Assembly: GCA_016183765.1 (NCBI GenBank)
Contig: JACPEA010000011.1
Location: forward strand, 186,001-250,000
Origin: Bacteroidota bacterium
Lineage (GTDB): Bacteria; Bacteroidota; Bacteroidia; Chitinophagales; Chitinophagaceae
Length of the DNA stretch: 64,000 nucleotides
Direction: 5' to 3'
The notes beneath the pieces are model-generated. The model worked only from the letters and a program-made list of their open reading frames with translations, searched no databases and was not told where the DNA came from. Positions within the stretch are counted from its first letter, which is position 1. Every line of letters starts with the position of its first letter. Below are positions 1-64,000 of this stretch, one piece after another. A program made the position numbers and the translations under genes.

Positions 1-1203
1 GAAGAAAAGATAACCATCATCCTGGTACAGGCCGCTGATATCGCCGCCATCGGGCGAAGCTGATTTACCCAGCTTTTTATTCAGCACTTCCAGGTTATAA
101 ATATCCCCTTTACGGATACCGAGAATGGCGGTAAGTACGGAATCGGGGAACTTGGTATTACCTCTCCAGGCAATATTACCGAAGTAGTACCGGTGCCCCT
201 CGTTCAGTTTGATATCGATATTCAAACCGCCACGGCGTACATGGTAGATGGTGTCTTTTTCAATGATCGCATCACGGAAACCAAGCGAATTATAATATTC
301 GAGCAGGTTTTCTTTATCGTCTACAAACTTCTTCTCATCAAACTTGGCGCCTGTCAGTTTCAAACGGATATAGGGGTCCAGCAGTTTTTTGGTTTTGCTG
401 TAAGTGAGGTACCCGTGGTCTTTCAGGTATTCCTGGAACTTATACCGCTGCGGGGCAACCAGGTAACCCTTATCGAAACTGGGGTACAGGGTAAAACGCG
501 AACGCTCTTTGGTGTCTTTCAGCTGTTTCTTCAGTTTACCAGCATCAACCGTGTTCCCGCCAAAGTTGATATTGTTGATCTTCACTTTCGGCCCTTTGTC
601 GATCAGGAAATCGAGCGCCAGGGTATTGTTGAAGGTAGTGTCATTTTTCTGATCAATGGTTACCCTTGCATCGAGGTATCCTTTTTCGGCATAGTATTTT
701 TTGATGGCTTCCACCGCAGAGATCTTCATGTTCTCTGTGACCACCCGGTTGGGTACCAGCCCTGTTTTACCGGAAAGATCGTCACTTTCACCCTTGCGCA
801 CCCCTTTGAAAAAGAACCTGGACAAACGGGGTCTTTCGGTAACAGCGATCTCGATATCGATGTTCCTTCCTTCCAGTTTGGTCAGGTAGATCTCCACATT
901 GGAAAAATAGTTCTGGCCCCAGAGTTTGGTGATGGCTTTGGAGAAATTGTCGCCACCGGGTATCATGATCTCATCGCCCACACTGATATTGGCAATAGAA
1001 AACAAAAGATTCTCATCAAAAAAACGGTTACCGACTGCCCTGATGGCAGCTACTTTGTATTTGCGGGGTGTTTTCTGTGTGAAAATATTGAGCAGGTCAA
1101 CATCAATAGAGGTTATGGTAGTATCGGTTTGCTGCGAACGGGCCGGGAGACTCACGAACGATGTTACTAAAGCCAACACTAAAATTTTGTACACTTTCTG
1201 CAT
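1..1203 (-). CDS. bamA: Outer membrane protein assembly factor BamA (3' part beyond the window)
   Basis: The reading frame is open from the ATG at 1203 down to base 1, giving 401 codons with no stop, so the C-terminal barrel lies outside the window. It starts with a signal peptide (MQKVYKILVLALVTSFVSL...) and continues as successive POTRA repeats, recognisable by segments such as AIRAVGNRFFDE, INNINFGGNTVDAGKLKKQL and YYFGNIAWRGNTKFPD. BamA folds and inserts beta-barrel proteins into the outer membrane. It follows uppS by 150 bp on the same strand, the usual Bacteroidota order. The identification rests on POTRA architecture and gene order; the barrel itself cannot be checked here. Confidence 0.93.
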   Translation of the reverse strand, partial: MQKVYKILVLALVTSFVSLPARSQQTDTTITSIDVDLLNIFTQKTPRKYKVAAIRAVGNRFFDENLLFSIANISVGDEIMIPGGDNFSKAITKLWGQNYFSNVEIYLTKLEGRNIDIEIAVTERPRLSRFFFKGVRKGESDDLSGKTGLVPNRVVTENMKISAVEAIKKYYAEKGYLDARVTIDQKNDTTFNNTLALDFLIDKGPKVKINNINFGGNTVDAGKLKKQLKDTKERSRFTLYPSFDKGYLVAPQRYKFQEYLKDHGYLTYSKTKKLLDPYIRLKLTGAKFDEKKFVDDKENLLEYYNSLGFRDAIIEKDTIYHVRRGGLNIDIKLNEGHRYYFGNIAWRGNTKFPDSVLTAILGIRKGDIYNLEVLNKKLGKSASPDGGDISGLYQDDGYLFF

Positions 1204-1353
1204 CCGGTTTCGGTTTGTGATGTTGCCGACTGAAAGAACATTCCAGGCTCTGTCAGCGATAGGTTCAGGTTTTTAGGCGGGGCAAATTAACTGGAATAAT
1301 TAAAAATTGTTTGTTAAATCACCCCCTGTATGATAGGGTGTGGTGTTAAATAG

Positions 1354-2118
1354 CTATGCCAATTGGGTTTCCTCCTGTATTTGTTGCCCCGTTTTGCCAA
1401 ACCGCCTCTCGCGACCCTGGAAGTCGATAATGGCTTCGTACAGGTTCTCTTTGCGGAAATCGGGCCAACGGGTGTTGGTGAAATATAATTCGGCATATGC
1501 TAACTGGTACAACAGGAAATTACTGATCCGGTATTCACCGCTGGTGCGGATCATCAGCTCCGGATCGGGGAACTTACTGGTGGTAAGGTATTGCTGCAGG
1601 GTTTCCTGGCAGATGGTTTCGGGATCTATTTTACCGGCTTTTATATCCTGGCCGATGTTCTTTACGGCATTCACCAGTTCCCAGCGGCTGCTGTAACTGA
1701 GCGCCATAATAAGGTTGAGGCCGGTATTCTGGCTGGTCAGCTCCAGGGCTTCCTGCAGTTCAGCCTGCGCAAATGCGGGCAGCATATTGAGGTCGCCGAT
1801 CACATGCAGGCGGATATGGTTCTTATTCAGCGTAGGCACTTCCTTGCGGATGGTTTCTACCAGCAGCGACATCAGGCCCTCTACCTCCTGCTGCGGCCTG
1901 TCCCAGTTTTCGGTACTGAATGCATACAGGGTAAGGTACTCGATACCCAGTTCGGCACTTCCCTCTACAATGTTACGGACGCTCTCTACCCCATGAAAAT
2001 GGCCATACAGACGATCCTGGCCTTTTTCTTCGGCCCAGCGTCCATTTCCATCCATAATGATGGCAATATGGCGGGGTAAGTGTTCCCGGTCAATCTTATC
2101 GATCAGGCCTTCCGGCAT
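1354..2118 (-). CDS. uppS: Isoprenyl transferase (undecaprenyl diphosphate synthase)
   Basis: Cis-prenyltransferase that condenses isopentenyl diphosphate with farnesyl diphosphate to give undecaprenyl diphosphate, the lipid carrier for peptidoglycan and surface glycans. The 254-residue protein has the family hallmarks: the HIAIIMDGNGRWA motif with the catalytic Asp near residue 23, the LYAFSTENW segment near residue 65, and the C-terminal ELMIRTSGEYRISNFLLYQ substrate-binding block near residue 200. Length is normal for the family. It is the gene before bamA, and a TAGATTTG -7 element lies about 20 bp upstream of its ATG. The assignment is secure. Confidence 0.97.
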   Translation of the reverse strand: MPEGLIDKIDREHLPRHIAIIMDGNGRWAEEKGQDRLYGHFHGVESVRNIVEGSAELGIEYLTLYAFSTENWDRPQQEVEGLMSLLVETIRKEVPTLNKNHIRLHVIGDLNMLPAFAQAELQEALELTSQNTGLNLIMALSYSSRWELVNAVKNIGQDIKAGKIDPETICQETLQQYLTTSKFPDPELMIRTSGEYRISNFLLYQLAYAELYFTNTRWPDFRKENLYEAIIDFQGRERRFGKTGQQIQEETQLA

Positions 2119-2140
2119 AGGAGTAACTAGAATTAGGGTG

Positions 2141-2148
2141 CAAATCTA
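2141..2148 (-). promoter_or_regulatory. Putative -7 element of the uppS promoter (TAGATTTG)
   Basis: On the minus strand this octamer reads TAGATTTG, a full match to the Bacteroidota -7 consensus TAnnTTTG, 22 bp before the uppS start codon. No TTG was found at the preferred distance upstream. The call rests on sequence match and position only. Confidence 0.45.
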
Positions 2149-2214
2149 ACAAAACCAACGCTTATAGCGGGATATAATTGCCTAAATATGAGGCGGAAGC
2201 CTGATAAACAGTAG

Positions 2215-3075
2215 CTACTTACCTGCAGGGGTAGGGCAACGGTAGGAGGAGAGGTTGAAGGAGACACCCACTTTCAGCGTGGCAAACGCATCTTTCTGCA
2301 GGCTGTTTCCCCGCTGTTTTCCTTTGATACCAATGGAAGTACCGGTTTCATAACTCCTGTCCTGCAACAGGAAGGCAGGCGATGGTGAGCCATCCGGCAG
2401 GGGTGGAAAAGCATCCGGCGCATACAGGCCGCTCACATCATCCAGGTAATCGGTATTCGTCATCCGGTAGGTGAGTTCGGCAAATACGTTGGTGCGGGTA
2501 TTCAGGGCATATTTAACACCCAGCGTGAACGGTATGCTGATGGCGATGGGATTGTATGGTTTTAGGTTCGGGTAAAGCGAACTTCCCTGTCCCTCTGTAC
2601 CCAGTGTACGAAGCAGGTATTTCTCCCCATTCAGGTAGGCATAGGGATCGTAGGAGAAAACGCCCACACCCAAACCAACATAGGGGGTAAACTCATATCC
2701 TTCGAAACCCGGGTGGAACTCGAAAAAGTTAAAGTCACCGGCAAGGCTGAGCTCCCAGACATTGGAATTAAAACTAAGATTGCGCGCCTGTTGTACCGGG
2801 TTGGAACTGTACATATCCGAATAACCCAGCAACGCATAATCACCCGCAATGCGGATGCCGATATAATTGCTGATCTGTTTTCTGAAAAAAATACCCGCAG
2901 CGATCTTGGGGCGGTTCAGACCCGTGCTGGGATTGAGGTCGCCGAAATAATGCGCCAGTCCAACAGCAACGCCCACTTCGCCCTGGTGCACATAGGGCTC
3001 CAGCATCTGTGCACGGGCCGTTCCCAGTCCGGCGATCAAACAAAACAGGGCGATGATTTTTCTAAGCATAGTCAT
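2215..3075 (-). CDS. DUF6089 family outer membrane beta-barrel protein
   Basis: Predicted exported barrel protein of about 286 residues. The N-terminus is a clear signal peptide (MLRKIIALFCLIAGLGTARA). The mature part begins with EPYVHQGEVGVAVGLAHYFGD, followed by alternating aromatic/glycine-rich strands and the segment YKAxxNPVQQARNLSF-like region typical of DUF6089 proteins, which in Bacteroidota are found between nadK and uppS exactly as here. The start is ambiguous between ATG 3075 and ATG 3069; an upstream ATG at 3111 would put charged residues before the signal peptide and is less likely. The function is unknown; its conserved position next to envelope genes suggests an envelope role, which is inference. 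Confidence 0.82.
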   Translation of the reverse strand: MTMLRKIIALFCLIAGLGTARAQMLEPYVHQGEVGVAVGLAHYFGDLNPSTGLNRPKIAAGIFFRKQISNYIGIRIAGDYALLGYSDMYSSNPVQQARNLSFNSNVWELSLAGDFNFFEFHPGFEGYEFTPYVGLGVGVFSYDPYAYLNGEKYLLRTLGTEGQGSSLYPNLKPYNPIAISIPFTLGVKYALNTRTNVFAELTYRMTNTDYLDDVSGLYAPDAFPPLPDGSPSPAFLLQDRSYETGTSIGIKGKQRGNSLQKDAFATLKVGVSFNLSSYRCPTPAGK

Positions 3076-3129
3076 CCGGATATTCAAGATTTCATTGTAA
3101 AATAGCACCAATTTTTAATACGATAAAAG

Positions 3130-4008
3130 TTAATTTCTTTTATCCAGTCCCCAGGTAAGTTTACTACGCAGTGTAGATAAAAAACTATTCTCGTTCAGCC
3201 TGATCAGGTTCACCCCGAATTTTTCGCGGCGGATGGCCAGCTGGATACTCTTGTCAACGATCTCCCGGCGTGCATCCAGGGCGCAGATCACCTGGTCGGC
3301 CCGGCTTTCCACTTCAAATGAGATGACGTTATTATCCGGCACAATGATGGGGCGCACATTCAGGTTATGCGGCGCTACGGGAGTGATCACAAAACAGGCT
3401 GTTTCGGGGAACATGATGGGACCATTACAGCTCATGCTGTACCCGGTTGACCCGGTTGGTGTGGATACGATGAGCCCATCTGCCCAGTACGTATTCAAAA
3501 ATTCGCCGTTCAGGTAGGTGTGTATCTTTACCATGGGCGAAATGTCCCTTTTATGGATGGCAAATTCATTCAACGCAAAAGGGGTTTCACCAAACAGGGG
3601 CAGGTTCGACTCCAGGTGTATCAGCAACCTTTTATCGATCAGGCAGGTCCTGTTCACCAGTGCATCCACTGCGTTGGCCAACTCCTCTTTACTGATGCTG
3701 GCCAAAAAACCCAGCCTGCCAAAATTGATACCCAGGATCGGGATATTCTTATTTTTTACCAGTGTAACTGTATCGAGCAAAGTACCATCCCCACCCAGGC
3801 TGATGAGGCAGTCGATGGGCTCTTCCAGTTCGTCTGAACTGGCAAAAGGCGTCAGTTTCTCCTGCAGGTGGGCCGGCAGGGTGAACTGGTTCAGTAAGGG
3901 GTGGTAGATCAGGATATTTATTTCGTAGCGGGTCAGTTCTTCCAGTAATACCAGCAAGGGGTTCTCCTGTTCAAAATCAAGACCGCGGCTGTAGATAGCT
4001 ACTTTCAT
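3130..4008 (-). CDS. nadK: NAD kinase
   Basis: ATP-NAD kinase that phosphorylates NAD to NADP in the cytoplasm. The 292-residue protein shows the diagnostic LISLGGDGTLLDTV motif with the catalytic GGDG near residue 70, and the second conserved block GLIVSTPTGSTGYSMSCNGPI around residue 180 that forms the nucleotide site. The start at 4008 (MKVAIYSRG) is chosen because it aligns with the beginning of the fold; the longer frame adds 13 residues not seen in the family. It sits in the minus-strand block between the BamA-like gene and the DUF6089 gene, an arrangement common in this phylum. Confidence 0.96.
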   Translation of the reverse strand: MKVAIYSRGLDFEQENPLLVLLEELTRYEINILIYHPLLNQFTLPAHLQEKLTPFASSDELEEPIDCLISLGGDGTLLDTVTLVKNKNIPILGINFGRLGFLASISKEELANAVDALVNRTCLIDKRLLIHLESNLPLFGETPFALNEFAIHKRDISPMVKIHTYLNGEFLNTYWADGLIVSTPTGSTGYSMSCNGPIMFPETACFVITPVAPHNLNVRPIIVPDNNVISFEVESRADQVICALDARREIVDKSIQLAIRREKFGVNLIRLNENSFLSTLRSKLTWGLDKRN

Positions 4009-4085
4009 TGAAGAATTTGAAAATTTGAAAACCTGTGAACGGACCAATGCCAGGCACCGTCAAATCAGCTGATTTTCAAATCGAT

Positions 4086-5522
4086 TTAAAAGTCGTTTCT
4101 CGTCTGTAAATATAAGCCATCCTTTCCCAGCTGGTTAAAGCTATACTCGATTTTAAACACAAAATCGTAGATGGAAACGATATCCATACCCAACCCCCAT
4201 GTTCGTAATAACTTGTTATTCAAGGTATTACTAATATTTGGATGAGGGGTATAGGCATAACCGAGGTCACCATAGGCTTTCAGGAAAATGCGGAAAGGGA
4301 TCTTGTCATGGGTTTTACTGGGAAAAGGATTGTGCAGGATAAAGGAGAGTACCTGTTTGCTCATGGTGGTCTTTAAAGCTGCACCCAGCATACCGTCTAC
4401 CACATTGTACTCAAGCCCGCGCATCTGGTAAAAACCATAACCAAACAGCCGCTCGTTCACGAAATAATCGCGGAAAGGTGTTTTGGCAATACCCAATCCT
4501 TCCAAATGAAGGAAGCTGGTTTTGGTGAACGGCAATGTGTAAACGGCTCTTGCTCCCAGCTGCCAGAAACCGACGGTATTATCCAATCCGCGGCGATAGA
4601 GGTTCCCCTCGAACAGGAATCCTTTGGTGGGGTAAGGGATATAGTCTACGTTATAGTACTTATACTGGTAACTGAAATCAACAAAACGCAGGCGGGTACG
4701 GTTATCGGGGAAATAGTTGGGATTGATCTTGAGAACGGTATCCGCAACCTGTTCGTCATTATACGATACCCTGAAATAATGCCTTTGTTTTACATCCGGA
4801 CGGAATGAGTAGGTAAAGTCAAACCGAAGCGCTTTTTTGGCAATGCTTTCCTGTTTGTAAAAAAGCTGTTTATTATCGCCCGTGGCATAGTTGACTTCTT
4901 TCTGTGTGGCCGAAATAATGCCCACGTTAAAGCCCTGTTTCAGTTTCCGGTCAAAAAAGGGCAGGTTATACCGCAGGGTAAGCTGTTGGGTATAACCATT
5001 GATCAGCCATACATCCAGGTTATCGTTACGGCCGGTGATATTGTTCTGGGTGAATTTGATCCCATAGTTCACCCTTTCCAAGCTACGCTTCTGTTCCACC
5101 CACCACTGGTTGAAGTTACGGTCTACCAGCCTGAAATAAGGAAGCGGAAAAAAATACCATCGCTCCTTAAGATCGACCTGTACCTGCAATACATTCCCTT
5201 TACGCGAAGCCACATATACGCTTACATCCACAAACAAACTGGTATTCATGAGTTGTTGTTTGGCCAGTATGAGTTGCTCCTCCATGCCCGCCTCTGTAAA
5301 ACGGCTGCCTTTGACAAAAGGCAGTTCCCGGGTTACAATGAAGATCCTGGTGCGTTTGTTTCCGGTGATAACGATATCGCCCACCATAACCGGGCGGTTC
5401 TGCGGGGCAATGGTATCAGGCTGCGGCACAGAAACAGAGGAATCAGGTAAGTATTGGGCAGTAAGGGGTAACACGGATCCTACACACACCACCAGTAAAA
5501 CAATAACACACGATAACCTCAT
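4086..5522 (-). CDS. BamA/TamA-family (D15-like) outer membrane protein with one POTRA domain
   Basis: Omp85-superfamily protein of 478 residues. After a signal peptide (cleavage probably after SVLPLTAQ) and a short proline-rich linker there is a single POTRA-like domain at about residues 46-125 (VGDIVITGNKRTRIFIVTREL, with LFVDVSVYV near its end), then a 16-strand-type barrel rich in aromatic residues and ending in Phe (NDF), the usual outer membrane insertion signal. It is much shorter than BamA and has one POTRA rather than five, so it is a paralogue. Its cargo is unknown; such proteins in Bacteroidota may assist secretion or barrel or lipid insertion. Confidence 0.85.
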   Translation of the reverse strand: MRLSCVIVLLVVCVGSVLPLTAQYLPDSSVSVPQPDTIAPQNRPVMVGDIVITGNKRTRIFIVTRELPFVKGSRFTEAGMEEQLILAKQQLMNTSLFVDVSVYVASRKGNVLQVQVDLKERWYFFPLPYFRLVDRNFNQWWVEQKRSLERVNYGIKFTQNNITGRNDNLDVWLINGYTQQLTLRYNLPFFDRKLKQGFNVGIISATQKEVNYATGDNKQLFYKQESIAKKALRFDFTYSFRPDVKQRHYFRVSYNDEQVADTVLKINPNYFPDNRTRLRFVDFSYQYKYYNVDYIPYPTKGFLFEGNLYRRGLDNTVGFWQLGARAVYTLPFTKTSFLHLEGLGIAKTPFRDYFVNERLFGYGFYQMRGLEYNVVDGMLGAALKTTMSKQVLSFILHNPFPSKTHDKIPFRIFLKAYGDLGYAYTPHPNISNTLNNKLLRTWGLGMDIVSIYDFVFKIEYSFNQLGKDGLYLQTRNDF

Positions 5523-5639
5523 CTGCGGAATTCAATTGATAATTGCGGTAAAAATAGGTGGATTGGGGAATATCGGACCAGGAATGTGCGTATATCTGTT
5601 TAAGCAAATGGAAACGAACACACCGGTCTTGCATTTGCT

Positions 5640-6299
5640 TTACATATTCAGGTAAGAAAGCAGGTGGTTATAATTCTCTTTGAGTTCGTTGGTATAGGTT
5701 TCTTCGCCAAAATAATAGCGCACGGCGTAATCGTAGCGCTGGAAAGTGGCCACAATATCCGATACTTCTATCTTGCTCACTTTCAGCGTGATCACTACCA
5801 GGCCGGTATCGTGTTCCGTGTAAGTGTTGAGTTGTGTGATATAGGCGTCGTTGGTTTCTACCAGTCGGTTCACTTCACCGAAAGAAAAATTCCGCTTCTC
5901 GGTTTCCAGTACAATGATGCCGCCTTTATCGTCATTGCCCACAAAGGAAGACAGTCTTCTGAGCAGGTCGCGGGCGGTGATCACACCCGACAGTTCCGCC
6001 TGTGCTGTAATCACGGGCAGCAAGGATAATTCATGGTCGGCGATGATGCGAAGGGCCGATAAGAAATATTCATCGTTTTTCACGGAAACCTTTTGCAGCG
6101 ACGTTTCCATGGCAGCTACCAGGTTGCTCTCATCGGCATCGAGCAGGTCGTCTTTACTGATCAGGCCGGCATATTTTTCTTCGCTCAGTACCGGCAGGTG
6201 TAATATATCGTACTCATCCATCAGCTGCAGGGCAAGAGAGATCTTATCAAACAGGTTGATAGCGGGAAAGCCGGAATTAATGAGTTGTGATGCCAGCAT
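5640..6299 (-). CDS. CBS domain pair protein
   Basis: Soluble 219-residue protein with two CBS motifs: the first at about residues 8-60 (ISLALQLMDEYDILHLPVL followed by YAGLISKDDLLD), the second at about 70-125 (FLSALRIIADHELSLLPVI followed by LSGVITARDLL). The remaining 90 residues look like an ACT-type fold (GGIIVLETEKRNFSFGEVNRLVE, then VVITLKVSKIEVSDIVATF). CBS pairs usually bind adenosine nucleotides and regulate partner enzymes. The neighbours are nadK and a BamA-like gene; this CBS-nadK linkage recurs in Bacteroidota, so a nucleotide-sensing role linked to NAD metabolism is possible but not shown. Confidence 0.86.
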   Translation of the reverse strand: MLASQLINSGFPAINLFDKISLALQLMDEYDILHLPVLSEEKYAGLISKDDLLDADESNLVAAMETSLQKVSVKNDEYFLSALRIIADHELSLLPVITAQAELSGVITARDLLRRLSSFVGNDDKGGIIVLETEKRNFSFGEVNRLVETNDAYITQLNTYTEHDTGLVVITLKVSKIEVSDIVATFQRYDYAVRYYFGEETYTNELKENYNHLLSYLNM

Positions 6300-6345
6300 C
6301 TGTTCTTTTCTCCATATACGCTGCCAGCCAGGCCAGGGTTTCCGG

Positions 6346-7107
6346 CTATGACTTCAGCTTGTTTAAAAAACCTTCCAGTATCCTGTTGAATTCATCAGGA
6401 ACTTCCATCATTGGGGCGTGACCGCATTTGTCTACAAAATGCAGTTCACTGTTCGGGATCAGCCGGTTGAATTCCCTGCCTACAAAGGGCGGGGTAATGG
6501 TATCATTGTTGCCCCAGATCAGGCAGGTGGGCTGTTTGATCTGGTTCAATTCTTCGCCCAGGTTATTTCGGATAGCGCTTTTGGCCAGCGCAATGATCTT
6601 GATCACTTTTAAACGGTTATTGGTGATCTCGAACACTTCGTCCACCAGTTCCTTGGTAGCTGTTGCGGGATCATAAAAAGTGACCTGTGTTTTCTTTTTG
6701 ATGTATTCGTAGTCGCCGCGTTTGGGATAACTGTCGCCCATGCCGTTTTCGAACAAACCGCTGCTTCCGGTAAGGATCAGCGATTTGATGCGTTCCGGAT
6801 GTTTGAGGATATGCACCAGGGCCACATGCCCTCCCAGTGAGTTTCCCAGGAGATGAACATGGTGATAATCCCTTGTTTCGATGAATTTCTGTACATGTTT
6901 CTCAAGCCCTCCCACCGATGTGTGAAAAATGTCCAGATCGAACAAAGGCAACAGTGGCACCACCACTTTATAATTTCCTTTGAAATATTCGATCAGATCC
7001 TTGAAATTACTTAATGCGCCGAACAAACCATGTAATAAGATCAGTGGCTCACCTTCTCCTACTTCAATAAACTTAAACTTATCCTGTTGTTTTATCTCGT
7101 AATTCAT
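6346..7107 (-). CDS. Alpha/beta-fold hydrolase
   Basis: Cytoplasmic alpha/beta hydrolase of 253 residues. The oxyanion region is PLILLHGLFGALSNF near residue 22, the nucleophile elbow is GNSLGGH (Ser near residue 92), the acid is probably the Asp in WGNNDTI near residue 197, and the catalytic His lies in DKCGHAPMMEVP near residue 230. No signal peptide. The substrate cannot be deduced; hydrolases of this type (MhpC/YbfF-like) act on esters or thioesters. It begins the minus-strand series that continues with the CBS gene 46 bp downstream. Confidence 0.9.
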   Translation of the reverse strand: MNYEIKQQDKFKFIEVGEGEPLILLHGLFGALSNFKDLIEYFKGNYKVVVPLLPLFDLDIFHTSVGGLEKHVQKFIETRDYHHVHLLGNSLGGHVALVHILKHPERIKSLILTGSSGLFENGMGDSYPKRGDYEYIKKKTQVTFYDPATATKELVDEVFEITNNRLKVIKIIALAKSAIRNNLGEELNQIKQPTCLIWGNNDTITPPFVGREFNRLIPNSELHFVDKCGHAPMMEVPDEFNRILEGFLNKLKS

Positions 7108-7272
7108 TAGTCAATTTCTTATACAGCAGTAATTGGGATCGGTACAAATAAAAGGAAAATCACTCAAATACGAATAAATGAAAAACCACTTCTGTACCCG
7201 GCATTTGTAACCTTTGCTAAAGTACTGATTTTACGGCAAAAACAGGGATACAGGCCGGTTTAGGTTTAACGA

Positions 7273-7830
7273 TTATATAATCTTCGCCTGAACAGCATCG
7301 AAGAATACCGACAGTTCTTCGAACATTCCCTTGAAAAAAGGAATCGCTGCACCAAACAGGTTGATGGCTTTGGGGCCCCAGGGTTGTATGAACGCGTAGG
7401 TGTACGAAGTCTGAAGTGTTCCCGGTTTGATCCAGTGAATCTTCTCCGCATAAAAAAGTAACACGCTGAACAGAGTAGTATACAGCACTGCGTACAAAAG
7501 CACACCACTGAGTTTATTCAGCCATCCCAGCAATACCATTTCCATAGCCGACTGGATGAACATGGCGCCCAGTCTTACCAGCAGTACCACCGCGATCATC
7601 ACCAGGATGAACGACAGGAATGGCAGCCAGGCGGCGGATATATGTGTGCTTTCTCTCAGCCATGCTGCCACCAGTGTAGAGAACTTCATAGCCGCTGCCA
7701 GTCCGATGAGGATACCCAGCAATGAGAAGACAGCTACCACAAAACCGTTGCGGAAGCCCTTGATCAATGCAAGGGTCATGAGTACCAGGAAAATGACATC
7801 TATCAGCATGGCAGAAAGGGATATCGCCAC
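7273..7830 (-). CDS. CvpA family inner membrane protein
   Basis: Integral membrane protein of 185 residues with four hydrophobic segments (about residues 8-25, 30-50, 68-90 and 105-125) and the CvpA-type start, where an ALIKGFRNGFV motif follows the first helix. CvpA homologues are linked to colicin V production and envelope homeostasis in Enterobacteria; their molecular role in Bacteroidota is unclear. The gene lies 23 bp after yqeY, in a likely three-gene unit gldC-yqeY-cvpA. Confidence 0.85.
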   Translation of the reverse strand: MAISLSAMLIDVIFLVLMTLALIKGFRNGFVVAVFSLLGILIGLAAAMKFSTLVAAWLRESTHISAAWLPFLSFILVMIAVVLLVRLGAMFIQSAMEMVLLGWLNKLSGVLLYAVLYTTLFSVLLFYAEKIHWIKPGTLQTSYTYAFIQPWGPKAINLFGAAIPFFKGMFEELSVFFDAVQAKII

Positions 7831-7853
7831 CGGTGGCGCTCTCCCGTAATCTT

Positions 7854-8306
7854 TTATTTGTTCAATAATTCTTTCACGGTCGCCGACACTGCTTTGCCAT
7901 CTGCCTTACCGGCCAGCTGTTTGGAAGCAACGCCCATTACCTTGCCCATATCCTGCGGTCCTGTGGCACCCAGTTCGGTAATAATGGCTGCAACGGCCTG
8001 CTGTAATTCGGCCTCACTTAATTGTGCAGGCAGAAATTTTTCAATCACCGCGATCTCTTCTGATTCTTTGGCAGCAAGGTCTGCACGGTTCTGCTGTGTA
8101 TAGATCTCCAGTGAATCCTTGCGCGATTTCACCAGCTTCTGTAACAGCTTCAGTTCGCCCTCTTCGGTAACTTGGCCATGGGCGCCCGGTTCTGTTTTGG
8201 CCTTGATGATCTCTGCTTTAATAGCACGTAAACCGCGAAGCAGGGCTTCGTCCTTGGCTTTCATGGCATCTTTCATCTGTGCCATTACTTTTTCTTCTAA
8301 ACTCAT
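7854..8306 (-). CDS. GatB/YqeY domain-containing protein
   Basis: Stand-alone YqeY protein of 150 residues, homologous to the C-terminal tRNA-binding domain of GatB. The helical start (LEEKVMAQMKDAMKAKDEALLRGLRAIKAEI), the central IAVIEKFLPAQLSEAEL block and the GPQDMGKVMGVASKQL segment are all family hallmarks, as is the length. It probably interacts with tRNA or amidotransferase complexes, though no activity is established for the stand-alone form. It follows gldC by 10 bp on the same strand. Confidence 0.94.
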   Translation of the reverse strand: MSLEEKVMAQMKDAMKAKDEALLRGLRAIKAEIIKAKTEPGAHGQVTEEGELKLLQKLVKSRKDSLEIYTQQNRADLAAKESEEIAVIEKFLPAQLSEAELQQAVAAIITELGATGPQDMGKVMGVASKQLAGKADGKAVSATVKELLNK

Positions 8307-8316
8307 ATTGAATGTT

Positions 8317-8661
8317 TTATTTGTTCTCTTTTACCTGGCTATCCCTGAATTTTTTATAGAATTCCCGGGCGAAAGTCTTCATATCCTCTACCAGTTCCTT
8401 TTGCTGGGTGGCGCGCATATACGTGTCGGCCATGCCCATGAAGGTCTGGTAGTAAAAATCGGCCATCTCGTCCACCATCATTTCCTTGGTCCAGAGATCG
8501 ATGCGCAGGGCGCTTTTATCGGTCCCGTCCCAGAAAGCTATCATCATTGATTTGGCTTGCTGCATCATATCTGCGGTACTGTCGCTGGCATTCCATTGGA
8601 TCTGTTGCGGCACTTTATTCTCATCTAATTCGATCTCTATCGAGATATTCGATCTATGCAT
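8317..8661 (-). CDS. gldC: Gliding motility protein GldC
   Basis: Small protein of about 114 residues matching GldC: it begins with SNISIEIELDENKVPQQIQW, contains ALRIDLWTKEMMVDEMADF and ends with a charged helix. GldC was defined by Flavobacterium gliding mutants but is widespread in Bacteroidota, including non-gliders. I chose the ATG at 8661 rather than an upstream one at 8703, because the family begins close to the SNISIEI strand and a TACTTTTG -7 element lies at 8692-8699, inside the longer reading frame. It is first in a probable unit with yqeY and cvpA. Confidence 0.92.
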   Translation of the reverse strand: MHRSNISIEIELDENKVPQQIQWNASDSTADMMQQAKSMMIAFWDGTDKSALRIDLWTKEMMVDEMADFYYQTFMGMADTYMRATQQKELVEDMKTFAREFYKKFRDSQVKENK

Positions 8662-8691
8662 GGTTCTGTAATTTTCGGTTAATGGGAACTG

Positions 8692-8699
8692 CAAAAGTA
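8692..8699 (-). promoter_or_regulatory. Putative -7 element of the gldC promoter (TACTTTTG)
   Basis: The minus strand reads TACTTTTGCAG, matching TAnnTTTG with the downstream CAG seen at several other promoters in this window. It lies 30 bp before the chosen gldC start and supports that start over the longer frame. Confidence 0.5.
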
Positions 8700-8727
8700 A
8701 CAAAACATCGGTTGCGGGGTACCTGGG

Positions 8728-9858
8728 TCATGATTTGGCCTCAGCAAGACAAATCTCCCGCCATAACTGTTCCGCCGAGTCATCCCAGCTGAAACGGGCG
8801 GCCTGCTCTTTACCTGCTTCCACCAGGCGGCTGCGCAGCGATTCATCCCGGTATAGGTGCAACATATGTTTGGCAATGGCATCCGGATCGGCCGGATCGG
8901 CATACAGGGCCGCATCGCCCCCTACTTCGGGCATACTGCTGGTATTACTGGTGATCACCGGTATACCGCTCTGCATGGCTTCTAGCAATGGCAAACCAAA
9001 GCCTTCAAAATACGATGGATATACCAGTGCATAGGCGGCAGCGGTTATACGGGCCAGTTGTTCATCGGGCTGGTAATTGAGCAATACCACATCGTTCCGG
9101 TATTTATAGGTATTCAGTTTTTCAAGCAACTCATCATAATGCCAGGCCAGCCTGCCCGCTACCAGCAGTTTCATATTACTGTGCTGCCATTTTTTAAAAA
9201 GCGAAAAAGCTTTCAGCAGGTTCAGCAGGTTCTTACGGGGATGGATACCTCCGGTAAACAGAAAATATTCCTTCCCATCTGAATAAGTCTCTTTCACCTG
9301 TTCTTTCTCCTGCCAGGAGATGGGAGTAAAAATGTTACGCGCCGCCCCTTTCACCACTTTGATCTTCTCTGCCGGTACGGGGTATTTTTCCAGGATATCC
9401 GAGCTGGTAAAATCCGATACCGTAACCACTGTCCTGGCTTTTTTCAGGAAAGCCGCGGTAAAAAGCTGGTAATACTGCCGGTGATACCAGGGAAGGAACT
9501 GCGGGTAATGGCGAAAAGCCAGGTCGTGTACCAGCAACACCTGCGGGATAGGGGTGGTCAGACTGGCAAAACCAAAAGGCTGTAACCACACATCCGCTTT
9601 TCTCCTCTGCAGGACCATGGGCGCTGCTACATCGTACCAGTATTTGAAAGCAAGTGGATGACGTGCCTGTGGCGGCACCACCAGTGGCGTAATATTTTCG
9701 GCGTAAATAAATTTTTGATCATAGGCCCGGTCAAACAGGAAAATGAACTCATGTTCAGGATGCTGTTTCACCATCCGGCTCAGCATCTCATTGGCATAAT
9801 GACCATACCCTTCCAATTGGCCATTCTGCAGAAATATGGTGTTGACAGCGATCCGCAT
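8728..9858 (-). CDS. Glycosyltransferase family 4 (GT1/GT4-type) protein
   Basis: GT-B fold glycosyltransferase of 376 residues. The N-terminal half carries the acceptor-side segments QNGQLEGYGHYANEML and QVLLVHDLAFRHYPQF; the C-terminal half has the donor-binding region FTGGIHPRKNLLNLLKAFSLF, LLVAGRLAW and the E-x7-E motif in PSYFEGFGLPLLEAMQSGIPV, followed by SNTSSMPEVGGDAALY. It transfers a sugar from a nucleotide-sugar donor to an unknown acceptor, likely in surface glycan synthesis. The start at 9858 (MRIAVNTIF) is favoured because the promoter-like element at 9865-9872 would lie inside the longer frame. It has no glycan cluster around it. Confidence 0.9.
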   Translation of the reverse strand: MRIAVNTIFLQNGQLEGYGHYANEMLSRMVKQHPEHEFIFLFDRAYDQKFIYAENITPLVVPPQARHPLAFKYWYDVAAPMVLQRRKADVWLQPFGFASLTTPIPQVLLVHDLAFRHYPQFLPWYHRQYYQLFTAAFLKKARTVVTVSDFTSSDILEKYPVPAEKIKVVKGAARNIFTPISWQEKEQVKETYSDGKEYFLFTGGIHPRKNLLNLLKAFSLFKKWQHSNMKLLVAGRLAWHYDELLEKLNTYKYRNDVVLLNYQPDEQLARITAAAYALVYPSYFEGFGLPLLEAMQSGIPVITSNTSSMPEVGGDAALYADPADPDAIAKHMLHLYRDESLRSRLVEAGKEQAARFSWDDSAEQLWREICLAEAKS

Positions 9859-9864
9859 CTTCTG

Positions 9865-9872
9865 CAAAAGTA
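9865..9872 (-). promoter_or_regulatory. Putative -7 element (TACTTTTG) directly before the GT4 gene
   Basis: The minus strand reads TACTTTTGCAGAAG and is followed at once by the ATG at 9858. A start of transcription a few bases downstream would give an almost leaderless message. This is sequence match plus position only. Confidence 0.45.
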
Positions 9873-9968
9873 GGCGACCCTGCCGCAAAACCGTTAAAAT
9901 ACATAAACGAAATTAAAATGTGTTCGTTTTTACCCCCAAAGGAGCACTGAATGACGAAATGAACTCCA

Positions 9969-10005
9969 TTCATCATTCATCATTCCTTGCTCATCATTCA
10001 ATATT
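9969..10005. repeat. Short CAT/ATTC-iterated intergenic repeat with TTCCTTGCTCATC core
   Basis: The stretch is built from repeats of CATTCAT/CATCATTC around the core TTCCTTGCTCATC. The same 13-bp core occurs in the 30-bp inverted repeats at 55672-55701 and 56200-56229. It abuts and includes the stop codon of the dehydrogenase gene, so it may contribute to that gene's 3' end. Confidence 0.5.
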
Positions 10006-10846
10006 CATAGAATCCTTTACCCGTTTTTCTTCCCAGTTCTCCGGCGGCTACTTTTTGTTGCTGTAAGGGTGAAGGCGTTAAACGTTCGGGTTTACCAAGG
10101 GCTTCCCAGACAATCTGGCTGACGCCATAATTGATGTCCATACCAATGAGATCCATCAGTTTGAACGGGCCCATTTTAAAACCTGATGCTTCCATGACCG
10201 TATCCACTGTTTGCAGATCAGCAAGTCCCTCTTCCACCAGTTTCATTGCTTCAAGATAATAATGACGGGCAACCCTGTTGACAATAAAACCGGGCGCATC
10301 TTTACAAACAACGGCGGTTTTACCCAATGTCACAGCCAAACCCGTAATCGTATCGATCACACCAGGATCTGTCTTTTCGGTATGGATCACTTCCACCAGT
10401 TTCATCAGGGGTGCGGGATTGAAAAAATGCATGCCCGCCACCCGTTCCGCATTCGGAACAGCAGCTGCAATGGCGGAAACAGCAATGGAAGAAGTGTTGG
10501 TGGCGAAAATGGTATCGGGCCTGTTCACCTGCTCCAGCCGGTTAAACAGTTCAACTTTGGCTTCCTGCTTTTCAACAATGGCTTCGATCACCAGGTCGGC
10601 CACACAATCTGTTATTGCCGTGGTAAATACAAGGCGGCTCAAGGTTTCCGCTACAGTGGCAGCATCGATCTTTCCTTTCCCGCTTAGCCACAGCAGGTTT
10701 TTTTCGATAGCCTCACGGCTTTTTTCGAGCATAGCTGCACTTAAGTCAAACTGTATGGTGATATAGCCCGCCTGGGCCGTTAGCTGCGCAATACCGCTGC
10801 CCATGGTACCGGCGCCGCAAACACAGATGGTCTTGATGGTATGCAT
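9998..10846 (-). CDS. 3-hydroxybutyryl-CoA dehydrogenase
   Basis: NAD(P)-dependent 3-hydroxyacyl-CoA dehydrogenase of 282 residues that interconverts 3-hydroxybutyryl-CoA and acetoacetyl-CoA. The Rossmann start is ICVCGAGTMGSGIAQLTAQAGY; the catalytic His and Asn lie in the family blocks GMHFFNPAPLMKLVEVI and TNTSSIAVSAIA; the C-terminal domain has DAPGFIVNRVARHYYLEA and ends GRKTGKGFYEY. Length matches the stand-alone dehydrogenases (PaaH/Hbd type) rather than FadB fusions. The start at 10846 gives the usual short lead before the Rossmann motif. It stands alone, without thiolase or crotonase neighbours. Its last codons lie in a short repeat. Confidence 0.95.
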   Translation of the reverse strand: MHTIKTICVCGAGTMGSGIAQLTAQAGYITIQFDLSAAMLEKSREAIEKNLLWLSGKGKIDAATVAETLSRLVFTTAITDCVADLVIEAIVEKQEAKVELFNRLEQVNRPDTIFATNTSSIAVSAIAAAVPNAERVAGMHFFNPAPLMKLVEVIHTEKTDPGVIDTITGLAVTLGKTAVVCKDAPGFIVNRVARHYYLEAMKLVEEGLADLQTVDTVMEASGFKMGPFKLMDLIGMDINYGVSQIVWEALGKPERLTPSPLQQQKVAAGELGRKTGKGFYEY

Positions 10847-10961
10847 CCTGCTTTGTTTGCCGTAAAAGTACAGTATTGTCTTTTTCAATACCCTTTGTAA
10901 GCTGTGAGGGTACCTGATGCAGGTGAAACAGCGCTATTTTCATAAGATACTTACATCTTTT

Positions 10962-10998
10962 CCACCTACCGGCAAGCAGGGCTGAGTGGGCAGGTGGG
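10962..10998. repeat. GC-rich palindromic intergenic repeat
   Basis: Imperfect inverted repeat beginning CCACCTACCGGC and ending GGGCAGGTGGG, with arms CCACCT/AGGTGG around a GC-rich centre. It lies just upstream of the MerR-type gene and could be a REP-like element or affect that gene's leader. There is no second copy in this window. Confidence 0.45.
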
Positions 10999-11016
10999 TT
11001 GTTGTATTTTTACTGT

Positions 11017-11673
11017 ATGCAAAAAACACTGCAGCAACTTGATCTTTTTGGTTTTCCTATCGAAGCAACGGTGCAACCAAAGAAAAAAGAGAAGGTCGTA
11101 AAAACGGTAACAGCTCCTGTAGAAGCGCCGGCCATTGTTGAAAAAGAAGTGGTACCGGTAGCAGCAACCGTGGCCGTCAGGGAAACGAATGAGACAATGG
11201 CCGTTGTGGCAGACGAGCCCATCAGGCTCACCAGGACCGCTTCATCCAAAAAGATAACGGTATCCAAGACCGCCGGTAAACGTGGGAGGAAATCTTTCAA
11301 AGAGATGGACAGCGAAGCCGACCTGATAGAAGTACCGGAAGAAGATGTGCTACGCCAGAAACTGTATTACAGCATTAGTGAGGTAGCCGGCTGGTTCAAG
11401 GTAAACACTTCCTTGCTGCGCTACTGGGAAAATGAATTTGATATTCTGCAACCCCGTAAAACACGCAAGGGTGACCGGCTGTTCCGTGTAGAAGACATTA
11501 AGAACCTGCAGCTGATCTATTTCCTGCTGCGCCAGCGTAAATTCTCGATCGATGGCGCAAAGAACTATCTCAAGAACAACAAAAAAGAAGCAGATACACA
11601 GGTAAGACTGATGGAATCGCTGACGAGGTTCAAATCTTTCCTGTTAGAATTAAAGACCAACCTGCAGGCTTAA
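11017..11673 (+). CDS. MerR family transcriptional regulator with long low-complexity N-terminus
   Basis: DNA-binding protein of 218 residues. Residues about 113-175 form a MerR winged helix-turn-helix (YYSISEVAGWFKVNTSLLRY, WENEFDILQPRKTRKGDRLF, VEDIKNLQLIYFLLRQR), followed by a short helix. The first 110 residues are low complexity, rich in Val, Ala, Thr and Lys, with a basic patch (KRGRKSFKEM). No metal-binding cysteines are seen, so it is not a classical metal sensor. Proteins of this shape occur widely in Bacteroidota, where their targets are unknown. The ATG at 11017 (MQKTLQQLDLFG) is preferred over a TTG 18 bp upstream. Confidence 0.88.
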   Translation: MQKTLQQLDLFGFPIEATVQPKKKEKVVKTVTAPVEAPAIVEKEVVPVAATVAVRETNETMAVVADEPIRLTRTASSKKITVSKTAGKRGRKSFKEMDSEADLIEVPEEDVLRQKLYYSISEVAGWFKVNTSLLRYWENEFDILQPRKTRKGDRLFRVEDIKNLQLIYFLLRQRKFSIDGAKNYLKNNKKEADTQVRLMESLTRFKSFLLELKTNLQA

Positions 11674-11687
11674 TATCCCGGTAACGC

Positions 11688-12776
11688 CTATTTTGACCTT
11701 ACGATCACATCCGTATTGGCAGCAGCCAGTTCTATGCCTGATTTCTCCAACAGCTCGATCAATTCCAGGTTCACAGCTTCGCGCAGGCTGTTGAACTCTT
11801 CTATCGACTGCTGCATGGAAGTGAAATAGTCCACCGCAATGATATGTGCGGTTTTACCTGTCTCCATCAGGTACACAGTGGTATGTTCTATCTCCGGTTT
11901 CTGCAGTACGGTACGGACAGCAGGTAACAAAGTGCGCAGCTGCTGTGCTGTGGCAGACAAACTGATCTCGAGGCGCAATTCCACTTTCCGCTGGGTGCGG
12001 AGGGTGATATTGTCCACGATCGTATCTACCATCTGTTTATTGGGCACCGAGATGAAGGTCTTGTCCGTTGTACGGATCCGTGTACTGCGCAACCCGATCT
12101 TCTCGATATTACCCGTGAAATTGTTCACTTTCACCAGGTCGCCGGTAATAAAGGGCTTGTCGAAAAAGATGATGAAAGAGGCAATGAGATTCTCCATACT
12201 TTCCCTTGTTGCCAAAGCAATGGCAGCGCCTACGATACTTAAACCGGTAAGGAGATTGCCGATGTTCTTATTGAAAGAGAAACGCAGGATCAGCAGTATG
12301 CCGGTGATCACCATGATCACTTTGAAGAAATCTTTAAAAAAAACGATCAGTTGGTTATCGGTCTGGTCCTTGGTAAGATTGGCTTTTTCTTCCAGGATCA
12401 TGGCTATGAATTCGATCACACGCAGACAAAGCCAGATAAAAACTATGATCAGCGTAGTAGCGGCCAGCGAATCGATGAGCTGTTTGAAAGTAATGTGGTA
12501 AATGGTAAAATCAAGCGCAGCGGGGAACCTGAGTTTATCCAGCGTAATAATGGAGATGATCAGTACCAGGAAAACATCCAGCGGCTGCACTACCAGGTCG
12601 AGGAACGACTGGCGGGCAATGTTCTTTGCCGCTTTGGCCACAACCTTGTACAACAGCTTGGCCAGGTATTTGGAGATCAGGCGCTTGACCAGCAGTATCA
12701 GCAGTATGGTTCCAAGCACATAGAGATAACTCTCGATGGTATTATCCAGAACCTTGTGCTGTAATAAGTTTTCCAT
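11688..12776 (-). CDS. Mechanosensitive ion channel family protein (MscS type)
   Basis: Small-conductance mechanosensitive channel of 362 residues that would release solutes on hypo-osmotic shock. Hydrophobic helices occupy about residues 15-35, 65-85, 105-125 and 145-175; the pore-lining helix region is NLLTGLSIVGAAIALATRESMENLIASF, followed by the beta domain FIIFFDKPFITGDLVKVNNFTGNIEKIGLRSTRIRT that defines MscS. The C-terminus (residues 270-360) is a soluble mixed fold. Transcription converges with the MerR gene, whose stop is only 15 bp away. Confidence 0.94.
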   Translation of the reverse strand: MENLLQHKVLDNTIESYLYVLGTILLILLVKRLISKYLAKLLYKVVAKAAKNIARQSFLDLVVQPLDVFLVLIISIITLDKLRFPAALDFTIYHITFKQLIDSLAATTLIIVFIWLCLRVIEFIAMILEEKANLTKDQTDNQLIVFFKDFFKVIMVITGILLILRFSFNKNIGNLLTGLSIVGAAIALATRESMENLIASFIIFFDKPFITGDLVKVNNFTGNIEKIGLRSTRIRTTDKTFISVPNKQMVDTIVDNITLRTQRKVELRLEISLSATAQQLRTLLPAVRTVLQKPEIEHTTVYLMETGKTAHIIAVDYFTSMQQSIEEFNSLREAVNLELIELLEKSGIELAAANTDVIVRSK

Positions 12777-12803
12777 AACTGCAAGTTACAATGCCCCGGT
12801 AAA

Positions 12804-13562
12804 TTAACCTTCCCATTTGTGCAGCTGCATATCTGTGCCATCAAAACTGGCATAGGTAAAGTTACGGATCCAGTCGCCCAGGTTGATATACCTGCTGTTT
12901 CGCGGCAATGCGATGTTCAGGGGCAGGTGCCGGTGGCCAAAAACAAAATAGTCATACTGTACCTGCTGCAACACTTCCTTGCAATAGATCACCAGCCATT
13001 CATTCTCTTCGCCCTGGAACACTTCGTCTGAACTGCCCGTCTTCTCGCGGCTTTTACGGCTGAAATAGTTGGCGAGCCCGATGCCCCAGGTTGGATGCAG
13101 CTGACCAAACAGCCACTGGCATAAAGGGTTGCGGAATACTTTTTTGATGAACTTATACCCATGATCGCCTGGTCCCAATCCGTCGCCATGACCGATCAGG
13201 AATTTTTTGCCGTTCCATTCGAATGTCTGGGGATGATGAAACACCGGGATATTCAGTTCCTGTTCAAAATACCCGCTCATCCACATATCGTGGTTGCCTA
13301 CAAATACATACACCGGGATACCGCTGTCGGTGATCTCGGCCAGTTTGCCCAGCAGGCGTGTATAACCTTTGGGCACCACTTTTTTATACTCGTACCAGAA
13401 ATCAAAAATATCGCCCACAATAAAAATGGCAGAAGCGCTGTGCCGGATATTTTCCAGGAAAGCGACCACTTTTTTCTCCCGAACCAGGCTGCTGCTATGG
13501 TCTGGCGCCCCTAAGTGAAAATCGGAAAGGAAATAGATCTTTTTATCGGGTGATGCCGTCAT
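12804..13562 (-). CDS. UDP-2,3-diacylglucosamine diphosphatase (LpxH-type metallophosphatase)
   Basis: Calcineurin-like phosphoesterase of 252 residues that probably hydrolyses UDP-2,3-diacylglucosamine to lipid X in lipid A synthesis. The metal-binding motifs are in order: FLSDFHLGAPD, VGDIFDFWYEY, FVGNHDMWM, LIGHGDGLGPGD and FGHRHLPL. The segment between these agrees with LpxH/LpxH2-like enzymes of Bacteroidota. The first codons overlap the stop of the gamma-glutamylcyclotransferase-like gene by 4 bp (ATGA), indicating translational coupling. Assignment to the lipid A step is from family resemblance, not from neighbours. Confidence 0.9.
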   Translation of the reverse strand: MTASPDKKIYFLSDFHLGAPDHSSSLVREKKVVAFLENIRHSASAIFIVGDIFDFWYEYKKVVPKGYTRLLGKLAEITDSGIPVYVFVGNHDMWMSGYFEQELNIPVFHHPQTFEWNGKKFLIGHGDGLGPGDHGYKFIKKVFRNPLCQWLFGQLHPTWGIGLANYFSRKSREKTGSSDEVFQGEENEWLVIYCKEVLQQVQYDYFVFGHRHLPLNIALPRNSRYINLGDWIRNFTYASFDGTDMQLHKWEG

Positions 13563-14002
13563 ACGGTTCCGCTTTTTTGCTTGTCATGCAGGTACTGCAA
13601 TACATCCCCACTTTCTACCAGCGGTTTGCCGGTCACATCCCCGTTAAACCAGTATACCCAGGCCTGTGTTTGCTGGTCGCCCACATAGATGGTTGTAAGT
13701 TCTCTCCTGTACAGGGCAGGCTCGTTGTTTTCCGTGTGTAACCCCTCATAATCATCCAGCTGGCCCATGGCCCAGGAAAATTCATCGGGATTGGTGATAT
13801 GGTATAACTCACCAATAATGAACAGCCCGGCCTCCACGGGGATGGCCGCGGGATAATCGCCCATATCGAACAGGGCCCCTTTCACTCTGGCATCGCTCAT
13901 AAAAGTAAAATAGCGGCTGATATAAGCATACGCAGGATGATGGAACCCGCTTCGCAGTGATCCATATACAAACAGCTGGCCATTATTAGCAGGATCCGTC
14001 AT
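13559..14002 (-). CDS. Gamma-glutamylcyclotransferase (AIG2-like) family protein
   Basis: GGCT-fold protein of 147 residues. The substrate-binding FVYGSLRSGFHHP motif is at residues 11-23 and the catalytic Glu is in QLDDYEGLH near residue 84; the YRRELTTIYV and AWVYWFNG strands complete the fold. Members cleave gamma-glutamyl or related amine linkages with release of 5-oxoproline, but the substrate of this clade is not known. It is sandwiched between the LUD-domain gene (9 bp gap) and lpxH (4 bp overlap), so it is cotranscribed with them. Confidence 0.88.
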   Translation of the reverse strand: MTDPANNGQLFVYGSLRSGFHHPAYAYISRYFTFMSDARVKGALFDMGDYPAAIPVEAGLFIIGELYHITNPDEFSWAMGQLDDYEGLHTENNEPALYRRELTTIYVGDQQTQAWVYWFNGDVTGKPLVESGDVLQYLHDKQKSGTV

Positions 14003-14011
14003 ACAATCGTA

Positions 14012-14644
14012 TTAATTGTCTACTAAAAAACAAAACACTTCTTTCGGGCCATGTACCCCCACCACCAGCGTTTTTTCAATATCGGCAGTACGGCTGGGAC
14101 CTGTGGCCAGTGTTACCATTGAGGGGAACTGCTGGCTATAGCCTTCGTGAAGCTGTTGCAGGCTGTCGCTGATATCGTATACCAGTTGCCGGTTGTACGC
14201 GATGCAGATATGCACCGGGGCATATACACTTACTGTACGTCCGCTTTGCTGTGCGCTGCTCATGACAATACTACCCGTACGGGCCACCAGCGATTCGCAG
14301 CCGGTGATGGATGCTTCGCAATGATTGAGGTCGTCTGTATAGGGAAGCTCCCATCCGGCTTTGGCCAGCACATCCTGAATGGCGGTTTCACGGCAATAGA
14401 TCTTCGTCCATTTCCGGGAAGTTACCAGTGCCCGTAACTGGTTCACCAGTTCCTGCTCATCGGCACAGAATGAAAAACGGCCTTCCAGTTTACTGAAGTT
14501 CTCTGCAAATTCTATTTCCAGTTCCTGCTGTTGGGGCAGAAAAACGGAACCTCCCGTTCCTGCTGAGGGAAAAGGAACAGGCACTGGTTTGCCCAGTGCC
14601 TGTTTTATTTTACGCAGAATATTTTCTCTGGCATGGTTTGTCAT
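14012..14644 (-). CDS. LUD domain-containing protein (LutC/YkgG-like)
   Basis: Stand-alone LUD (LutB/LutC/YkgG) protein of 210 residues with an N-terminal helix (REKILRKIKQALGKPV-like start) and a core containing SITGCESLVARTGSIVMSSAQ and a C-terminal TGPSRTADIEKTLVVGVHGPKEV, the family's best-conserved block. In operons with lutA and lutB it supports lactate oxidation, but neither partner is present here. Its ATG overlaps the ftsH stop by one base (TAATG), so translation is coupled to ftsH. Such ftsH-LUD pairs recur in Bacteroidota, where the function is unknown. Confidence 0.9.
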   Translation of the reverse strand: MTNHARENILRKIKQALGKPVPVPFPSAGTGGSVFLPQQQELEIEFAENFSKLEGRFSFCADEQELVNQLRALVTSRKWTKIYCRETAIQDVLAKAGWELPYTDDLNHCEASITGCESLVARTGSIVMSSAQQSGRTVSVYAPVHICIAYNRQLVYDISDSLQQLHEGYSQQFPSMVTLATGPSRTADIEKTLVVGVHGPKEVFCFLVDN

Positions 14645-16701
14645 TATCCGATCGTCGTGTTTTCTGAATGATCAATCCGCTCTCCGTCGAATTTTTTTTC
14701 GCCAATGGGTTGCCCGTTATCCAGTTCTTCTTCGATCTCTATCAGTTTCTTCTCTTCAAAGGGCCGTTTACCGATCAGGGTCTCCACATCGCTTTTGTGC
14801 AGTACTTCCTTGTCAAGCAGTTCTTTTGCCAGTGTTTCCACTTCCTGTTTACGTTCGGTCAGCAGTTTCAGCGTGCGTTGGTAAGCATCATCGATGATAC
14901 CTCTTACTTCCTCGTCGATCAGTTTACCTGTTTCTTCGCTGAATGGTTTGGTAAAGGTATTCTCCTGCGAAGGATCGTAGAAACTTACATTTCCTATTTT
15001 CTTGTTCATGCCGTAAGCGGTAACCATGCTGTATGCGATACGGGTGATCTGCTGCAGGTCATTGGCAGCACCGGTTGATATCTTGCCAAAGAAGATCTCT
15101 TCGGCGGCACGGCCACCCAGGGTCATACAGATCTGGTCCATCAGCTGGTCTGTATTATATAAGTACTGTTCTGTTGGCGTATACTGTGCGTAACCCAGTG
15201 CTGCGGTTCCTCTTGGAACGATGGTCACTTTTAACAGCGGATAGGCATGTTCCAGGAACCAGCCGCACACTGCGTGCCCTGCTTCGTGGTAGGCAATGAT
15301 GGATTTCTCGTGCGGGGCAATGATCTTGTTCTTTTTCTCCAGTCCGCCGATCACCCGGTCAATAGCATCCTGGAAATCGATCATCTCCACGGATTCTTTT
15401 CCTTTTCTTGCCGCGATCAGTGCCGCTTCGTTACATACGTTTGCGATATCGGCTCCGGCAAAACCCGGTGTCTGTTCGGCCAGTTTATGCAGATCGAGCG
15501 ATTCGGATATCTTGATGGGGAGCAGGTGCACCTTAAAGATGGTCTCCCTTCCTTTCACATCGGGTTTATCGATTGAGATCTGGCGGTCGAAACGTCCGGG
15601 ACGAAGCAGGGCTGTATCCAGTACGTCGGGACGGTTGGTGGCAGCCAGGATGATGATACCGGTATCGCCTCCGAAACCGTCCATCTCTACCAGCAGCTGG
15701 TTCAGAGTGTTCTCGCGCTCGTCGTTACTCATGATGGCATTACGCCCACGGGCACGACCGATGGCATCGATCTCGTCGATGAATATGATACAGGGCGCTT
15801 TTTCGCGGGCCTGTTTAAAGAGGTCGCGCACGCGGCTGGCGCCCACACCTACGAACATCTCCACAAAATCACTACCGCTCAAGCTGAAGAAAGGCACTTG
15901 TGCTTCACCCGCCATGGCTTTGGCCAGCAGGGTTTTACCCGTTCCGGGAGGGCCCACCAGCAATGCGCCTTTGGGGATCTTACCACCCAGCGCCGTATAT
16001 TTTTTGGGGTTCTTTAAAAAGTCCACGATCTCCATCACTTCCACTTTGGCTTCATCCAGACCGGCCACATCGGCGAACGTGATGTTTACTTTAGCGCCTT
16101 TATCGAACAAAGTGGCTTTGGATTTACCAATACTGAAAATACCGCCCGGACCGCCGGCGCCACCCTGGCCGCCCATTTTACGCATGAGCAGTACCCAAAC
16201 GGCAACGATCAGCAACAGTGAAATAACGGTATTGGCCACAGGACCAAACCATTCGCCTTCCGAAGTTACCCTTGCCGGAATTTCTTCCAGTGCAGGATTG
16301 GTTTTGTAGATCTCGGTTAGCCTGTCCTGGAAACTCTTGATATCATTCACTTCGAACTCGAACAAAGGAACGCCTTTCACCTTCTCTTTTGAAAGGATGG
16401 CTTTGGGCAGTTTTTCGGAATAGAATTTCTTGTAGATGCTGTCCGGTTTGATGTACACACGGACCCTGTCCTTGTTCTTGATCAGGTCAAGTTTCTCCAC
16501 GTCGCCCTGCAGCAGCATTTTCTGTTTGAACTCCTGCTCCCAGGTCTGGGTGGTTTCAGGCGCAAATTTCATGAACTGGGCAAACAACAGCACCACTGCT
16601 ATGATCGCATAGATCCAGTATATATTGAATTTGGGGCCCTTTCGTGAACCATCGCCTTTATCAGGCCCACCTATTCTTGCATTTTTATTTTCCTGTGACA
16701 T
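14644..16701 (-). CDS. ftsH: ATP-dependent zinc metalloprotease FtsH
   Basis: Membrane-anchored AAA protease of 685 residues that degrades misfolded membrane proteins and regulatory substrates. Two transmembrane helices (about residues 25-42 and 160-180) flank a periplasmic domain. The AAA module has Walker A GPPGTGKT near residue 232, Walker [13 protein letters not shown] near 292 and the second region of homology [22 protein letters not shown]; the zinc site is HEAGH near residue 450. A glycine-rich linker ([11 protein letters not shown]) follows the second helix. It lies downstream of rsfS with a 68-bp gap and is coupled to the LUD gene. Confidence 0.98.
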
Positions 16702-16769
16702 ATCGTGATCCCTCTGTAATAACTACGGTTTCTATGGTAAACGAATAACTGTTTGGTATATTTTAAATT

Positions 16770-17174
16770 TTACAGGTCGTGCAGCTGCGATACCGCATCG
16801 CTCCACATTTCTTCCAGCTTGTAGAATTTTCTTGCTTCGGGGTGCATTACATGAACCACCACGTTCACATAGTCGATCAGCACCCATTGCAATGCCTGGC
16901 GTCCTTCATGTTTATAAGGAGCTTCCCCGCAGTTTTCCTTCACTTCATGCTCCACAAAGTCACAGATAGCTTTTACCTGTGTGGTACTGGAGGCTTCGCA
17001 TACGATAAAGAAATCTGCGGAAGCTTCCGGTATTTTCCGGAGGTCGAGACTGATGATATGCTCTCCCTTTTTATCCTGGATGGCTTTGATAATCGTTTTG
17101 AAGATCTTTGAATTGCGCGTAAGCCGGGTGATCTGGCTTTTTTCACGGCTTTGTAAAACAGAAAGAGGTTCCAA
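16770..17174 (-). CDS. rsfS: Ribosome silencing factor RsfS (probable TTG start)
   Basis: RsfS/Iojap protein of about 134 residues that binds ribosomal protein L14 and blocks subunit joining in stationary phase. The conserved core is present: IKAIQDKKGEHIISLDLRKI, ADFFIVCEASSTTQVKAICDF and GRQALQWVLIDYVNVVVHVMHPEARKFYKLEEMW. No ATG is available in frame upstream of the conserved core: an in-frame TAA lies just before the TTG at 17174, so TTG is the best start. The rsfS-ftsH pair is conserved in Bacteroidota. birA is transcribed divergently 110 bp away. Confidence 0.93.
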   Translation of the reverse strand: MEPLSVLQSREKSQITRLTRNSKIFKTIIKAIQDKKGEHIISLDLRKIPEASADFFIVCEASSTTQVKAICDFVEHEVKENCGEAPYKHEGRQALQWVLIDYVNVVVHVMHPEARKFYKLEEMWSDAVSQLHDL

Positions 17175-17283
17175 TAATCGATCGGATTTAAGTGGTTAAT
17201 TAGGTTCCCGTCCGGCCGGATCATACCGGTTTTTCTGCTGCTGTACGACCTGCTGGACTAACTTCGTCAAAAATACTAATTCT

Positions 17284-18042
17284 TTGTTACCCTCAGATAC
17301 CAAAACTACCATCGGGCAACCTTTCCTGGAATTGGCTTCGGTAGAAAGTACCAACATCTATGCCATGGAACTGTTACAGGCTAATTTGGCCGGTCATGGT
17401 GCCGCATTCTTTGCCCACCACCAAACCGCCGGAAAAGGTCAGCGGGGCCGCAGCTGGACAGCCGAGCCCGGCCAGAACATCGCTTTGTCCGTGATCGTAG
17501 ACGCATCCTTCCTTGCCATAACCCACCAGTTCCCTTTAAGTTCGATGGCAGCAGTAGCATCTTATGATTTCTTTAGCAAATATGCAGGTGATGAAACACG
17601 TATCAAATGGCCAAATGACCTTTACTGGCGTGACAGAAAGGCAGGGGGTATTTTGATCGAAAACCTGGTCAGGGGCAATAAATGGCAGGGCTCGGTGGTG
17701 GGTATCGGGATCAACCTCAACCAGACCGTTTTTCCGCCACTGGCGCGTAACCCGGTTTCGCTGAAACAGATCACGGGCAAACAGTCCGATCCCGTAACCA
17801 TGGCCAGGGAACTTTGCCGTTGCCTGGAAAAACGTTTTGTACAGCTGAAGAACGGGGATGAAGCGGGGTTACTGGAGATATACAACCGGGCCCTCTACAA
17901 ACGGGAGGAGGAAGTAAGGCTCAGGTACGGCTCTGTCGGTTTTAATGGCCGCATACAGGAAGTTACAGCCGATGGTGATCTGCGGGTAAGCGGCGGATGG
18001 AAAGACCGGTTCCGTTTTGGAGAGCTGGAGTGGGTTATTTGA
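17284..18042 (+). CDS. birA: Biotin--[acetyl-CoA-carboxylase] ligase (TTG start)
   Basis: Biotin protein ligase of 252 residues, of the short type lacking the DNA-binding domain. It attaches biotin to acetyl-CoA carboxylase. Recognisable segments are LASVESTNIYAMELL, the biotinyl-AMP loop GKGQRGRSWTAEPGQNIALS (residues about 56-75), IKWPNDLYWRDRKAGGILIEN and VVGIGINLNQ. The only start upstream of the first conserved strand is TTG at 17284; the next in-frame ATG would remove the substrate-binding residues. Its last 8 bp overlap the end of the convergent response regulator gene. Confidence 0.94.
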   Translation: MLPSDTKTTIGQPFLELASVESTNIYAMELLQANLAGHGAAFFAHHQTAGKGQRGRSWTAEPGQNIALSVIVDASFLAITHQFPLSSMAAVASYDFFSKYAGDETRIKWPNDLYWRDRKAGGILIENLVRGNKWQGSVVGIGINLNQTVFPPLARNPVSLKQITGKQSDPVTMARELCRCLEKRFVQLKNGDEAGLLEIYNRALYKREEEVRLRYGSVGFNGRIQEVTADGDLRVSGGWKDRFRFGELEWVI

Positions 18043-18787
18043 TGATCTTTTCCAGCAGCAGGTTCTTTTTATCCTGTGCCAGGTACACTTCCGCATCGTT
18101 ACTCATCATCAGGATGAACTCTTTTTTATCCACTTTTTTGATGTGGTTCAGGTTCACGATATAACTCCTGTGTGTTCTGAAAAAAGGACCGTTGTTTTCC
18201 AGGAATTCAAAGTCGATCAGTTTCTTGGTAATGGTCAGCACCCCGTGCGATGTGGTATAAAACCGCGTATAACTTCCCTCTGCCTGCAAGTAGATGATGT
18301 CTTCCATACGCACCACAAAAATGGTTTCTGCGGTCTGCAGCACGATTTTTTTATCCAGCTGGTTGGTAAAATTCTCTTTCAGTACCTGGTACTGCCGGCT
18401 CTCTGAGGAAACAGAGGGTTCTTCAATATTGATCTTTTTCAGTGCGCGGGCCAGGTGTTCCAGTCGCACCGGCTTCAGGATATAGTCTACCGCAGAAGTT
18501 TCAAAAGCCCGTAAGGAGTGTTCGCTGTAGGCCGTAACGAAAATGATCCTGAACCGGAGGTGTTGTTCATCAAAAAAATCGAGCAGTTCAAAGCCACTAT
18601 ACCCCGGCATGGCGATATCCAGAAAAACCACATCAGGCTTAAACCGGTTGATCGCTTTTACCGCTTCGGGCACACTTTTGCATTCGCCCATTATTTCTAC
18701 CTGGCTAAAGTTCTCCTCCAGCAAACCCCTTAATGCCCGGCGCGCATTGGGTTCATCATCTACAATAATAGCGCTGATCTTCTGCAT
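18035..18787 (-). CDS. LytTR family response regulator
   Basis: Two-component response regulator of 250 residues. The receiver (residues 1-125) has the acidic pair in IIVDDEPNARR, the phosphorylated Asp in PDVVFLDIAMPGYSGFEL near residue 57 and the conserved Lys in YILKPVRL near 107. The C-terminal LytTR DNA-binding domain (about 150-250) shows EDIIYLQAEGSYTRFYT and FFRTHRSYIVNLNHI. The start at 18787 gives MQKISAIIVDD; an ATG 36 bp upstream would add residues unusual for the family. The partner is the LytS-like kinase gene immediately upstream, 87 bp away, which is interrupted. Confidence 0.94.
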   Translation of the reverse strand: MQKISAIIVDDEPNARRALRGLLEENFSQVEIMGECKSVPEAVKAINRFKPDVVFLDIAMPGYSGFELLDFFDEQHLRFRIIFVTAYSEHSLRAFETSAVDYILKPVRLEHLARALKKINIEEPSVSSESRQYQVLKENFTNQLDKKIVLQTAETIFVVRMEDIIYLQAEGSYTRFYTTSHGVLTITKKLIDFEFLENNGPFFRTHRSYIVNLNHIKKVDKKEFILMMSNDAEVYLAQDKKNLLLEKIIK

Positions 18788-18874
18788 AGAGTTCCGAAGG
18801 TAGCTTTGCTTGGCATGTGGCATGGCGCAATTTTTTTGTCAGCCCCTGTTATGATACGACAGGTGATATTTTTT

Positions 18875-19618
18875 TCATAAAGCATCCGGATCGTGGGTAT
18901 AATCGGGTATCAACAGCTCTATGCGGGTACCCAACGGCTGTTGCATCTCATCTACCTTATCGATGATCCGGCAGGTAATCTTTTGTTTGTACAGACTGTT
19001 GAACAGGTTCATTCTTTCGTTCAAAGCCACCGTAGCGAAACTAAAGGGTTTGTTCTTGCTTCGTTTATTGATTTCCATAGAATTCACCCTTCCGATACCA
19101 TTATCGTCAATGATTACTTTCAACCCTTCGACCTCCTTTTCGAACTGTATCAATACTTCCTTATCACCCTTTTTATGCATGAGCCCATGTTTTACTGCGT
19201 TCTCGGCAAAGGGCTGCAACATCAGCGAAGGCACATATACAAAAGAGAGATCATCCAGGTTCACCAGGTTGATATGGTAGTCAAACCCTCCGTCGAACCG
19301 GGCTTTCTCCAGTTCCAGGTACAGGCGCAGGTTGTCTATTTCATCCTGTAATGACAATAATTGTTTATCGCTGGCCTGCAGGGTCTTTCGCATCAGGTCG
19401 CTGAAATTACCCAGTAGTTCACCGGCTTCGGTTTTACGGTTGCCATACACCAGGCCCTGTACCGTATTCAGTACATTATACAGGAAGTGCGGATTCATCT
19501 GTGCACGTAAGGCCACAAGCTGGCTTTTCAATAACTGTGCTTTTATTTCCTGTCGTTTCAATAAACTCACTTTCCATTGCTGTAAAAAGAACCATGACAG
19601 TATCCCTGTAACCGCCAA
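18875..19618 (-). pseudogene. LytS-type histidine kinase domain, 3' part of a kinase gene interrupted by an amber codon
   Basis: The 247 residues shown begin inside a transmembrane helix (GILSWFFLQQW) and continue with a His_kinase-type dimerisation region (MNPHFLYNVLNTVQGLVYG, phospho-His in NPHF) and an ATPase domain (FAENAVKHGLMHKKG, IIDDNGIGRVNS). The same frame is open back to 19762 and encodes the rest of a Y_Y_Y domain (LSPGNYVFEIRAV) and the first part of the helix, then meets a TAG at 19763-19765. The part upstream is the propeller gene at 19763-21817. The internal ATG at 19618 would start inside the helix, so independent translation is unlikely to give a normal sensor. Partner: the LytTR regulator downstream. 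Confidence 0.8.
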
Positions 19619-19762
19619 AAGCAGTAGAAAAAACCAAGTTCGTTGCCAGTACGGCTTGGATACTGTAAATGCGAATTTTCTTGTTTCACTTTTATAATTG
19701 GGTTCTGCAACGGCCCTGATCTCAAAAACATAATTACCTGGTGAAAGACGGCTAAAGGTTAA

Positions 19763-19765
19763 CTA
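19763..19765 (-). other. In-frame amber (TAG) codon inside the sensor kinase gene
   Basis: The coding strand reads AAT TTA ACC AAC TAG TTA ACC TTT AGC. The frame upstream and downstream is identical and both sides encode parts of one Y_Y_Y domain. The hexamer TTAACC occurs on both sides of AACTAG, so a 12-bp duplication-like insertion is an alternative to a single-base change. Confidence 0.85.
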
Positions 19766-21817
19766 GTTGGTTAAATTTCCCACAGAACGCCAGATGGTAT
19801 CGATACCTTTTAAGCGGTATTGGTAGGTCAGTGCATTGGATGAGAGATAATGCAGGGCTTCGAAATAGAATACAATATCCCTGTTCTTACCCGGAAGAAT
19901 ATCGTTGTTGCTTAGCTCTGTACCATTACTACCTGCCCTAAGCAGGGGGAATTTGATCTGGAAGTTGAGATATTTCGGCAGGTTATACCTGATCAGTATA
20001 CCCGCTGGTGTGGCAAACAGGATCTTTCCTTTCTGTATGATGAAATCGTTGATGATGGTGCTGGTTAAGCCATAATCTTCCAGGTAATTGCTGACTATCC
20101 CTTTTTCCGTATCAATACGGTCAAGCCCTCCATCCGTCAGCACCCATATATATTGGTCTTCCCGAAGCAGTTTCCAGATATTATCGCTGCTGAGGCCTTC
20201 CCGGGTTGTGTAGGTTTTCTGAACGGTACCGTTGTGAACAAACATGACCCCTCTGGTGGAAGTGCCCGCCACCAGGTCACCATCTGGTAGTTGTAACAGT
20301 GATTTGGCAATAACGGGATCTTTCCGTTCATCTTTCAGTATACGGATTGAATCCTGGTCATAATGATACTCATATAACCCATCGTCATATCCCACCCAGA
20401 AGCATTCCTTTTTATTTGATGACAGAACAGAAATGGCTCTTTTGGGCCGTAGCAGGATCGATTCAAAAATGCCCTGAAAATGGACCGTATCCTCGCTGAA
20501 TTTATGATACAGCTTACAATTCGGTTCGGGTCTTCTGTGTTTTGAGCCGAATTTATCATTGATCACATAGGCTCCGTTAAATACGGCATACACAAGGTTT
20601 CCGTAACGGTCACGGGTAACTCCCTTATTAAAATCCATGATCTCTAATGGCTCTTTCTTATCACGTTTGAATACACCCCGGTTAGAAATGATCACGTTAG
20701 ACAGTGAATCGTAACTGATAAATTCTGTCTGCCTTTCCCGCACCAGGTTGTAGCGCAGGTGTTCCATTGTTTCAAGATTTGTTTTCGTAAGCAGCCCCTG
20801 GCTGTTCCCTGTAACAATTTCTCCATCGGGCAATCCTGCCAGTTTGGTAAAATTATCCAATAGCGGGTCGTTGTATATCTTCAACATAGTATTATACAGG
20901 GAGGTGCACATAAACACACCATTATCCAATGTACTGAACCAGTAATTGCCCTGGTAATCCTTCACCACATCCGACACTCTTTCATTTGGGAAATAACATC
21001 TTACCTCGCCTGTTTCCGGTGTCCATTTGTAAGCACCGTTTTGTGTACAGAGCCAAAAATCTTTGTTGTCGATGCAGATCGCCTGGAAAATATACACATC
21101 CGCGGGAAGATCCATCCTGGGTAACTGAACGGTACTGTCTCCTGTTAGTATCTCGATCGGCGCTTTTCTTTCATAACCGACCCCCAATCCCAGTAGCCTG
21201 TTTTTCCCATCTACCAGCCTGAAATCACGATAGGGTCGTTTCAGGTTAAGCCATTTGTTATGCAACGATGAAAACAGGAACCCGTTGTTAGAAAAGGCAT
21301 AGTATTGGCCTTTGTGGTGTAACGAACTAATGATGGGATCAAAGGATAATGGCGCATTAGTAATATCAAGCAACCGGTGATTGCGTTTATCGAACCGGTA
21401 AATATTCTTAAAGGCCTGGAATTTGATATCATTGGTACCAACCACCACATTCTGAAAAGTAACGGGGCCAATACGGGTATTTTTATCGGCTATATACCTG
21501 CGAAGTGTATCTTTCTGAAAATAGAAAAGCTGGTTATAAAAGTTCATACACCAGATAGTGCCCTGCGCATCTTCCTGGAGATAACCGACCGCTTTAAAAG
21601 AGGTATTATCGAAAGGAACTGCAACAAAGGCACGGCCATTAAACCGGTATAAACCCCTGTCTGTTCCCAGCCAGATATACCCCTTACTGTCGGTCAGCAT
21701 ATCGTATACCACCTGGGTGGGTAACTGTTCTGGATAGTTCAGTTTTTTTACATAAGGAAACTGCCCCTTTAGCTGGGAGAATATAAAAAGCAGTAAAATA
21801 ACCGGCACGATCCGCAT
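19763..21817 (-). pseudogene. Two-component regulator propeller protein, 5' part of the interrupted sensor kinase gene
   Basis: Periplasmic sensor half of 684 residues. A signal peptide (MRIVPVILLLFIFSQLKGQ) is followed by repeated reg_prop motifs (for example YDMLTDSKGYIWLGTDRGLYRF, REGLSSDNIWKLLREDQYIWV and KECFWVGYDDGLYEY) forming two seven-bladed propellers, then the start of a Y_Y_Y domain (YQYRLKGIDTIWRSVGNLTN) where it stops at TAG 19763-19765. Reading through that codon gives a 980-codon protein ending in a LytS-type kinase at 18875. All functional parts of a propeller sensor kinase are thus present, in one frame. Either a recent nonsense change, a base-calling error, or readthrough explains it. 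Confidence 0.8.
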
Positions 21818-22141
21818 CTGGGCTGTTTTTTCTATATAACAGTGATTTAAAGTTAACTGCTGTTACTGATAATCAGGCTTTTTTAGGATCCCGCCCCGGT
21901 TATTACCCCAAAAACCGCATTGGTAAATAAACCTACCTATTTCATGGGATAAAAGTGGCGATTGGCAAAAAAAAGCATAAATCAAGCATTTATTACTGCA
22001 TCTTACACCCGTTACTTAATCAGTAATAATTGGGGGTAAGAGAGCTGCATCAACTGCAGCTTTCTTCATTTTCAGCCTATTCTGCAGTTTTTTCCGTTTC
22101 CATTGTACCTTGCAGCCTCTTTCAATTCACCAACGATCACA
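21818..22141. other. Intergenic region between the propeller kinase and selD
   Basis: About 324 bp between divergent genes. It holds the start regions of both genes, the segment CCTACCTATTTCATGGG near 21950 (its reverse complement TAGGTAGGTTTA resembles a -7 region for the kinase gene), and the hairpin at 22038-22066 before selD. I see no gene in it. Confidence 0.5.
22038..22066 (+). promoter_or_regulatory. Leader hairpin before selD
   Basis: Inverted repeat with perfect arms AGCTGCA/TGCAGCT (22043-22049 and 22055-22061), extended to about 12 bp by flanking AAGAG/TTCTT pairs, and followed by a pyrimidine-rich tract. There is no gene upstream on the plus strand, so it is either in the selD leader as an attenuator-like element or ends an unseen transcript. 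Confidence 0.4.
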
Positions 22142-23191
22142 ATGGACGCTATAAAACTTACCCAATTCTCGCATGGTGGCGGTTGTGGCTGCAAAATTGC
22201 CCCCGCCGTTCTGGATACAATACTGCAAAGCCGCCTGTCTTTTTCCGATCATAAGCAGCTGCTGGTAGGCAACAGCAGCAAAGATGATGCTGCCGTATAC
22301 GACCTGGGCAATGGTACCGCACTGATCAGCACCACCGACTTCTTTACACCAATCGTTAATGATGCTTTTGCCTTTGGCCGTATTGCCGGGGCCAATGCCA
22401 TCAGTGATGTATATGCCATGGGTGGCAAACCCTTACTGGCTATTGCCATACTGGGCTGGCCGGTAGAAAAATTACCCGCAGAACTGGCACAACAGGTGCT
22501 GGAAGGCGCCCGCGAGATCTGTGCAGAAGCCGGCATCCCGCTGGCGGGCGGACACAGCATTGACAGCCCCGAACCCATTTTTGGCCTGGCCGTGAACGGA
22601 CTCGTGGGAATTGACCAGCTGAAACAAAACAGTACCGCCCGGGAAGGTGACCTGCTCCTGCTTACCAAACCGCTGGGCGTAGGCATCCTGTCTACCGCCC
22701 AGAAAAGGAATGCACTGAGAGAAGAACATATTCCCCTGATGATCCAACAACTGGGCACATTGAACAAAGCCGGTGAAGCGCTGGGGAAAATAAATGGCGT
22801 ACACGCGATGACCGACGTGACCGGTTTTGGTTTATTGGGTCACCTGATCGAAATGGCAGAAGGCAGCAGGCTGGGGGCCGAACTGGTGTACCAGCAGATC
22901 CCCATACTGGCGGCAGCCAAGGAATACCTGTTGCAACGTATTACACCCGATGCTACTTACCGTAACTGGAACAGTTATAGCAGCAAAGTGGGTTTTGGAC
23001 CTGGCGTGAATGTAATGGAGGCTTTTACCATTTTACCCGATCCCCAAACCAATGGCGGTTTACTGATCGCAGTTGCCCCGGAAGCACTGGCAGAAGTGCA
23101 GGATGTTCTGAAAGAACAGGGCCTGTCAGGTTTCACGGAACCCATTGGTGTCATGACCCGGACTTCCGAAAAAACAATCACCGTAAAATAG
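22142..23191 (+). CDS. selD: Selenide, water dikinase (selenophosphate synthetase), Cys form
   Basis: Makes monoselenophosphate from selenide and ATP. The 349-residue protein has the catalytic glycine-rich loop GGGCGCKIAP near residue 12, with Cys at the position that is selenocysteine in some homologues, then DDAAVYDLGNGTALISTTDFFTPIV, FGRIAGANAISDVYAMGGKP and GGHSIDSPEPIFGLAV. The ATG at 22142 is chosen over a TTG 39 bp upstream because it places the first strand as in the family. No selA, selB or selU is in the window, so the use of selenophosphate here (selenoproteins or tRNA selenouridine) cannot be decided. Confidence 0.96.
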   Translation: MDAIKLTQFSHGGGCGCKIAPAVLDTILQSRLSFSDHKQLLVGNSSKDDAAVYDLGNGTALISTTDFFTPIVNDAFAFGRIAGANAISDVYAMGGKPLLAIAILGWPVEKLPAELAQQVLEGAREICAEAGIPLAGGHSIDSPEPIFGLAVNGLVGIDQLKQNSTAREGDLLLLTKPLGVGILSTAQKRNALREEHIPLMIQQLGTLNKAGEALGKINGVHAMTDVTGFGLLGHLIEMAEGSRLGAELVYQQIPILAAAKEYLLQRITPDATYRNWNSYSSKVGFGPGVNVMEAFTILPDPQTNGGLLIAVAPEALAEVQDVLKEQGLSGFTEPIGVMTRTSEKTITVK

Positions 23192-23199
23192 TGTCCTTC

Positions 23200-23442
23200 T
23201 TAATTTTTAAGCGATAACAGGTCATCGATCTTACGGGCCAGTGCGCGGTCTTTTTCCGTAACGATATTGCCCGCATCATGGGTGTTGAGCCAGATCTCCA
23301 CGGTATTCCATACATTGGTCCAGCGGGGATGATGACCGGCTTTCTCGGCTTCGATCGCCACCCGGGTCATAAAAGCAAAGGCTTCAGAGAAATCACTGAA
23401 CACGAATTTTCGATAGAGCGTATTGTTCTGTTCTGTCCACAT
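23200..23442 (-). CDS. 4a-hydroxytetrahydrobiopterin dehydratase (PCD/DCoH family)
   Basis: Small enzyme of 80 residues that dehydrates 4a-hydroxytetrahydropterin to regenerate the pterin cofactor of aromatic amino acid hydroxylases. The family signature is complete: FVFSDFSEAFAFMTRVA, then AEKAGHHPRWTNVWNTVEI with the catalytic His pair, and NIVTEKDRALARKID. It is slightly shorter at the N-terminus than many homologues. Convergent with selD (8 bp apart), and 24 bp downstream of the IPExxxVDY gene. Confidence 0.92.
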   Translation of the reverse strand: MWTEQNNTLYRKFVFSDFSEAFAFMTRVAIEAEKAGHHPRWTNVWNTVEIWLNTHDAGNIVTEKDRALARKIDDLLSLKN

Positions 23443-23466
23443 ATGACGGAGTTTAGATCTATTGCA

Positions 23467-23901
23467 TTAAAATACCATATTCCCCTTGTTCCTGATCTGC
23501 TCGTTGGTAAGCTCGGCCACCAGCTGCACCCCATTGATGTTTTTGACGGATTGTTTGATCCAGTCGCATTTTTCATCATCCACCAGGTCGCCCTTCATCA
23601 GCCATAAAAAATCCATGTGTTTGAATTCTGGTAACAGGTATTCGCCGTCGAACTGGTTATGATACAGGTAATGCACCAGGAAACTGTTGGGCTCGATCGA
23701 CTGGTACACGGAAAAATAATAACTGCGTTCCTTTTTGCGCAGGTGGATCTCGATATCGTTATTCAGCCTGAAATCGTACCCCAGCTGGTTATTCAGCTGC
23801 AGGCAGAACTGGTAGTTCTTTACCGGGGCGGTAATGCCCAGTAAACGGGTGTCTTCAAAGAAGTCATCGTTCAGTTCATCTACATTCAGGCGAAGACGCA
23901 T
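23467..23901 (-). CDS. IPExxxVDY family protein
   Basis: Bacteroidota-specific protein of 144 residues, named for its C-terminal motif, here in the variant LPEFKHMDFLWL near residue 95. The preceding part has the typical LLGITAPVKNYQFCLQLNNQLGYDF segment. No signal peptide, catalytic motif or membrane helix is seen. The function is unknown. It probably shares a transcript with the pterin dehydratase gene 24 bp downstream. Confidence 0.85.
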   Translation of the reverse strand: MRLRLNVDELNDDFFEDTRLLGITAPVKNYQFCLQLNNQLGYDFRLNNDIEIHLRKKERSYYFSVYQSIEPNSFLVHYLYHNQFDGEYLLPEFKHMDFLWLMKGDLVDDEKCDWIKQSVKNINGVQLVAELTNEQIRNKGNMVF

Positions 23902-23911
23902 ATAAAACTGT

Positions 23912-24006
23912 ATTGGTCCTTTGCGTGGCTCAGCGTTATCACCAACAATGCGTGAAGACTGTTCACCGCAGGGCCGGGGAGAACGGAGAGGTTACGCAGA
24001 GAGGTG
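23912..24006. repeat. CGCAGAG-type intergenic repeat between the IPExxxVDY and M28 peptidase genes
   Basis: The spacer contains TTTGCGTGGCTCAGCGTT on one side and CACCGCAG...GAGAACGGAGAGGTTACGCAGAG on the other, an iterated CGCAGAG theme resembling short dispersed repeats found between genes in many Bacteroidota. It ends directly at the peptidase stop codon. No second copy occurs in the window. Confidence 0.4.
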
Positions 24007-24008
24007 AT

Positions 24009-25652
24009 TTAAAATACGATGTCGAATGTTTTTTCTTCGTTGCCTCTTTTGATCTTCAGCCGGGTTTTATCGCCCTTGTTGAATTTACCGAGAGATTGCA
24101 TATAACTGTTCACGTCCACAAAACTAAACTCTCCCAGCTGCAAAAGTATATCTCCTGCCTGAAGGCCCAGTTTTTCGGCCAGTTTACCCGGACTAACCCC
24201 ATCAATCCGCATGCCGGTTCCGGTAAAACCGTAATCGGGTATCACCCCCAGGCTCACTTTAAAGCCGCTGCTGCGGCCTGTTTGTGCATCGCGGGTTTTG
24301 GTAAAGGGCAGTTTACCTTTGCTGTCGGCGGTCTCAATGATCTGGTATACCAGTTTCACAATATCACGCTGGGCGGTGTAATTGATCTTGTCCCAATCGT
24401 CGGTGGCTTTGTGGTAATCACTATGGCTGCCGGTGAAAAAGAACAGCACCGGCATGTCTTTCCGGTAAAAAGCAGCATGGTCGCTGGGGCCGCTTCCGGT
24501 ACTGTCGAATTTTACCAGCAGGTTAGGGTGCATGGCCGGCAGCAACTCGCCCCAAACCGGGGAAGTGCCGTATCCGCCGATCGTTAGCTTGTGTGAGGTA
24601 TCGTACCGGCCCACCATATCCATATTGATCATATAATTGGGGGTGATCGTAGTGGTCGGGTTTTCCAGCCAGTATTTACTTCCGAGCAGGCCCAGTTCTT
24701 CTCCTGAAAAATGGAGGATGAGATAATTATTATTGGCAGGTGCTTTTTTCTTCAGCATACTGGCCAGTTCTATCAGGGCTGCGGTGCCGCTGGCATTGTC
24801 ATCGGCGCCATTATGGATCACATGGCCGGTGTCGAGCGCTGTTTTATCTTCCCCATAACCCAGGTGATCATAATGAGCCCCCAGGATCACCGTAGTGGCC
24901 ACATGGTTATTGATAAAACCCACGAGGTTACGTGCTGTGCGTGTTTTTTCGGTGAAACTGAGCGCCAGTTCTATCTCCAGTGTAGCCGAATGATCGGAGA
25001 AATGTTTCCCGTAGCCTTCTTTGGTAATATAGATCACAGGGATCTTGACCGGCTGACTTTTATCGTTTTTGTTATAACGTACATTGTCGGTAATCGCCGA
25101 ACTGTTATACAGGAACAGGGCCGTAGCTCCTTTGGCCGCTACTTTGTCGGCCATTTTTTTGATCTCCTCGGTCATATCGAAATGCGGGTTGGTCTTATTT
25201 TCTTCCAGCAGGTCTTTCAGGTCTTTAAACCAGGGTTGTTTGGCTTCGCTGAGCGCCATGGCGGGGCTGCCTTTGACCCTGGCCGGTGCACTGAAGGCAA
25301 GAGGCTGGTACTCTTTGGCAAGTTCCAGTGTTTCACCCTCCACGATAAGGAATGAACCGGCTGCTACCTGGCGGCCTTCTTCTACCGGGAACTCCTGTAT
25401 ATACCCTTTGTTTCCTTTGGGTTCAAGTCCCAGCCGGGTATACTGGTCAATGATGTACTGCATGGCCAGTTCTTCTCCCGGCGATCCGGCCCTTCTGCCT
25501 TCCAGTTTGTCATCTGCCAGGTATTGTACATGTGCCGACAGGCTGGTCACCAGTTCTGCATTGGCTTTTTCCTCGGCCAGGCGTTTTTTTCTTTTGCTTT
25601 GGGCCAACGAAAACACAGGCACCAGTACCAGTACCAGCAGTAATTTTTTCAT
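24009..25652 (-). CDS. M28 family metallopeptidase with PA-type insert and C-terminal PDZ domain
   Basis: Exported peptidase of 547 residues. A signal peptide (MKKLLLVLVLVPVFSLA) precedes a short propeptide, then an M28 core with the two-zinc residues in VILGAHYDHLGYG, GADDNASGTAALIELASML, LHFSGEELGLLGSKYW, NMDMVGRY and the final His in GSHSDYHKATDDWDKINY. A protease-associated insert fills residues about 130-230. The last 100 residues form a PDZ-like domain (GMRIDGVSPGKLAEKLGLQAGDILLQLGEF). It acts outside the cytoplasmic membrane as an aminopeptidase on unknown peptides. The TATTTTTG element at 25672-25679 may be its promoter. Confidence 0.93.
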   Translation of the reverse strand: MKKLLLVLVLVPVFSLAQSKRKKRLAEEKANAELVTSLSAHVQYLADDKLEGRRAGSPGEELAMQYIIDQYTRLGLEPKGNKGYIQEFPVEEGRQVAAGSFLIVEGETLELAKEYQPLAFSAPARVKGSPAMALSEAKQPWFKDLKDLLEENKTNPHFDMTEEIKKMADKVAAKGATALFLYNSSAITDNVRYNKNDKSQPVKIPVIYITKEGYGKHFSDHSATLEIELALSFTEKTRTARNLVGFINNHVATTVILGAHYDHLGYGEDKTALDTGHVIHNGADDNASGTAALIELASMLKKKAPANNNYLILHFSGEELGLLGSKYWLENPTTTITPNYMINMDMVGRYDTSHKLTIGGYGTSPVWGELLPAMHPNLLVKFDSTGSGPSDHAAFYRKDMPVLFFFTGSHSDYHKATDDWDKINYTAQRDIVKLVYQIIETADSKGKLPFTKTRDAQTGRSSGFKVSLGVIPDYGFTGTGMRIDGVSPGKLAEKLGLQAGDILLQLGEFSFVDVNSYMQSLGKFNKGDKTRLKIKRGNEEKTFDIVF

Positions 25653-25671
25653 ACAGGGTTCATTTATGCCG

Positions 25672-25679
25672 CAAAAATA
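25672..25679 (-). promoter_or_regulatory. Putative -7 element of the M28 peptidase promoter (TATTTTTG)
   Basis: The minus strand reads TATTTTTGCGG, a match to TAnnTTTG, 19 bp before the start codon. Confidence 0.45.
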
Positions 25680-25767
25680 AGCGGATGATATGGTGTTACT
25701 GCCGGCAGATCACAAAATCATCAGGATTCTGTTCCCAATCTCGTAACTTATCCCTGCCGTTTGCGGC

Positions 25768-25775
25768 TACTTTTG
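25768..25775 (+). promoter_or_regulatory. Putative -7 element of the feoB promoter (TACTTTTG)
   Basis: TACTTTTGCAGG fits TAnnTTTG and lies 16 bp upstream of the feoB TTG codon, supporting that start. The leader would be about ten bases. Confidence 0.5.
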
Positions 25776-25791
25776 CAGGCATTGAACGGAT

Positions 25792-27918
25792 TTGTCGAAA
25801 CCAGGTTTACATATCGCCCTCGTAGGAAACCCCAATAGCGGAAAAACTTCGCTGTTCAACGCATTAACAGGCCTGAACCAGAAAGTGGGTAATTTTCCGG
25901 GGGTTACGGTCGATAAAAAGACAGGGCATCTTACACTGGAAGCCGGGCTGGAAGCCGGGCTGGAAGCCGGACTGATCGACCTGCCCGGCACCTATAGCCT
26001 GTATCCCCGCCGGGGAGATGAGTGGGTGGCTTACAAAGTATTGATGGGCGCCGACACCGAGATCAGGCCCGATATTGTGCTGCTGGTGGCCGATGCCAGT
26101 AACCTGAAAAGAAACCTGCTCTTCTGTTCACAGATCATTGACCTGAAGATACCGGTGGTGATGGCGCTGACCATGACCGATATCGCTGCTAAAAAAGATA
26201 TCGTGATCGACATCAACGGTTTACAGGCCGAACTGGGTATTCCCATCGTAGCTGTGAACCCGAGAAAAAATAAAGGTCTCAACGAGGTAAAAAAAGTTCT
26301 CGCACAGGTTTACAGGATGACGCCGGGTACACAGAACCGCGATTTCATGGATACACGCAAGCTGGCCCCTGCCGCTGTGGAAAGTGTACAGCAACTGTTT
26401 CCGCAGTTAAGTGATTATGCCGGCATCCATTACCTGATCAATCATGAGAGCTTTCCATTGACCGACCAGGAGCAGGAAATTGTAGAACAGATAGAGATCG
26501 ATAACCGGTTCAATCCTACCAAAACACAGGCTGAAGAGATCCTGCAGCGGTATACCCGTATCAGGCAGATCATGCAGAAACATGTGGTGGAACCCGGGCC
26601 CATGGAGAAAAAAATGTTCTCCGACAAACTGGACAACCTGCTCTTGCACCAAACCTGGGGTTACCTGATCCTGCTCATTGTACTTTTTTTACTGTTCCAG
26701 AGTATTTTCTGGCTGGCACAGTTCCCGATGGATGGCATTGAATGGCTGTTTACCCAAACTTCCAGCTGGCTGAACCAGCATTTACCACAAACCTGGTGGA
26801 GCGATCTGTTCATTAATGGACTGGTAGCGGGTTTAAGCGGTATCGTGGTATTCATACCCCAGATCATGATCCTGTTCGGACTGATCACGATACTGGAAGA
26901 TACAGGGTATATGGCCCGTATCAGTTTCCTCAGTGATAAGCTGATGCGCAAAGTAGGCCTTAACGGGAAAAGTGTGATGCCCATGATCAGCGGTTTTGCC
27001 TGCGCCGTACCCGCCATCATGAGCGCCCGTAACATTGAAAACAAAAAAGAACGCCTGCTCACCATACTGATCACACCGCTGATGAGCTGCAGCGCGCGTT
27101 TGCCGGTGTATACCATTTTGATATCGCTGGTAGTGGACGACAAGTATTATTTCGGTTTCCTGAGTGTGCAGGGACTTGTAATGATGGCTTTATACCTGAT
27201 GGGAACTGTGATGGCGCTCATTGTGAGTTATGTGATGAAATGGTTTATCAAGATCAAGGAAAAAAGCTTTTTCATCCTGGAACTGCCCATCTACCGGGCG
27301 CCCCGCTGGAAAAACGTGGGCATCACCATGGTAGAGAAAGCCAGGATCTTCGTGTTCGATGCAGGAAAGATCATCATGATCATCAGCCTGCTGCTCTGGT
27401 TCCTGAGTTCGTACGGACCGGGTAACCGAATGCAGAAAGTGGAGGAAAAATACGCCGTACTTGCACAACAATATCCCGCGCAGAAAGACTCGCTTGAGAA
27501 ACACCTGTCATCCGAAAAACTGCAGAACTCCTATGCCGGTATCCTGGGTAAGAGCATCGAACCTGTGATCACCCCGTTGGGCTATGACTGGAAGATCGGC
27601 ATTGCCCTGATCACTTCTTTTGCTGCAAGAGAAGTGTTTGTGGGAACCATGGCCACTTTATACAGTGTGGAAGAGACCGACGACACTTCCCTGCGCCAGA
27701 AAATGGATGCTGCCCGTCATGCCGATGGCACCAAGGTATACACGCTGCCCGCTGCTTTTTCGCTTATGATCTTCTATGTATTTGCCATGCAGTGTATGAG
27801 TACGCTGGCCGTGGTAAAACGTGAGACCCGCTCCTGGAAATGGCCGGTGTTCCAGTTCGTGTATATGACCGGGCTCGCTTATGTATTAAGCCTGATCGTT
27901 TACCAGGTGTTCAGTTGA
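25792..27918 (+). CDS. feoB: Ferrous iron transport protein B (TTG start)
   Basis: Inner-membrane Fe(II) transporter of 708 residues with an N-terminal GTPase domain. G1 is GNPNSGKTS at residues 8-16 and G3 is DLPG at 62-65. The G4 motif, normally NxxD, reads TMTD, and G5 is unusual (VNPRKNKG). Membrane segments start near residue 290; the Gate motifs are GFACAVPAIMSARN and MSCSARLPVYTIL. An in-frame TGA at 25783 makes TTG 25792 the only start that keeps G1. Three 12-bp repeats add LEAG units at residues 49-60. No feoA is adjacent. The gene converges with the MFS gene (3 bp apart). Confidence 0.95.
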   Translation: MSKPGLHIALVGNPNSGKTSLFNALTGLNQKVGNFPGVTVDKKTGHLTLEAGLEAGLEAGLIDLPGTYSLYPRRGDEWVAYKVLMGADTEIRPDIVLLVADASNLKRNLLFCSQIIDLKIPVVMALTMTDIAAKKDIVIDINGLQAELGIPIVAVNPRKNKGLNEVKKVLAQVYRMTPGTQNRDFMDTRKLAPAAVESVQQLFPQLSDYAGIHYLINHESFPLTDQEQEIVEQIEIDNRFNPTKTQAEEILQRYTRIRQIMQKHVVEPGPMEKKMFSDKLDNLLLHQTWGYLILLIVLFLLFQSIFWLAQFPMDGIEWLFTQTSSWLNQHLPQTWWSDLFINGLVAGLSGIVVFIPQIMILFGLITILEDTGYMARISFLSDKLMRKVGLNGKSVMPMISGFACAVPAIMSARNIENKKERLLTILITPLMSCSARLPVYTILISLVVDDKYYFGFLSVQGLVMMALYLMGTVMALIVSYVMKWFIKIKEKSFFILELPIYRAPRWKNVGITMVEKARIFVFDAGKIIMIISLLLWFLSSYGPGNRMQKVEEKYAVLAQQYPAQKDSLEKHLSSEKLQNSYAGILGKSIEPVITPLGYDWKIGIALITSFAAREVFVGTMATLYSVEETDDTSLRQKMDAARHADGTKVYTLPAAFSLMIFYVFAMQCMSTLAVVKRETRSWKWPVFQFVYMTGLAYVLSLIVYQVFS
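25936..25971 (+). repeat. 12-bp tandem repeat, three copies, inside feoB
   Basis: CTGGAAGCCGGG occurs three times in a row, the last copy ending in A. It is in frame and encodes LEAG three times just before the DLPG (G3) motif of the GTPase domain. The copies are almost identical, suggesting a recent, slippage-prone expansion. Confidence 0.9.
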
Positions 27919-27921
27919 GCA

Positions 27922-29220
27922 TTACGCCCCTTGCTCTATCAGCGAAGTGTTCCGGGTATCTTTCATAAAAATATATACCAGCAAAGAAACAAAGATACAG
28001 GCCGTAGTATACCAATAATACCCCGTTTCATTACCGTTATTCTTGAACCAGAGTGCCAGGTATTCTGCCGTACCCCCAAATAGGGCCACTGTAACAGAAT
28101 ACGGAAAACCCACTCCCAGTGCACGGATCTTTGCGGGGAACAGCTCTGCTTTTACCACTGCATTAATAGATGTATACCCGCTCACAATCAGCAATGGTAA
28201 TAGCATGAGCAGAAATATATCCAGTTTATCAGTGGTATGACTGAGCTTGGTAAGTATGGGCACGGTAAGCACTGTTCCCAGAACACCAAAGCCAATCAGC
28301 AGGGGCCTGCGGCCGATTTTATCAGACAAAGCGCCAAAAAAAGGTTGCAGCATTGCATAGATCAGTAATGATAAAAACGTTAACTGCGTAGATTCTGCTT
28401 TGCTCAGGTGTACCGTATTCACCAGGAATTTCTGCATGTACGTGGTGTAGGTATAAAAGGCAAGGGTACCGCCCATGGTCAATCCCACAACGGTGGCTAC
28501 TGCGCGCGGGTAGTGTAACAATTCCCGCAGGGTTCCTTTCTGTTGGTTGGAAGCATGTTTGCTTTTTTCAAATGCCTCGGTCTCTTCCATGGTACGCCGC
28601 AGGTAAAAAGCGATCAGCGAAAGGATTGCCCCGATAAAAAAGGGGATCCGCCAGCCCCAGCTATGCATCTGTTCATTGGTAAGAAAAAAATGCTGTAATA
28701 CCAGTTGTATTCCCAAAGCTACCAGCTGCCCGCCGATCAGCGTTACATATTGGAAGCTGGAATAAAAACCACGTCTGCCCGTGCCTGCCATTTCACTCAG
28801 GTAAGTGGCAGCAGTGCCGTATTCGCCACCTACGCTCAGCCCCTGTAGCAACCTGGCCAACAACAACAGTACCGGCGCCATGATACCGATCTGTTCATAA
28901 GAAGGCGTTAGAGCAATCATCAGGGAGCCGAACGACATCACCAGTACGGATAAGGTCATCGCCCATTTTCTTCCTTTCCGGTCGGCCAGGCTGCCGAACA
29001 ACCATCCACCGATGGGGCGCATCAGAAAACCAACAGCGAATATGCCTGCGGTCTGCAACAGATTGGCCGTAGTATCCTTACCCGGAAAAAACACCGGTGC
29101 AAAATACAGTGAGAACGCTGCATAGGCATACCAGTCGTACCATTCAACCAGGTTCCCCACCGATCCGCTTACGATGGCCCTGATACGGCTGCCCGAATGT
29201 TTGCGCTTGATCTTCTGCAT
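27922..29220 (-). CDS. MFS transporter, metabolite:H+ symporter family
   Basis: Twelve-helix secondary transporter of 432 residues of the MHS type (KgtP/ProP relatives). Markers: the start GNLVEWYDWYAYAAFSLYFAPVFFP, the loop 2-3 motif GSLADRKGRKWAM, LLLLARLLQGLSVGGEYGTAATYLSEM, and the 8-9 loop motif GALSDKIGRRPLL. Substrates of this subfamily are organic acids, betaines or amino acids; the sequence does not decide between them. The gene stands alone, convergent with feoB. Confidence 0.93.
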   Translation of the reverse strand: MQKIKRKHSGSRIRAIVSGSVGNLVEWYDWYAYAAFSLYFAPVFFPGKDTTANLLQTAGIFAVGFLMRPIGGWLFGSLADRKGRKWAMTLSVLVMSFGSLMIALTPSYEQIGIMAPVLLLLARLLQGLSVGGEYGTAATYLSEMAGTGRRGFYSSFQYVTLIGGQLVALGIQLVLQHFFLTNEQMHSWGWRIPFFIGAILSLIAFYLRRTMEETEAFEKSKHASNQQKGTLRELLHYPRAVATVVGLTMGGTLAFYTYTTYMQKFLVNTVHLSKAESTQLTFLSLLIYAMLQPFFGALSDKIGRRPLLIGFGVLGTVLTVPILTKLSHTTDKLDIFLLMLLPLLIVSGYTSINAVVKAELFPAKIRALGVGFPYSVTVALFGGTAEYLALWFKNNGNETGYYWYTTACIFVSLLVYIFMKDTRNTSLIEQGA

Positions 29221-29284
29221 GCAAGTGACGATTCTAAACGGCTGTCAAGATACTTATCTTATCAACAGGGCAGCGGTAAAATTA

Positions 29285-30295
29285 TCAGCTTAACCCCGCC
29301 AGGAACTGTGTTAGTTTTTCTACCTGCTCCGGATGATGGGTTACCTGTTCCTCCACCTGCCGTAAAAGGTATTGCCGCGTGCCGGCAGAAGCATCGGCCA
29401 TATCTGAGTACCGCTCATCCTGTATATCGATGGATAAACGCAGGTATTTACCTATATCCAGCATTTCGCAGGCTTCATAATGGGTGCTTTTGTTCACCCC
29501 TTTCATCATGATATCAGTAATGCGCGTGATCCATTGCAGCTGCCCCCAGCTAATGGCCTGCTCCCTGGTGATTGTTCCTTCATAACTACCGGTACCCAGT
29601 GAAAGAATACGGATATCCTCGTATGCAACCTTGCTGCCATCCTTTTTGTGATAAAATCCCGTATCACCATACCGGCTGATTTCTGCGAGCGCTGCCATGG
29701 ACGGATTGTTAACATACACACCACCATCAATCCCCGTAAGCGGTTTCTGTTTATGTATGAATGAATAGGCCGGCAGGTAGGTAGGTGCCGCAGAAGTGGC
29801 CCTGCACACATCATACACTTTTGCATTGGCCGTAGGGTCATCGGAAGCCTCGCTTGATTTGAAGAAAACGGGCTGGTTACTGCTAAGGTCATACGTGGGT
29901 ACCAATACCGGCCTGAGTGCTTCCAGGATGGTTTGTTCGCCCACAAAATAACGCAATGTCTTGTCGAGCCCTTCCGGACCATACGCCGGCGCCACTAAAC
30001 TGATCAGCCTGTACAGTAGTTTATTCAATCCGGATCGTACCGGAAAAATGGTACTGCCATAGTTGGTATAGATATCTGCGATCTGTTGTAATGAATATTT
30101 GGGTTGCGACGGGTCCTGTTCATCGCGCAGGGTAAGACAGCAGGCGAGCAGTCCACCGGTAGAAGTGCCGGCAAACAGGTCGAAGGTTTCCTGGATCTTT
30201 TTGCCCGTGATAGACTCAATTCTCTGCAGGATGGTGAGTGGAACAATGCCCCGCAGGCCGCCGCCATCGATGGCAAGGATGTTGAAGGTTGACAT
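29285..30295 (-). CDS. Patatin-like phospholipase family protein
   Basis: Soluble patatin-fold lipase of 336 residues. The oxyanion motif is DGGGLRG (residues 10-16), the nucleophile motif is GTSTGG (Ser near residue 45), and the catalytic Asp lies in GIDGGVYVNNPS (DGG near 190), so the Ser-Asp dyad is complete. It hydrolyses acyl lipids. Its layout, with no signal peptide, resembles bacterial patatins including nucleotide-activated antiphage effectors (CapV type), but no cyclase gene is adjacent, so a housekeeping lipid role is equally likely. Confidence 0.92.
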   Translation of the reverse strand: MSTFNILAIDGGGLRGIVPLTILQRIESITGKKIQETFDLFAGTSTGGLLACCLTLRDEQDPSQPKYSLQQIADIYTNYGSTIFPVRSGLNKLLYRLISLVAPAYGPEGLDKTLRYFVGEQTILEALRPVLVPTYDLSSNQPVFFKSSEASDDPTANAKVYDVCRATSAAPTYLPAYSFIHKQKPLTGIDGGVYVNNPSMAALAEISRYGDTGFYHKKDGSKVAYEDIRILSLGTGSYEGTITREQAISWGQLQWITRITDIMMKGVNKSTHYEACEMLDIGKYLRLSIDIQDERYSDMADASAGTRQYLLRQVEEQVTHHPEQVEKLTQFLAGLS

Positions 30296-30505
30296 AGGAT
30301 GGATATTAAAATGACGCTAGCTGATGAGCCGGCTTTTAAACCTAGTTCAAATATGCGGACAAACCCTGATAACCGCAAGGAGTCATTTCCCCTTTCCGCA
30401 CCGGGAAATTTCCCGTATGCTTTCAAGAAAAAGCCCGGGTGATTAATGCCGTTTTTTTCTGAATCTTTGGCGTTCTTTATCCTCAAACAACCAAACCCAA
30501 TTATT

Positions 30506-30784
30506 ATGCCGCACGAATGCAGGATCGAATTCTATTTCAAAGCCGAAGAAATGGCCAAATTGCTGGCCGATAACCCCACAGCGAAAGGGATCATCATATC
30601 GCAACAGATCGTCAGGGAAAAACCGAAGGGGGCCGAGCATTATGTGAACGTAACCCGCATCAAAGCCAGGCCCGACCTGGGAGAGGGTGGACAAAATACC
30701 GACTCTACCCAGCTGAGAACATCGGTAACTGCTGGTGAAGAAACCATTAACGGCTGCCCTTACCCACCCGGATGTACAGAGTAA
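30506..30784 (+). CDS. Hypothetical protein
   Basis: Reading frame of 92 residues beginning MPHECRIEFYF. The N-terminal half looks like an alternating strand-helix fold (HECRIEFYFKAEEMAKLLAD, GIIISQQIVREKP, AEHYVNVTRIKARP); the C-terminus is polar and ends with two Cys (NGCPYPPGCTE). No signal peptide. I do not recognise a family. An earlier ATG would add 20 residues without clear merit. It lies 45 bp before the membrane protein gene of a two-component operon, so cotranscription is possible. An opposing frame on the minus strand covers the same bases, but composition and position favour this one. Confidence 0.55.
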   Translation: MPHECRIEFYFKAEEMAKLLADNPTAKGIIISQQIVREKPKGAEHYVNVTRIKARPDLGEGGQNTDSTQLRTSVTAGEETINGCPYPPGCTE

Positions 30785-30829
30785 GATCCTGCTATTCAAC
30801 CATTTTTATCACTGAATCTGCCCAGGTTT

Positions 30830-31489
30830 TTGAAGACCATCATTACCATACTAAACTACATAGATATCGGGGCTCCCTTGCTGGCGTTGCTGTTCTTTGT
30901 CAGTATCCTGACCCAGAACAGGCTGGCAAAGGAACTCCTGTATATCTTTTATTTTATCTGTATCCAGCTTGTCACCAATGTAACGGCCACCGTTCTGGAA
31001 AAACTGCATATCACCAACTATTCGGTGTACCTGTTGAATATCATCCTGTCGTTTCTTGTGCTGTCGATCCTTTTCTATGAGCTGGGAATACCGCTGATCA
31101 GAAAGATCTTCCCCTTCAGCTCTCTGCTTTTTCTCGGTTTTGCCACTTATTCCATTGCCAACGGGGATGGTATTGAAACCTATAACAGCATCATATCCGC
31201 TGCGGCCAGTTTTATCATTACCGCTTATTGCCTGATCTTTTTCTATTGGCGCCTGGTGAAGGATAAACATTATTCGGGCGGCATAACCGACAGCGCCTTC
31301 TTTTGGTCGGCCATCGGTGTTTTTACCTACTATACGGGTAGTTTTTTTATATTTATCTCATACAAGTACCTCATTGTACGCGAAGCTGAGGTTATTGGTA
31401 TTCTCTGGCGGTTTCACAACCTGCTCTTAACCATTTTCTGTATCTATTCGATCTACGGCCTCACATGCAAAAACTATCAGAAAACATAA
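30830..31489 (+). CDS. Polytopic membrane protein, probable sensor partner of the downstream kinase (TTG start)
   Basis: Hydrophobic protein of 219 residues with seven predicted membrane helices (about residues 12-28, 35-55, 68-85, 92-108, 118-140, 160-180 and 190-210) and no recognised catalytic motif. TTG at 30830 is the only start upstream of the first helix. The last 25 bp overlap the histidine kinase gene, and the kinase has only one membrane helix and no input domain, so this protein is a candidate for its sensory part (inference). Similar trios with a multi-helix protein, an EIHDN-type kinase and a LuxR regulator occur in Bacteroidota. Confidence 0.8.
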   Translation: MKTIITILNYIDIGAPLLALLFFVSILTQNRLAKELLYIFYFICIQLVTNVTATVLEKLHITNYSVYLLNIILSFLVLSILFYELGIPLIRKIFPFSSLLFLGFATYSIANGDGIETYNSIISAAASFIITAYCLIFFYWRLVKDKHYSGGITDSAFFWSAIGVFTYYTGSFFIFISYKYLIVREAEVIGILWRFHNLLLTIFCIYSIYGLTCKNYQKT

Positions 31490-32247
31490 GTATCATTCTG
31501 GCTGCATCGAGTATTCTCCTGCTGATTACCTTGTTTATTGTCATGCTGGTGGTGGCTTACCTGAAAAGAGACCTGAAGCACCTGAAGGAAAAAGAAAATA
31601 TGGAAGCCGATTTTGAGAACCAGTTACTCCGGTCAAAGCTGGAAACACAGGAAGAGACCCTGAACCAGCTGAGCAATGAGATCCATGATAATGTTGGACA
31701 ATTACTCAACAGCACCAAACTGCTGATCGGTATAACGCAACGCGCTTTGCCTGAACCCTCCGAAACCCTGAACATGGCCGATGACAGCCTGGGTAAAGCC
31801 ATTGCCGAAGTACGGACACTTTCAAAATCGCTGAACAAGGAATGGTTGCAGCAATTCAATTTCATGGAGAACCTGGAAGCGGAGATCAACCGCATCAATG
31901 CGGCCAAAAGCCTGCAGATACACCTGTACCGGCCCGAAACCCTTTCTATGAAGGCTACGGAACAGATCATCCTCTTCCGCATTGTACAGGAGATCCTGCA
32001 GAATGCCCTCAAACACGCATTTGCCAGGAATATCGAGATCAAGATCAAAGAAAATAACCAGCAGCTTATCATATTCATCGGGGACGATGGTATCGGTTTT
32101 GATGAAACAGCCGTTACCAAAAGCGTAGGACTTCTGAATATCAGGCACAGGACCGGACTACTGGGTGGAAGCGTTCAGTGGGTTTCGTCTATCAATAAGG
32201 GTACACAATTCACCATACAGCTACCCGCAAATACATCCAACCTATGA
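31465..32247 (+). CDS. Sensor histidine kinase (NarL/DegS-type, single transmembrane helix)
   Basis: Kinase of 260 residues: one membrane helix (residues 10-32), a coiled-coil linker (KHLKEKENMEADFENQLLRS), a HisKA_3-type dimerisation helix with the phospho-acceptor in LSNEIHDNVGQLLNS (His near residue 74), and a HATPase domain (FRIVQEILQNALKHAF, FIGDDGIGFDE, SVGLLNIRHRTGLLGG). It lacks an input domain of its own. Its start overlaps the preceding membrane protein gene by 25 bp, and its stop overlaps the regulator gene by 4 bp (ATGA). Confidence 0.93.
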   Translation: MQKLSENISIILAASSILLLITLFIVMLVVAYLKRDLKHLKEKENMEADFENQLLRSKLETQEETLNQLSNEIHDNVGQLLNSTKLLIGITQRALPEPSETLNMADDSLGKAIAEVRTLSKSLNKEWLQQFNFMENLEAEINRINAAKSLQIHLYRPETLSMKATEQIILFRIVQEILQNALKHAFARNIEIKIKENNQQLIIFIGDDGIGFDETAVTKSVGLLNIRHRTGLLGGSVQWVSSINKGTQFTIQLPANTSNL

Positions 32248-32882
32248 AAATACCTATCGGAATTGTAGATGACCACCAGTTGTTCCTGAAATCGTTGGGA
32301 TTGATGCTGAAAAGTTTCGCCGTTTACGACGTGGTGCTGGAAGCTTTACACGGAAAGGAACTGCAGCAAAAACTGGAACAGGGGGCACCCACACCCGCCA
32401 TTATGCTGATCGATGTAAATATGCCCGTCATGAACGGCATAGAGACCGCCAGGTGGCTTAACAAAAAATACCCGAAAATGAAACTGGTGGCACTTTCGAT
32501 GAATGATACCGATATGGTCATCATCGACATGATCAAAGCAGGCTGCTGCGCCTACCTGTTGAAGGAAACCCATCCCGATGAGCTGGAAAAAGCGCTGCAG
32601 GAAATCAATACAAACGGTTTTTACAATGCGGATGCAGGCAACATCGATTTCCGCAGGCTGTTACAGTCTGAGCAGAATACGGTGGTCATCTCAGAAAAAG
32701 AAAAACTGTTCCTTCAATATGCCTGCTCCGACCTTACCTATAAAGAAATTGCGGCGTTGATGTCACTGAGCGAACGCACCATTGATGGTTACCGTGAATC
32801 GCTTTTCGGCAAACTGAAAGTGCAGAGCCGCGTGGGGCTTGCCATGGAAGCCATCAAAAAGGGGTTGGTGACGCTGCAATAA
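32244..32882 (+). CDS. LuxR/NarL family response regulator
   Basis: Regulator of 212 residues. Receiver: IGIVDDHQLFLKSLG with the acidic pair, phospho-Asp in PAIMLIDVNMPVMNGIE near residue 56, Lys in YLLKETHPDEL near 106. The C-terminal GerE helix-turn-helix is in KEIAALMSLSERTIDGYRES and LFGKLKVQSRVGLAMEAIKK. It completes the membrane protein-kinase-regulator operon. The target genes are not evident. Confidence 0.94.
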   Translation: MKIPIGIVDDHQLFLKSLGLMLKSFAVYDVVLEALHGKELQQKLEQGAPTPAIMLIDVNMPVMNGIETARWLNKKYPKMKLVALSMNDTDMVIIDMIKAGCCAYLLKETHPDELEKALQEINTNGFYNADAGNIDFRRLLQSEQNTVVISEKEKLFLQYACSDLTYKEIAALMSLSERTIDGYRESLFGKLKVQSRVGLAMEAIKKGLVTLQ

Positions 32883-32898
32883 ACTTCCCGTTCAATTT

Positions 32899-33762
32899 TT
32901 ACTGGTAGTATTCCCACAAAAAGCGGGATATCTTACGGGTCAGCTCCCAGGCTTCATTGGTGCTTTTCCAGCTGGTGTCGCTATTGTTTTTGGTGGCTAT
33001 ACAGAAAATATACCTGGCTTTTTTGCCGTTTACATACAACACTTCGCTGCGGCTCGCGTCTACCGCCCCGTTTTTACTGGCGATGAACACATCGGAAGGT
33101 ATTTGTGATATGGCTTGCTCATCCCAGTAATTCCTGCCAAGCAAACGCAGCATCCTTTCACTGGCAGCTGCACTGATCACCTGTTTGTTGACGATCATTT
33201 CCATCAGGCCCGCCATTTCGCGGGGCGTGGTTTGTCCCCAGCCATATTGCAGCCGGTTGGATTCCCTTCCGGGTGTACGGCTGTTGACACGGGTATCCCG
33301 TAACCCCAGGCTATCCATCAGGCGGTTAATGACGGTGCCGGTGCCGGCAAGACTCTGCAACCACAGGCTGGCCGTATTATCGCTGGTGGCCAGCATCAGC
33401 AGTAGCACTTTGCTCAATTCGATCTTCTCCCCGGTTTTGAAAGAGCCCAGGATATCTTCTCCTGCATACAATAAAGAATCCTTGTACGTGAGTACCTGGT
33501 GATACTGCAGTTCGCCATTGTCTATTTTCTGCATAAGGCCGGTCAGTATGGGCAATTTTACCATGCTGGCAGTGGGAAAAACAGTATCGGCCTGCAGGGC
33601 TGCCACCCGGTTAGCAGAGAGATCATGCACATATATACCCAGGGTTCCCTGAAAACCACCAACCATTTCTGCAAGCTTTTTCTGCAGGTGCTTGTCAGTT
33701 TTCTGCGAAAATCCTGTTTGGACCGAGGTGAACAGTAGAAAAAAAACCAGGTATTGTTTCAT
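32899..33762 (-). CDS. Serine hydrolase, class A beta-lactamase-related
   Basis: Exported protein of 287 residues with a signal peptide (MKQYLVFFLLFTSVQTGFSQ). The penicillin-binding fold motifs are present: TASMVK (SxxK) near residue 68, SDN in MLATSDNTASLWL near 129, and a KxG-like SKNG instead of KTG near residue 235. The glutamate of the class A omega loop is not obvious, so genuine beta-lactamase activity is uncertain; a DD-peptidase or esterase role is possible. I chose ATG 33762, where the signal peptide begins, over one 72 bp upstream. It is transcribed against the response regulator upstream. Confidence 0.88.
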   Translation of the reverse strand: MKQYLVFFLLFTSVQTGFSQKTDKHLQKKLAEMVGGFQGTLGIYVHDLSANRVAALQADTVFPTASMVKLPILTGLMQKIDNGELQYHQVLTYKDSLLYAGEDILGSFKTGEKIELSKVLLLMLATSDNTASLWLQSLAGTGTVINRLMDSLGLRDTRVNSRTPGRESNRLQYGWGQTTPREMAGLMEMIVNKQVISAAASERMLRLLGRNYWDEQAISQIPSDVFIASKNGAVDASRSEVLYVNGKKARYIFCIATKNNSDTSWKSTNEAWELTRKISRFLWEYYQ

Positions 33763-33871
33763 GCGAATTGATTGCCGGATATTGAAATTAGCTTTTTTTT
33801 GCTGTAAGAAGTAAACCCGGTTTCCTCCCCCCACATTTTTACGGGTATTGTTTTATCATATCTGCCAGTCC

Positions 33872-36280
33872 ATGTTCCGGAGAAAACCATCCTGTCATAC
33901 TTTGTTTGTTCTGGCAATATTATTGGCTTGCCTGGGGTTATCCAACCATAGCTATAGTCAAAAGGAAAAATATCCCAAAGCCATAAAGGGCATGATCGAT
34001 CTGCGTAGCATTGATCTGCAGAAAGAATCCGTTCCGTTGAGCGGAGAGTGGGGCATGTACTGGAAACAGCTGATCACCCCCGATGTCACAACAAAACAGG
34101 CACCTGCATATATTGCGTTCCCAAAATTATTCAACAATACCACGATCAATGGCGCCAAACTGAATGCTGATGGTTATGCTACTTATACAGTAACCGTTCT
34201 GTTACCCAAACACAGCAACCGGCTGGCATTACAGGTACCGGATACCTATTGTTCCTACCGACTTTTTGCCAATGGCGCTTTACTCTGTAATTCGGGTATA
34301 CCCGATTCACTGGAGGAGAAAGCCGTCCCGAAATGGATGGAACATACCGTTGAGATCCAGTCTGGCTCCGACACAGTTCACCTGGTATTGCAGGTAGCCA
34401 ATTTCTGGCATTCGAAAGGCGGTCCGTACAAAGAGATCGTTATCGGTGATAAAGATGCCCTGTTTTATGAACGCAATGCGGACATGGCTTTTGACCTGCT
34501 GCTGACAGGCTGCCTGTTCATGGGCGGACTATTCTTTTTCGGATTGTTCCTGTTTGGCCGCCACGATAAGTCGATCCTGTATTTTGCCCTGTTCTGCATG
34601 GTATACAGTTACCGGATGATCGGTTCCCGCAGTTATGTGCTGCATACCCTTTTACCCGAAATACCCTGGACCATTACCACGCATCTTGAATACCTCAGCC
34701 TTTTCATCAGCCTGGTATTTTTCAGTTTGTATACGCGATACCTGTATCCCGAAGAATCGGGTAAACTGGCAACACGGATCGAAGTAGGCCTGGGACTGAG
34801 TTTATCTGCCATCGTTATCCTGTTCCCGCCTGTTGTGTTCACCTATCTTATCAACCCGTTCCTGGTTGTGATGTTCGGGGTGATCGCTTATGCTTTTTAT
34901 GTGTACGTGAAAGCTATGCGTAACAAAAGACTTGGGGCAGAATACGCATTATTAAGCACCGCCGTTGTACTGGTGGTCTTTGTAGTGATCAACCTTCAGT
35001 ATTTCGGCATCGTAGCACCTCATAAAAGCATCCTGTTTACGGGGTATATCAGTTTTTTCTTCCTTCAGTCGCTGATCCTGTCTTTCCGTTTCGCTTCCAC
35101 CCTGAAACAGGCCAAGGAGGAAGCCGAACAGGGATTGAAGGCGAAGAACGAATTCCTGTCCACCATGTCGCACGAGATCCGTACACCGTTGAACTCCATA
35201 TTAGGCATGACGCACCTGATCCTTCGCGATAACCCGCGTTCAGAACAGAAAGAGCAGCTGAATGTGCTGCTATTTTCGGCCAATAACCTGCTGGCGATCG
35301 TAAATGACATCCTTGATTATAACAAGATAGAAGCGGGAAAAGTGAATTTTGAAATGATCGAGACTGATATACCGAACGTGGTTAAAAATATCATCTCCGG
35401 CCTGCGCAGTTCAGCCGAAGACAAGGGCATTGAACTCAGGTTGCAGATCGACCCCGCCCTGCAATATAAAGTACTTGGCGATCCCACACGCATCGGGCAG
35501 GTGATCACCAACCTCGTCAACAATGCCATCAAGTTCACCAGAAAAGGTCATGTGTTACTGGATATCAAAGTAGTGAATCAGGACCCTTCCAACATCACTT
35601 TGCAGGTGAGTGTGGAAGATACCGGCATCGGTATCGCCCAGGAAAAACAAAAGATCATTTTTGAACAGTTCACACAGGCGGATACTTCCACTTCGAGAAA
35701 TTTCGGCGGTACCGGGCTCGGACTGGCCATCTCCAAAAAGCTGCTTGCCTTACAGGATACCGAACTGCATCTGACCAGCGAACAGGGAAAAGGTTCCGTA
35801 TTTTATTTTACCCAGACCTTTCCCAAGCTGGTAAACACAGAGAAGAAAACAAAAATTAAAAAAGAAACCACCCCCTCCGAAGAAAGCAAGCCACTTTCGG
35901 GCATGTCTATCCTGCTGGTGGAAGATAATGAAGTGAATATACTGGTTGCCAAAACCTTTCTCGAAAGATGGGGAGCATCGATCGATGTTGCCATGAATGG
36001 ACAGGAAGCGCTGAACAAACTGGACCCTTCCAAACACAAGCTTATTCTGATGGATATGCATATGCCGGTAATGGACGGCTATGAAGCCACCAGCATACTG
36101 CGCGAACGGGGCGTGCGCATACCCATTATCGCACTTACGGCCAGCCTGCCCAGAGAAGTGGAAGACAGGATCACCAGCAGCGGTATTGATGATATTGTGG
36201 TAAAACCTTTTGTGCCCGATGAATTGTTCCGCATCATCCTTCACCACACGTATATTCACCGGTCAGATGACAAACAGTGA
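33872..36280 (+). CDS. Hybrid sensor histidine kinase/response regulator with 7TM-DISM sensor
   Basis: Membrane hybrid kinase of 802 residues. After a signal peptide it has an extracytoplasmic jelly-roll-like domain (residues about 40-200; VPLSGEWGMYWKQLI, DTYCSYRLFANGALL), then seven helices of the 7TM-DISM type (about 205-400), a HisKA domain with LSTMSHEIRTPLNSILGM (phospho-His near 433), a HATPase (VITNLVNNAIKFTRKGH, DTGIGIAQEKQ, GGTGLGLAISKKLL) and a C-terminal receiver (ILLVEDNEVNILVAK, Asp in LILMDMHMPVMDGYEA). The receiver has no output domain, so it may relay phosphate to another protein. The ATG at 33872 is preferred over a TTG 24 bp upstream. Confidence 0.95.
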   Translation: MFRRKPSCHTLFVLAILLACLGLSNHSYSQKEKYPKAIKGMIDLRSIDLQKESVPLSGEWGMYWKQLITPDVTTKQAPAYIAFPKLFNNTTINGAKLNADGYATYTVTVLLPKHSNRLALQVPDTYCSYRLFANGALLCNSGIPDSLEEKAVPKWMEHTVEIQSGSDTVHLVLQVANFWHSKGGPYKEIVIGDKDALFYERNADMAFDLLLTGCLFMGGLFFFGLFLFGRHDKSILYFALFCMVYSYRMIGSRSYVLHTLLPEIPWTITTHLEYLSLFISLVFFSLYTRYLYPEESGKLATRIEVGLGLSLSAIVILFPPVVFTYLINPFLVVMFGVIAYAFYVYVKAMRNKRLGAEYALLSTAVVLVVFVVINLQYFGIVAPHKSILFTGYISFFFLQSLILSFRFASTLKQAKEEAEQGLKAKNEFLSTMSHEIRTPLNSILGMTHLILRDNPRSEQKEQLNVLLFSANNLLAIVNDILDYNKIEAGKVNFEMIETDIPNVVKNIISGLRSSAEDKGIELRLQIDPALQYKVLGDPTRIGQVITNLVNNAIKFTRKGHVLLDIKVVNQDPSNITLQVSVEDTGIGIAQEKQKIIFEQFTQADTSTSRNFGGTGLGLAISKKLLALQDTELHLTSEQGKGSVFYFTQTFPKLVNTEKKTKIKKETTPSEESKPLSGMSILLVEDNEVNILVAKTFLERWGASIDVAMNGQEALNKLDPSKHKLILMDMHMPVMDGYEATSILRERGVRIPIIALTASLPREVEDRITSSGIDDIVVKPFVPDELFRIILHHTYIHRSDDKQ

Positions 36281-36353
36281 CAATGCCAGGGTAAAGGGGT
36301 ACCCAGATACGTGTAACCCGTATTGAGAAAAGTGGCAGATATCTATGAATTCA

Positions 36354-36396
36354 ATATGCTGTGGCATTTAAAAAAAATACAAATGCCACAGCATAT
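36354..36396. terminator. Long perfect palindrome between convergent genes, probable bidirectional terminator
   Basis: The arms ATATGCTGTGGCATTT and AAATGCCACAGCATAT are perfect complements (36354-36369 and 36381-36396) around an 11-nt A-rich loop. The hybrid kinase and the L,D-transpeptidase genes converge on it. The loop-proximal A/T run is unusual, but the position fits transcription termination from both sides. Confidence 0.7.
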
Positions 36397-36420
36397 CATT
36401 CACCCATTCATGTAATAAAC

Positions 36421-37170
36421 CTATACCAGCTCACGGATCATCCGCGAGTGGGTCTTGTAGTATTTGTCGGGACTGTAAATAAACAGACAGGTGCCGTCTT
36501 TGATGGTACCGATCACCTGTTTATAGACATTTTTAGGCAGTGCCGGACAACCCTGGCTGCGCCCGATAAAACCCTGGTTTCTGATGATCTCCTCATCCAC
36601 ATAAGTGGCGCTGTGCATCACGATACCTCTTTTCAGGGCATTGTCGTTAATACCATCCTCTTCACCCAACAAACGAAGCGATTCACCGTGTTTACCCTGA
36701 TAGGTACCGCCGGTAATATAAAAACCCAGGCTGCTCTTGTTGCTGTTGGCCTTATTGGAGAATTGTGTGGGTAGTATCTGGCCAGAATTCCTTCCGTGCG
36801 ATGTATATGTGTGGAACAGAAGTTCGCCAGTTTCCAGGTCGATTACAAAAAGACGTTTTTTACTGGAGGGTAAACTGAAATCCACGATCGAAAGGATATT
36901 GTCTTTTACCATTTTACCACTATTGAGCAGGTTATGAAAACCGGTAAGCCCGTACACAAATGCCTCGTGCGAAAGGCCCAGCGATGCCAGGTTCAGGCGC
37001 TCATATAATTCCATTTTTGCTGCTGCCAATGTGGGGCTTGAACTAAGTTCTTTGGGTGCTGTTGCCAGGGGTTTCGGAGCAGGAACGGTGAAACTCGATC
37101 CCATCATCACAAATAATATTGCTGCTACCCATATCGGGGTATGCCATTTCCTTTGCCTGAATACTTTCAT
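36421..37170 (-). CDS. L,D-transpeptidase catalytic domain (YkuD_2) protein
   Basis: Exported protein of 249 residues with a signal peptide or anchor (WHTPIWVAAILFVMMGSSF). The catalytic region is of the YkuD_2 type: SSLGFYITGGTYQGKHGESL, IVMHSATYVDEE with the active His, and RSQGCPALPKNVY with the active Cys in SxGC near residue 215. Such enzymes form 3-3 peptidoglycan crosslinks or attach proteins to the wall. ATG 37170 starts at the signal sequence; an upstream frame would add 25 unrelated residues. It stands alone next to tRNA-Cys. Confidence 0.92.
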   Translation of the reverse strand: MKVFRQRKWHTPIWVAAILFVMMGSSFTVPAPKPLATAPKELSSSPTLAAAKMELYERLNLASLGLSHEAFVYGLTGFHNLLNSGKMVKDNILSIVDFSLPSSKKRLFVIDLETGELLFHTYTSHGRNSGQILPTQFSNKANSNKSSLGFYITGGTYQGKHGESLRLLGEEDGINDNALKRGIVMHSATYVDEEIIRNQGFIGRSQGCPALPKNVYKQVIGTIKDGTCLFIYSPDKYYKTHSRMIRELV

Positions 37171-37375
37171 ATCGGTTAATTGGGGGGTTACAGTAAGATC
37201 CGTTAAAACTGCCGAAAAGCGTTGGTTGGTAATGGTTGCGTGCAAAATTACGGAATATCAGCAACCGGTTGAAACAAGCAGTCCCGCTTTAACAGGGTTT
37301 TCAGAAAAAAGGGGCCATATAGACATACAGCCCCGTTTCGATTGCTTGCCATATAAAAGAACATCAATATACGTG

Positions 37376-37446
37376 AGGCCATGGGCAGGATCGAACTGCC
37401 GTAAAAGGTTTTGCAGACCTGTGCCTGACCGCTCGGCCACGTGGCC
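37376..37446 (-). tRNA. tRNA-Cys (GCA)
   Basis: The minus strand folds into a cloverleaf. The acceptor stem GGCCACG pairs with CATGGCC (one C-A mismatch). The D arm contains GCCGAGCGGTCAGGC, the anticodon arm AGGT-CTGCAAA-ACCT has anticodon GCA, and the T arm is GGCAG-TTCGATC-CTGCC. The discriminator is U73, the cysteine identity base. CCA is not encoded. Length is 71 nt without CCA. Confidence 0.93.
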
Positions 37447-37538
37447 CTCTCAAAAAAAACTTATTTAGCTAAAGCCGCTATACCGTACAGAACAGCAAAA
37501 CGGCTTACGCATACTAATAAAATAACATGTTGGCTATG

Positions 37539-37568
37539 CAAAGGTACGATAATTCTATTAGTCTACAA
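37539..37568 (-). promoter_or_regulatory. Promoter of tRNA-Cys (TTG-N19-TACCTTTG)
   Basis: On the minus strand a TTG (37568-37566) is followed after 19 nt by TACCTTTG (37546-37539), the Bacteroidota -33/-7 pair with normal spacing. It lies about 90 bp before the tRNA 5' end, so a leader of roughly 85 nt would be removed by processing. Confidence 0.5.
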
Positions 37569-37731
37569 AATAAATAGACTATATATTCCTATTATTCTCC
37601 GCTTTCAAAAACAAAGCCATTGCTACCGATTGTACCAGGTATCTGATGCTTACCAACAAACTGTCAGTAAAATACCTGCGGAAGCTGTCCGCCTGTTTGT
37701 ATGCAATCAGGTTCCATAGTATCTTGCAGCC

Positions 37732-40089
37732 ATGCAAGCATACCTGGAGGGATTGAACGAACCGCAACTGGAAGCGGTCACACATATTAACGGCCCATTG
37801 ATGATCATTGCCGGCGCAGGCAGTGGAAAGACCAAAGTACTCACTACCCGTATTGCCCATCTGATGGCGAACGGGGTAGACTCATTCAATATACTCGCAC
37901 TGACCTTCACCAACAAAGCTGCTGCCGAAATGAAGGAGCGGGTAGAGAAGATACTGGGCAATTCTGATGCCCGCAACCTCTATATCGGCACTTTCCACAG
38001 CGTATTTGCGCGCATTCTGCGCGGCGAAGCGCACCGCTTGGGTTATCCGAGCAATTTTACCATTTACGATACCGACGACAGCCGTTCCGTGATCAAGACC
38101 GTGATCAACGAACTGAACCTGGATGATAAACACTATAAGCCCAGTGTGGTACACAACCGCATCTCATCTGCCAAGAATGCACTGGTGAGTCCGGCAGAAT
38201 ACGCGGTGGACTATTATATCCAGCAGGAAGATATGCGTGCCAACCGGCCCGCCATTGCACAGGTCTATGCTGCCTACGCCAGTCGCTGTTTCAAGAACGG
38301 GGCAATGGATTTTGACGACCTGTTGCTGAAGATGTACGAACTGCTCAAGAATTTTCCGGAAGCCCTGCACAAGTTTCAGCACAAGTTCAAATACATATTG
38401 ATAGATGAGTACCAGGATACCAATGCCGTGCAGTACCAGATAGCCAAACTGCTGGCGGCCGCACACGAGAATATCTGCGTGGTGGGGGATGATGCACAGA
38501 GTATTTACAGTTTCCGTGGCGCTACCATTGAGAACATCCTGCAGTTCCAGAAAGATTATGATGATGTAAAAGTGGTGAAACTGGAACAGAACTACCGCAG
38601 TAGTCAGAGTATCCTGAATGTGGCCAATGGCGTTATCAGTAATAACAAAGGCCAGATCCCTAAAAATCTCTGGACCGAGAATAGCATAGGAGAAAAGATC
38701 TGCCTGGTACGCACTATGACGGATAACGATGAAGGTAAATTCGTTGCCGATACCATCCAGGAACAAAAACTCCGCAACCATTATTATAACCGCGAATTTG
38801 CCATACTGTACCGTACCAATGCCCAGAGCCGTTCTTTTGAAGAAAGTCTCCGACGTATGGGTATTGCTTACCGTATTTACGGTGGCGTCAGCTTCTACCA
38901 GCGGAAAGAGATCAAGGATTTCCTGGCATACCTGCGCGTGATCGTTAATACCAGAGATGAGGAAGCCTTAAAACGGATCATCAATTACCCGGCCCGTGGC
39001 ATTGGAAAAACCACGGTGGAGAAATGTGTGATCTTTGCCAATGAACAGAACATTCCCATGTTCGAAGTGCTGACACGTGCGGCCGAATTCGGCTTCCGTG
39101 CTGGCACCCTGGAGACCCTGCAGAATTTTGTGACCATGATCCGCTATTTCCAGAGCATGCTTACCGATAAGAATGCATATGATGTAGCAGTGCAGGTTGG
39201 TAAACACACCAATATCGTCAAGGAATTATTCAGCGATAAGACCACCGAAGGTCTGGCGCGTTATGAGAACATACAGGAGTTATTGAACTCCGTTAAGGAG
39301 TGGACGGAAAGTCCCAGCAATGACGATGGGGAACTGGGCGACAAAACCATGGGTGCCTATCTGCAGCAGATCACCCTGCTCACAGACGCCGATGATGACA
39401 AAGAGAACAGCGATGTGGTAAAACTGATGACCATACATGCTGCCAAAGGACTTGAATTCAGCTGCGTATTTGTGGCAGGCATCGAAGAAATGCTTTTCCC
39501 CAATGCCATGAGCATCAACACCCGCGAAGAGCTGGAAGAAGAGCGTCGTTTGTTCTATGTGGCCATTACCCGTGCCAAACAGCGGTTGTGGCTGACCTAT
39601 GCCAATACCCGTTACCGTTTTGGCCAACTGGTACAAAATGAACCCAGCCGTTTTATTGAAGAGATGCCGGAGCAGTATATAGATAAAAGTTATGCCGGCG
39701 GCGGCGCCCGAAACCTCGGCGCAGAATGGGGCAGTGGTTATGAACGTATGCAGCGTGGGTTTGGTTTCGGTGATTCGGCAGCCAGCGCTGAAAAAAGATA
39801 CGGTCCACCTCCTTCCAAAAAACCGGCAACCAGGAACCAGCAACCAGAATACCTGCCCATTAACCCGCCTGCCAATAAAGTGGTGGAACACAAAGCTTCA
39901 GCCGATTTTGTGGCCAGCGATACCAGCCAGTTACAGGCCGGCCAGGAAGTAGAACACCAGAAATTCGGGTTCGGTACCGTAACCAAAGTAGAAGGTTCAG
40001 CCCATAATCCTGTTGCCACCATTCACTTTAAACTGAATGGCGAAAAAAAGATCATGCTCAACTACGCCAAACTGCGGATCATTCAATAA
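37732..40089 (+). CDS. UvrD/PcrA-family ATP-dependent DNA helicase
   Basis: Superfamily 1A helicase of 785 residues that unwinds DNA 3' to 5' in repair and replication. Motifs in order: the Q motif LNEPQLEAV, Walker A AGAGSGKT near residue 27, FTNKAAAEMKER, YLIDEYQDTN (motif II) near 225, GDDAQSIYSFRGA, LEQNYRSSQSIL, VKLMTIHAAKGLEFSCVFVAG and LFYVAITRAKQRL. The C-terminal 70 residues form the PcrA-type basic domain (EVEHQKFGFGTVTKVEG). ATG 37732 gives the usual short lead. Monocistronic. Confidence 0.95.
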   Translation: MQAYLEGLNEPQLEAVTHINGPLMIIAGAGSGKTKVLTTRIAHLMANGVDSFNILALTFTNKAAAEMKERVEKILGNSDARNLYIGTFHSVFARILRGEAHRLGYPSNFTIYDTDDSRSVIKTVINELNLDDKHYKPSVVHNRISSAKNALVSPAEYAVDYYIQQEDMRANRPAIAQVYAAYASRCFKNGAMDFDDLLLKMYELLKNFPEALHKFQHKFKYILIDEYQDTNAVQYQIAKLLAAAHENICVVGDDAQSIYSFRGATIENILQFQKDYDDVKVVKLEQNYRSSQSILNVANGVISNNKGQIPKNLWTENSIGEKICLVRTMTDNDEGKFVADTIQEQKLRNHYYNREFAILYRTNAQSRSFEESLRRMGIAYRIYGGVSFYQRKEIKDFLAYLRVIVNTRDEEALKRIINYPARGIGKTTVEKCVIFANEQNIPMFEVLTRAAEFGFRAGTLETLQNFVTMIRYFQSMLTDKNAYDVAVQVGKHTNIVKELFSDKTTEGLARYENIQELLNSVKEWTESPSNDDGELGDKTMGAYLQQITLLTDADDDKENSDVVKLMTIHAAKGLEFSCVFVAGIEEMLFPNAMSINTREELEEERRLFYVAITRAKQRLWLTYANTRYRFGQLVQNEPSRFIEEMPEQYIDKSYAGGGARNLGAEWGSGYERMQRGFGFGDSAASAEKRYGPPPSKKPATRNQQPEYLPINPPANKVVEHKASADFVASDTSQLQAGQEVEHQKFGFGTVTKVEGSAHNPVATIHFKLNGEKKIMLNYAKLRIIQ

Positions 40090-40124
40090 ACAGAACGTCG
40101 GTTACCTGTAAACAACCCTGGTTC

Positions 40125-40892
40125 TCAATAATGAAACCTCGCTTCCGAATGTGTATCGGGGAAACCCGTGTACGCATAGGTAACCCTGCGCCAGGCAGGT
40201 TTGCCCACTGCATTGTAATGGTATTCATACACAGCAGATCTATAGGACCGACCATCCACGCCAACATATTCCTCGCGCAGGGGATTGTTTACAGAAAGCA
40301 GGCTGGCAGGTAAATACGGAAAGATCTCCAGGTGTTCATAGGTATTCGGACGATCATCGTAAGCAAGTGTGTGTACCTCTTCCGTTTGGGTCCAGCCGGC
40401 GTTCACATAATCAAAATGCTGCTTTACAACTACGTTACCATCCGTGTTATACGTATACCTGGTAAGGTTAAGCGGCCGCAGGGGTACAGGTGTGTTGGCG
40501 TAATAGTTGGTACGCTCGGTTATTTTACCCTTTGTATATACAAACGCTGAACGATACCGCAGTACACCCTGGTTGTCAAGGGTTTCTATCTGTGTCAGCC
40601 GATCGCCGGTATAATAATATTTCCACTTGCCACCGGCATTCACTTCGAGCAGCTTTCCGTTGGCATACACAAAATCATAACGCACCATCACAGAACTGTC
40701 TGCCATGTGTCGTATCAGTTGTTGAACGGAACCATCGGGGTTATAGGAAACCTCCCAGCTATCTCCATCTTTTTCCAGTTTACTGATGGCCGTTGCCGGT
40801 ATTGAAGATGGTATTACAGGGTCTTTTGTGCAGGCTACTGCGAAAAACAATATCCCGGCTACCAGTTGCACAGGGTTCATTACACGTGTCAT
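40125..40892 (-). CDS. YD-repeat-like lipoprotein, paralogue of the gene at 52995
   Basis: Lipoprotein of about 255 residues: signal peptide with lipobox FAVAC at residues 17-21 (after MTRVMNPVQLV), then a repeated beta motif reminiscent of YD/RHS repeats (SYNPDGSVQQL, YDFVYANGKLLEV, YYYTGDRLTQIETL, YTYNTDGNVVVKQ). The C-terminal part shares clear blocks with the protein at 52995-53825 (FPYLPASLLSVNNPL and TGFPDTHSEARFHY against NPYLPVESFIPNNPL and TGFPDTIENAVFSY). It would be anchored in the outer membrane or periplasm. Function unknown. An alternative ATG lies 12 bp downstream. Confidence 0.75.
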   Translation of the reverse strand: MTRVMNPVQLVAGILFFAVACTKDPVIPSSIPATAISKLEKDGDSWEVSYNPDGSVQQLIRHMADSSVMVRYDFVYANGKLLEVNAGGKWKYYYTGDRLTQIETLDNQGVLRYRSAFVYTKGKITERTNYYANTPVPLRPLNLTRYTYNTDGNVVVKQHFDYVNAGWTQTEEVHTLAYDDRPNTYEHLEIFPYLPASLLSVNNPLREEYVGVDGRSYRSAVYEYHYNAVGKPAWRRVTYAYTGFPDTHSEARFHY

Positions 40893-41116
40893 TTTTTTTG
40901 TGCAAATATCTCCTGCGCCTGATACGTTCCCTATCGCACAAATAGGTAGGTATGAGGAAAGGAATATTCCCCGTAAGAACGGTCAGAAAGATTTTAGCGT
41001 TTCTTAAATTTCTTATTATCAGCATCTTATACATTTTTATTTGTACACCCAATCCTGTTGGCACAGTATTTGGATTTCACTGATCGAAAAGCATCCTTAA
41101 CCAAAAAACAACAACC

Positions 41117-41710
41117 ATGAAAACACTAATGAAATCCTCAGCTCTGCTGGCCTCCGTTCTGTTATTCCAGGCCGCCCAGGCGCAGGTAGCCGTGAAAACC
41201 AATGCCGGTGCAGCGGTAAAAGCCACTACCAATGCCGCCAATGCCGCTAACGCAGCGGTTAATGCCACCAACCGTGCTACCATGGCTGCAGGTAATGCCG
41301 TAAAAGCCACTACCGGTGCAGCAAAACAGACATCTGCCGCATCATTAAAAGCTGCAGATAAGGCCGCCAGCAATACCAGTGTCAAAGCAAACGCAGGCGC
41401 AGGAGTGAAACACAGCGATGAAGCAAACCTTCACAGCAATGCAGGTGGTGAAGAAAGAGGCCTGATACGTGCACAATCTGTTTCTGAAGCTGAAGTACAT
41501 GCCAATGCCAATGCGAAACTTCCTATGAGTGACGCAAAAGAGTCCCTGAAAGAACAGTCTGAACAGGCAAAAGAAAAAGTTGAAAAAACAAAAGATGCCG
41601 CTGAGAAAACAGAAGACAAGGCCAAAGAAAAAGTGAAATCAGTAAAACCCTCTGTTAAAGCCAGTGCAGAAGCCAAAACCAGCGGTTCGGTAAAAACAGG
41701 CAAACAGTAA
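41117..41710 (+). CDS. Secreted Ala/Lys/Asn-rich low-complexity protein
   Basis: Exported protein of 197 residues with a signal peptide ending in QAAQA near residue 22. The rest is biased: residues 23-110 are Ala/Asn/Thr/Lys-rich with short repeats (AAVKATTNAANAANAAVNAT, AGNAVKATTGAAKQT, KANAGAGVKHSDEANLHSNA), followed by a Lys/Glu-rich helical stretch (KESLKEQSEQAKEKVEKTKD, KTEDKAKEKVKSVK). It resembles histone H1-like or LEA-like proteins in composition only; no family is recognised. It precedes a barrel-like protein gene by 75 bp on the same strand. Confidence 0.65.
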   Translation: MKTLMKSSALLASVLLFQAAQAQVAVKTNAGAAVKATTNAANAANAAVNATNRATMAAGNAVKATTGAAKQTSAASLKAADKAASNTSVKANAGAGVKHSDEANLHSNAGGEERGLIRAQSVSEAEVHANANAKLPMSDAKESLKEQSEQAKEKVEKTKDAAEKTEDKAKEKVKSVKPSVKASAEAKTSGSVKTGKQ

Positions 41711-41785
41711 TCGTCCCGTTTTAGCAATCCAATATCCGACCCCGTTTCAATAGATAGTTCCGGCAGCTGTTTAAATGCCATGCAT

Positions 41786-42628
41786 ATGAAAACAAATCAT
41801 CGAACACCCAGTCTTTTTTTGCTATTGCTCTTACCCCTGTTTTCTGCAGCGCAGGAAGGGAATACAGGCAATACCCGGAAAAATGAGCTCAACGCTTCTG
41901 TGAATTACCAGTCTGCCCTGCATTATTTTGGCAGAACAGACAGTCTCACCAGCAGTGGGTTCTTCCCGACCATCGGGTTTCAATCGGCAATGGGTTTGTA
42001 TGCACAGGGTAATTTTATCTTTGTACAGAACAAAGCCCTTCCGCTCAGCTATACCGGTACTACTATTGAAGCGGGTTATCGTTTTCGCGAAACCCCGCAT
42101 TTTTCAGGTAACCTGTTTTATACGCAGCTACTGTACAAAGACAAAAGCACCCTGGTGCAGTCGGCCTTACGATCACAAACAGGGATCAATCTCAATTACC
42201 TCTCACAGATCGTGAATATCAATACCGGACTTGACCTGAAATTCAGTAACCAGACCGACGTGGGCGCCACGCTGGGTATCGATCACCTGTTCCTGTTCAA
42301 CAAGGGCATGACCAATGCTGCTTTCGCCATCGATCCTTCCGTGTATGCTTATTTCGGCACACAACAGTTTTCCAATACCTACCTGGCAAAAAGGAACCTG
42401 CTGGGTTTTCCCATCTCGCAGCAGACCACGCAGAAAATAACCCAGTTCAACCTGCTTTCCTATGAGATCTCGGTTCCGGTTGTTTTTGTTTCGGGTAAAT
42501 TCAATGCGTCGGTCACCCCTTCTTATACCGTTCCGCAGAACCTCATCACGGTTGCCGGACGCACGGACCTGTCTGAAAGAGGAAAAGAATTGTTTTATGT
42601 GACCCTGAGTGTAGGCGTAAAACTCTGA
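41786..42628 (+). CDS. Predicted outer membrane beta-barrel protein, function unknown
   Basis: Exported protein of about 280 residues with signal peptide (MKTNHRTPSLFLLLLLPLFSAAQ). The mature part has alternating amphipathic strands with many aromatic and Gly residues (GSTLSSGFFP-like turns, LYAQGNFIFVQNKALPLSY, IEAGYRFRETPHFSGNLFY, NTGLDLKFSNQTDVGATLG) and ends FYVTLSVGVKL, which fits a barrel. No family is recognised. The start may instead be the ATG 6 bp upstream. It follows the Ala/Lys-rich secreted protein gene. Confidence 0.65.
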   Translation: MKTNHRTPSLFLLLLLPLFSAAQEGNTGNTRKNELNASVNYQSALHYFGRTDSLTSSGFFPTIGFQSAMGLYAQGNFIFVQNKALPLSYTGTTIEAGYRFRETPHFSGNLFYTQLLYKDKSTLVQSALRSQTGINLNYLSQIVNINTGLDLKFSNQTDVGATLGIDHLFLFNKGMTNAAFAIDPSVYAYFGTQQFSNTYLAKRNLLGFPISQQTTQKITQFNLLSYEISVPVVFVSGKFNASVTPSYTVPQNLITVAGRTDLSERGKELFYVTLSVGVKL

Positions 42629-42637
42629 TCCCGTTAT

Positions 42638-43468
42638 TTACCATTTGATGGTCTGGAGTATCAGTTTCCATTCTTTCTGCCGGTAGATCCAGGCGCGGAG
42701 ATAGTTTTCTTTCCGGTTACCGTTGATAACCACCCCATACGTATAGGCAAAATCGCCTGCCGGGGAAATACCCCCGCCGATAACCGCCAGTTGCAAGCCG
42801 TCCGGAGCCTGTAACAAAGCCGCCGTAACCTGTTTTTCTCCTGATGCCGGTGCCTGCCGGTCAAGGGTCATCCGGGTTTCTGTTGTAAGAAATTCTTCCC
42901 ATACCTGGCTGTTTCTGTCGATAATGGCCGTATTGAATAAGCTGTCTAATAGAAGAATGGACGTAAAAGAGCGATCCGGCAGGTTTTGCCCCGATAAACC
43001 GAAGGATAGAAGCTCTTTTACAGGTAATTCTGCAGTTGGAGAAGCCGTTCCCAGATCAGCCAGGTTCTTCCACGCACCAAGGGCATTGATCCGCCAGATG
43101 GAAGAAAAATATCCTCTTGCCACCGGTGTATCCGTTAGGGACGCAGGTCGAATAATATAGGGTCCCGAAGTTACCCCCATATCGCCAGACACACTTATCA
43201 CGGCAAAATCGGGTGCCCAGCTTAACACGCCGGGACCGGCTTTCTGCCGCTGGTACACCTGGTGCGCATTCAGGGGCTTTCCCTGTTGAAAGATCAAACC
43301 GGTAGTATCCATGAATTTCAGGAAACCATCCCTTATAGTATGGGATTCAGTGAATCGGGCAAATGCCCGTTCCGCTTCGACCAGGCCGTTCAGGCCTTTT
43401 TGTGCGGATGCAGCTATCGTACAGCCCATCATACCTAATAATAATATCAGCCTGCCCTGGTTTTTCAT
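42638..43468 (-). CDS. Exported DUF4440/NTF2-like protein, function unknown
   Basis: Exported protein of 276 residues with signal peptide (MKNQGRLILLLGMMGCTIAASAQ). Two NTF2-like halves seem present: residues 25-150 start with LVEAERAFARFTESHTIRDG and LKFMDTTGLIFQQGKPL, and residues 165-276 repeat a similar pattern, ending ENYLRAWIYRQKEWKLILQTIKW. NTF2-like folds often bind small molecules or are enzymes; no active-site pattern is recognised. The assignment to the DUF4440 type rests on resemblance. Confidence 0.7.
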   Translation of the reverse strand: MKNQGRLILLLGMMGCTIAASAQKGLNGLVEAERAFARFTESHTIRDGFLKFMDTTGLIFQQGKPLNAHQVYQRQKAGPGVLSWAPDFAVISVSGDMGVTSGPYIIRPASLTDTPVARGYFSSIWRINALGAWKNLADLGTASPTAELPVKELLSFGLSGQNLPDRSFTSILLLDSLFNTAIIDRNSQVWEEFLTTETRMTLDRQAPASGEKQVTAALLQAPDGLQLAVIGGGISPAGDFAYTYGVVINGNRKENYLRAWIYRQKEWKLILQTIKW

Positions 43469-43708
43469 GCATACGGATTTGATACAATATTAATAAGGTA
43501 GACCCCGCAACCGTCCCGGATTTACATGAGCCGTTATTTTCGGTGATAAACCCATATAAATGAACAAGAAACGGGGATACTGCTGATAGAAAAGGGGGTG
43601 TTTTATTCCAAATCCTATATAAATCATATTCCGGGCTGACATTGGTCATATTTTACGCCTGGCACTAAGGGTAATTTGGTGCTTTCAAAATACCCAAAAT
43701 CTCACGCC

Positions 43709-46700
43709 ATGGAAACAACCGTTGCCCGGGACAAGTCTGCCGGCAAAACCCCACTGAAAAAAGCCAACCTTGCTATTATAGATGGTAACGAGGCTGCAGT
43801 CCACATCGCTTACAAGACCAGCGAAGTATGTGCCATCTATCCCATTACTCCTTCCTCCGCCATGGGCGAATTTGCTGATGAGTGGAGCAGTGATAACAAA
43901 CAGAATATTTTTGGGGAAGTTCCCAAAGTCATAGAAATGCAGAGCGAGGCAGGTGCTGCCGGTGCCATTCACGGTGCTTTACAGGGCGGGGCATTGGCTT
44001 CTACCTTTACCTGCTCACAGGGTCTGCTGCTGATGATCCCCAATATGTACAAGATCGCGGGTGAATTAACCCCTACGGTATTTCATATTGCCGCCAGGTC
44101 GCTGGCCACACATGCACTTTCCATTTTTGGAGACCATAGCGATGTGATGGCCGTACGTGCCACCGGATTTGCCATGTTATTCGGCAACAGTCCGCAACAG
44201 GCACACGATATGGCCATGATCGCCACTGCCTCCACCCTGCGGTCAAGCATCCCTTTCCTGAATATTTTTGACGGGTTTCGCACTTCGCATGAATTGAATG
44301 AAGTAGAGATCATCCCCGACAGTATCATTACCCAGATGGTCGATAATGATGCCGTGGCACGCCACCGCAGTCGCGCACTGAATCCAGAAAATCCCTCTAT
44401 CCGCGGTACCGCCCAGAACCCGGATGTGTATTTCCAGAGCCGGGAAGCCTGTAACCAGTTTCACTGGAAAGTGCCCGAGATCGTGGAAAATACCATGCAG
44501 CAGTTTGAGAAACTGACCGGCCGTTCCTACAAACTGTTCGAATACTATGGACACCCCGAAGCAGAGAACATCATCATTCTCATGGGTTCCGCCACCGGCG
44601 CCGTTCACGAGACCGTAGATTACCTGAACAGCATCGGCGAAAAAACCGGTTACCTGCATGTACACCTGTTCCGTCCTTTCTCTGTAAAACACTTTATCAA
44701 TGCCATTCCACTAAGTGTTAAGAACATTGCGGTGCTTGACCGTTGCAAAGAAACCGGCGCCATCGGCGAGCCTCTGTATATGGATGTGATCAATGCATTA
44801 CACGCTGGCTGGCAGGGTAAAATGCCTGCTGTGATTGGCGGCCGTTACGGACTGGCATCCAAAGAATTTAATACCGGTATGGTAAAAGCCATCTTTGATG
44901 AGCTGAAAAAAGACAAACCCAAAAACGGTTTCACCATCGGTATCGAAGATGATGTAACGCATACCAGTCTCAAATACGACAAAACCTTCTCCCTGGAAGA
45001 CCAGCACCTGTTCCGCGGACTGTTCTTTGGCCTGGGTGCCGATGGTACCGTTAGCGCCAACAAGAACACCATCAATATCGTGGGTGATGTGACTCAGAAC
45101 CACGTACAGGGATATTTTGTGTATGATTCTAAAAAATCCGGCTCCCTCACCGTTTCGCACCTGCGTTTCAGTGAGCAGCCTATCCGTTCCACTTACCTGA
45201 TCAATTCCGCCAACTTTGTGGCCTGTCACCACTTCCAGTACCTGCAGAAATACGATATCCTGAAAGATGCACAACATGGGGCAACATTCCTGCTCAATGC
45301 GCCTTACGCTACAGAAGATGTATGGTTCAACCTGCCCCGCAATATCCAGGAAGAGATCAAAGAGAAAGAACTGAAATTATATGTGATCAATGCTTCGAAA
45401 GTAGCCAAGGAAACCGGTATGGGTTCCAGGATCAATTCCATCCTGCAAACCTGCTTCTTTGCCATTTCCAATGTGATGCCAAAAGACGAAGCCATTGGTT
45501 ATATCAAAAAAGCGATCAAAAAGACCTATGGCAGAAAAGGTGATGCAGTGGTGCAGAAGAACTATGAGGCCGTAGATAAAACGCTTGAGCATCTGTCGCT
45601 GGTAGATTATTCCCACTACAGCATCGGTACCAAAGAGAGTGAACCTGCTATTTCCGGTAAAGCACCTGAGTTTGTGCAGCAGGTATTGGCCAGGATCATT
45701 GCAGGAGAAGGAGACAGTTTACCCGTGAGCGCATTCCCCGCAGATGGTGTGTATCCATCTGCAACTACCCGCTACGAAAAAAGGAATATTGCCGACCAGG
45801 TTCCGGTATGGGATCCCAGCATCTGTTCCCAGTGTGGTAAATGTTTCTTTGTTTGTCCGCACGCCGCCATCCGTCCGAAAGTATACAATAACGATCTGTT
45901 GGCCGATGCGCCGGATTTCTTCAAACACACTGCGCCGGTGGGTAAGGAGTTCTTTAAGGACACTGAATCTTATACTTTACAGGTAGCTGTGGAAGACTGC
46001 ACCGGCTGTAACCTTTGTGTGGAAGCCTGCCCAATCGAGAGCAAGACAGAGCCGGGTCACAAAGCCATCAACATGCAGGATGTGCTGCCATTAAAAGAGA
46101 CTGAGAAACAAAACTGGGATTTCTTCATCGGCCTGCCAGATATCGACAGAACCCGTGTGAACCGTGGTACCGTAAAAGGCTCACAGTTACTGGAGCCGCT
46201 GTTCGAGTTCTCCGGTGCCTGCAGCGGATGTGGTGAAACACCTTACCTGAAGCTGCTGACCCAGCTGTTCGGCGACAGGATGATTGTTGCCAATGCAACC
46301 GGCTGCTCCTCTATCTTCGGCGGTAACCTGCCCACTACACCCTGGAGCAAAAATGCAGAGGGACATGGACCAGCCTGGGCCAACTCGCTCTTTGAAGACA
46401 ATGCGGAATTCGGTCTGGGTATCAAGCTGGCAACCGATATGAAACGCAACTATGCGCTCGCCCTGCTGAAAACCTTACGTGAAGAAGTGGGTGGCGAATT
46501 GACCGACGCCATCCTGAACAACGTAGAGGGCAACGAAGCAGAAGTGATACAGCAACGTAAAAATGTAACAGTCCTGAAAAGCCGTTTGAAAGAGATACAG
46601 AAAGAAGAAGCAGGATTACTGTACCAGGTGGCCGACTTCCTCGAACACAAATCCATGTGGATCGTGGGTGGAGATGGCTGGGCCTATGATATCGGCTTCA

Positions 46701-47284
46701 GCGGACTGGATCATGTATTGTCAACCGGTGAAAATGTGAATATCCTGGTACTGGATACAGAAGTGTATTCCAATACCGGCGGACAGAAATCGAAATCTTC
46801 ACCGATCGGCGCCAGTGCCAAATTCTCTATCAAGGGAAAAACAACCGGCAAAAAGGACCTGGCCATGCAGGCCATCGCACATGGATCCGCTTATGTGGCC
46901 GAGATAGCCATGGGCGCCAACGATGTACACGCACTGAAGACCATCCTGGAAGCAGAAGCCTATCCTGGTCCATCCATCATCATTGCCTATAGTCACTGCA
47001 TTGCACATGGATACGATATGTGCCATGGATTAGACCAGCAGGACCTGGCTGTGAAAACCGGTTACTGGCCACTGTTCCGTTACAATCCGTTAAAAGAGCA
47101 GGGACAGCGATTTGTGCTCGACAGTAAAGATCCTTCCGTTGCACTGGATAAGTTCCTCTATCAGGAGAACCGGTTTGCCACTATCAAAAACAATGATCCC
47201 GAAAAAGCAAGTGAGTTCCTGGCCCTGGCCAATGAAGGAATCCGCCATCGTTGGGAGAAAATACTGGCACTAAGAAACTTATAA
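43709..47284 (+). CDS. nifJ: Pyruvate:ferredoxin (flavodoxin) oxidoreductase
   Basis: Single-chain PFOR of 1191 residues that decarboxylates pyruvate to acetyl-CoA with transfer of electrons to ferredoxin or flavodoxin. The N-terminal domain starts AIIDGNEAAVHIAYKTSEV and includes YPITPSSAMGE; two 4Fe-4S motifs are CSQCGKCFFVCPH and CTGCNLCVEACP near residues 710 and 770; the ThDP domain has CSGCGETPYLKLL, TGCSSIFGG and LDTEVYSNTGGQKSKSSP. The start at 43709 (METTVARDK) replaces a TTG 33 bp upstream. Length is normal. Monocistronic, with a terminator at 47305-47339. Oxygen sensitivity of the class suggests use under low oxygen. Confidence 0.97.
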   Translation: METTVARDKSAGKTPLKKANLAIIDGNEAAVHIAYKTSEVCAIYPITPSSAMGEFADEWSSDNKQNIFGEVPKVIEMQSEAGAAGAIHGALQGGALASTFTCSQGLLLMIPNMYKIAGELTPTVFHIAARSLATHALSIFGDHSDVMAVRATGFAMLFGNSPQQAHDMAMIATASTLRSSIPFLNIFDGFRTSHELNEVEIIPDSIITQMVDNDAVARHRSRALNPENPSIRGTAQNPDVYFQSREACNQFHWKVPEIVENTMQQFEKLTGRSYKLFEYYGHPEAENIIILMGSATGAVHETVDYLNSIGEKTGYLHVHLFRPFSVKHFINAIPLSVKNIAVLDRCKETGAIGEPLYMDVINALHAGWQGKMPAVIGGRYGLASKEFNTGMVKAIFDELKKDKPKNGFTIGIEDDVTHTSLKYDKTFSLEDQHLFRGLFFGLGADGTVSANKNTINIVGDVTQNHVQGYFVYDSKKSGSLTVSHLRFSEQPIRSTYLINSANFVACHHFQYLQKYDILKDAQHGATFLLNAPYATEDVWFNLPRNIQEEIKEKELKLYVINASKVAKETGMGSRINSILQTCFFAISNVMPKDEAIGYIKKAIKKTYGRKGDAVVQKNYEAVDKTLEHLSLVDYSHYSIGTKESEPAISGKAPEFVQQVLARIIAGEGDSLPVSAFPADGVYPSATTRYEKRNIADQVPVWDPSICSQCGKCFFVCPHAAIRPKVYNNDLLADAPDFFKHTAPVGKEFFKDTESYTLQVAVEDCTGCNLCVEACPIESKTEPGHKAINMQDVLPLKETEKQNWDFFIGLPDIDRTRVNRGTVKGSQLLEPLFEFSGACSGCGETPYLKLLTQLFGDRMIVANATGCSSIFGGNLPTTPWSKNAEGHGPAWANSLFEDNAEFGLGIKLATDMKRNYALALLKTLREEVGGELTDAILNNVEGNEAEVIQQRKNVTVLKSRLKEIQKEEAGLLYQVADFLEHKSMWIVGGDGWAYDIGFSGLDHVLSTGENVNILVLDTEVYSNTGGQKSKSSPIGASAKFSIKGKTTGKKDLAMQAIAHGSAYVAEIAMGANDVHALKTILEAEAYPGPSIIIAYSHCIAHGYDMCHGLDQQDLAVKTGYWPLFRYNPLKEQGQRFVLDSKDPSVALDKFLYQENRFATIKNNDPEKASEFLALANEGIRHRWEKILALRNL

Positions 47285-47304
47285 GCTTGCATACTTACCA
47301 ACCC

Positions 47305-47339
47305 AAGGGGGGTCTCGAAAAGAGATTCCCCTTTTTTAT
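47305..47339 (+). terminator. Rho-independent terminator of the pyruvate oxidoreductase gene
   Basis: Stem AAGGGGGGTCTC / GAGATTCCCCTT with a GAAAA-type loop and a T6 tail, 21 bp after the stop codon. Confidence 0.85.
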
Positions 47340-47357
47340 TGGATAAGGAGGAGAACA

Positions 47358-47462
47358 TTACAGGATATGACTGATGGAAACGGTTTCATGATCCTCCTCG
47401 CCCGAGAGCAGCAGGAGGAAAGTGAAAAAATGGTCCATCAACAGCAGAAATTTCTTTTCCAT
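47358..47462 (-). CDS. Tiny hypothetical protein (34 residues), second gene of a small-peptide unit
   Basis: Reading frame of 34 residues with a hydrophobic N-terminal half (MEKKFLLLMDHFFTFLLLLS) and a short acidic tail (GEEDHETVSISHIL). It lies 33 bp downstream of the 63-residue gene on the same strand and ends close to the PFOR terminator. A possible small membrane or exported peptide. There is no homology I can name; support is only position and composition. Confidence 0.35.
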   Translation of the reverse strand: MEKKFLLLMDHFFTFLLLLSGEEDHETVSISHIL

Positions 47463-47495
47463 GGTATTTTTTTTCCGGGTTATCGGCATCACAGC

Positions 47496-47687
47496 TTATG
47501 CCAGTTTAAGTTCATCCCTGTCCTGCATTTGGGACAGTTTTTCTGTGGGTTTGCTGGTATCCCTGGTCCAGATCAGTGTATGATCCCGGGTAGCGGCCGT
47601 GGTTTCATCCACCAGTACGCTTACCCCATTCTTACCACCTGCCAGCACGGCCAGCAGTAAAGAAGTGGTGATGTATTTTCCTTTCAT
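47496..47687 (-). CDS. Small hypothetical protein (63 residues) under the shared operator
   Basis: Starts MKGKYITTSLLLAVLAGG, a weak signal-like segment, then a polar sequence (VLVDETTAATRDHTLIWTRD, SKPTEKLSQMQDRDELKLA). No known family. Its reality is supported by what lies upstream: an A-rich leader (CTAAAAAACAACT) before the ATG and, at 47715-47761, a -33/-7 pair with the same 16-bp inverted repeat found at three promoters downstream of the sensor kinase. The tiny 34-residue gene follows. Confidence 0.5.
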   Translation of the reverse strand: MKGKYITTSLLLAVLAGGKNGVSVLVDETTAATRDHTLIWTRDTSKPTEKLSQMQDRDELKLA

Positions 47688-47714
47688 AGTTGTTTTTTAG
47701 GTGATCAGATGGTG

Positions 47715-47761
47715 CAAAATTGCCTCCAAATTCCCTACTGCACAATCACACATTCATGTGA
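47715..47761 (-). promoter_or_regulatory. Operator-promoter of the 63-residue gene: inverted repeat + TTG-N20-CAATTTTG
   Basis: The plus strand carries TCACACATTCATGTGA at 47746-47761. On the minus strand it is followed directly by TTG (47745-47743), then 20 nt, then CAATTTTG (47722-47715), one base from TAnnTTTG. The centre-to-centre distance from operator to -7 is exactly 35 bp, as at 52101, 52926 and 53905. Confidence 0.75.
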
Positions 47762-47791
47762 AATCCTTTACCAGTAAGGATTTTAGACCTA

Positions 47792-47807
47792 TCACACATT
47801 TATGTGA
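47792..47807. promoter_or_regulatory. Second operator copy (TCACACATTTATGTGA)
   Basis: A 16-bp inverted repeat identical in type to the one at 47746-47761, with centres 46 bp apart. No -7 element lies at 35 bp on either strand, so it is probably an auxiliary site for the small-gene promoter. Confidence 0.65.
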
Positions 47808-47893
47808 GGCCGTTTACCTTTCATCATTTTCAATCCTCCGTTTATCCTTATCCGATATTTTAACAGGTACGGCTGCTGCAATTTTAATTCAAT

Positions 47894-47977
47894 ACGGGGT
47901 CTGGCAAGCATTGACCCTATTCCCCGTTTTCATAATATGCAGTTAGTTCCGCCCCGGTATTCCTATTGGGGCTTTTT
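47894..47977 (+). terminator. Two successive terminator-like hairpins, possibly of a small RNA
   Basis: First hairpin: ACGGGG (47894-47899) with CCCCGT (47922-47927), then T-rich, and an alternative inner stem GGGTC/GACCC. Second: GCCCC (47951-47955) with GGGGC, then TTTTT ending at 47977. No protein gene on the plus strand precedes them after the terminator at 47339, so they might end a small transcript. Confidence 0.35.
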
Positions 47978-48080
47978 ATTCTTATGCCGGCAACCGTCCA
48001 ATTGATACGCCCAGTAAACCGCTTATACCACATAAAAGGGTGAATTTCCTGTTCCGGTATCCCGTAAGCTTTTTTGTTTA

Positions 48081-48088
48081 TAGATTTG
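48081..48088 (+). promoter_or_regulatory. Putative -7 element of the sensor kinase gene (TAGATTTG)
   Basis: Perfect TAnnTTTG match 17 bp before the ATG at 48106. It has no copy of the inverted-repeat operator at the position seen in the regulated promoters. Confidence 0.5.
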
Positions 48089-48105
48089 ATACACCCAAAC
48101 CCTGC

Positions 48106-51100
48106 ATGAAGAAAACCTTTGAACTTGTTGCCTGTTTGCTGCTTTTTGTAACCCCATTGCTGGCACAGCGTGGATTTACGTTCAACCGCATCAGTACCGA
48201 TGATGGTATTGGCCTTGCCTCTAATGTTGTGTATTGCACCTACCAGGACAAAAAAGGCTTTATCTGGACAGGAACGGCCAATGGTCTTCAGCGTTTCGAC
48301 GGCTCCAAATTTATCCGGTTCAATGCCCCCAATATTACCAGTCCCAGGGCATCCGGTCTTACCAAGATCCTCCCTTACGACAGCAGTGCGCTCTGGCTCT
48401 GTTTCCCCAACCTGCAGGAAATAGGCATTTATCATACGGCTACCTTAACCTATACCACTGTTCCGGTAAAAAGTTCCCGACCCATTAATAACCTGGGTGG
48501 AATCAACCTATGGCAGGATAGTCGTGGCGAGACCTTCCTGCTCATCAATAAATTCGGGCTCTTGCATTACGATAAAAAACAGAACGCATTTATAGACGAC
48601 AATTATTTTCATTTTCCCGAAGGATGGATACCGGGTCTGGGGTTATTTGAGGATACCCTGAAACAGCAATATTGGTTCCCCTGCGGGGATAACGGGTTTT
48701 CGGTATACGATGCCAGTGATCAAAAAATGTACACCAACCGGTACAACCCAAAAAACATCCCCCTGCTGAACCGAAAAGAACTCGGGGCCGGTGCATCGGA
48801 AGTATTTATCGACAGTAAACGCAGGCACTGGTTATTTACCTGGGTGTCGGCACATGTAAAATATTGTTACGACTCAACCGGCAAACCGCTGAAAGATACC
48901 GCGGGCCTGAACTATAACCCCGATTATTCAGAGCTGCGGAATTTTTATGAGACAAAGCAGGGTCTGCTCTGGATGTATGGCACCAATTCGCTGTACAATT
49001 TTGATAATGACACCCGCAGTTTCAATTATTATGAACACGAAGCCGGCGCAGCAACCGGGATCCAGTTTCATTTTGTGTACCAGGTAATGGAAGACCATGA
49101 CGGAAGCATCTGGGTGAGTACCGACGATGGACTGTATTTTGCCTCTCCGGGCAGTGGCACTTATTCGGTGGTAAATATTCTTTTCTCGGAAAAAAAAGGC
49201 GCGGTTGAGTGTACCGATATTTACCAGTTGCGCTCGGGGCAATATTGGCTCAGCACCTGGGGACGAGGTATCCTTACCCTGAGCCGAAACCTGGAAACCT
49301 ACGATGCCGGCATCTATACCAATAAACCTGAAGGCAGCGATAAATGGATCGAATACCGGCAAACCTGGGCCCTGTACCAGCATACGGACGGAAAAGTGTG
49401 GATCGGTTGCCAGGCAGGCAACTACATGATCTATGATACTGCCACCAAACAAACCCGTTTCCTGACCGAGCCGGCTTTTGAAGGTGCTACCATCAATTTC
49501 ATCACAGGAGATACAAGAGGAAATATCTGGTTATCCAGTTCCCGCGGCTCGCTGGTGAAATACGACGGTAAGAAGTTCACCGTACTGCACAAAATGGGCT
49601 CTGTCATCAACAAGATCTTTATCGATAAGGAGGGACTGTTGTGGGTAGCCGTTGAAAGCAAGGGTCTGTACTGCCTCAGCAGAGATGGTACGCGCATCCT
49701 CAAACACTATACGGCCGAAGGTCCGGCCGGAGAAAAACTGTTCATGAATGTGGGCAAGGATATTGAGCAGCTGAACGACAGCACCATGGTATTTGGCGCA
49801 GGAGCCATGAACTTCATCAACAAGAAAACGGGCAGGGTATACTGGCTTACATACGATGACGGATTGCCCGGTAATACCATTATGCGCATGGACGGGGATG
49901 GTTATCTCTGGATGATCACGCTGGATGGGTTATGTCGTTACAACCCCGACACAAGACGGGTTACGCCTTATGGAAGAAAAGACGGCATCACCCTGGCACA
50001 TGCCACTACCGAAGCGGATTTTTTCAGCGCTGACGGATACATGATGTTCACAGGCAACAACGCACTACTCTATTTTAAACCCAACATCTTCCGGAATAAA
50101 CAACCAAGAGATGTGGTGATCACCGATTTCAAACTGCTGAACAATTACCTGTCGGTCGATTCATTGCAATCTTTGTCGCGCATCCAGTTCTCAAGCACAC
50201 AGAATTCATTCAGTATTTATTTTGCCTCCCTCAGCTATCTTGACCGTGAAAAGCTGACCTATTACTATAAGATGAGTGGTATTGACAAGGACTGGATCAG
50301 GGCCGACCGCCAGAATTTCATCAATTATTCACTGTTGCCGCCCGGCAACTACACGTTCAGCGTGTTCTGTGAGGATATAGACGGCAACCGCTCTAAAAAT
50401 ATCACACAACTGCACATCTATATCAAACCTCCGTTCTGGCGTACCTACTGGTTCATCAGCGCCCTGTTTTTCATTCTGGCCTTAGGTATCTATGCGGTGC
50501 ACAGGTTACGCGTAAACAAATTACTGGCCGTTGAAAAATTACGGAACCGCGTGGCGCGCGACCTGCACGATGATATGGGCAGTACCCTCAGTACCATCAA
50601 TATTCTCAGCTCCATGGCCAAAAGCAGGATCCAGGTAGATCCTGTAAAGACCACGGAATACCTCGGCAAGATCAGCGATAACAGCCAGCGTATGATGGAA
50701 GCCATGGACGATATTGTCTGGAGCATCAAGCCCAGCAACGACAGTATGCAGAAGATCACCGCCCGTATGCGTGAGTTTGCCACCAATGTACTGGAAGCAA
50801 AAGAAATAGAACTGGATTTTCGTGTGGATGAATCAGTTTTTGATGTAAAACTGAATATGGAAGCCCGGAGGGATTTTTTCCTCATATTCAAAGAAGCGGT
50901 GAACAATGCGGCCAAATACTCGCAGGCCAGTCTAGTGATCGTGCAGATAGGATTACACAATAACAGGCTGCTGCTGGTAGTAGAAGATGACGGCATCGGT
51001 TTTGATCCCGAAAAAGCGGATAGCGGCAATGGAATGGGCAATATGCAGAAAAGGGCCGATGCCATGCATGGGCGTTTACATATTTTATCAAAACCCGGCG

Positions 51101-51138
51101 GCGGCGCAAAAGTAACGGTGAACATACCAGTACCCTAA
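48106..51138 (+). CDS. Two-component regulator propeller sensor histidine kinase
   Basis: One-pass membrane kinase of 1010 residues. Signal peptide (MKKTFELVACLLLFVTPLLA), two periplasmic propellers with reg_prop motifs (VVYCTYQDKKGFIWTGTANG, QVMEDHDGSIWVSTDDGLYF, TWALYQHTDGKVWIGCQAGN), a Y_Y_Y domain at about 690-775 (YYYKMSGIDKDWIRADRQNF then LPPGNYTFSV), a membrane helix at about 783-800 (WFISALFFILALGIYAV), a HisKA_3 helix with RVARDLHDDMGSTLSTINIL (phospho-His near 820) and a HATPase (FKEAVNNAAKYSQ, VEDDGIGFDPEK, NGMGNMQKRAD). Unlike HTCS hybrids it has no fused receiver or AraC domain; the LuxR regulator 183 bp downstream is the obvious partner. Confidence 0.95.
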   Translation: MKKTFELVACLLLFVTPLLAQRGFTFNRISTDDGIGLASNVVYCTYQDKKGFIWTGTANGLQRFDGSKFIRFNAPNITSPRASGLTKILPYDSSALWLCFPNLQEIGIYHTATLTYTTVPVKSSRPINNLGGINLWQDSRGETFLLINKFGLLHYDKKQNAFIDDNYFHFPEGWIPGLGLFEDTLKQQYWFPCGDNGFSVYDASDQKMYTNRYNPKNIPLLNRKELGAGASEVFIDSKRRHWLFTWVSAHVKYCYDSTGKPLKDTAGLNYNPDYSELRNFYETKQGLLWMYGTNSLYNFDNDTRSFNYYEHEAGAATGIQFHFVYQVMEDHDGSIWVSTDDGLYFASPGSGTYSVVNILFSEKKGAVECTDIYQLRSGQYWLSTWGRGILTLSRNLETYDAGIYTNKPEGSDKWIEYRQTWALYQHTDGKVWIGCQAGNYMIYDTATKQTRFLTEPAFEGATINFITGDTRGNIWLSSSRGSLVKYDGKKFTVLHKMGSVINKIFIDKEGLLWVAVESKGLYCLSRDGTRILKHYTAEGPAGEKLFMNVGKDIEQLNDSTMVFGAGAMNFINKKTGRVYWLTYDDGLPGNTIMRMDGDGYLWMITLDGLCRYNPDTRRVTPYGRKDGITLAHATTEADFFSADGYMMFTGNNALLYFKPNIFRNKQPRDVVITDFKLLNNYLSVDSLQSLSRIQFSSTQNSFSIYFASLSYLDREKLTYYYKMSGIDKDWIRADRQNFINYSLLPPGNYTFSVFCEDIDGNRSKNITQLHIYIKPPFWRTYWFISALFFILALGIYAVHRLRVNKLLAVEKLRNRVARDLHDDMGSTLSTINILSSMAKSRIQVDPVKTTEYLGKISDNSQRMMEAMDDIVWSIKPSNDSMQKITARMREFATNVLEAKEIELDFRVDESVFDVKLNMEARRDFFLIFKEAVNNAAKYSQASLVIVQIGLHNNRLLLVVEDDGIGFDPEKADSGNGMGNMQKRADAMHGRLHILSKPGGGAKVTVNIPVP

Positions 51139-51271
51139 ATCCAAGCTCATGCCTGTGCAGATCAGCAGACTGGTTAGCCAGAAACTACGTTTCAATACAT
51201 TTACCTGCATCGCATTGTTGCTGGCGGTATAGTCTGGCACTGATAACAGCCAGGATAACATATTTATGCGG

Positions 51272-51302
51272 TTGATTTATCCTGAACCACTGCCTATTTT
51301 TG
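51272..51302 (+). promoter_or_regulatory. Own promoter of the LuxR response regulator (TTG-N20-TATTTTTG)
   Basis: TTG (51272-51274) and TATTTTTG (51295-51302) have 20-nt spacing, 19 bp before the regulator ATG. It lacks the TCACA-N6-TGTGA operator, so the regulator gene is probably not controlled the same way as the target genes. Confidence 0.6.
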
Positions 51303-51321
51303 AACCGGCAAAAGAGAAATA

Positions 51322-51954
51322 ATGACGAAACTGTTGATTTACGAAGATAACCCCCAGCTACGTGAAGGACTAACCATGCTCATCAATGGATCGGAAGGGT
51401 TTGAGGTACTGGCCGCTTTTAAGAACTGCAATAACGTAATCGAAGAAGTTACCGCCTGGAAACCCGATGTGATACTGATGGACATAGATATGCCCGGGAT
51501 CAACGGTATTGAAGGCCTGAAAAAGATCCGCCAGGTGAACGATGACGTAAAAGTATTGATGCTCACCGTTTTTGATGATAACAAAAACGTATTCCAGGCC
51601 ATCAGCAGCGGCGCCAATGGATATGTGCTGAAAAAGACACTTCCTACCAAACTGCTTGAATACATCAAAGAGGCGCAAAGCGGCGGCGCACCCATGACCG
51701 CCAGCATTGCCACACAGGTATTAAAGATGTTCTCCTCCATGAACAATGAAAAAGGGGAAGACTACCATTTATCAGATCGCGAAAAACAGGTATTACAATT
51801 CCTGGTAGAAGGCTATAGTTATAAAATGATCGCCAATGAAATGTTCATTGCCATCGATACGGTAAGAAGCCATATCAAAAAGATCTACGAAAAGCTGCAT
51901 GTAAACAGCAAAAGTGAAGCTGTAGCCAAAGCTTTCAAAGACAGGTTAGTATAA
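51322..51954 (+). CDS. LuxR/NarL family response regulator, partner of the propeller kinase
   Basis: Regulator of 210 residues. Receiver: KLLIYEDNPQLREGL (acidic pair), phospho-Asp in PDVILMDIDMPGINGIEGL near residue 54, Lys in YVLKKTLPTKL near 104. The GerE helix-turn-helix is at about 150-205 (YHLSDREKQVLQFLVEGYSY, KMIANEMFIAIDTVRSHIKK, LHVNSKSEAVAKAF). Gene order with the kinase at 48106 makes the pairing very likely. I propose, as inference, that it binds the 16-bp inverted repeats flanking this locus at 47746, 47792, 52101, 52926 and 53905. Confidence 0.94.
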   Translation: MTKLLIYEDNPQLREGLTMLINGSEGFEVLAAFKNCNNVIEEVTAWKPDVILMDIDMPGINGIEGLKKIRQVNDDVKVLMLTVFDDNKNVFQAISSGANGYVLKKTLPTKLLEYIKEAQSGGAPMTASIATQVLKMFSSMNNEKGEDYHLSDREKQVLQFLVEGYSYKMIANEMFIAIDTVRSHIKKIYEKLHVNSKSEAVAKAFKDRLV

Positions 51955-51974
51955 ACCTACTGTTATAATTGGGG

Positions 51975-52026
51975 GGCCGCGGGTTGCCGTTCAGATCAAT
52001 GTTCTGCAGCTTTGCGGCTATTTTTT
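51975..52026 (+). terminator. Terminator-like hairpin after the response regulator
   Basis: Arms GGCCGC (51975-51980) and GCGGCT (52014-52019) enclose a 33-nt loop and are followed by a T6 run. Weak stem, but correctly placed after the stop at 51954. Confidence 0.45.
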
Positions 52027-52100
52027 GTGCCTGTGGTTATCTTCACCATATACCCGCTGCTATTTACCATTCCTACTGCTTATTTCCCTTTTGTACCCAA

Positions 52101-52147
52101 CCACATTTTCATGTGATTGCCCGGGCCTGCTGCTACAGGTAGGTTTG
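52101..52147 (+). promoter_or_regulatory. Operator-promoter of the cytochrome c gene: inverted repeat + TTG-N20-TAGGTTTG
   Basis: CCACATTTTCATGTGA (52101-52116) abuts TTG (52117-52119); after 20 nt follows TAGGTTTG (52140-52147). Operator centre to -7 centre is 35 bp, which places an activator at about -42 from transcription start, a class II position. Confidence 0.78.
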
Positions 52148-52214
52148 CGGCAATGAAAACATTTCTGCAACGGAAATGGATTTTTCAAAAATTATGTAAC
52201 CATACAAACCAACC

Positions 52215-52823
52215 ATGAAAAAAAAATTTCTCACAGTAACCATCCTGTCTGCTGTTATTGCCGCCGCAATTATCTCCTGCACCAGCTCTTCCGGCAAAGA
52301 TTCTCAAACAAACACTGCCGCCACCAGCGAGAACACTGTTGACACCACTAAAAGGATCGAACGTGGCGAATACCTGGTAAATACCATCGGATGTGATGAC
52401 TGTCATTCTCCCAAAAGAATGGGCGCACACGGTCCCGAACTCATTCCAGAACTTCGCTTCTCCGGGTTCCAGAAAGATGGCAAACTGCCTCCGGAAGATA
52501 CAAAAGCCGTTCAGAACGGATGGGCCCTGTTTGCTCCGGACCTGACAGCTGCTGTAGGACCGTGGGGTATTTCCTATGCATCGAATATCAGTTCAGACAG
52601 TACTGGTATCGGTGGCTGGAAAGAGGAGAATTTCATGCGTGCGATGCGTGAAGGAAAATTCAAGGGACTGGAAGGCGGTCGCCAGTTGTTGCCACCCATG
52701 CCCTGGCCCAACATCCGTAAACTTACAGATGAGGACCTGAAATCCATGTTCGCCTACCTCAAATCAACCAAACCGGTTAACAACGTCGTGCCCAACCCGG
52801 TACCGTTGGCCGATGTTAAATAG
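52215..52823 (+). CDS. Cytochrome c family lipoprotein
   Basis: Exported monoheme protein of 202 residues. Lipobox IISC at residues 19-22, then a Ser/Thr linker; the heme motif is CDDCH at about 58-62 (LVNTIGCDDCHSPKR); a likely axial Met is in LLPPMPWPNIRKL near 172, and the end is the class I cytochrome helix (TDEDLKSMFAYLKSTKPVNN). It would be a membrane-attached electron carrier or a subunit of a periplasmic enzyme. It has the shared operator in its promoter and a terminator behind it. The partner is not apparent. Confidence 0.9.
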   Translation: MKKKFLTVTILSAVIAAAIISCTSSSGKDSQTNTAATSENTVDTTKRIERGEYLVNTIGCDDCHSPKRMGAHGPELIPELRFSGFQKDGKLPPEDTKAVQNGWALFAPDLTAAVGPWGISYASNISSDSTGIGGWKEENFMRAMREGKFKGLEGGRQLLPPMPWPNIRKLTDEDLKSMFAYLKSTKPVNNVVPNPVPLADVK

Positions 52824-52845
52824 TCAATCCTTTACTGAAAAACCA

Positions 52846-52872
52846 GGCCGCGGCATTTGCTGCGGCTTTTTA
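52846..52872 (+). terminator. Rho-independent terminator of the cytochrome c gene
   Basis: Stem GCCGC...GCGGC with inner GC/GC pairing around ATTT, followed by T5ATTTT, 23 bp after the stop codon. Confidence 0.75.
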
Positions 52873-52925
52873 TTTTCAATCATCCGGTCAGACCGCTCTT
52901 ACAGGATTGGCACCCTTTATCCCAA

Positions 52926-52972
52926 CCACATTTTCATGTGATAGGATGCCGGTTTCTGCAGGCGTAGGTTTG
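52926..52972 (+). promoter_or_regulatory. Operator-promoter of the second YD-like lipoprotein gene
   Basis: CCACATTTTCATGTGA (52926-52941), the same 16 bases as at 52101, and TAGGTTTG at 52965-52972. Centre distance is 35 bp. The abutting triplet is TAG rather than TTG, so the -33 element is poor and the promoter should depend more on an activator. Confidence 0.78.
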
Positions 52973-52994
52973 CTGCAGATTACAAACGAATACT

Positions 52995-53825
52995 ATGAAA
53001 AAAATGAAATTATTATCGATGAAAGTGGGTATGATTTACCTGTTAGTTGCCTTACTGGTAAGCGGCTGCACCAAAAATCCTGGTACACCCGGCACACAAA
53101 ATCCGCCTCCGGGCAATACCAAAAAATTATCCAGGATCGCCTACGATGACGGTAGTTACGAAAACATTGCTTACAATAGCAATGGAAGCATTACAAGCAT
53201 CACCAATCATGTTACATTCGGCACAAGTACACCGATACATGTTGTGTATGACTTCATCTATTCAGGAAGCCAGGTATTGGAAGTACGTGGTGATAACGGC
53301 AGTAAATTCAAATACACTTACGATGCCAATAACAAACTGAGCAAAACAGAAATGTTCAACGCGGGGGGCAACCTGCTCGCCTGGTATGCCTACACTTACG
53401 ATGCCAATGGCAAACTCTGGAAGACAGACGGATATACCCGTGTACCCGGCGGCGGTGTTTCTGTTACACCCAGTTTACGCTACGAAAACGAATACTATAC
53501 CAATGGCAATCTGAAAAAAATAACCTTTTATTATAAGGATGCAACAACCGGTTCGCTGGATAAAACCAACGAGTTTGTATTTAGCCAGTACGATACCAAC
53601 CCGAATACGACCGCCGTTTTTGAAGCCAACCCGTACCTGCCTGTGGAGAGTTTTATCCCCAACAACCCATTGTCAGAAATCCACTACGATTCTTTCGGTA
53701 ATGTAGAAGAGACCGTGAACCATACTTATACCTATGATGCCGGCGGTTACCCACTGACCCGCAAGACCGTTACCAAATCGACCGGTTTCCCCGATACAAT
53801 TGAGAATGCTGTATTCTCATATTAA
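52995..53825 (+). CDS. YD-repeat-like lipoprotein, paralogue of the gene at 40125
   Basis: Lipoprotein of 276 residues: signal peptide with lipobox LVSGC near residues 21-25, a Pro/Gly/Thr linker, then repeats of the form YDDGSYENIAYNSNGSITSI, FIYSGSQVLEVRGDNGSKFK, YTYDANNKLSKTEMFNAGG and YTYDANGKLWKTDGYTR. It ends with NPYLPVESFIPNNPLSEIHYD and TGFPDTIENAVFSY, blocks shared with the protein at 40125-40892. These YD-like repeats suggest a beta-rich carbohydrate- or surface-binding protein. Function unknown. Its promoter has the shared operator and it is followed by a strong terminator. Confidence 0.82.
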   Translation: MKKMKLLSMKVGMIYLLVALLVSGCTKNPGTPGTQNPPPGNTKKLSRIAYDDGSYENIAYNSNGSITSITNHVTFGTSTPIHVVYDFIYSGSQVLEVRGDNGSKFKYTYDANNKLSKTEMFNAGGNLLAWYAYTYDANGKLWKTDGYTRVPGGGVSVTPSLRYENEYYTNGNLKKITFYYKDATTGSLDKTNEFVFSQYDTNPNTTAVFEANPYLPVESFIPNNPLSEIHYDSFGNVEETVNHTYTYDAGGYPLTRKTVTKSTGFPDTIENAVFSY

Positions 53826-53849
53826 TGTCATCAGACCTTTTTTCACCAG

Positions 53850-53876
53850 AAAGCCCGGATTTGGATCCGGGCTTTT
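53850..53876 (+). terminator. Rho-independent terminator of the YD-like lipoprotein gene
   Basis: Perfect stem AAAGCCCGGAT/ATCCGGGCTTT with a TTGG loop and a short T tail, 24 bp after the stop codon. Confidence 0.85.
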
Positions 53877-53904
53877 GTATTTAAAACATGCACAAACCGG
53901 CAAT

Positions 53905-53951
53905 TCACACGTTTATGTGATTGCAAACATGCAGGTTCAAGGATAATTTTG
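53905..53951 (+). promoter_or_regulatory. Operator-promoter of the small secreted protein gene: inverted repeat + TTG-N20-TAATTTTG
   Basis: TCACACGTTTATGTGA (53905-53920) abuts TTG (53921-53923); after 20 nt follows TAATTTTG (53944-53951), then the ATG at 53968. Centre distance is 35 bp, as at the other three promoters. Confidence 0.78.
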
Positions 53952-53967
53952 TTCCATAATTTTGAAT

Positions 53968-54195
53968 ATGAAAGCAGTTTACCAAAATACCCTTCTCAGC
54001 CTGTTTTGCCTGGTAAGTGTGTGTTTGGCTGCCCCCACCCAAAACATCGCATATCCGCAACGGTTGATCCGATCAATCGAAAAACCTACAGTAAATACCA
54101 TTGATCATATTGATAATCAATGTATTGAGTCTAATGTAGCCACAGGAGCACCCTTTTCCATCGAAGAGGGCAGCATTCGTTTTGCCTGCTGGTAG
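53968..54195 (+). CDS. Small secreted protein, function unknown
   Basis: Exported protein of 75 residues with signal peptide (LLSLFCLVSVCLAAP; cleavage near residue 22). The mature part of about 53 residues has two Cys (DNQCIESN and the penultimate residue of RFACW) that could form a disulphide. ATG 53968 is chosen over a TTG six bases upstream. No family is recognised. Reality is supported by the operator-promoter 17 bp upstream. It is the third target downstream of the two-component pair. Confidence 0.6.
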   Translation: MKAVYQNTLLSLFCLVSVCLAAPTQNIAYPQRLIRSIEKPTVNTIDHIDNQCIESNVATGAPFSIEEGSIRFACW

Positions 54196-54280
54196 TGAAA
54201 AGGGGTTTCGATATCCGAAAAATATGGCTTCCGGAATGGCTCTGGCAGGTCATCTGAACCTTCCCTGCCTGGCTTTTGTT

Positions 54281-54288
54281 TACTTTTG
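54281..54288 (+). promoter_or_regulatory. Putative -7 element of nfu (TACTTTTG)
   Basis: TACTTTTGCAG, the common promoter sequence of this window, lies 23 bp before the nfu ATG. Confidence 0.5.
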
Positions 54289-54311
54289 CAGTAGTATAAA
54301 AGCCAAGTATT

Positions 54312-54911
54312 ATGATTCAAACAGGCAACCCGGTCATCAGTATCTATACCGAAATGACACCCAACCCGGAAACCATGAAGTTTGTGGCCAACAAATTACT
54401 GTATCCAGGCAAGAGTATTGATTTTGCAGATGAAACACTGGCGGCCCCATCACCCCTGGCAAAAGAGCTGTTCAGTTTTCCTTTCATCAGGAGCGTATTC
54501 ATTGCCAGCAATTTTGTAACCCTGACCAAAACAGTAGATACCGACGACTGGCAGGATGTGATCCCAACCATCAAAGAATTTCTGAAACAATACCTGGAGA
54601 ACGGTGGTGTGGTAGTGAACGAAGAGGAAGTGGCCAAAGTAAAACAGGAAGCCTCCAATACCGTTAGCGCCGATGATGACGATATTGTTAAACGCGTAAA
54701 GGAATTGCTGGAGAATTATGTGAAACCGGCCGTTGAAATGGACGGTGGCGCTATCCAGTTCAAAAGCTATAACGAAGGAACCGTGAACCTGATGCTGCAG
54801 GGAAGCTGCAGTGGTTGTCCTTCCTCCATGATCACCCTCAAAGCGGGTATCGAAGGAATGATGAAACGTATGATCCCCGAGGTAAAAGAAGTAGTGGCAG
54901 AAGCCGAATAA
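54312..54911 (+). CDS. NifU family Fe-S cluster scaffold/carrier protein (Nfu)
   Basis: Protein of 199 residues with an Nfu N-terminal domain (ISIYTEMTPNPETMKFVANK, PLAKELFSFPFIRSVFIASN) and a C-terminal NifU domain with the cluster-binding CxxC in GSCSGCPSSMITLKAGIE near residue 160, preceded by VKPAVEMDGGAIQFKSY. It carries or assembles 4Fe-4S clusters in the cytoplasm. The two-domain form is typical of Bacteroidota and mitochondria-like Nfu. Monocistronic, with its own terminator. Confidence 0.95.
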   Translation: MIQTGNPVISIYTEMTPNPETMKFVANKLLYPGKSIDFADETLAAPSPLAKELFSFPFIRSVFIASNFVTLTKTVDTDDWQDVIPTIKEFLKQYLENGGVVVNEEEVAKVKQEASNTVSADDDDIVKRVKELLENYVKPAVEMDGGAIQFKSYNEGTVNLMLQGSCSGCPSSMITLKAGIEGMMKRMIPEVKEVVAEAE

Positions 54912-54935
54912 TTTTGTGAGTTGATATTGTTATTC

Positions 54936-54968
54936 TACCCTGCAGCAAAAACTGCAGGGTATTTTTTT
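54936..54968 (+). terminator. Rho-independent terminator of nfu
   Basis: Perfect 10-bp stem TACCCTGCAG/CTGCAGGGTA with a CAAAAA loop and a T7 tail. Confidence 0.92.
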
Positions 54969-55048
54969 ACAATAAGTCGCAAAGCATCACCGTATTGTGC
55001 AGACTGTCATCCTACTTCAACAGGATTCCTTACATTGAGTATCCTATT

Positions 55049-55690
55049 ATGAGTGCAACAGAGATCTATCAGCAATTCATCACGGGCTTACAGCAAACGG
55101 GACCTGTCGAATTTATTGCCGTACTGGCAGGCATCGGCAGTGTATGGTTCAGCAGAAAGGAAAACATATTGGTATATCCTGTAGGGCTGATCAATACGCT
55201 GTTCTATATCTACCTCAGCATACAAGGTCACCTGCTGGGAGAAGCCAGCGTAAACCTGTATTACAGCATCATGAGTATTTATGGCTGGATACTATGGTCG
55301 AAAAAAGACAAACTAAGGCATGAGCTGGTCTTACACATCAACTACAGCAGCCGGAAAGAATGGATACAACAGCTGTTATTCTTTGCTGCTTTTTATTTCG
55401 CCATTTTTGCGGCGCTGACCTGGGCGCAACGGGCATTTGCACCCGAAGCTATTCCCTGGGCCGATGCATTTGCCTCTGCCACCGCTTATACCGGCATGTG
55501 GCTGATGGCCAAAAAGAAAGTAGAAAGCTGGATCTGGTGGATCGCAACCAATATGGCTTCCGTTCCGTTATACTTTATCAAAGGGTATGTATTCACAAGT
55601 GTACAGTTCATCATATTGTTAGTTCTGGCCATTGCAGGGCTGGCAGAGTGGAGGAAAAGAGCTGGGAACATGGAACAGATGAACAGATGA
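55049..55690 (+). CDS. pnuC: Nicotinamide riboside transporter PnuC
   Basis: Inner-membrane carrier of 213 residues with seven to eight helices. Family markers are the pair EFIAVLAGIGSVWFSRKENILVYPVGL and the WxxW-type YYSIMSIYGWILWSKK, then WADAFASATAYTGMWLMAKKKVESWIWWIATN. It takes up nicotinamide riboside for NAD synthesis; the NadR-like kinase gene 550 bp downstream is its functional partner. ATG 55049 is the first Met at the proper distance from helix 1. The last seven residues (NMEQMNR) are encoded by the left 30-bp repeat, so the natural C-terminus was probably altered when the repeat arrived. Confidence 0.94.
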   Translation: MSATEIYQQFITGLQQTGPVEFIAVLAGIGSVWFSRKENILVYPVGLINTLFYIYLSIQGHLLGEASVNLYYSIMSIYGWILWSKKDKLRHELVLHINYSSRKEWIQQLLFFAAFYFAIFAALTWAQRAFAPEAIPWADAFASATAYTGMWLMAKKKVESWIWWIATNMASVPLYFIKGYVFTSVQFIILLVLAIAGLAEWRKRAGNMEQMNR

Positions 55691-55701
55691 GCAAGGAACA
55701 G
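55672..55701 (+). repeat. Left 30-bp inverted repeat, overlapping the 3' end of pnuC
   Basis: It starts GGAACAGATGAACAGATGAG and ends CAAGGAACAG, with internal iteration of GAACAGATGA. It is the exact reverse complement of 56200-56229, 498 bp away. The pnuC stop codon TGA is inside the repeat. Confidence 0.9.
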
Positions 55702-55797
55702 ATGAATGAGGAAATAGGAGGTAAATACATTAGATTTTGCGGTAAATACGCTTGATTAAGATAGCCAATCTTCCCATCTTGACACAAATGCGAAAAC

Positions 55798-56181
55798 ATG
55801 AAAAGCTATCATAACCTGAGTGATCGACTGATAAGTTTTGCTGTATCAATGATAACAGTAGCTGATCAACTACCTAAAAATATAGGGGGTTGTCATTTGG
55901 CCAGGCAATTAACAAGAAGTGGGTCCTCTCCTGCATTGCAATATGGCGAAGCTCAATCGGCAGAATCCAGGTCTGATTTTATCCATAAGATGAAAATTGC
56001 CGTCAAAGAACTCAGAGAAACGTATAACTGTTTAAAAATTATTGATAAATTGGATTGGCTAAAGGAACACAACATCCATGCAGAGCAAACAGAATGTAAC
56101 GAACTTATCAGCATATTTGTAAAAAGTATCTCTACCGCACAGAAGAATCGGAGTACGGAGAAAACACAACAGTCATGTTAA
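55798..56181 (+). CDS. Four helix bundle protein (S23/IVS-Avd-like family)
   Basis: Protein of 127 residues: MKSYHNLSDRLISFAVSMIT, LPKNIGGCHLARQLTRSGSS, QYGEAQSAESRSDFIHKMKI and AVKELRETYNCLKIIDKLDW fit the four-helix-bundle family found in 23S rRNA intervening sequences and related to Avd of diversity-generating retroelements. It has no catalytic motif. It interrupts the pnuC/nadR-like salvage pair and lies between perfect 30-bp inverted repeats, so this gene is a candidate passenger of a small mobile unit. No reverse transcriptase or transposase is adjacent. Confidence 0.88.
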   Translation: MKSYHNLSDRLISFAVSMITVADQLPKNIGGCHLARQLTRSGSSPALQYGEAQSAESRSDFIHKMKIAVKELRETYNCLKIIDKLDWLKEHNIHAEQTECNELISIFVKSISTAQKNRSTEKTQQSC

Positions 56182-56199
56182 ACAAAATTCTGCACTCTT

Positions 56200-56229
56200 C
56201 TGTTCCTTGCTCATCTGTTCATCTGTTCC
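56200..56229 (-). repeat. Right 30-bp inverted repeat, just before the NadR-like gene
   Basis: Exact reverse complement of 55672-55701, 15 bp before the kinase start codon. Its core TTCCTTGCTCATC also occurs in the repeat at 9969-10005. Confidence 0.9.
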
Positions 56230-56244
56230 CATCATATTGTATTC

Positions 56245-56832
56245 ATGATTAAAAAAGTTGTCATCATCGGCCCCGAGTCTACCGGCAAAAGTACTTTGTG
56301 CGAATTGCTGGCGCAGCATTATCGTATGCAGTGGTGTCCTGAATTTGCAAGGGAATACCTGCTTACCAATGGCAAAGAATACCAATTCGATGATCTGCTC
56401 ACCATTGCCAAAGGGCAGCTGGCACTGGAAGATGAATATACCAACCTGGTGAACAGCCAGTGGGCCAAAGTAAATGAACGTACCTGGGTAAACCCGCACT
56501 CGCTGGAAACCAGTCAGCAGACACCGTTGTTGTTTATTGATACCGACATGTATGTGTTGAAGGTCTGGTGCGAATATGTATTCGGTAAATGCCACCAGTT
56601 CATCCTGGACCAGATAGTGGAAAGAAGATACGATCTCTACCTCTTATGCAATACCGATCTTCCGTGGGTGAAAGATGAGTTACGGGAATACCCTGATGAG
56701 AAGAACCGGAAAGAACTGTATCATATCTATAAAGATATCCTCATCAACCAGTCTGTTCCCTGGGTAGAGATTACCGGTGGGTATGATGACCGCCTGACCA
56801 CATCCATTGCCGCCATAGCGGAATACCTGTAA
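56245..56832 (+). CDS. NadR-like ATP-binding protein (ribosylnicotinamide kinase domain)
   Basis: P-loop kinase of 195 residues resembling the C-terminal domain of NadR, which phosphorylates nicotinamide riboside to NMN. Walker A is GPESTGKST near residue 9; further segments WCPEFAREYLLTNG, PLLFIDTDMYVLKVWCEYVF and LYLLCNTDLPWVKDELREYP fit the family. It lacks the NMN adenylyltransferase and regulator domains of enteric NadR. Together with pnuC it makes a nicotinamide riboside salvage unit that is interrupted by the four-helix-bundle gene. The right-hand repeat provides or replaces its leader. Confidence 0.9.
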   Translation: MIKKVVIIGPESTGKSTLCELLAQHYRMQWCPEFAREYLLTNGKEYQFDDLLTIAKGQLALEDEYTNLVNSQWAKVNERTWVNPHSLETSQQTPLLFIDTDMYVLKVWCEYVFGKCHQFILDQIVERRYDLYLLCNTDLPWVKDELREYPDEKNRKELYHIYKDILINQSVPWVEITGGYDDRLTTSIAAIAEYL

Positions 56833-56835
56833 GGT

Positions 56836-57552
56836 TCACTTCAGCAAAGCCTGTACATCTTCATCGCCTTCAATGTTGTTCATCTGCTGTACTATCTGCG
56901 GGTAACGCCAGGCCACACGGCGGCCCATGGGTTTAACGGTAAACCGTTTGGGATTGGGTAAACAGGCAATGATCATGGCGGCTTCTGCACGGGTCAGGTT
57001 TTTCGCAGCTTTGCCAAAATATTTCTGCGAGGCCGCTTCTATACCGAATATGCCGGGACCCATTTCAATGGTGTTCAGGTAAACATCCAGTATCCGTTGT
57101 TTGCCCCAGATCCACTCGATCATTTTGGTGAAATACATTTCGGGCACTTTACGGATATACTTATCATAGCGGCCTCCCTGCCAGAGGAATACGTTCTTGG
57201 CCACCTGCTGCGTAATGGTACTGGCCCCACCGCCAAGAGGGATCCTGGTTTTCTTTCCTTTCTTTTTCGGGCGCAGGCTCTTCTCAATAGCATCCCAATC
57301 GAACCCGCCATGATCTGGAAAAGCCTGGTCCTCGCTGGCTATGGCAGCCAGTTTGGCATTACGCGAGATCTGTTTGCCGCTCACATAATCCCTTTGTAAA
57401 CCATAGCTGAAACTGTTGGTGATCTGTGTAACCGTGATGGGTGGCATTACCCAGCGACAGATAATGATGTATAAAAGAGAAGAAACAAAACCCCAGAAAA
57501 GGATCCGTCGGGTCCACCGCCAGGTGGTCTTGAATAAAGTTTTGATTGCCAT
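56836..57552 (-). CDS. mtgA: Monofunctional biosynthetic peptidoglycan transglycosylase
   Basis: GT51 glycosyltransferase of 238 residues that polymerises lipid II into glycan strands. A single N-terminal membrane helix (residues 15-35) precedes the catalytic domain: IASEDQAFPDHGGFDW with the catalytic Glu, GGGASTITQQVAKNVFLW, EWIWGKQRILDVYLNTIEMGPGIFGIEAASQKYFG and LTRAEAAMIIACLPNPKRF. There is no transpeptidase domain. It converges with the NadR-like gene, 3 bp apart. Confidence 0.95.
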   Translation of the reverse strand: MAIKTLFKTTWRWTRRILFWGFVSSLLYIIICRWVMPPITVTQITNSFSYGLQRDYVSGKQISRNAKLAAIASEDQAFPDHGGFDWDAIEKSLRPKKKGKKTRIPLGGGASTITQQVAKNVFLWQGGRYDKYIRKVPEMYFTKMIEWIWGKQRILDVYLNTIEMGPGIFGIEAASQKYFGKAAKNLTRAEAAMIIACLPNPKRFTVKPMGRRVAWRYPQIVQQMNNIEGDEDVQALLK

Positions 57553-57605
57553 CTGATTAGCAAGATACTAAAACCGGGAATCACTTGTTACAGCGCAAAA
57601 GTCGG

Positions 57606-58169
57606 CTACCTGTTAGCGGCACCAACCTGTATGGTTTCCAGGCGATATTTTTTACCCAGGACAATATAGGTTTTATGGCTGGCCCGCAATAAACTGCCCA
57701 CCACAAATACGCCGCCGGCCACGCCCAGGCGTCCGAGGTTCAGGGAACTGAACACCTGTTCGTTTCGTATGAGACTGTTGACAATATTCAGGAACATAAA
57801 AGCGCCGCTGCCCAATTGCAGCAGTACGCCATTGGTGAAAATACTGCTTCCATATATGCGCTTGGGCATGCCGTACACTTCATTCACGTGCAGTTTCATC
57901 AGGCCCAGTTTGGCCGTATCGATCGTGGGAAAACCAAACGCATTGGGAACCGTACGGATATCTATCTGCTCCATGATGATAGAATCATTACGGATGATTT
58001 TAATGATGCCCTGCAACCATTGTTTGCTGCTGAACTGGAAGCTGATCAGGCTTCCGGGCACCCAGGTTTGTATGGTCTGGTTCTTTTGTTTTAATACCAG
58101 CAGGTCGCTTTGCGCATAACTACCCGTAAGACTCCATACAATAAGTGCAGCAGTTAACAGTGGTTTCAC
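57606..58169 (-). CDS. Exported hypothetical protein
   Basis: Protein of 187 residues with signal peptide (MKPLLTAALIVWSLTGSYAQ), a soluble region (LLVLKQKNQTIQTWVPGSLI, QWLQGIIKIIRNDSIIMEQI, LMKLHVNEVYGMPKR) that looks like a small SH3-like beta domain with an LHVNEVYG motif, and two hydrophobic segments (about residues 110-130 and 145-165). No named family is recognised; similar proteins are common in Chitinophagaceae. It lies 53 bp downstream of, and collinear with, nothing upstream but the repeat region at 58217-58380, and precedes mtgA on the same strand. Confidence 0.7.
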   Translation of the reverse strand: MKPLLTAALIVWSLTGSYAQSDLLVLKQKNQTIQTWVPGSLISFQFSSKQWLQGIIKIIRNDSIIMEQIDIRTVPNAFGFPTIDTAKLGLMKLHVNEVYGMPKRIYGSSIFTNGVLLQLGSGAFMFLNIVNSLIRNEQVFSSLNLGRLGVAGGVFVVGSLLRASHKTYIVLGKKYRLETIQVGAANR

Positions 58170-58216
58170 CGGTCGAAGGTAACAGATAGCGGGGAATGAG
58201 GCGCAAAAGAACTGTT

Positions 58217-58380
58217 AATGGTGAATGGTCAGTGTGGAGTTCTTATTAGCCGGAATGGTCACAAATATCTATATTCACCATTGACGATTCACTATGCTGG
58301 TCTTTCGTAGAGAAAATTGGCGCCCCTGCCGTCAGTCACTACCTACTGACTACTCACCACTCACGACTGCCCACTCATCT
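58217..58380. repeat. Repeat-like intergenic segment with short iterated motifs
   Basis: Two themes: AATGGTGAAT (58217-58226) and its reverse complement ATTCACCATT (58273-58282), and a ACTGACTACTCACCACTCACGACTG-like iteration near 58345-58372. Such low-complexity iterations occur as dispersed intergenic repeats in this lineage. No gene is seen in the spacer. Confidence 0.4.
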
Positions 58381-58381
58381 C

Positions 58382-59041
58382 TTATTTAATCTGGTCTCCA
58401 TAACTCAGGATACCCCAGGCCAGGGCTATGCCAAAACCGATCAGGATCAATCCTGAAATACGGTTGATATTAACAAGGTTGTGTTTGGTAAGTTTGGAAC
58501 GTAACCTGGATGCAAGGGCCACTTTGACAATATCGGTGAGTAATACAAACAGCAGGCAGGTACCAAATACAATGGCCCGGTATTGAAGCGGGTTGGGGGC
58601 TGTTTGCGAATCGGCCAGGATCGCAGCTGTCCATGCAAACCAGAAAAGAAATACAGCGGGGTTAAGTACATTGATAAAGAAGCCCGACAGGAAGATCGCG
58701 AGATAATCGCGCTTGCGGAATTTTTTGACAATGATATTATTGTCCTCGTCTGTTTTTACCTTTTTAAAGAACGAAGTATACACACCCAGTGCTGCCAGGA
58801 AGATGCTACCGGCTACAGCGATCACAGTTTTATGCGTAAGTGCCTGCTGAAAAAGGGAGGTGAAAAAATTACAGATCAATACCAGCGCAATATCACTGAT
58901 CGAAATACCGGCCACAAATACATAACCCGCTTTATGCCCGTTATTAATACTTTGTTTGAGAATGGCAAATATGACCGGCCCTACCGAAATGGCCAGAAAT
59001 ATCCCCAATACCAATCCTTTAATCAATGGCGCTATTATCAC
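58382..59041 (-). CDS. LysE family translocator (amino acid exporter)
   Basis: Inner-membrane exporter of 219 residues with six hydrophobic segments and the LysE start (PLIKGLVLGIFLAISVGPVIFAILKQSIN), then GHKAGYVFVAGISISDIALV and GFFINVLNPAVFLFWFAW, all hallmarks of the family. It exports amino acids or related compounds; the substrate is not predictable. Single gene next to a repeat region. Confidence 0.92.
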   Translation of the reverse strand: MIIAPLIKGLVLGIFLAISVGPVIFAILKQSINNGHKAGYVFVAGISISDIALVLICNFFTSLFQQALTHKTVIAVAGSIFLAALGVYTSFFKKVKTDEDNNIIVKKFRKRDYLAIFLSGFFINVLNPAVFLFWFAWTAAILADSQTAPNPLQYRAIVFGTCLLFVLLTDIVKVALASRLRSKLTKHNLVNINRISGLILIGFGIALAWGILSYGDQIK

Positions 59042-59128
59042 TGTTCGCGGTTCGAATGTTACCCGAAAGTAAGCGGTTAATTCTAAATTTTACACTTGTA
59101 TGGCCACCTTTCATCAAATTGCTATCCG

Positions 59129-59761
59129 TCATTTAACGATCCGTGCACGGATGATATGGTCCAGTAAAGGAAAGCGCTCCTGGAAATAAACATTACCATA
59201 CTTATATAAAGAATCCTGGATCAGTGCTGGTTTTCTTCCATAACCGCCATAGAATTTTTTTATGTGATTCATTCCGCGAACCACTTTGGCAATGGGTGTG
59301 TATCCTTTTATACCACCCCGTACCACCGTATCCAGTTTTGCATTATCAGAAAGATTGATAAAAATTTGCGTAGCTCGTTCTTTGGGACCGCCTCTTGCAA
59401 AAGCAATGGTTCCAGCCAGGTTCTTTTGCAGCATGGGTTCATCGGGTAATTTCTTCGGGTCCCAGAAACGATTATCGCTATAGCTGGCCCCAATACCGAA
59501 CTGAACCACAAAACCGGGTTCCACCCTGAACAGCAATGCCTTGTCATAAAAACCGGTATTGATGAGCTGGTATAACCTGTCTACGCCCAATGGCGACCAT
59601 TCCCGGTAAGCTTCTATTTCAAAATCGCCTTTGGTAGTAGTAAAAATGGCGCGGAAGGTTTTGGGAGCCCGCTGTTTCAGCATGGAAGCATCCGGCGTTT
59701 GTGCTGCCATACCGCAGGCAAAACCAACCAATAACAGGAACAGCCCCCAACGCTTTACCAT
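59129..59761 (-). CDS. Exported cyclophilin-type peptidylprolyl isomerase
   Basis: Protein of 210 residues with signal peptide (MVKRWGLFLLLVGFACGMAAQ) and a cyclophilin core: FTTTKGDFEIEAYREWSPLG, NTGFYDKALLFRVEPGFVVQFGIG and AGTIAFARGGPKERATQIFINLSDNAKLD with a final TPIAKVVRGM. It would catalyse proline isomerisation in the periplasm. ATG 59761 begins the signal sequence; a frame 36 bp longer adds unlikely residues. It follows the GH3 gene by 10 bp on the same strand and is probably cotranscribed. Confidence 0.92.
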   Translation of the reverse strand: MVKRWGLFLLLVGFACGMAAQTPDASMLKQRAPKTFRAIFTTTKGDFEIEAYREWSPLGVDRLYQLINTGFYDKALLFRVEPGFVVQFGIGASYSDNRFWDPKKLPDEPMLQKNLAGTIAFARGGPKERATQIFINLSDNAKLDTVVRGGIKGYTPIAKVVRGMNHIKKFYGGYGRKPALIQDSLYKYGNVYFQERFPLLDHIIRARIVK

Positions 59762-59771
59762 GGTTACAGGT

Positions 59772-61304
59772 TTATTTAAGATGGTTCTGCGAGGCAAGAA
59801 AAGCCTGCCAGTCGTCCAGCATACTGCCTTTCAGCACCCGCGGAAATTTGTGCTGACCACCAACTTTCCCTTTGAGCTGCATGAAATCCATGAACTGTTT
59901 TTCGCTAAGCACATGGAGTCTTACCTCTTTCAGTGCACTTTTTCTTTCAACGGCATAATCATCATTCAGTTCTTTCAGATGGTCATCGATCTTGTTGGCT
60001 AACAGGGTAGCATTTACCGTATCATTACAGGCCACATACCAGTGGTGCGCAAAAAAGTTACCATGCGGCACACCCGCAACCGTGAATTCGGGTATGCAGA
60101 TATTCAATTCTTCACTTGCCAGCTGAATGGCTTTGTTCATATTTTCAACACTCAGGTGTTCACCTACCAGGCTAAGAAAATGTTTGGTGCGGCCTGTGAT
60201 CACGATCTCGCATCTTTCCTTATCCACAAACCGGATCGTATCACCAATCAGGTAACGCCATGTGCCGGCCGCAGTACTGATGAGCAGTGCATAATCTTTT
60301 CCTTCCTCCACTTCATGTATCATGAGCGCTTCGGGGTTGGCAACCATTTCGCCGTCTGCATCAAAGTTCTTTTCATCAAAAGGAACGAATTCCATAAAGA
60401 TATGCTCACCGGTTACCAGCCGCATACCCTGGGCATGCTGCCGTTCCTGGTACGCAATAAAACCTTCGCTGGCCAGGTAGGTCTCTATGTAGGTGATGGG
60501 TTTGCCCAGTAGTTTTTCAAAGCCTTTTTTATAAGGCTCAAAACTCACGCCTCCATGCACAAAAAAAGCGAGGTTGGGCCACATTTCGTGGATATTATTG
60601 AGCTGGTAGCGCTGGATAATCATTTCCATACACATCTGTATCCAGGCCGGTACGCCGATCACAAAACCGATATCCCATTGCGGCGCTTTCTCTACGATCT
60701 CTTCCAGTTTTTTATTCCAGTCCTTCTGTTTGGCGATCTCTTTCCCCGGTTTATAAAAAGGCTGGAACCAGAAAGGCGCTTTTTTAACGGTGATGCCGCT
60801 AAGGTCACCAGCATAATAACCCGCTCCTTTCTGCAGGTCTGTACTGCCGCCCAGTGTAAGCCATCCTTTGCTGATAGAGCTGTAAGGGATGTCTTCATAG
60901 GTACGCAGGCTCAGCAGTTGTTTGATCATGACGATCTTGTTACCGCGCAACAGGTCGTTGGTGATGGGGATGTATTTACTGGCCGATTCGCTGGTACCGC
61001 TGCTGAGTGCATAATAACGGATCTTGCCGGGCCAGCATACATCGGGTTTCCCTTCAAGGGTCTTATGCCACCATTCTTTATAGATCTTGTTATAATTAAA
61101 AGTAGGTACCAGTTCCTGGAACTTCTTTCCGGGATGTTTGCTCAGTAGTATCTCATCAAACAGGTATTGCTGGCCGAACTCGGTGAACCGGGCTTTGCGG
61201 AGCAGTTTTTTCAATACTTTGATCTGTTGCCTGCGTGGACTGTTCTGCGGCAAACGGAGTGCTTTTAAAATGGTATTGGGGAGCTTGATATCAAGTATAG
61301 CCAT
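59772..61304 (-). CDS. GH3 family acyl-adenylate-forming protein
   Basis: Protein of 510 residues homologous to plant GH3 auxin/jasmonate-amido synthetases (ANL-type adenylating fold). Features: ATP-binding motif YYALSSGTSESASKYIPIT near residue 98, GGVSFEPYKKG, ITYIETYLASEGFIAYQE, YLIGDTIRFVDKERCEIVITGRTKHFL near 360-385 and a C-terminal domain ending KFPRVLKGSMLDDWQAFLAS. The substrates in Bacteroidota are unknown; carboxylate activation followed by amidation with an amino acid is the family reaction. Upstream of the cyclophilin gene. Confidence 0.9.
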   Translation of the reverse strand: MAILDIKLPNTILKALRLPQNSPRRQQIKVLKKLLRKARFTEFGQQYLFDEILLSKHPGKKFQELVPTFNYNKIYKEWWHKTLEGKPDVCWPGKIRYYALSSGTSESASKYIPITNDLLRGNKIVMIKQLLSLRTYEDIPYSSISKGWLTLGGSTDLQKGAGYYAGDLSGITVKKAPFWFQPFYKPGKEIAKQKDWNKKLEEIVEKAPQWDIGFVIGVPAWIQMCMEMIIQRYQLNNIHEMWPNLAFFVHGGVSFEPYKKGFEKLLGKPITYIETYLASEGFIAYQERQHAQGMRLVTGEHIFMEFVPFDEKNFDADGEMVANPEALMIHEVEEGKDYALLISTAAGTWRYLIGDTIRFVDKERCEIVITGRTKHFLSLVGEHLSVENMNKAIQLASEELNICIPEFTVAGVPHGNFFAHHWYVACNDTVNATLLANKIDDHLKELNDDYAVERKSALKEVRLHVLSEKQFMDFMQLKGKVGGQHKFPRVLKGSMLDDWQAFLASQNHLK

Positions 61305-61385
61305 CGTTAGAAGCAGGGTTTAAGAAAGCACGAAGCTAACGCAAAAGCCGTAATTATGATACGATTTTGATCAGCGGTGGACTTT

Positions 61386-63314
61386 TCAATTCCCCAATTG
61401 GCGGTAATAACGGAACAGGATACGGATATCTCCCCACCAGTCATAATTCCTTGCATACATACGATCGGCCTTCTGTTCTACCAAAGGTGAAACACTCCCC
61501 GGTATGCCTGTTGAAGCCAATACAGCGGGCCTTATGTGCGGAAGTTGATCTGCAGCAGATGCATAGCCCACCCATGTTCTATAACCCAGTAACACCTGGA
61601 AAATATTTTTCAGAAAACCCACTGGATGGATTTGCAGCAGCAGGTGTAACGGAAGCGTTAAGAAAAATACAAAACTGAAGAACAGGTCAGTCACCCTTTT
61701 CATTCTTTGCTGGTGAGGTTGTTCAATGGCATAGGAAAACTCCGGAATAATGATCCCGTTTCCGGGCGCCATTGCCTGACTGCCCACCATTGATCGGCTT
61801 CCCGATACATGAAACAGGAAACGCAGAGGCTGTTTACGGCATAACGTCAATATCGGCAACACTTGTTGCAGGGTAAGATCGCCCACACAAAAGACAACCC
61901 TGCGAAAACGCAGTTTCTCAGCAAGCAGCGGCAGATCGGCCAAACAGCCCAGCGCACCTGTATCGCCAGGCTCCGGCGATATACGGCCGAGCAGCTGCTG
62001 GTCCAGTGTTTCTTTTTCCAGCAAAAGGTGGGCTTGATCGTAATCTCTTTCAGAAGCCACCACCACGGTAAGTCCGGCTGAAACATCCGGTAACCATTCC
62101 GCACCGGGATGGCGAAATATTCTTCTTGTCAATAAAACCAGCAGTGTTGCCAGCAAACTGCCCCACAACATGACACCTCTTGAAAACCGTAAGGTCTCGG
62201 GCAATAATGAGTACACAGACAAGACAGACAATATGGCAAAAACAAGCGACGAGAACATTTGTGATAAGCGTGTACGCAGATCATACATACCCGCAAAAGC
62301 CGCAGCGCCCACAAAAAGCAGGGAAAAAACAGGAAGTGCATAATCCAGAAACGCCACGCCAAAATCCTTCCCGTTACGAAACTGCTGTATCCAGAAAAAC
62401 CTTGTCAGCTGCAGGCTTAGCCAGACAAGCATCCCATCCGCCAGCGGCCATACCAATGGTCGGATCAACCGGTTGATGGCTGCCAGGGCCGCACGTAAAC
62501 CGATGGCCAGTTGCAGAAAAACAGTCAGTGATTTTCCGGCGAGGGTCTGGTAATGTATCCTTACAAACACCAGCATGGCTTCATAAAAATATTTTACATG
62601 ACGCAGGCTATTGTTACCGGAGCTTTCCCCTTTGAAATGAACAATGGTAACACCGGCAAAATACAGGTTCTGGTATCCGGCCTTACGGATACGGAAGCTG
62701 AGATCAATATCTTCCCCATATAAAAAAAAACGTTCGTCAAAACCATGTAATTGCAGCAGCAGGTCGCGCTTTACCAGCATACAAGCCCCTGCCAGCACAT
62801 CAACACGGTGGTTGGCATGTTCATTAAGGTTACCCAGTGCATAACGGTTAAAAATGCCAGAGCGGGGAAACAGGGCGGCCAATCCGCTCAGTTTATATAG
62901 AGACACCAGAGGTGCGGGAAAAGCCCGTTTACTCTCCGGCAGAAAACGGCCATGGCCATCTATCATTCTTACGCCCAGCGCTCCGGCATCGGGCTGTTGT
63001 CTGATATACGCCAGGCAATCCCGCAGCGCATGTTCGGGTAACAGGGTATCCGGATTCAGGAAAAGAACGTATTCCCCCCGGCATAATGGCAGAACCTGGT
63101 TATTGGCCCTGGCAAAACCGGGGTTGGTGCTGTTCTCTATGAACCTGACCGTTGGGAACAGGGGTTTCAGGTAGGCCATACTATCGTCAGAAGAGGCATT
63201 ATCCACCACAACACATTCGGTTTCCAGCGTAGCAGAAGCCCTTAGCACGGTATGCAGGCATTGTTCCAGGAAATACCTGACATTATAATTCACTATGACA
63301 ATGGAGAGTTGCAA
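61386..63314 (-). CDS. GT2 glycosyltransferase fused to a degenerate sugar-phosphate-transferase-like membrane domain
   Basis: Protein of 642 residues. Residues 1-270 form a GT2 enzyme: LSIVIVNYNVRYFLEQCL, CVVVDNASSDDSMAYL, NPGFARANNQVL, YVLFLNPDTLLP (DxD-like) and GFDERFFLYGEDIDLSFRIR. Then come hydrophobic helices at about 270-400, a Rossmann-like region (LTVVVASERDYDQAHLLLEK) and a C-terminal stretch that resembles the polyprenyl-phosphate sugar transferase fold (RMKRVTDLFFSFVFFLTLPL, GYRTWVGY, WWGDIRILFRYY). The catalytic FRSMR-like and Asp-Glu residues of that family are not seen. Role likely in surface polysaccharide synthesis; the fused part may be a membrane anchor or partner-binding module. 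Confidence 0.85.
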   Translation of the reverse strand: MQLSIVIVNYNVRYFLEQCLHTVLRASATLETECVVVDNASSDDSMAYLKPLFPTVRFIENSTNPGFARANNQVLPLCRGEYVLFLNPDTLLPEHALRDCLAYIRQQPDAGALGVRMIDGHGRFLPESKRAFPAPLVSLYKLSGLAALFPRSGIFNRYALGNLNEHANHRVDVLAGACMLVKRDLLLQLHGFDERFFLYGEDIDLSFRIRKAGYQNLYFAGVTIVHFKGESSGNNSLRHVKYFYEAMLVFVRIHYQTLAGKSLTVFLQLAIGLRAALAAINRLIRPLVWPLADGMLVWLSLQLTRFFWIQQFRNGKDFGVAFLDYALPVFSLLFVGAAAFAGMYDLRTRLSQMFSSLVFAILSVLSVYSLLPETLRFSRGVMLWGSLLATLLVLLTRRIFRHPGAEWLPDVSAGLTVVVASERDYDQAHLLLEKETLDQQLLGRISPEPGDTGALGCLADLPLLAEKLRFRRVVFCVGDLTLQQVLPILTLCRKQPLRFLFHVSGSRSMVGSQAMAPGNGIIIPEFSYAIEQPHQQRMKRVTDLFFSFVFFLTLPLHLLLQIHPVGFLKNIFQVLLGYRTWVGYASAADQLPHIRPAVLASTGIPGSVSPLVEQKADRMYARNYDWWGDIRILFRYYRQLGN

Positions 63315-63386
63315 AAGAGCGGATTCGGACTACAAGATACTGGATTCCGGGTAGTGGCGGGATAAACAGACTTGCCATCCTTTTCT

Positions 63387-63394
63387 TACTTTTG
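63387..63394 (+). promoter_or_regulatory. Putative -7 element of the inositol monophosphatase gene (TACTTTTG)
   Basis: TACTTTTGCAGC is only 4 bp from the ATG at 63399, so the message would be leaderless or nearly so. Confidence 0.5.
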
Positions 63395-63398
63395 CAGC

Positions 63399-64000
63399 AT
63401 GATGTTAAAACACGCGTTGCTGAAAGCAACAGAAGCCGGCGCAGCACAACTGACCCGTTATTTTAATGGCGAATTCAAGATCAGTAATAAGGAAGGCATC
63501 AACAACCTCGTTACTGAGGCCGATCATGCGGCAGAGAAAGCCATTTTTGATGTGATCAGGAAAGAATACCCCGATCATTTCATCCTGAGCGAGGAGAGTG
63601 GTGAGATCGTCATGGATTCGGCCTATAAATGGATCATCGATCCGATCGACGGAACCGTGAATTTCGCCAATGGCATCCCCATCTGTTGTGTAAGTATCGG
63701 CGTGGAGCATAACGGGCAGATGGTCATGGGTGCGGTACACAATCCCTTCCTGAATGAGCTTTATTTTGCACAGCACGGTTTTGGCGCTACCCTGAACAAC
63801 AAAAAGATCCATGTCAGCCAAAAAACGGAAGTCATCAGCAGCTGCCTGGTAACCGGTTTCCCTTATACCTATCTTGATATGCCCAACGGACCCATTGAAG
63901 TATTTTCCAAACTGATCCGCAGGGGCGTTCCTGTTCGCAGGCTGGGCAGTGCCGCCATGGACCTCTGCTGGGTGGCTGCCGGAAGATTTGATGGTTTTTA
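63399..64000 (+). CDS. Inositol monophosphatase family protein (3' end beyond the window)
   Basis: The frame is open from ATG 63399 (or ATG 63402) to the window edge, 200 codons. It encodes the FIG/IMPase fold: NLVTEADHAAEKAIFDVI, HFILSEESGEIV with the metal-binding Glu, and the motif WIIDPIDGTVNFANGIPICCVSIGV (DPIDGT) near residues 84-90, then LGSAAMDLCWVAAGRFDGF. It hydrolyses inositol phosphates, or in some homologues PAP or fructose bisphosphate. The last conserved WD motif lies past the edge. Confidence 0.93.
   Translation, partial: MMLKHALLKATEAGAAQLTRYFNGEFKISNKEGINNLVTEADHAAEKAIFDVIRKEYPDHFILSEESGEIVMDSAYKWIIDPIDGTVNFANGIPICCVSIGVEHNGQMVMGAVHNPFLNELYFAQHGFGATLNNKKIHVSQKTEVISSCLVTGFPYTYLDMPNGPIEVFSKLIRRGVPVRRLGSAAMDLCWVAAGRFDGF

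Follow-up and report, generated by a model that had tools for sequence, protein, structure and literature searches.

A probably self-activating NarL-type two-component system of Bacteroidota with a mostly exported candidate regulon and a helix-linked operator word

Escherichia coli NarL binds 7-2-7 sites, activates yeaR from a single site immediately ahead of the -35 element and ogt from other upstream positions (PMC4549865, PMC7419079), and represses frdA (PMC4549865). The locus reported here, found in the window (the whole 64,000-nucleotide stretch of DNA that was analysed), resembles NarX/NarL in combining a regulator with receiver and GerE domains and a HisKA_3 partner kinase. Its 16-bp inverted repeat may follow the 7-2-7 arrangement, though with position -2 uninformative here a 7-base half is only a possibility, and the predicted site lies just upstream of the -33 element, much as the NarL site at yeaR lies relative to -35. 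The two systems also differ: the operator is TCACAY, unlike the engineered NarL site TACCCCTAAAGGGGTA (PMC4549865), the promoters are of the Bacteroidota -33/-7 type, the sensor is a propeller, and the regulator scores 146.6 bits, below the 250-bit NCBIfam NarL cut-off. Among solved structures, the regulator best matches, over its full length, a chain named VraR. VraR/LiaR are cell-wall stress systems of Firmicutes. In its sensor part (Reg_prop and Y_Y_Y, then a histidine kinase), the kinase is like the hybrid two-component systems (HTCS) of gut Bacteroides. HTCS, however, unite all modules, including an AraC-type domain, in one chain, whereas here a domain search of the kinase gave no receiver or HTH match and the LuxR-type regulator is a separate protein. 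Many Bacteroidota pair a propeller kinase with a LuxR-type partner; none of the literature matches listed maps an operator for such a pair, and no description of the present system is among the matches listed from the open-access full-text literature.

Our main reading, to which we give a probability of about 0.86, is that the locus encodes a self-activating NarL-type two-component system with a mostly exported regulon and an operator word linked to the recognition helix. The kinase/regulator pair would probably turn on a few cell-surface and secreted proteins, and itself, via one DNA word. In the proposed mechanism, the periplasmic propeller sensor kinase would phosphorylate the LuxR/NarL-type regulator, a dimer of which would bind the inverted repeat; from a position near -42, directly ahead of the -33 TTG, the dimer would recruit RNA polymerase to -33/-7 promoters, as the position of the site suggests. 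The regulon would consist of the regulator gene, probably the kinase gene (from another position, about -57) and mostly exported proteins. The regulator has a receiver domain (PF00072, E 2.3e-26), with D54 at the phosphoacceptor aspartate position and K104 invariant in nine orthologs, and a C-terminal GerE helix-turn-helix (PF00196, E 1.8e-17). A HisKA_3-type partner kinase adjoins it in the window, and a kinase of the same cluster is present in 54 of 69 non-duplicate loci. An acyltransferase gene lies between kinase and regulator in 14 of the 69 loci and in eight of nine in the genus set.

Table 1. Coordinates of genes, operators and promoter elements in the window.
Feature	Position	Strand	Details
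34-residue follower	47358..47462	minus	second gene of divergent unit
63-residue protein	47496..47687	minus	family with MKGKYITTS start
-7 element CAATTTTG	47715..47722	minus	35 bp from operator 1 centre
Operator 1	47746..47761	minus	TTG abutting at 47743-47745
Operator 2	47792..47807		46 bp from operator 1
Degenerate kinase-promoter operator CCACATAAAAGGGTGA	48028..48043	plus	-7 TAGATTTG at 48081-48088, centre distance 49
Sensor kinase	48106..51138	plus	Reg_prop, Y_Y_Y, HisKA_3, HATPase_c domains
Regulator-promoter site TAACATATTTATGCGG	51256..51271	plus	TTG 51272-51274; -7 TATTTTTG at 51295-51302
NarL/LuxR-type response regulator	51322..51954	plus	domain and structure matches
Operator 3	52101..52116	plus	TTG abutting; -7 TAGGTTTG at 52140-52147
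Cytochrome c lipoprotein	52215..52823	plus	PF00034
Operator 4	52926..52941	plus	-7 TAGGTTTG at 52965-52972
YD/RHS-repeat lipoprotein	52995..53825	plus	PF05593, 23.7 versus cut-off 22
Operator 5	53905..53920	plus	TTG abutting; -7 TAATTTTG at 53944-53951
75-residue protein	53968..54195	plus	judged secreted by eye: signal-like start

The five copies of a 16-bp inverted repeat that the original prediction placed in the window (from 47746, 47792, 52101, 52926 and 53905) were all found at the same coordinates; the consensus is YCACAYNNNNRTGTGR, and operators 3 and 4 have the same sequence. The pattern YCACANNTTYATGTGR matches six times in the whole genome (3,671,419 bases), five of them inside a 6.2-kb stretch of the window, and its reverse, used as a control, matches once; the rarity and clustering of the word speak for the main reading. 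The sixth match (C15:148521), 85 kb off and upstream of a DUF2807 gene, was at first viewed as a chance match for want of a -7 element at 35 bp, a view that was dropped after conservation was seen in relatives. Because a copy persists roughly 150 nt upstream of the same DUF2807 gene in two relatives (identical in genome G130, degenerate in G049), and the operator also precedes DUF2807 relatives in G118 and G128, we judge it probably real, with a different geometry; no operator was found upstream of DUF2807 at loci L244 (G043) and L246 (G128). Stripped of its outer letters, the operator core has seven exact genome matches, and the extra one (C15:323585) was set aside because it lies within an amidohydrolase-looking ORF. 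Allowing up to one mismatch gives 38 core matches versus 22 for the reversed core, which is too noisy, so no members were called at that threshold. The operator arms were selected by the pattern; the positions 3 from the centre, which the pattern did not choose, are conserved as well (T 0.81, A 0.83), and position -2 carries no information.

The geometry of the promoters is what points to activation. The distance from operator centre to -7 element is exactly 35 bp at four window promoters, and a TTG abuts the repeat at operators 1, 3 and 5, both as originally described. Over 69 loci, TAnnTTTG (at least 5 of 6 letters) occurs at 35 bp from an operator in 124 cases, with 1 to 18 cases at each of the other distances between 15 and 75 bp and a second peak at 49-51 bp. 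The TTG, which was no selection criterion, is present in 82 of the 124 promoters, and the spacer from -33 to -7 is random in sequence (mean pairwise identity 0.27). Before duplicate removal, the distance scan covered 64 of 80 loci and the spacer/TTG analysis 62 of 80, each with nine genus loci added; duplicates of G-handle loci (L154, L163, L165 and L167) were left out of the distance, own-promoter, spacer, palindrome-only and kinase-promoter/right-arm counts. One geometry does not fit all operators, since the 35-bp distance to a -7 element is not seen at the 47792, DUF2807 and kinase-promoter sites. Operator 2 (47792) has none at that distance in either direction, and its pairing with operator 1, 46 bp apart, recurs in G049; among ten distal operators in nine ortholog genomes, a -7 element at this spacing accompanies only three, and two are intragenic. 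Such sites, the other distance (49-51) at the kinase promoter and the repression of frdA by E. coli NarL itself (PMC4549865) would fit a regulator that binds but represses, or acts dually. We consider this unlikely: across the 124 promoters the site stops just short of -33, leaving the core promoter unobstructed, and the lack of TTG in 42 of them would be tolerable for an activator. Activation by the regulator, which we infer from operator position, is the reading we retain.

Self-activation is suggested by sites in the promoters of the system's own genes. These promoters had been predicted to lack the site, and neither holds a consensus copy, but degenerate copies are present at 51256 and 48028, so that the prediction does not hold. 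The first, arranged as TAACATATTTATGCGG-TTG-N20-TATTTTTG, lies 50 nt upstream of the regulator and has two operator mismatches; the second, CCACATAAAAGGGTGA, lies 62 nt upstream of the kinase ATG and has one. Many relatives have better copies at both promoters. In a sample of 82 regulators, an own-promoter operator with a -7 element at the same spacing was found for 37 of 41 close regulators (at least 70% identity; 0.05 expected from shuffles), 12 of 22 at 55-70% identity and 7 of 19 below 55% (0.02 expected in each case), and was missing in 4, 10 and 12, respectively. Of 54 kinase homologs, 25 have an operator (at most one mismatch) no more than 100 nt ahead of the start; this number leaves out the sites of L100 and L165, where the kinase start seems to have been placed too early.

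The system is, on this comparative evidence, not private to this genome, as relatives in several families keep the operator spacing. Among 100 relatives, all nine ortholog-bearing genomes hold two to eight operators, and nine of the other 91 hold one or two. Within the genus, all 14 genomes that encode the regulator contain the composite of operator and -7 element (at most one mismatch), compared with 16 of the 87 that lack it. In G049 and G043, the cytochrome c promoter shows the operator word at identical spacing, and the word also recurs, spaced alike, at loci far away in G049 and G041, and in other families.

The operator also changes with the recognition helix. Sister regulators with an altered helix have altered operators, R-S-H going mostly with TCACAT and R-F-H with CTACAT, and residue 183 tends, in the sequences compared, to match the operator arm, serine accompanying TCACAT and phenylalanine CTACAT. 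In a partly blind check, the regulators recognised near CTACAT composites had phenylalanine at 183 in six of six genomes, and those near TCACAT composites serine in seven of nine and threonine in two; the backwards controls gave five and three matches, and no recognised regulator lay within about 1.5 kb at 20 of 27 CTACAT and 19 of 30 scanned TCACAT loci. The rule has exceptions, namely L211, with serine but TCCCAT, two R-T-H regulators that adjoin TCACAT sites, L227, whose R-F-H regulator goes with mixed arms, and the ETLRFH regulators of L104 and L226, for which no site was found. A palindrome-only scan of upstream regions misses many sites because left arms are degenerate there, and the left arms that it gives for R-S-H regulators are mixed (CACAT in 13 of 30); right arms, in a separate count, read ATG[T/C]G[A/G] in 26 of 28. 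For many diverged regulators in a scan of 38 loci, which also picks up unrelated palindromes, no site was found. Since the R-F-H regulators may be a single clade, the helix-operator changes do not count as many independent events; judged from sequence, the window system is itself one clade of a wider regulator group.

The regulator-operator link that the original prediction had inferred gains support from co-occurrence (14/14 versus 16/87), own-promoter sites (37/41) and helix-operator covariation. The NarL/LuxR-type regulator is very probably what binds the operator, which follows this regulator across genomes, stands in its promoter and varies along with its recognition helix. Binding of the palindrome by a CRP/FNR-family protein at a class II position, named beforehand as what would count against the proposal, is by comparison highly improbable. 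The half-sites are of the TGTGA type, the position is -41.5-like, and a CRP-type gene is present in the G021 and G041 loci (by gene cluster, with a PF00027 match for the G021 gene). However, a PF00027 protein occurs in 55 of 60 relatives and the motif in nine, so that the motif does not track CRP-type proteins; it follows instead the NarL-type regulator, whose promoter it occupies in several families and with whose helix it changes. We rejected a CRP/FNR binder on these counts and on the own-promoter sites. The polarity TCACA-N6-TGTGA is also the reverse of the CRP half-site order. Recent local duplication of one promoter, without regulatory meaning, would fit the identity of operators 3 and 4 and the clustering of five of six genome copies, but it can safely be rejected, as the -33 to -7 spacers are unrelated between promoters (0.27 identity) and the word precedes unrelated genes, including at the distant G049 and G041 loci and in other families.

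With the NarL-type regulator as putative activator, the candidate targets are best read as mostly exported: cytochrome c, YD and GIN lipoproteins, a TonB-type barrel and small secreted proteins. The 63-residue protein has no match in Pfam or NCBIfam and belongs to a family of 38 database entries (37 relatives and the window protein); a similar 34-residue ORF was found in the same place in one relative, G049. The 75-residue protein has a variable middle and a conserved C terminus. At seven Sediminibacterium-group loci (one copy broken), the operator stands before a protein of 71-76 residues that begins like a signal peptide, varies in its middle part and carries a conserved C-terminal word, S-I/L-x-E/D-G-S/T-x-R-F/L-x-x-W. 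At several Algoriphagus-type loci, an operator after the regulator gene precedes small apparently secreted proteins of 54-81 residues; three of these have KTTQTCG in common. A speculative and rather doubtful extension is that these small proteins are the system's own signal: the propeller kinase would sense peptides processed from them, and the acyltransferase encoded between kinase and regulator in some relatives would be a possible peptide modifier. The small protein encoded behind an operator would suit the role of precursor. If true, this would amount to a peptide autoinduction circuit in Bacteroidota, the regulator switching on its own gene together with that of the precursor.

Taken together, the comparison yields a predicted operator, its fixed place relative to -33/-7 promoters, a putative autoregulatory loop, candidate targets and a helix residue linked to specificity. 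Activator action at the unusual -33/-7 promoters of this phylum thereby becomes directly testable, and the regulons of sister systems could be read from genomes.

The placement of the 16-bp operator relative to the -7 element (TAnnTTTG) of Bacteroidota promoters exceeds chance, both in the window and among relatives. Five copies of this inverted repeat surround the kinase/regulator pair, and the noted identical spacing at four of them was borne out: the centres of operator and -7 element are exactly 35 bp apart, with the TTG of the -33 element adjoining the repeat at three of these four promoters. No -7 element was found at 35 bp from the 47792 site or from the DUF2807 site. The proposed search of the whole genome returned six copies, against one for the reversed pattern used as a control, which is above chance. 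The same locus was also found in relatives, where 69 loci around orthologs yielded 566 site-orientations; counting TAnnTTTG at 5 of 6 positions or better, there were 124 elements at a distance of 35, 18 at 34, and 1-18 at every other distance from 15 to 75, including a second group at 49, 50 and 51 (10, 12 and 18) that fits kinase promoters. Conservation of operator and -7 element in the 124 promoters (55 of 67 loci) is no proof since they were picked by both, but the adjoining TTG, which was not a selection criterion, is found in 82 of them. The stretch between TTG and -7 carries almost no information (random-pair identity 0.27). In a further set of 26 loci, palindromes with the other operator words described below and a -7 element number 16 at a distance of 35, and 0-6 at any other distance between 20 and 60. 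As for gene order, a gene of 368-372 residues sits between kinase and regulator in eight of nine genus loci, and is an Acyl_transf_3 protein in the single copy tested.

Features of the locus in the window
Feature	Position	Matches or remarks
34-residue follower	47358-47462	Unknown family, conserved
63-residue protein	47496-47687	Unknown family, conserved; N-terminal MKGKYITTS, LAGGK stretch
Sensor kinase	48106-51138	Reg_prop, Y_Y_Y, HisKA_3, HATPase_c
Kinase-regulator interval	51139-51320	Acyltransferase-like gene absent; short stretch starting like such a gene present
Predicted operator in the regulator's own promoter	51256	TAACATATTTATGCGG
Regulator, 210 residues	51322-51954	Response_reg, GerE
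Iron-sulfur scaffold protein	54312-54911	Nfu_N, NifU; next after the small secreted protein; same-cluster gene in loci of two relatives (G049, G043)

Three lines of sequence comparison, namely co-occurrence, self-regulation sites and covariation of helix and operator, support the predicted link between regulator and operator. First, the regulator is present at at least 81% identity in 9 of 100 relatives, its own genome counted (next best 56%); all nine hold 2-8 operators, and nine of the remaining 91 hold 1-2. In a genus set of 101 genomes, with the regulator called at E at most 1e-60 and the composite of operator and -7 element allowed at most one mismatch, the composite occurs in 14/14 genomes with the regulator versus 16/87 without. 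Two of those 16 genomes, G110 (72% complete) and G128 (90%), carry 3 and 6 composites. Second, the claim that the regulator's promoter lacks the site is contradicted by its own predicted operator. Allowing three mismatches or fewer in total, with the -7 element at 35 bp, such a composite precedes 37/41 regulators at 70% identity or more (0.05 in shuffles; records named Sediminibacterium, Segetibacter, Algoriphagus, Cyclobacterium, Arenibacter and Pedobacter included), 12/22 at 55-70% (0.02; Hymenobacter and Chitinophaga included) and 7/19 below 55% (0.02).

Third, the recognition helix, DTVRSHIKKIYEKL, is nearly invariant across the clade of the window regulator, and other helices accompany other operator words. 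Regulators with DTVRFH occupy seven distinct loci (L225 and L256 counted as one). In six of them, CTACAT-N4-ATGTAG with its -7 element at 35 bp lies upstream of the regulator (L106, L254 and, as TTACAT, L255), downstream of it, or on both sides; at the seventh locus, L227, the arms are mixed. Sister R-F-H regulators with this word at the same -7 distance are those of L106, L218, L225, L228, L254 and L255. TCCCAT..ATGGGA accompanies ETVRTH (L276), ETVRTY (L103) and ETVRSHIKNTY (L211), and TCGCAT..ATGCGA accompanies NTVREY (L229). Among 298 genomes of the order, in a test that was only partly blind since several had been seen beforehand, the CTACAT composite was located 27 times, across 15 genomes (5 for the reversed control), and residue 183 is F at all seven loci (six genomes) where a regulator was recognised within ~1.5 kb, including a previously unseen helix type, QFH. 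The TCACAT composite was located 42 times, across 21 genomes (3 for its control), with a regulator recognised at 11 of 30 scanned loci (nine genomes); residue 183 is S in seven genomes and T in two. One genome, G287, has both regulator types, each beside its own word. In the alignment with NarL, residue 183 falls on the second V of TVKVH, the base-contacting V189. At one locus (L277, 2191-2206), TACCCTATATTGGGTA-TTG, near the E. coli NarL word, lies upstream of a regulator with GTVRTHIKRIYEKL.

The form of the operator is compatible with a 7-2-7 repeat. According to PMC4549865 and PMC7419079, E. coli NarL binds 7-2-7 sites as a dimer, activates yeaR from a single site just upstream of -35, and activates ogt derivatives from -44.5, -67.5 or -77.5. 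In the window system the operator ends just before -33; recruitment-type activation is therefore the simplest reading. The predicted operator-bound regulator would activate -33/-7 promoters by recruitment, and its own gene would be activated too, giving positive feedback. At kinase promoters, 25/54 homologs have a site with no more than one mismatch and no further than 100 nt from the start. There the -7 element lies ~50 bp away, which shifts the site by about half a helical turn relative to the 35-bp spacing, and the effect of the site may differ. A NarL-type two-component system is of a known kind; what seems new is the clade with its operator, the constant position of that operator on Bacteroidota promoters, and the pairing of helix with operator word. 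No description of the system was found among the matches listed from a library of open-access full text.

Genes downstream of the four window operators with a -7 element at 35 bp encode two lipoproteins, one of cytochrome c type and one of YD/RHS type, as well as a secreted-looking protein of 75 residues and the 63-residue protein with its 34-residue follower. The 63-residue family has 38 database entries, itself counted, and MKGKYITTS is common to the 33 aligned members and varied in shorter or more distant ones (L155, L158, L159). The 75-residue protein has ten entries, itself counted; across 14 relatives, pairwise identity starts at 0.76 over the first 24 columns, drops to 0.34 in the middle and recovers to 0.67 over the last 15. 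In the assembly of one relative (L184, 12598), the operator's small secreted protein appears broken. The boldest reading, an unlikely one, is that these small proteins might act as a peptide signal. In other genomes, behind an operator with at most one mismatch and a -7 element at 35 bp, cytochrome c and YD lipoproteins recur (distant copies in G041 and G049, respectively, included), as do a TonB-type outer-membrane barrel, small secreted-looking proteins and DUF2807 (GIN) proteins, the last in genus relatives and near sites of L157, L169 and L186. At several Algoriphagus-type loci, genes for a small protein and an ECF sigma factor follow the site that lies beyond the regulator; in Arenibacter and Maribellus, S41 peptidases and other proteins are encoded there. 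Most of the candidate targets are exported; exceptions include the sigma factor and, in G043, a protein with a hemerythrin domain. Since the set is largely exported, the system likely serves a surface or envelope response.
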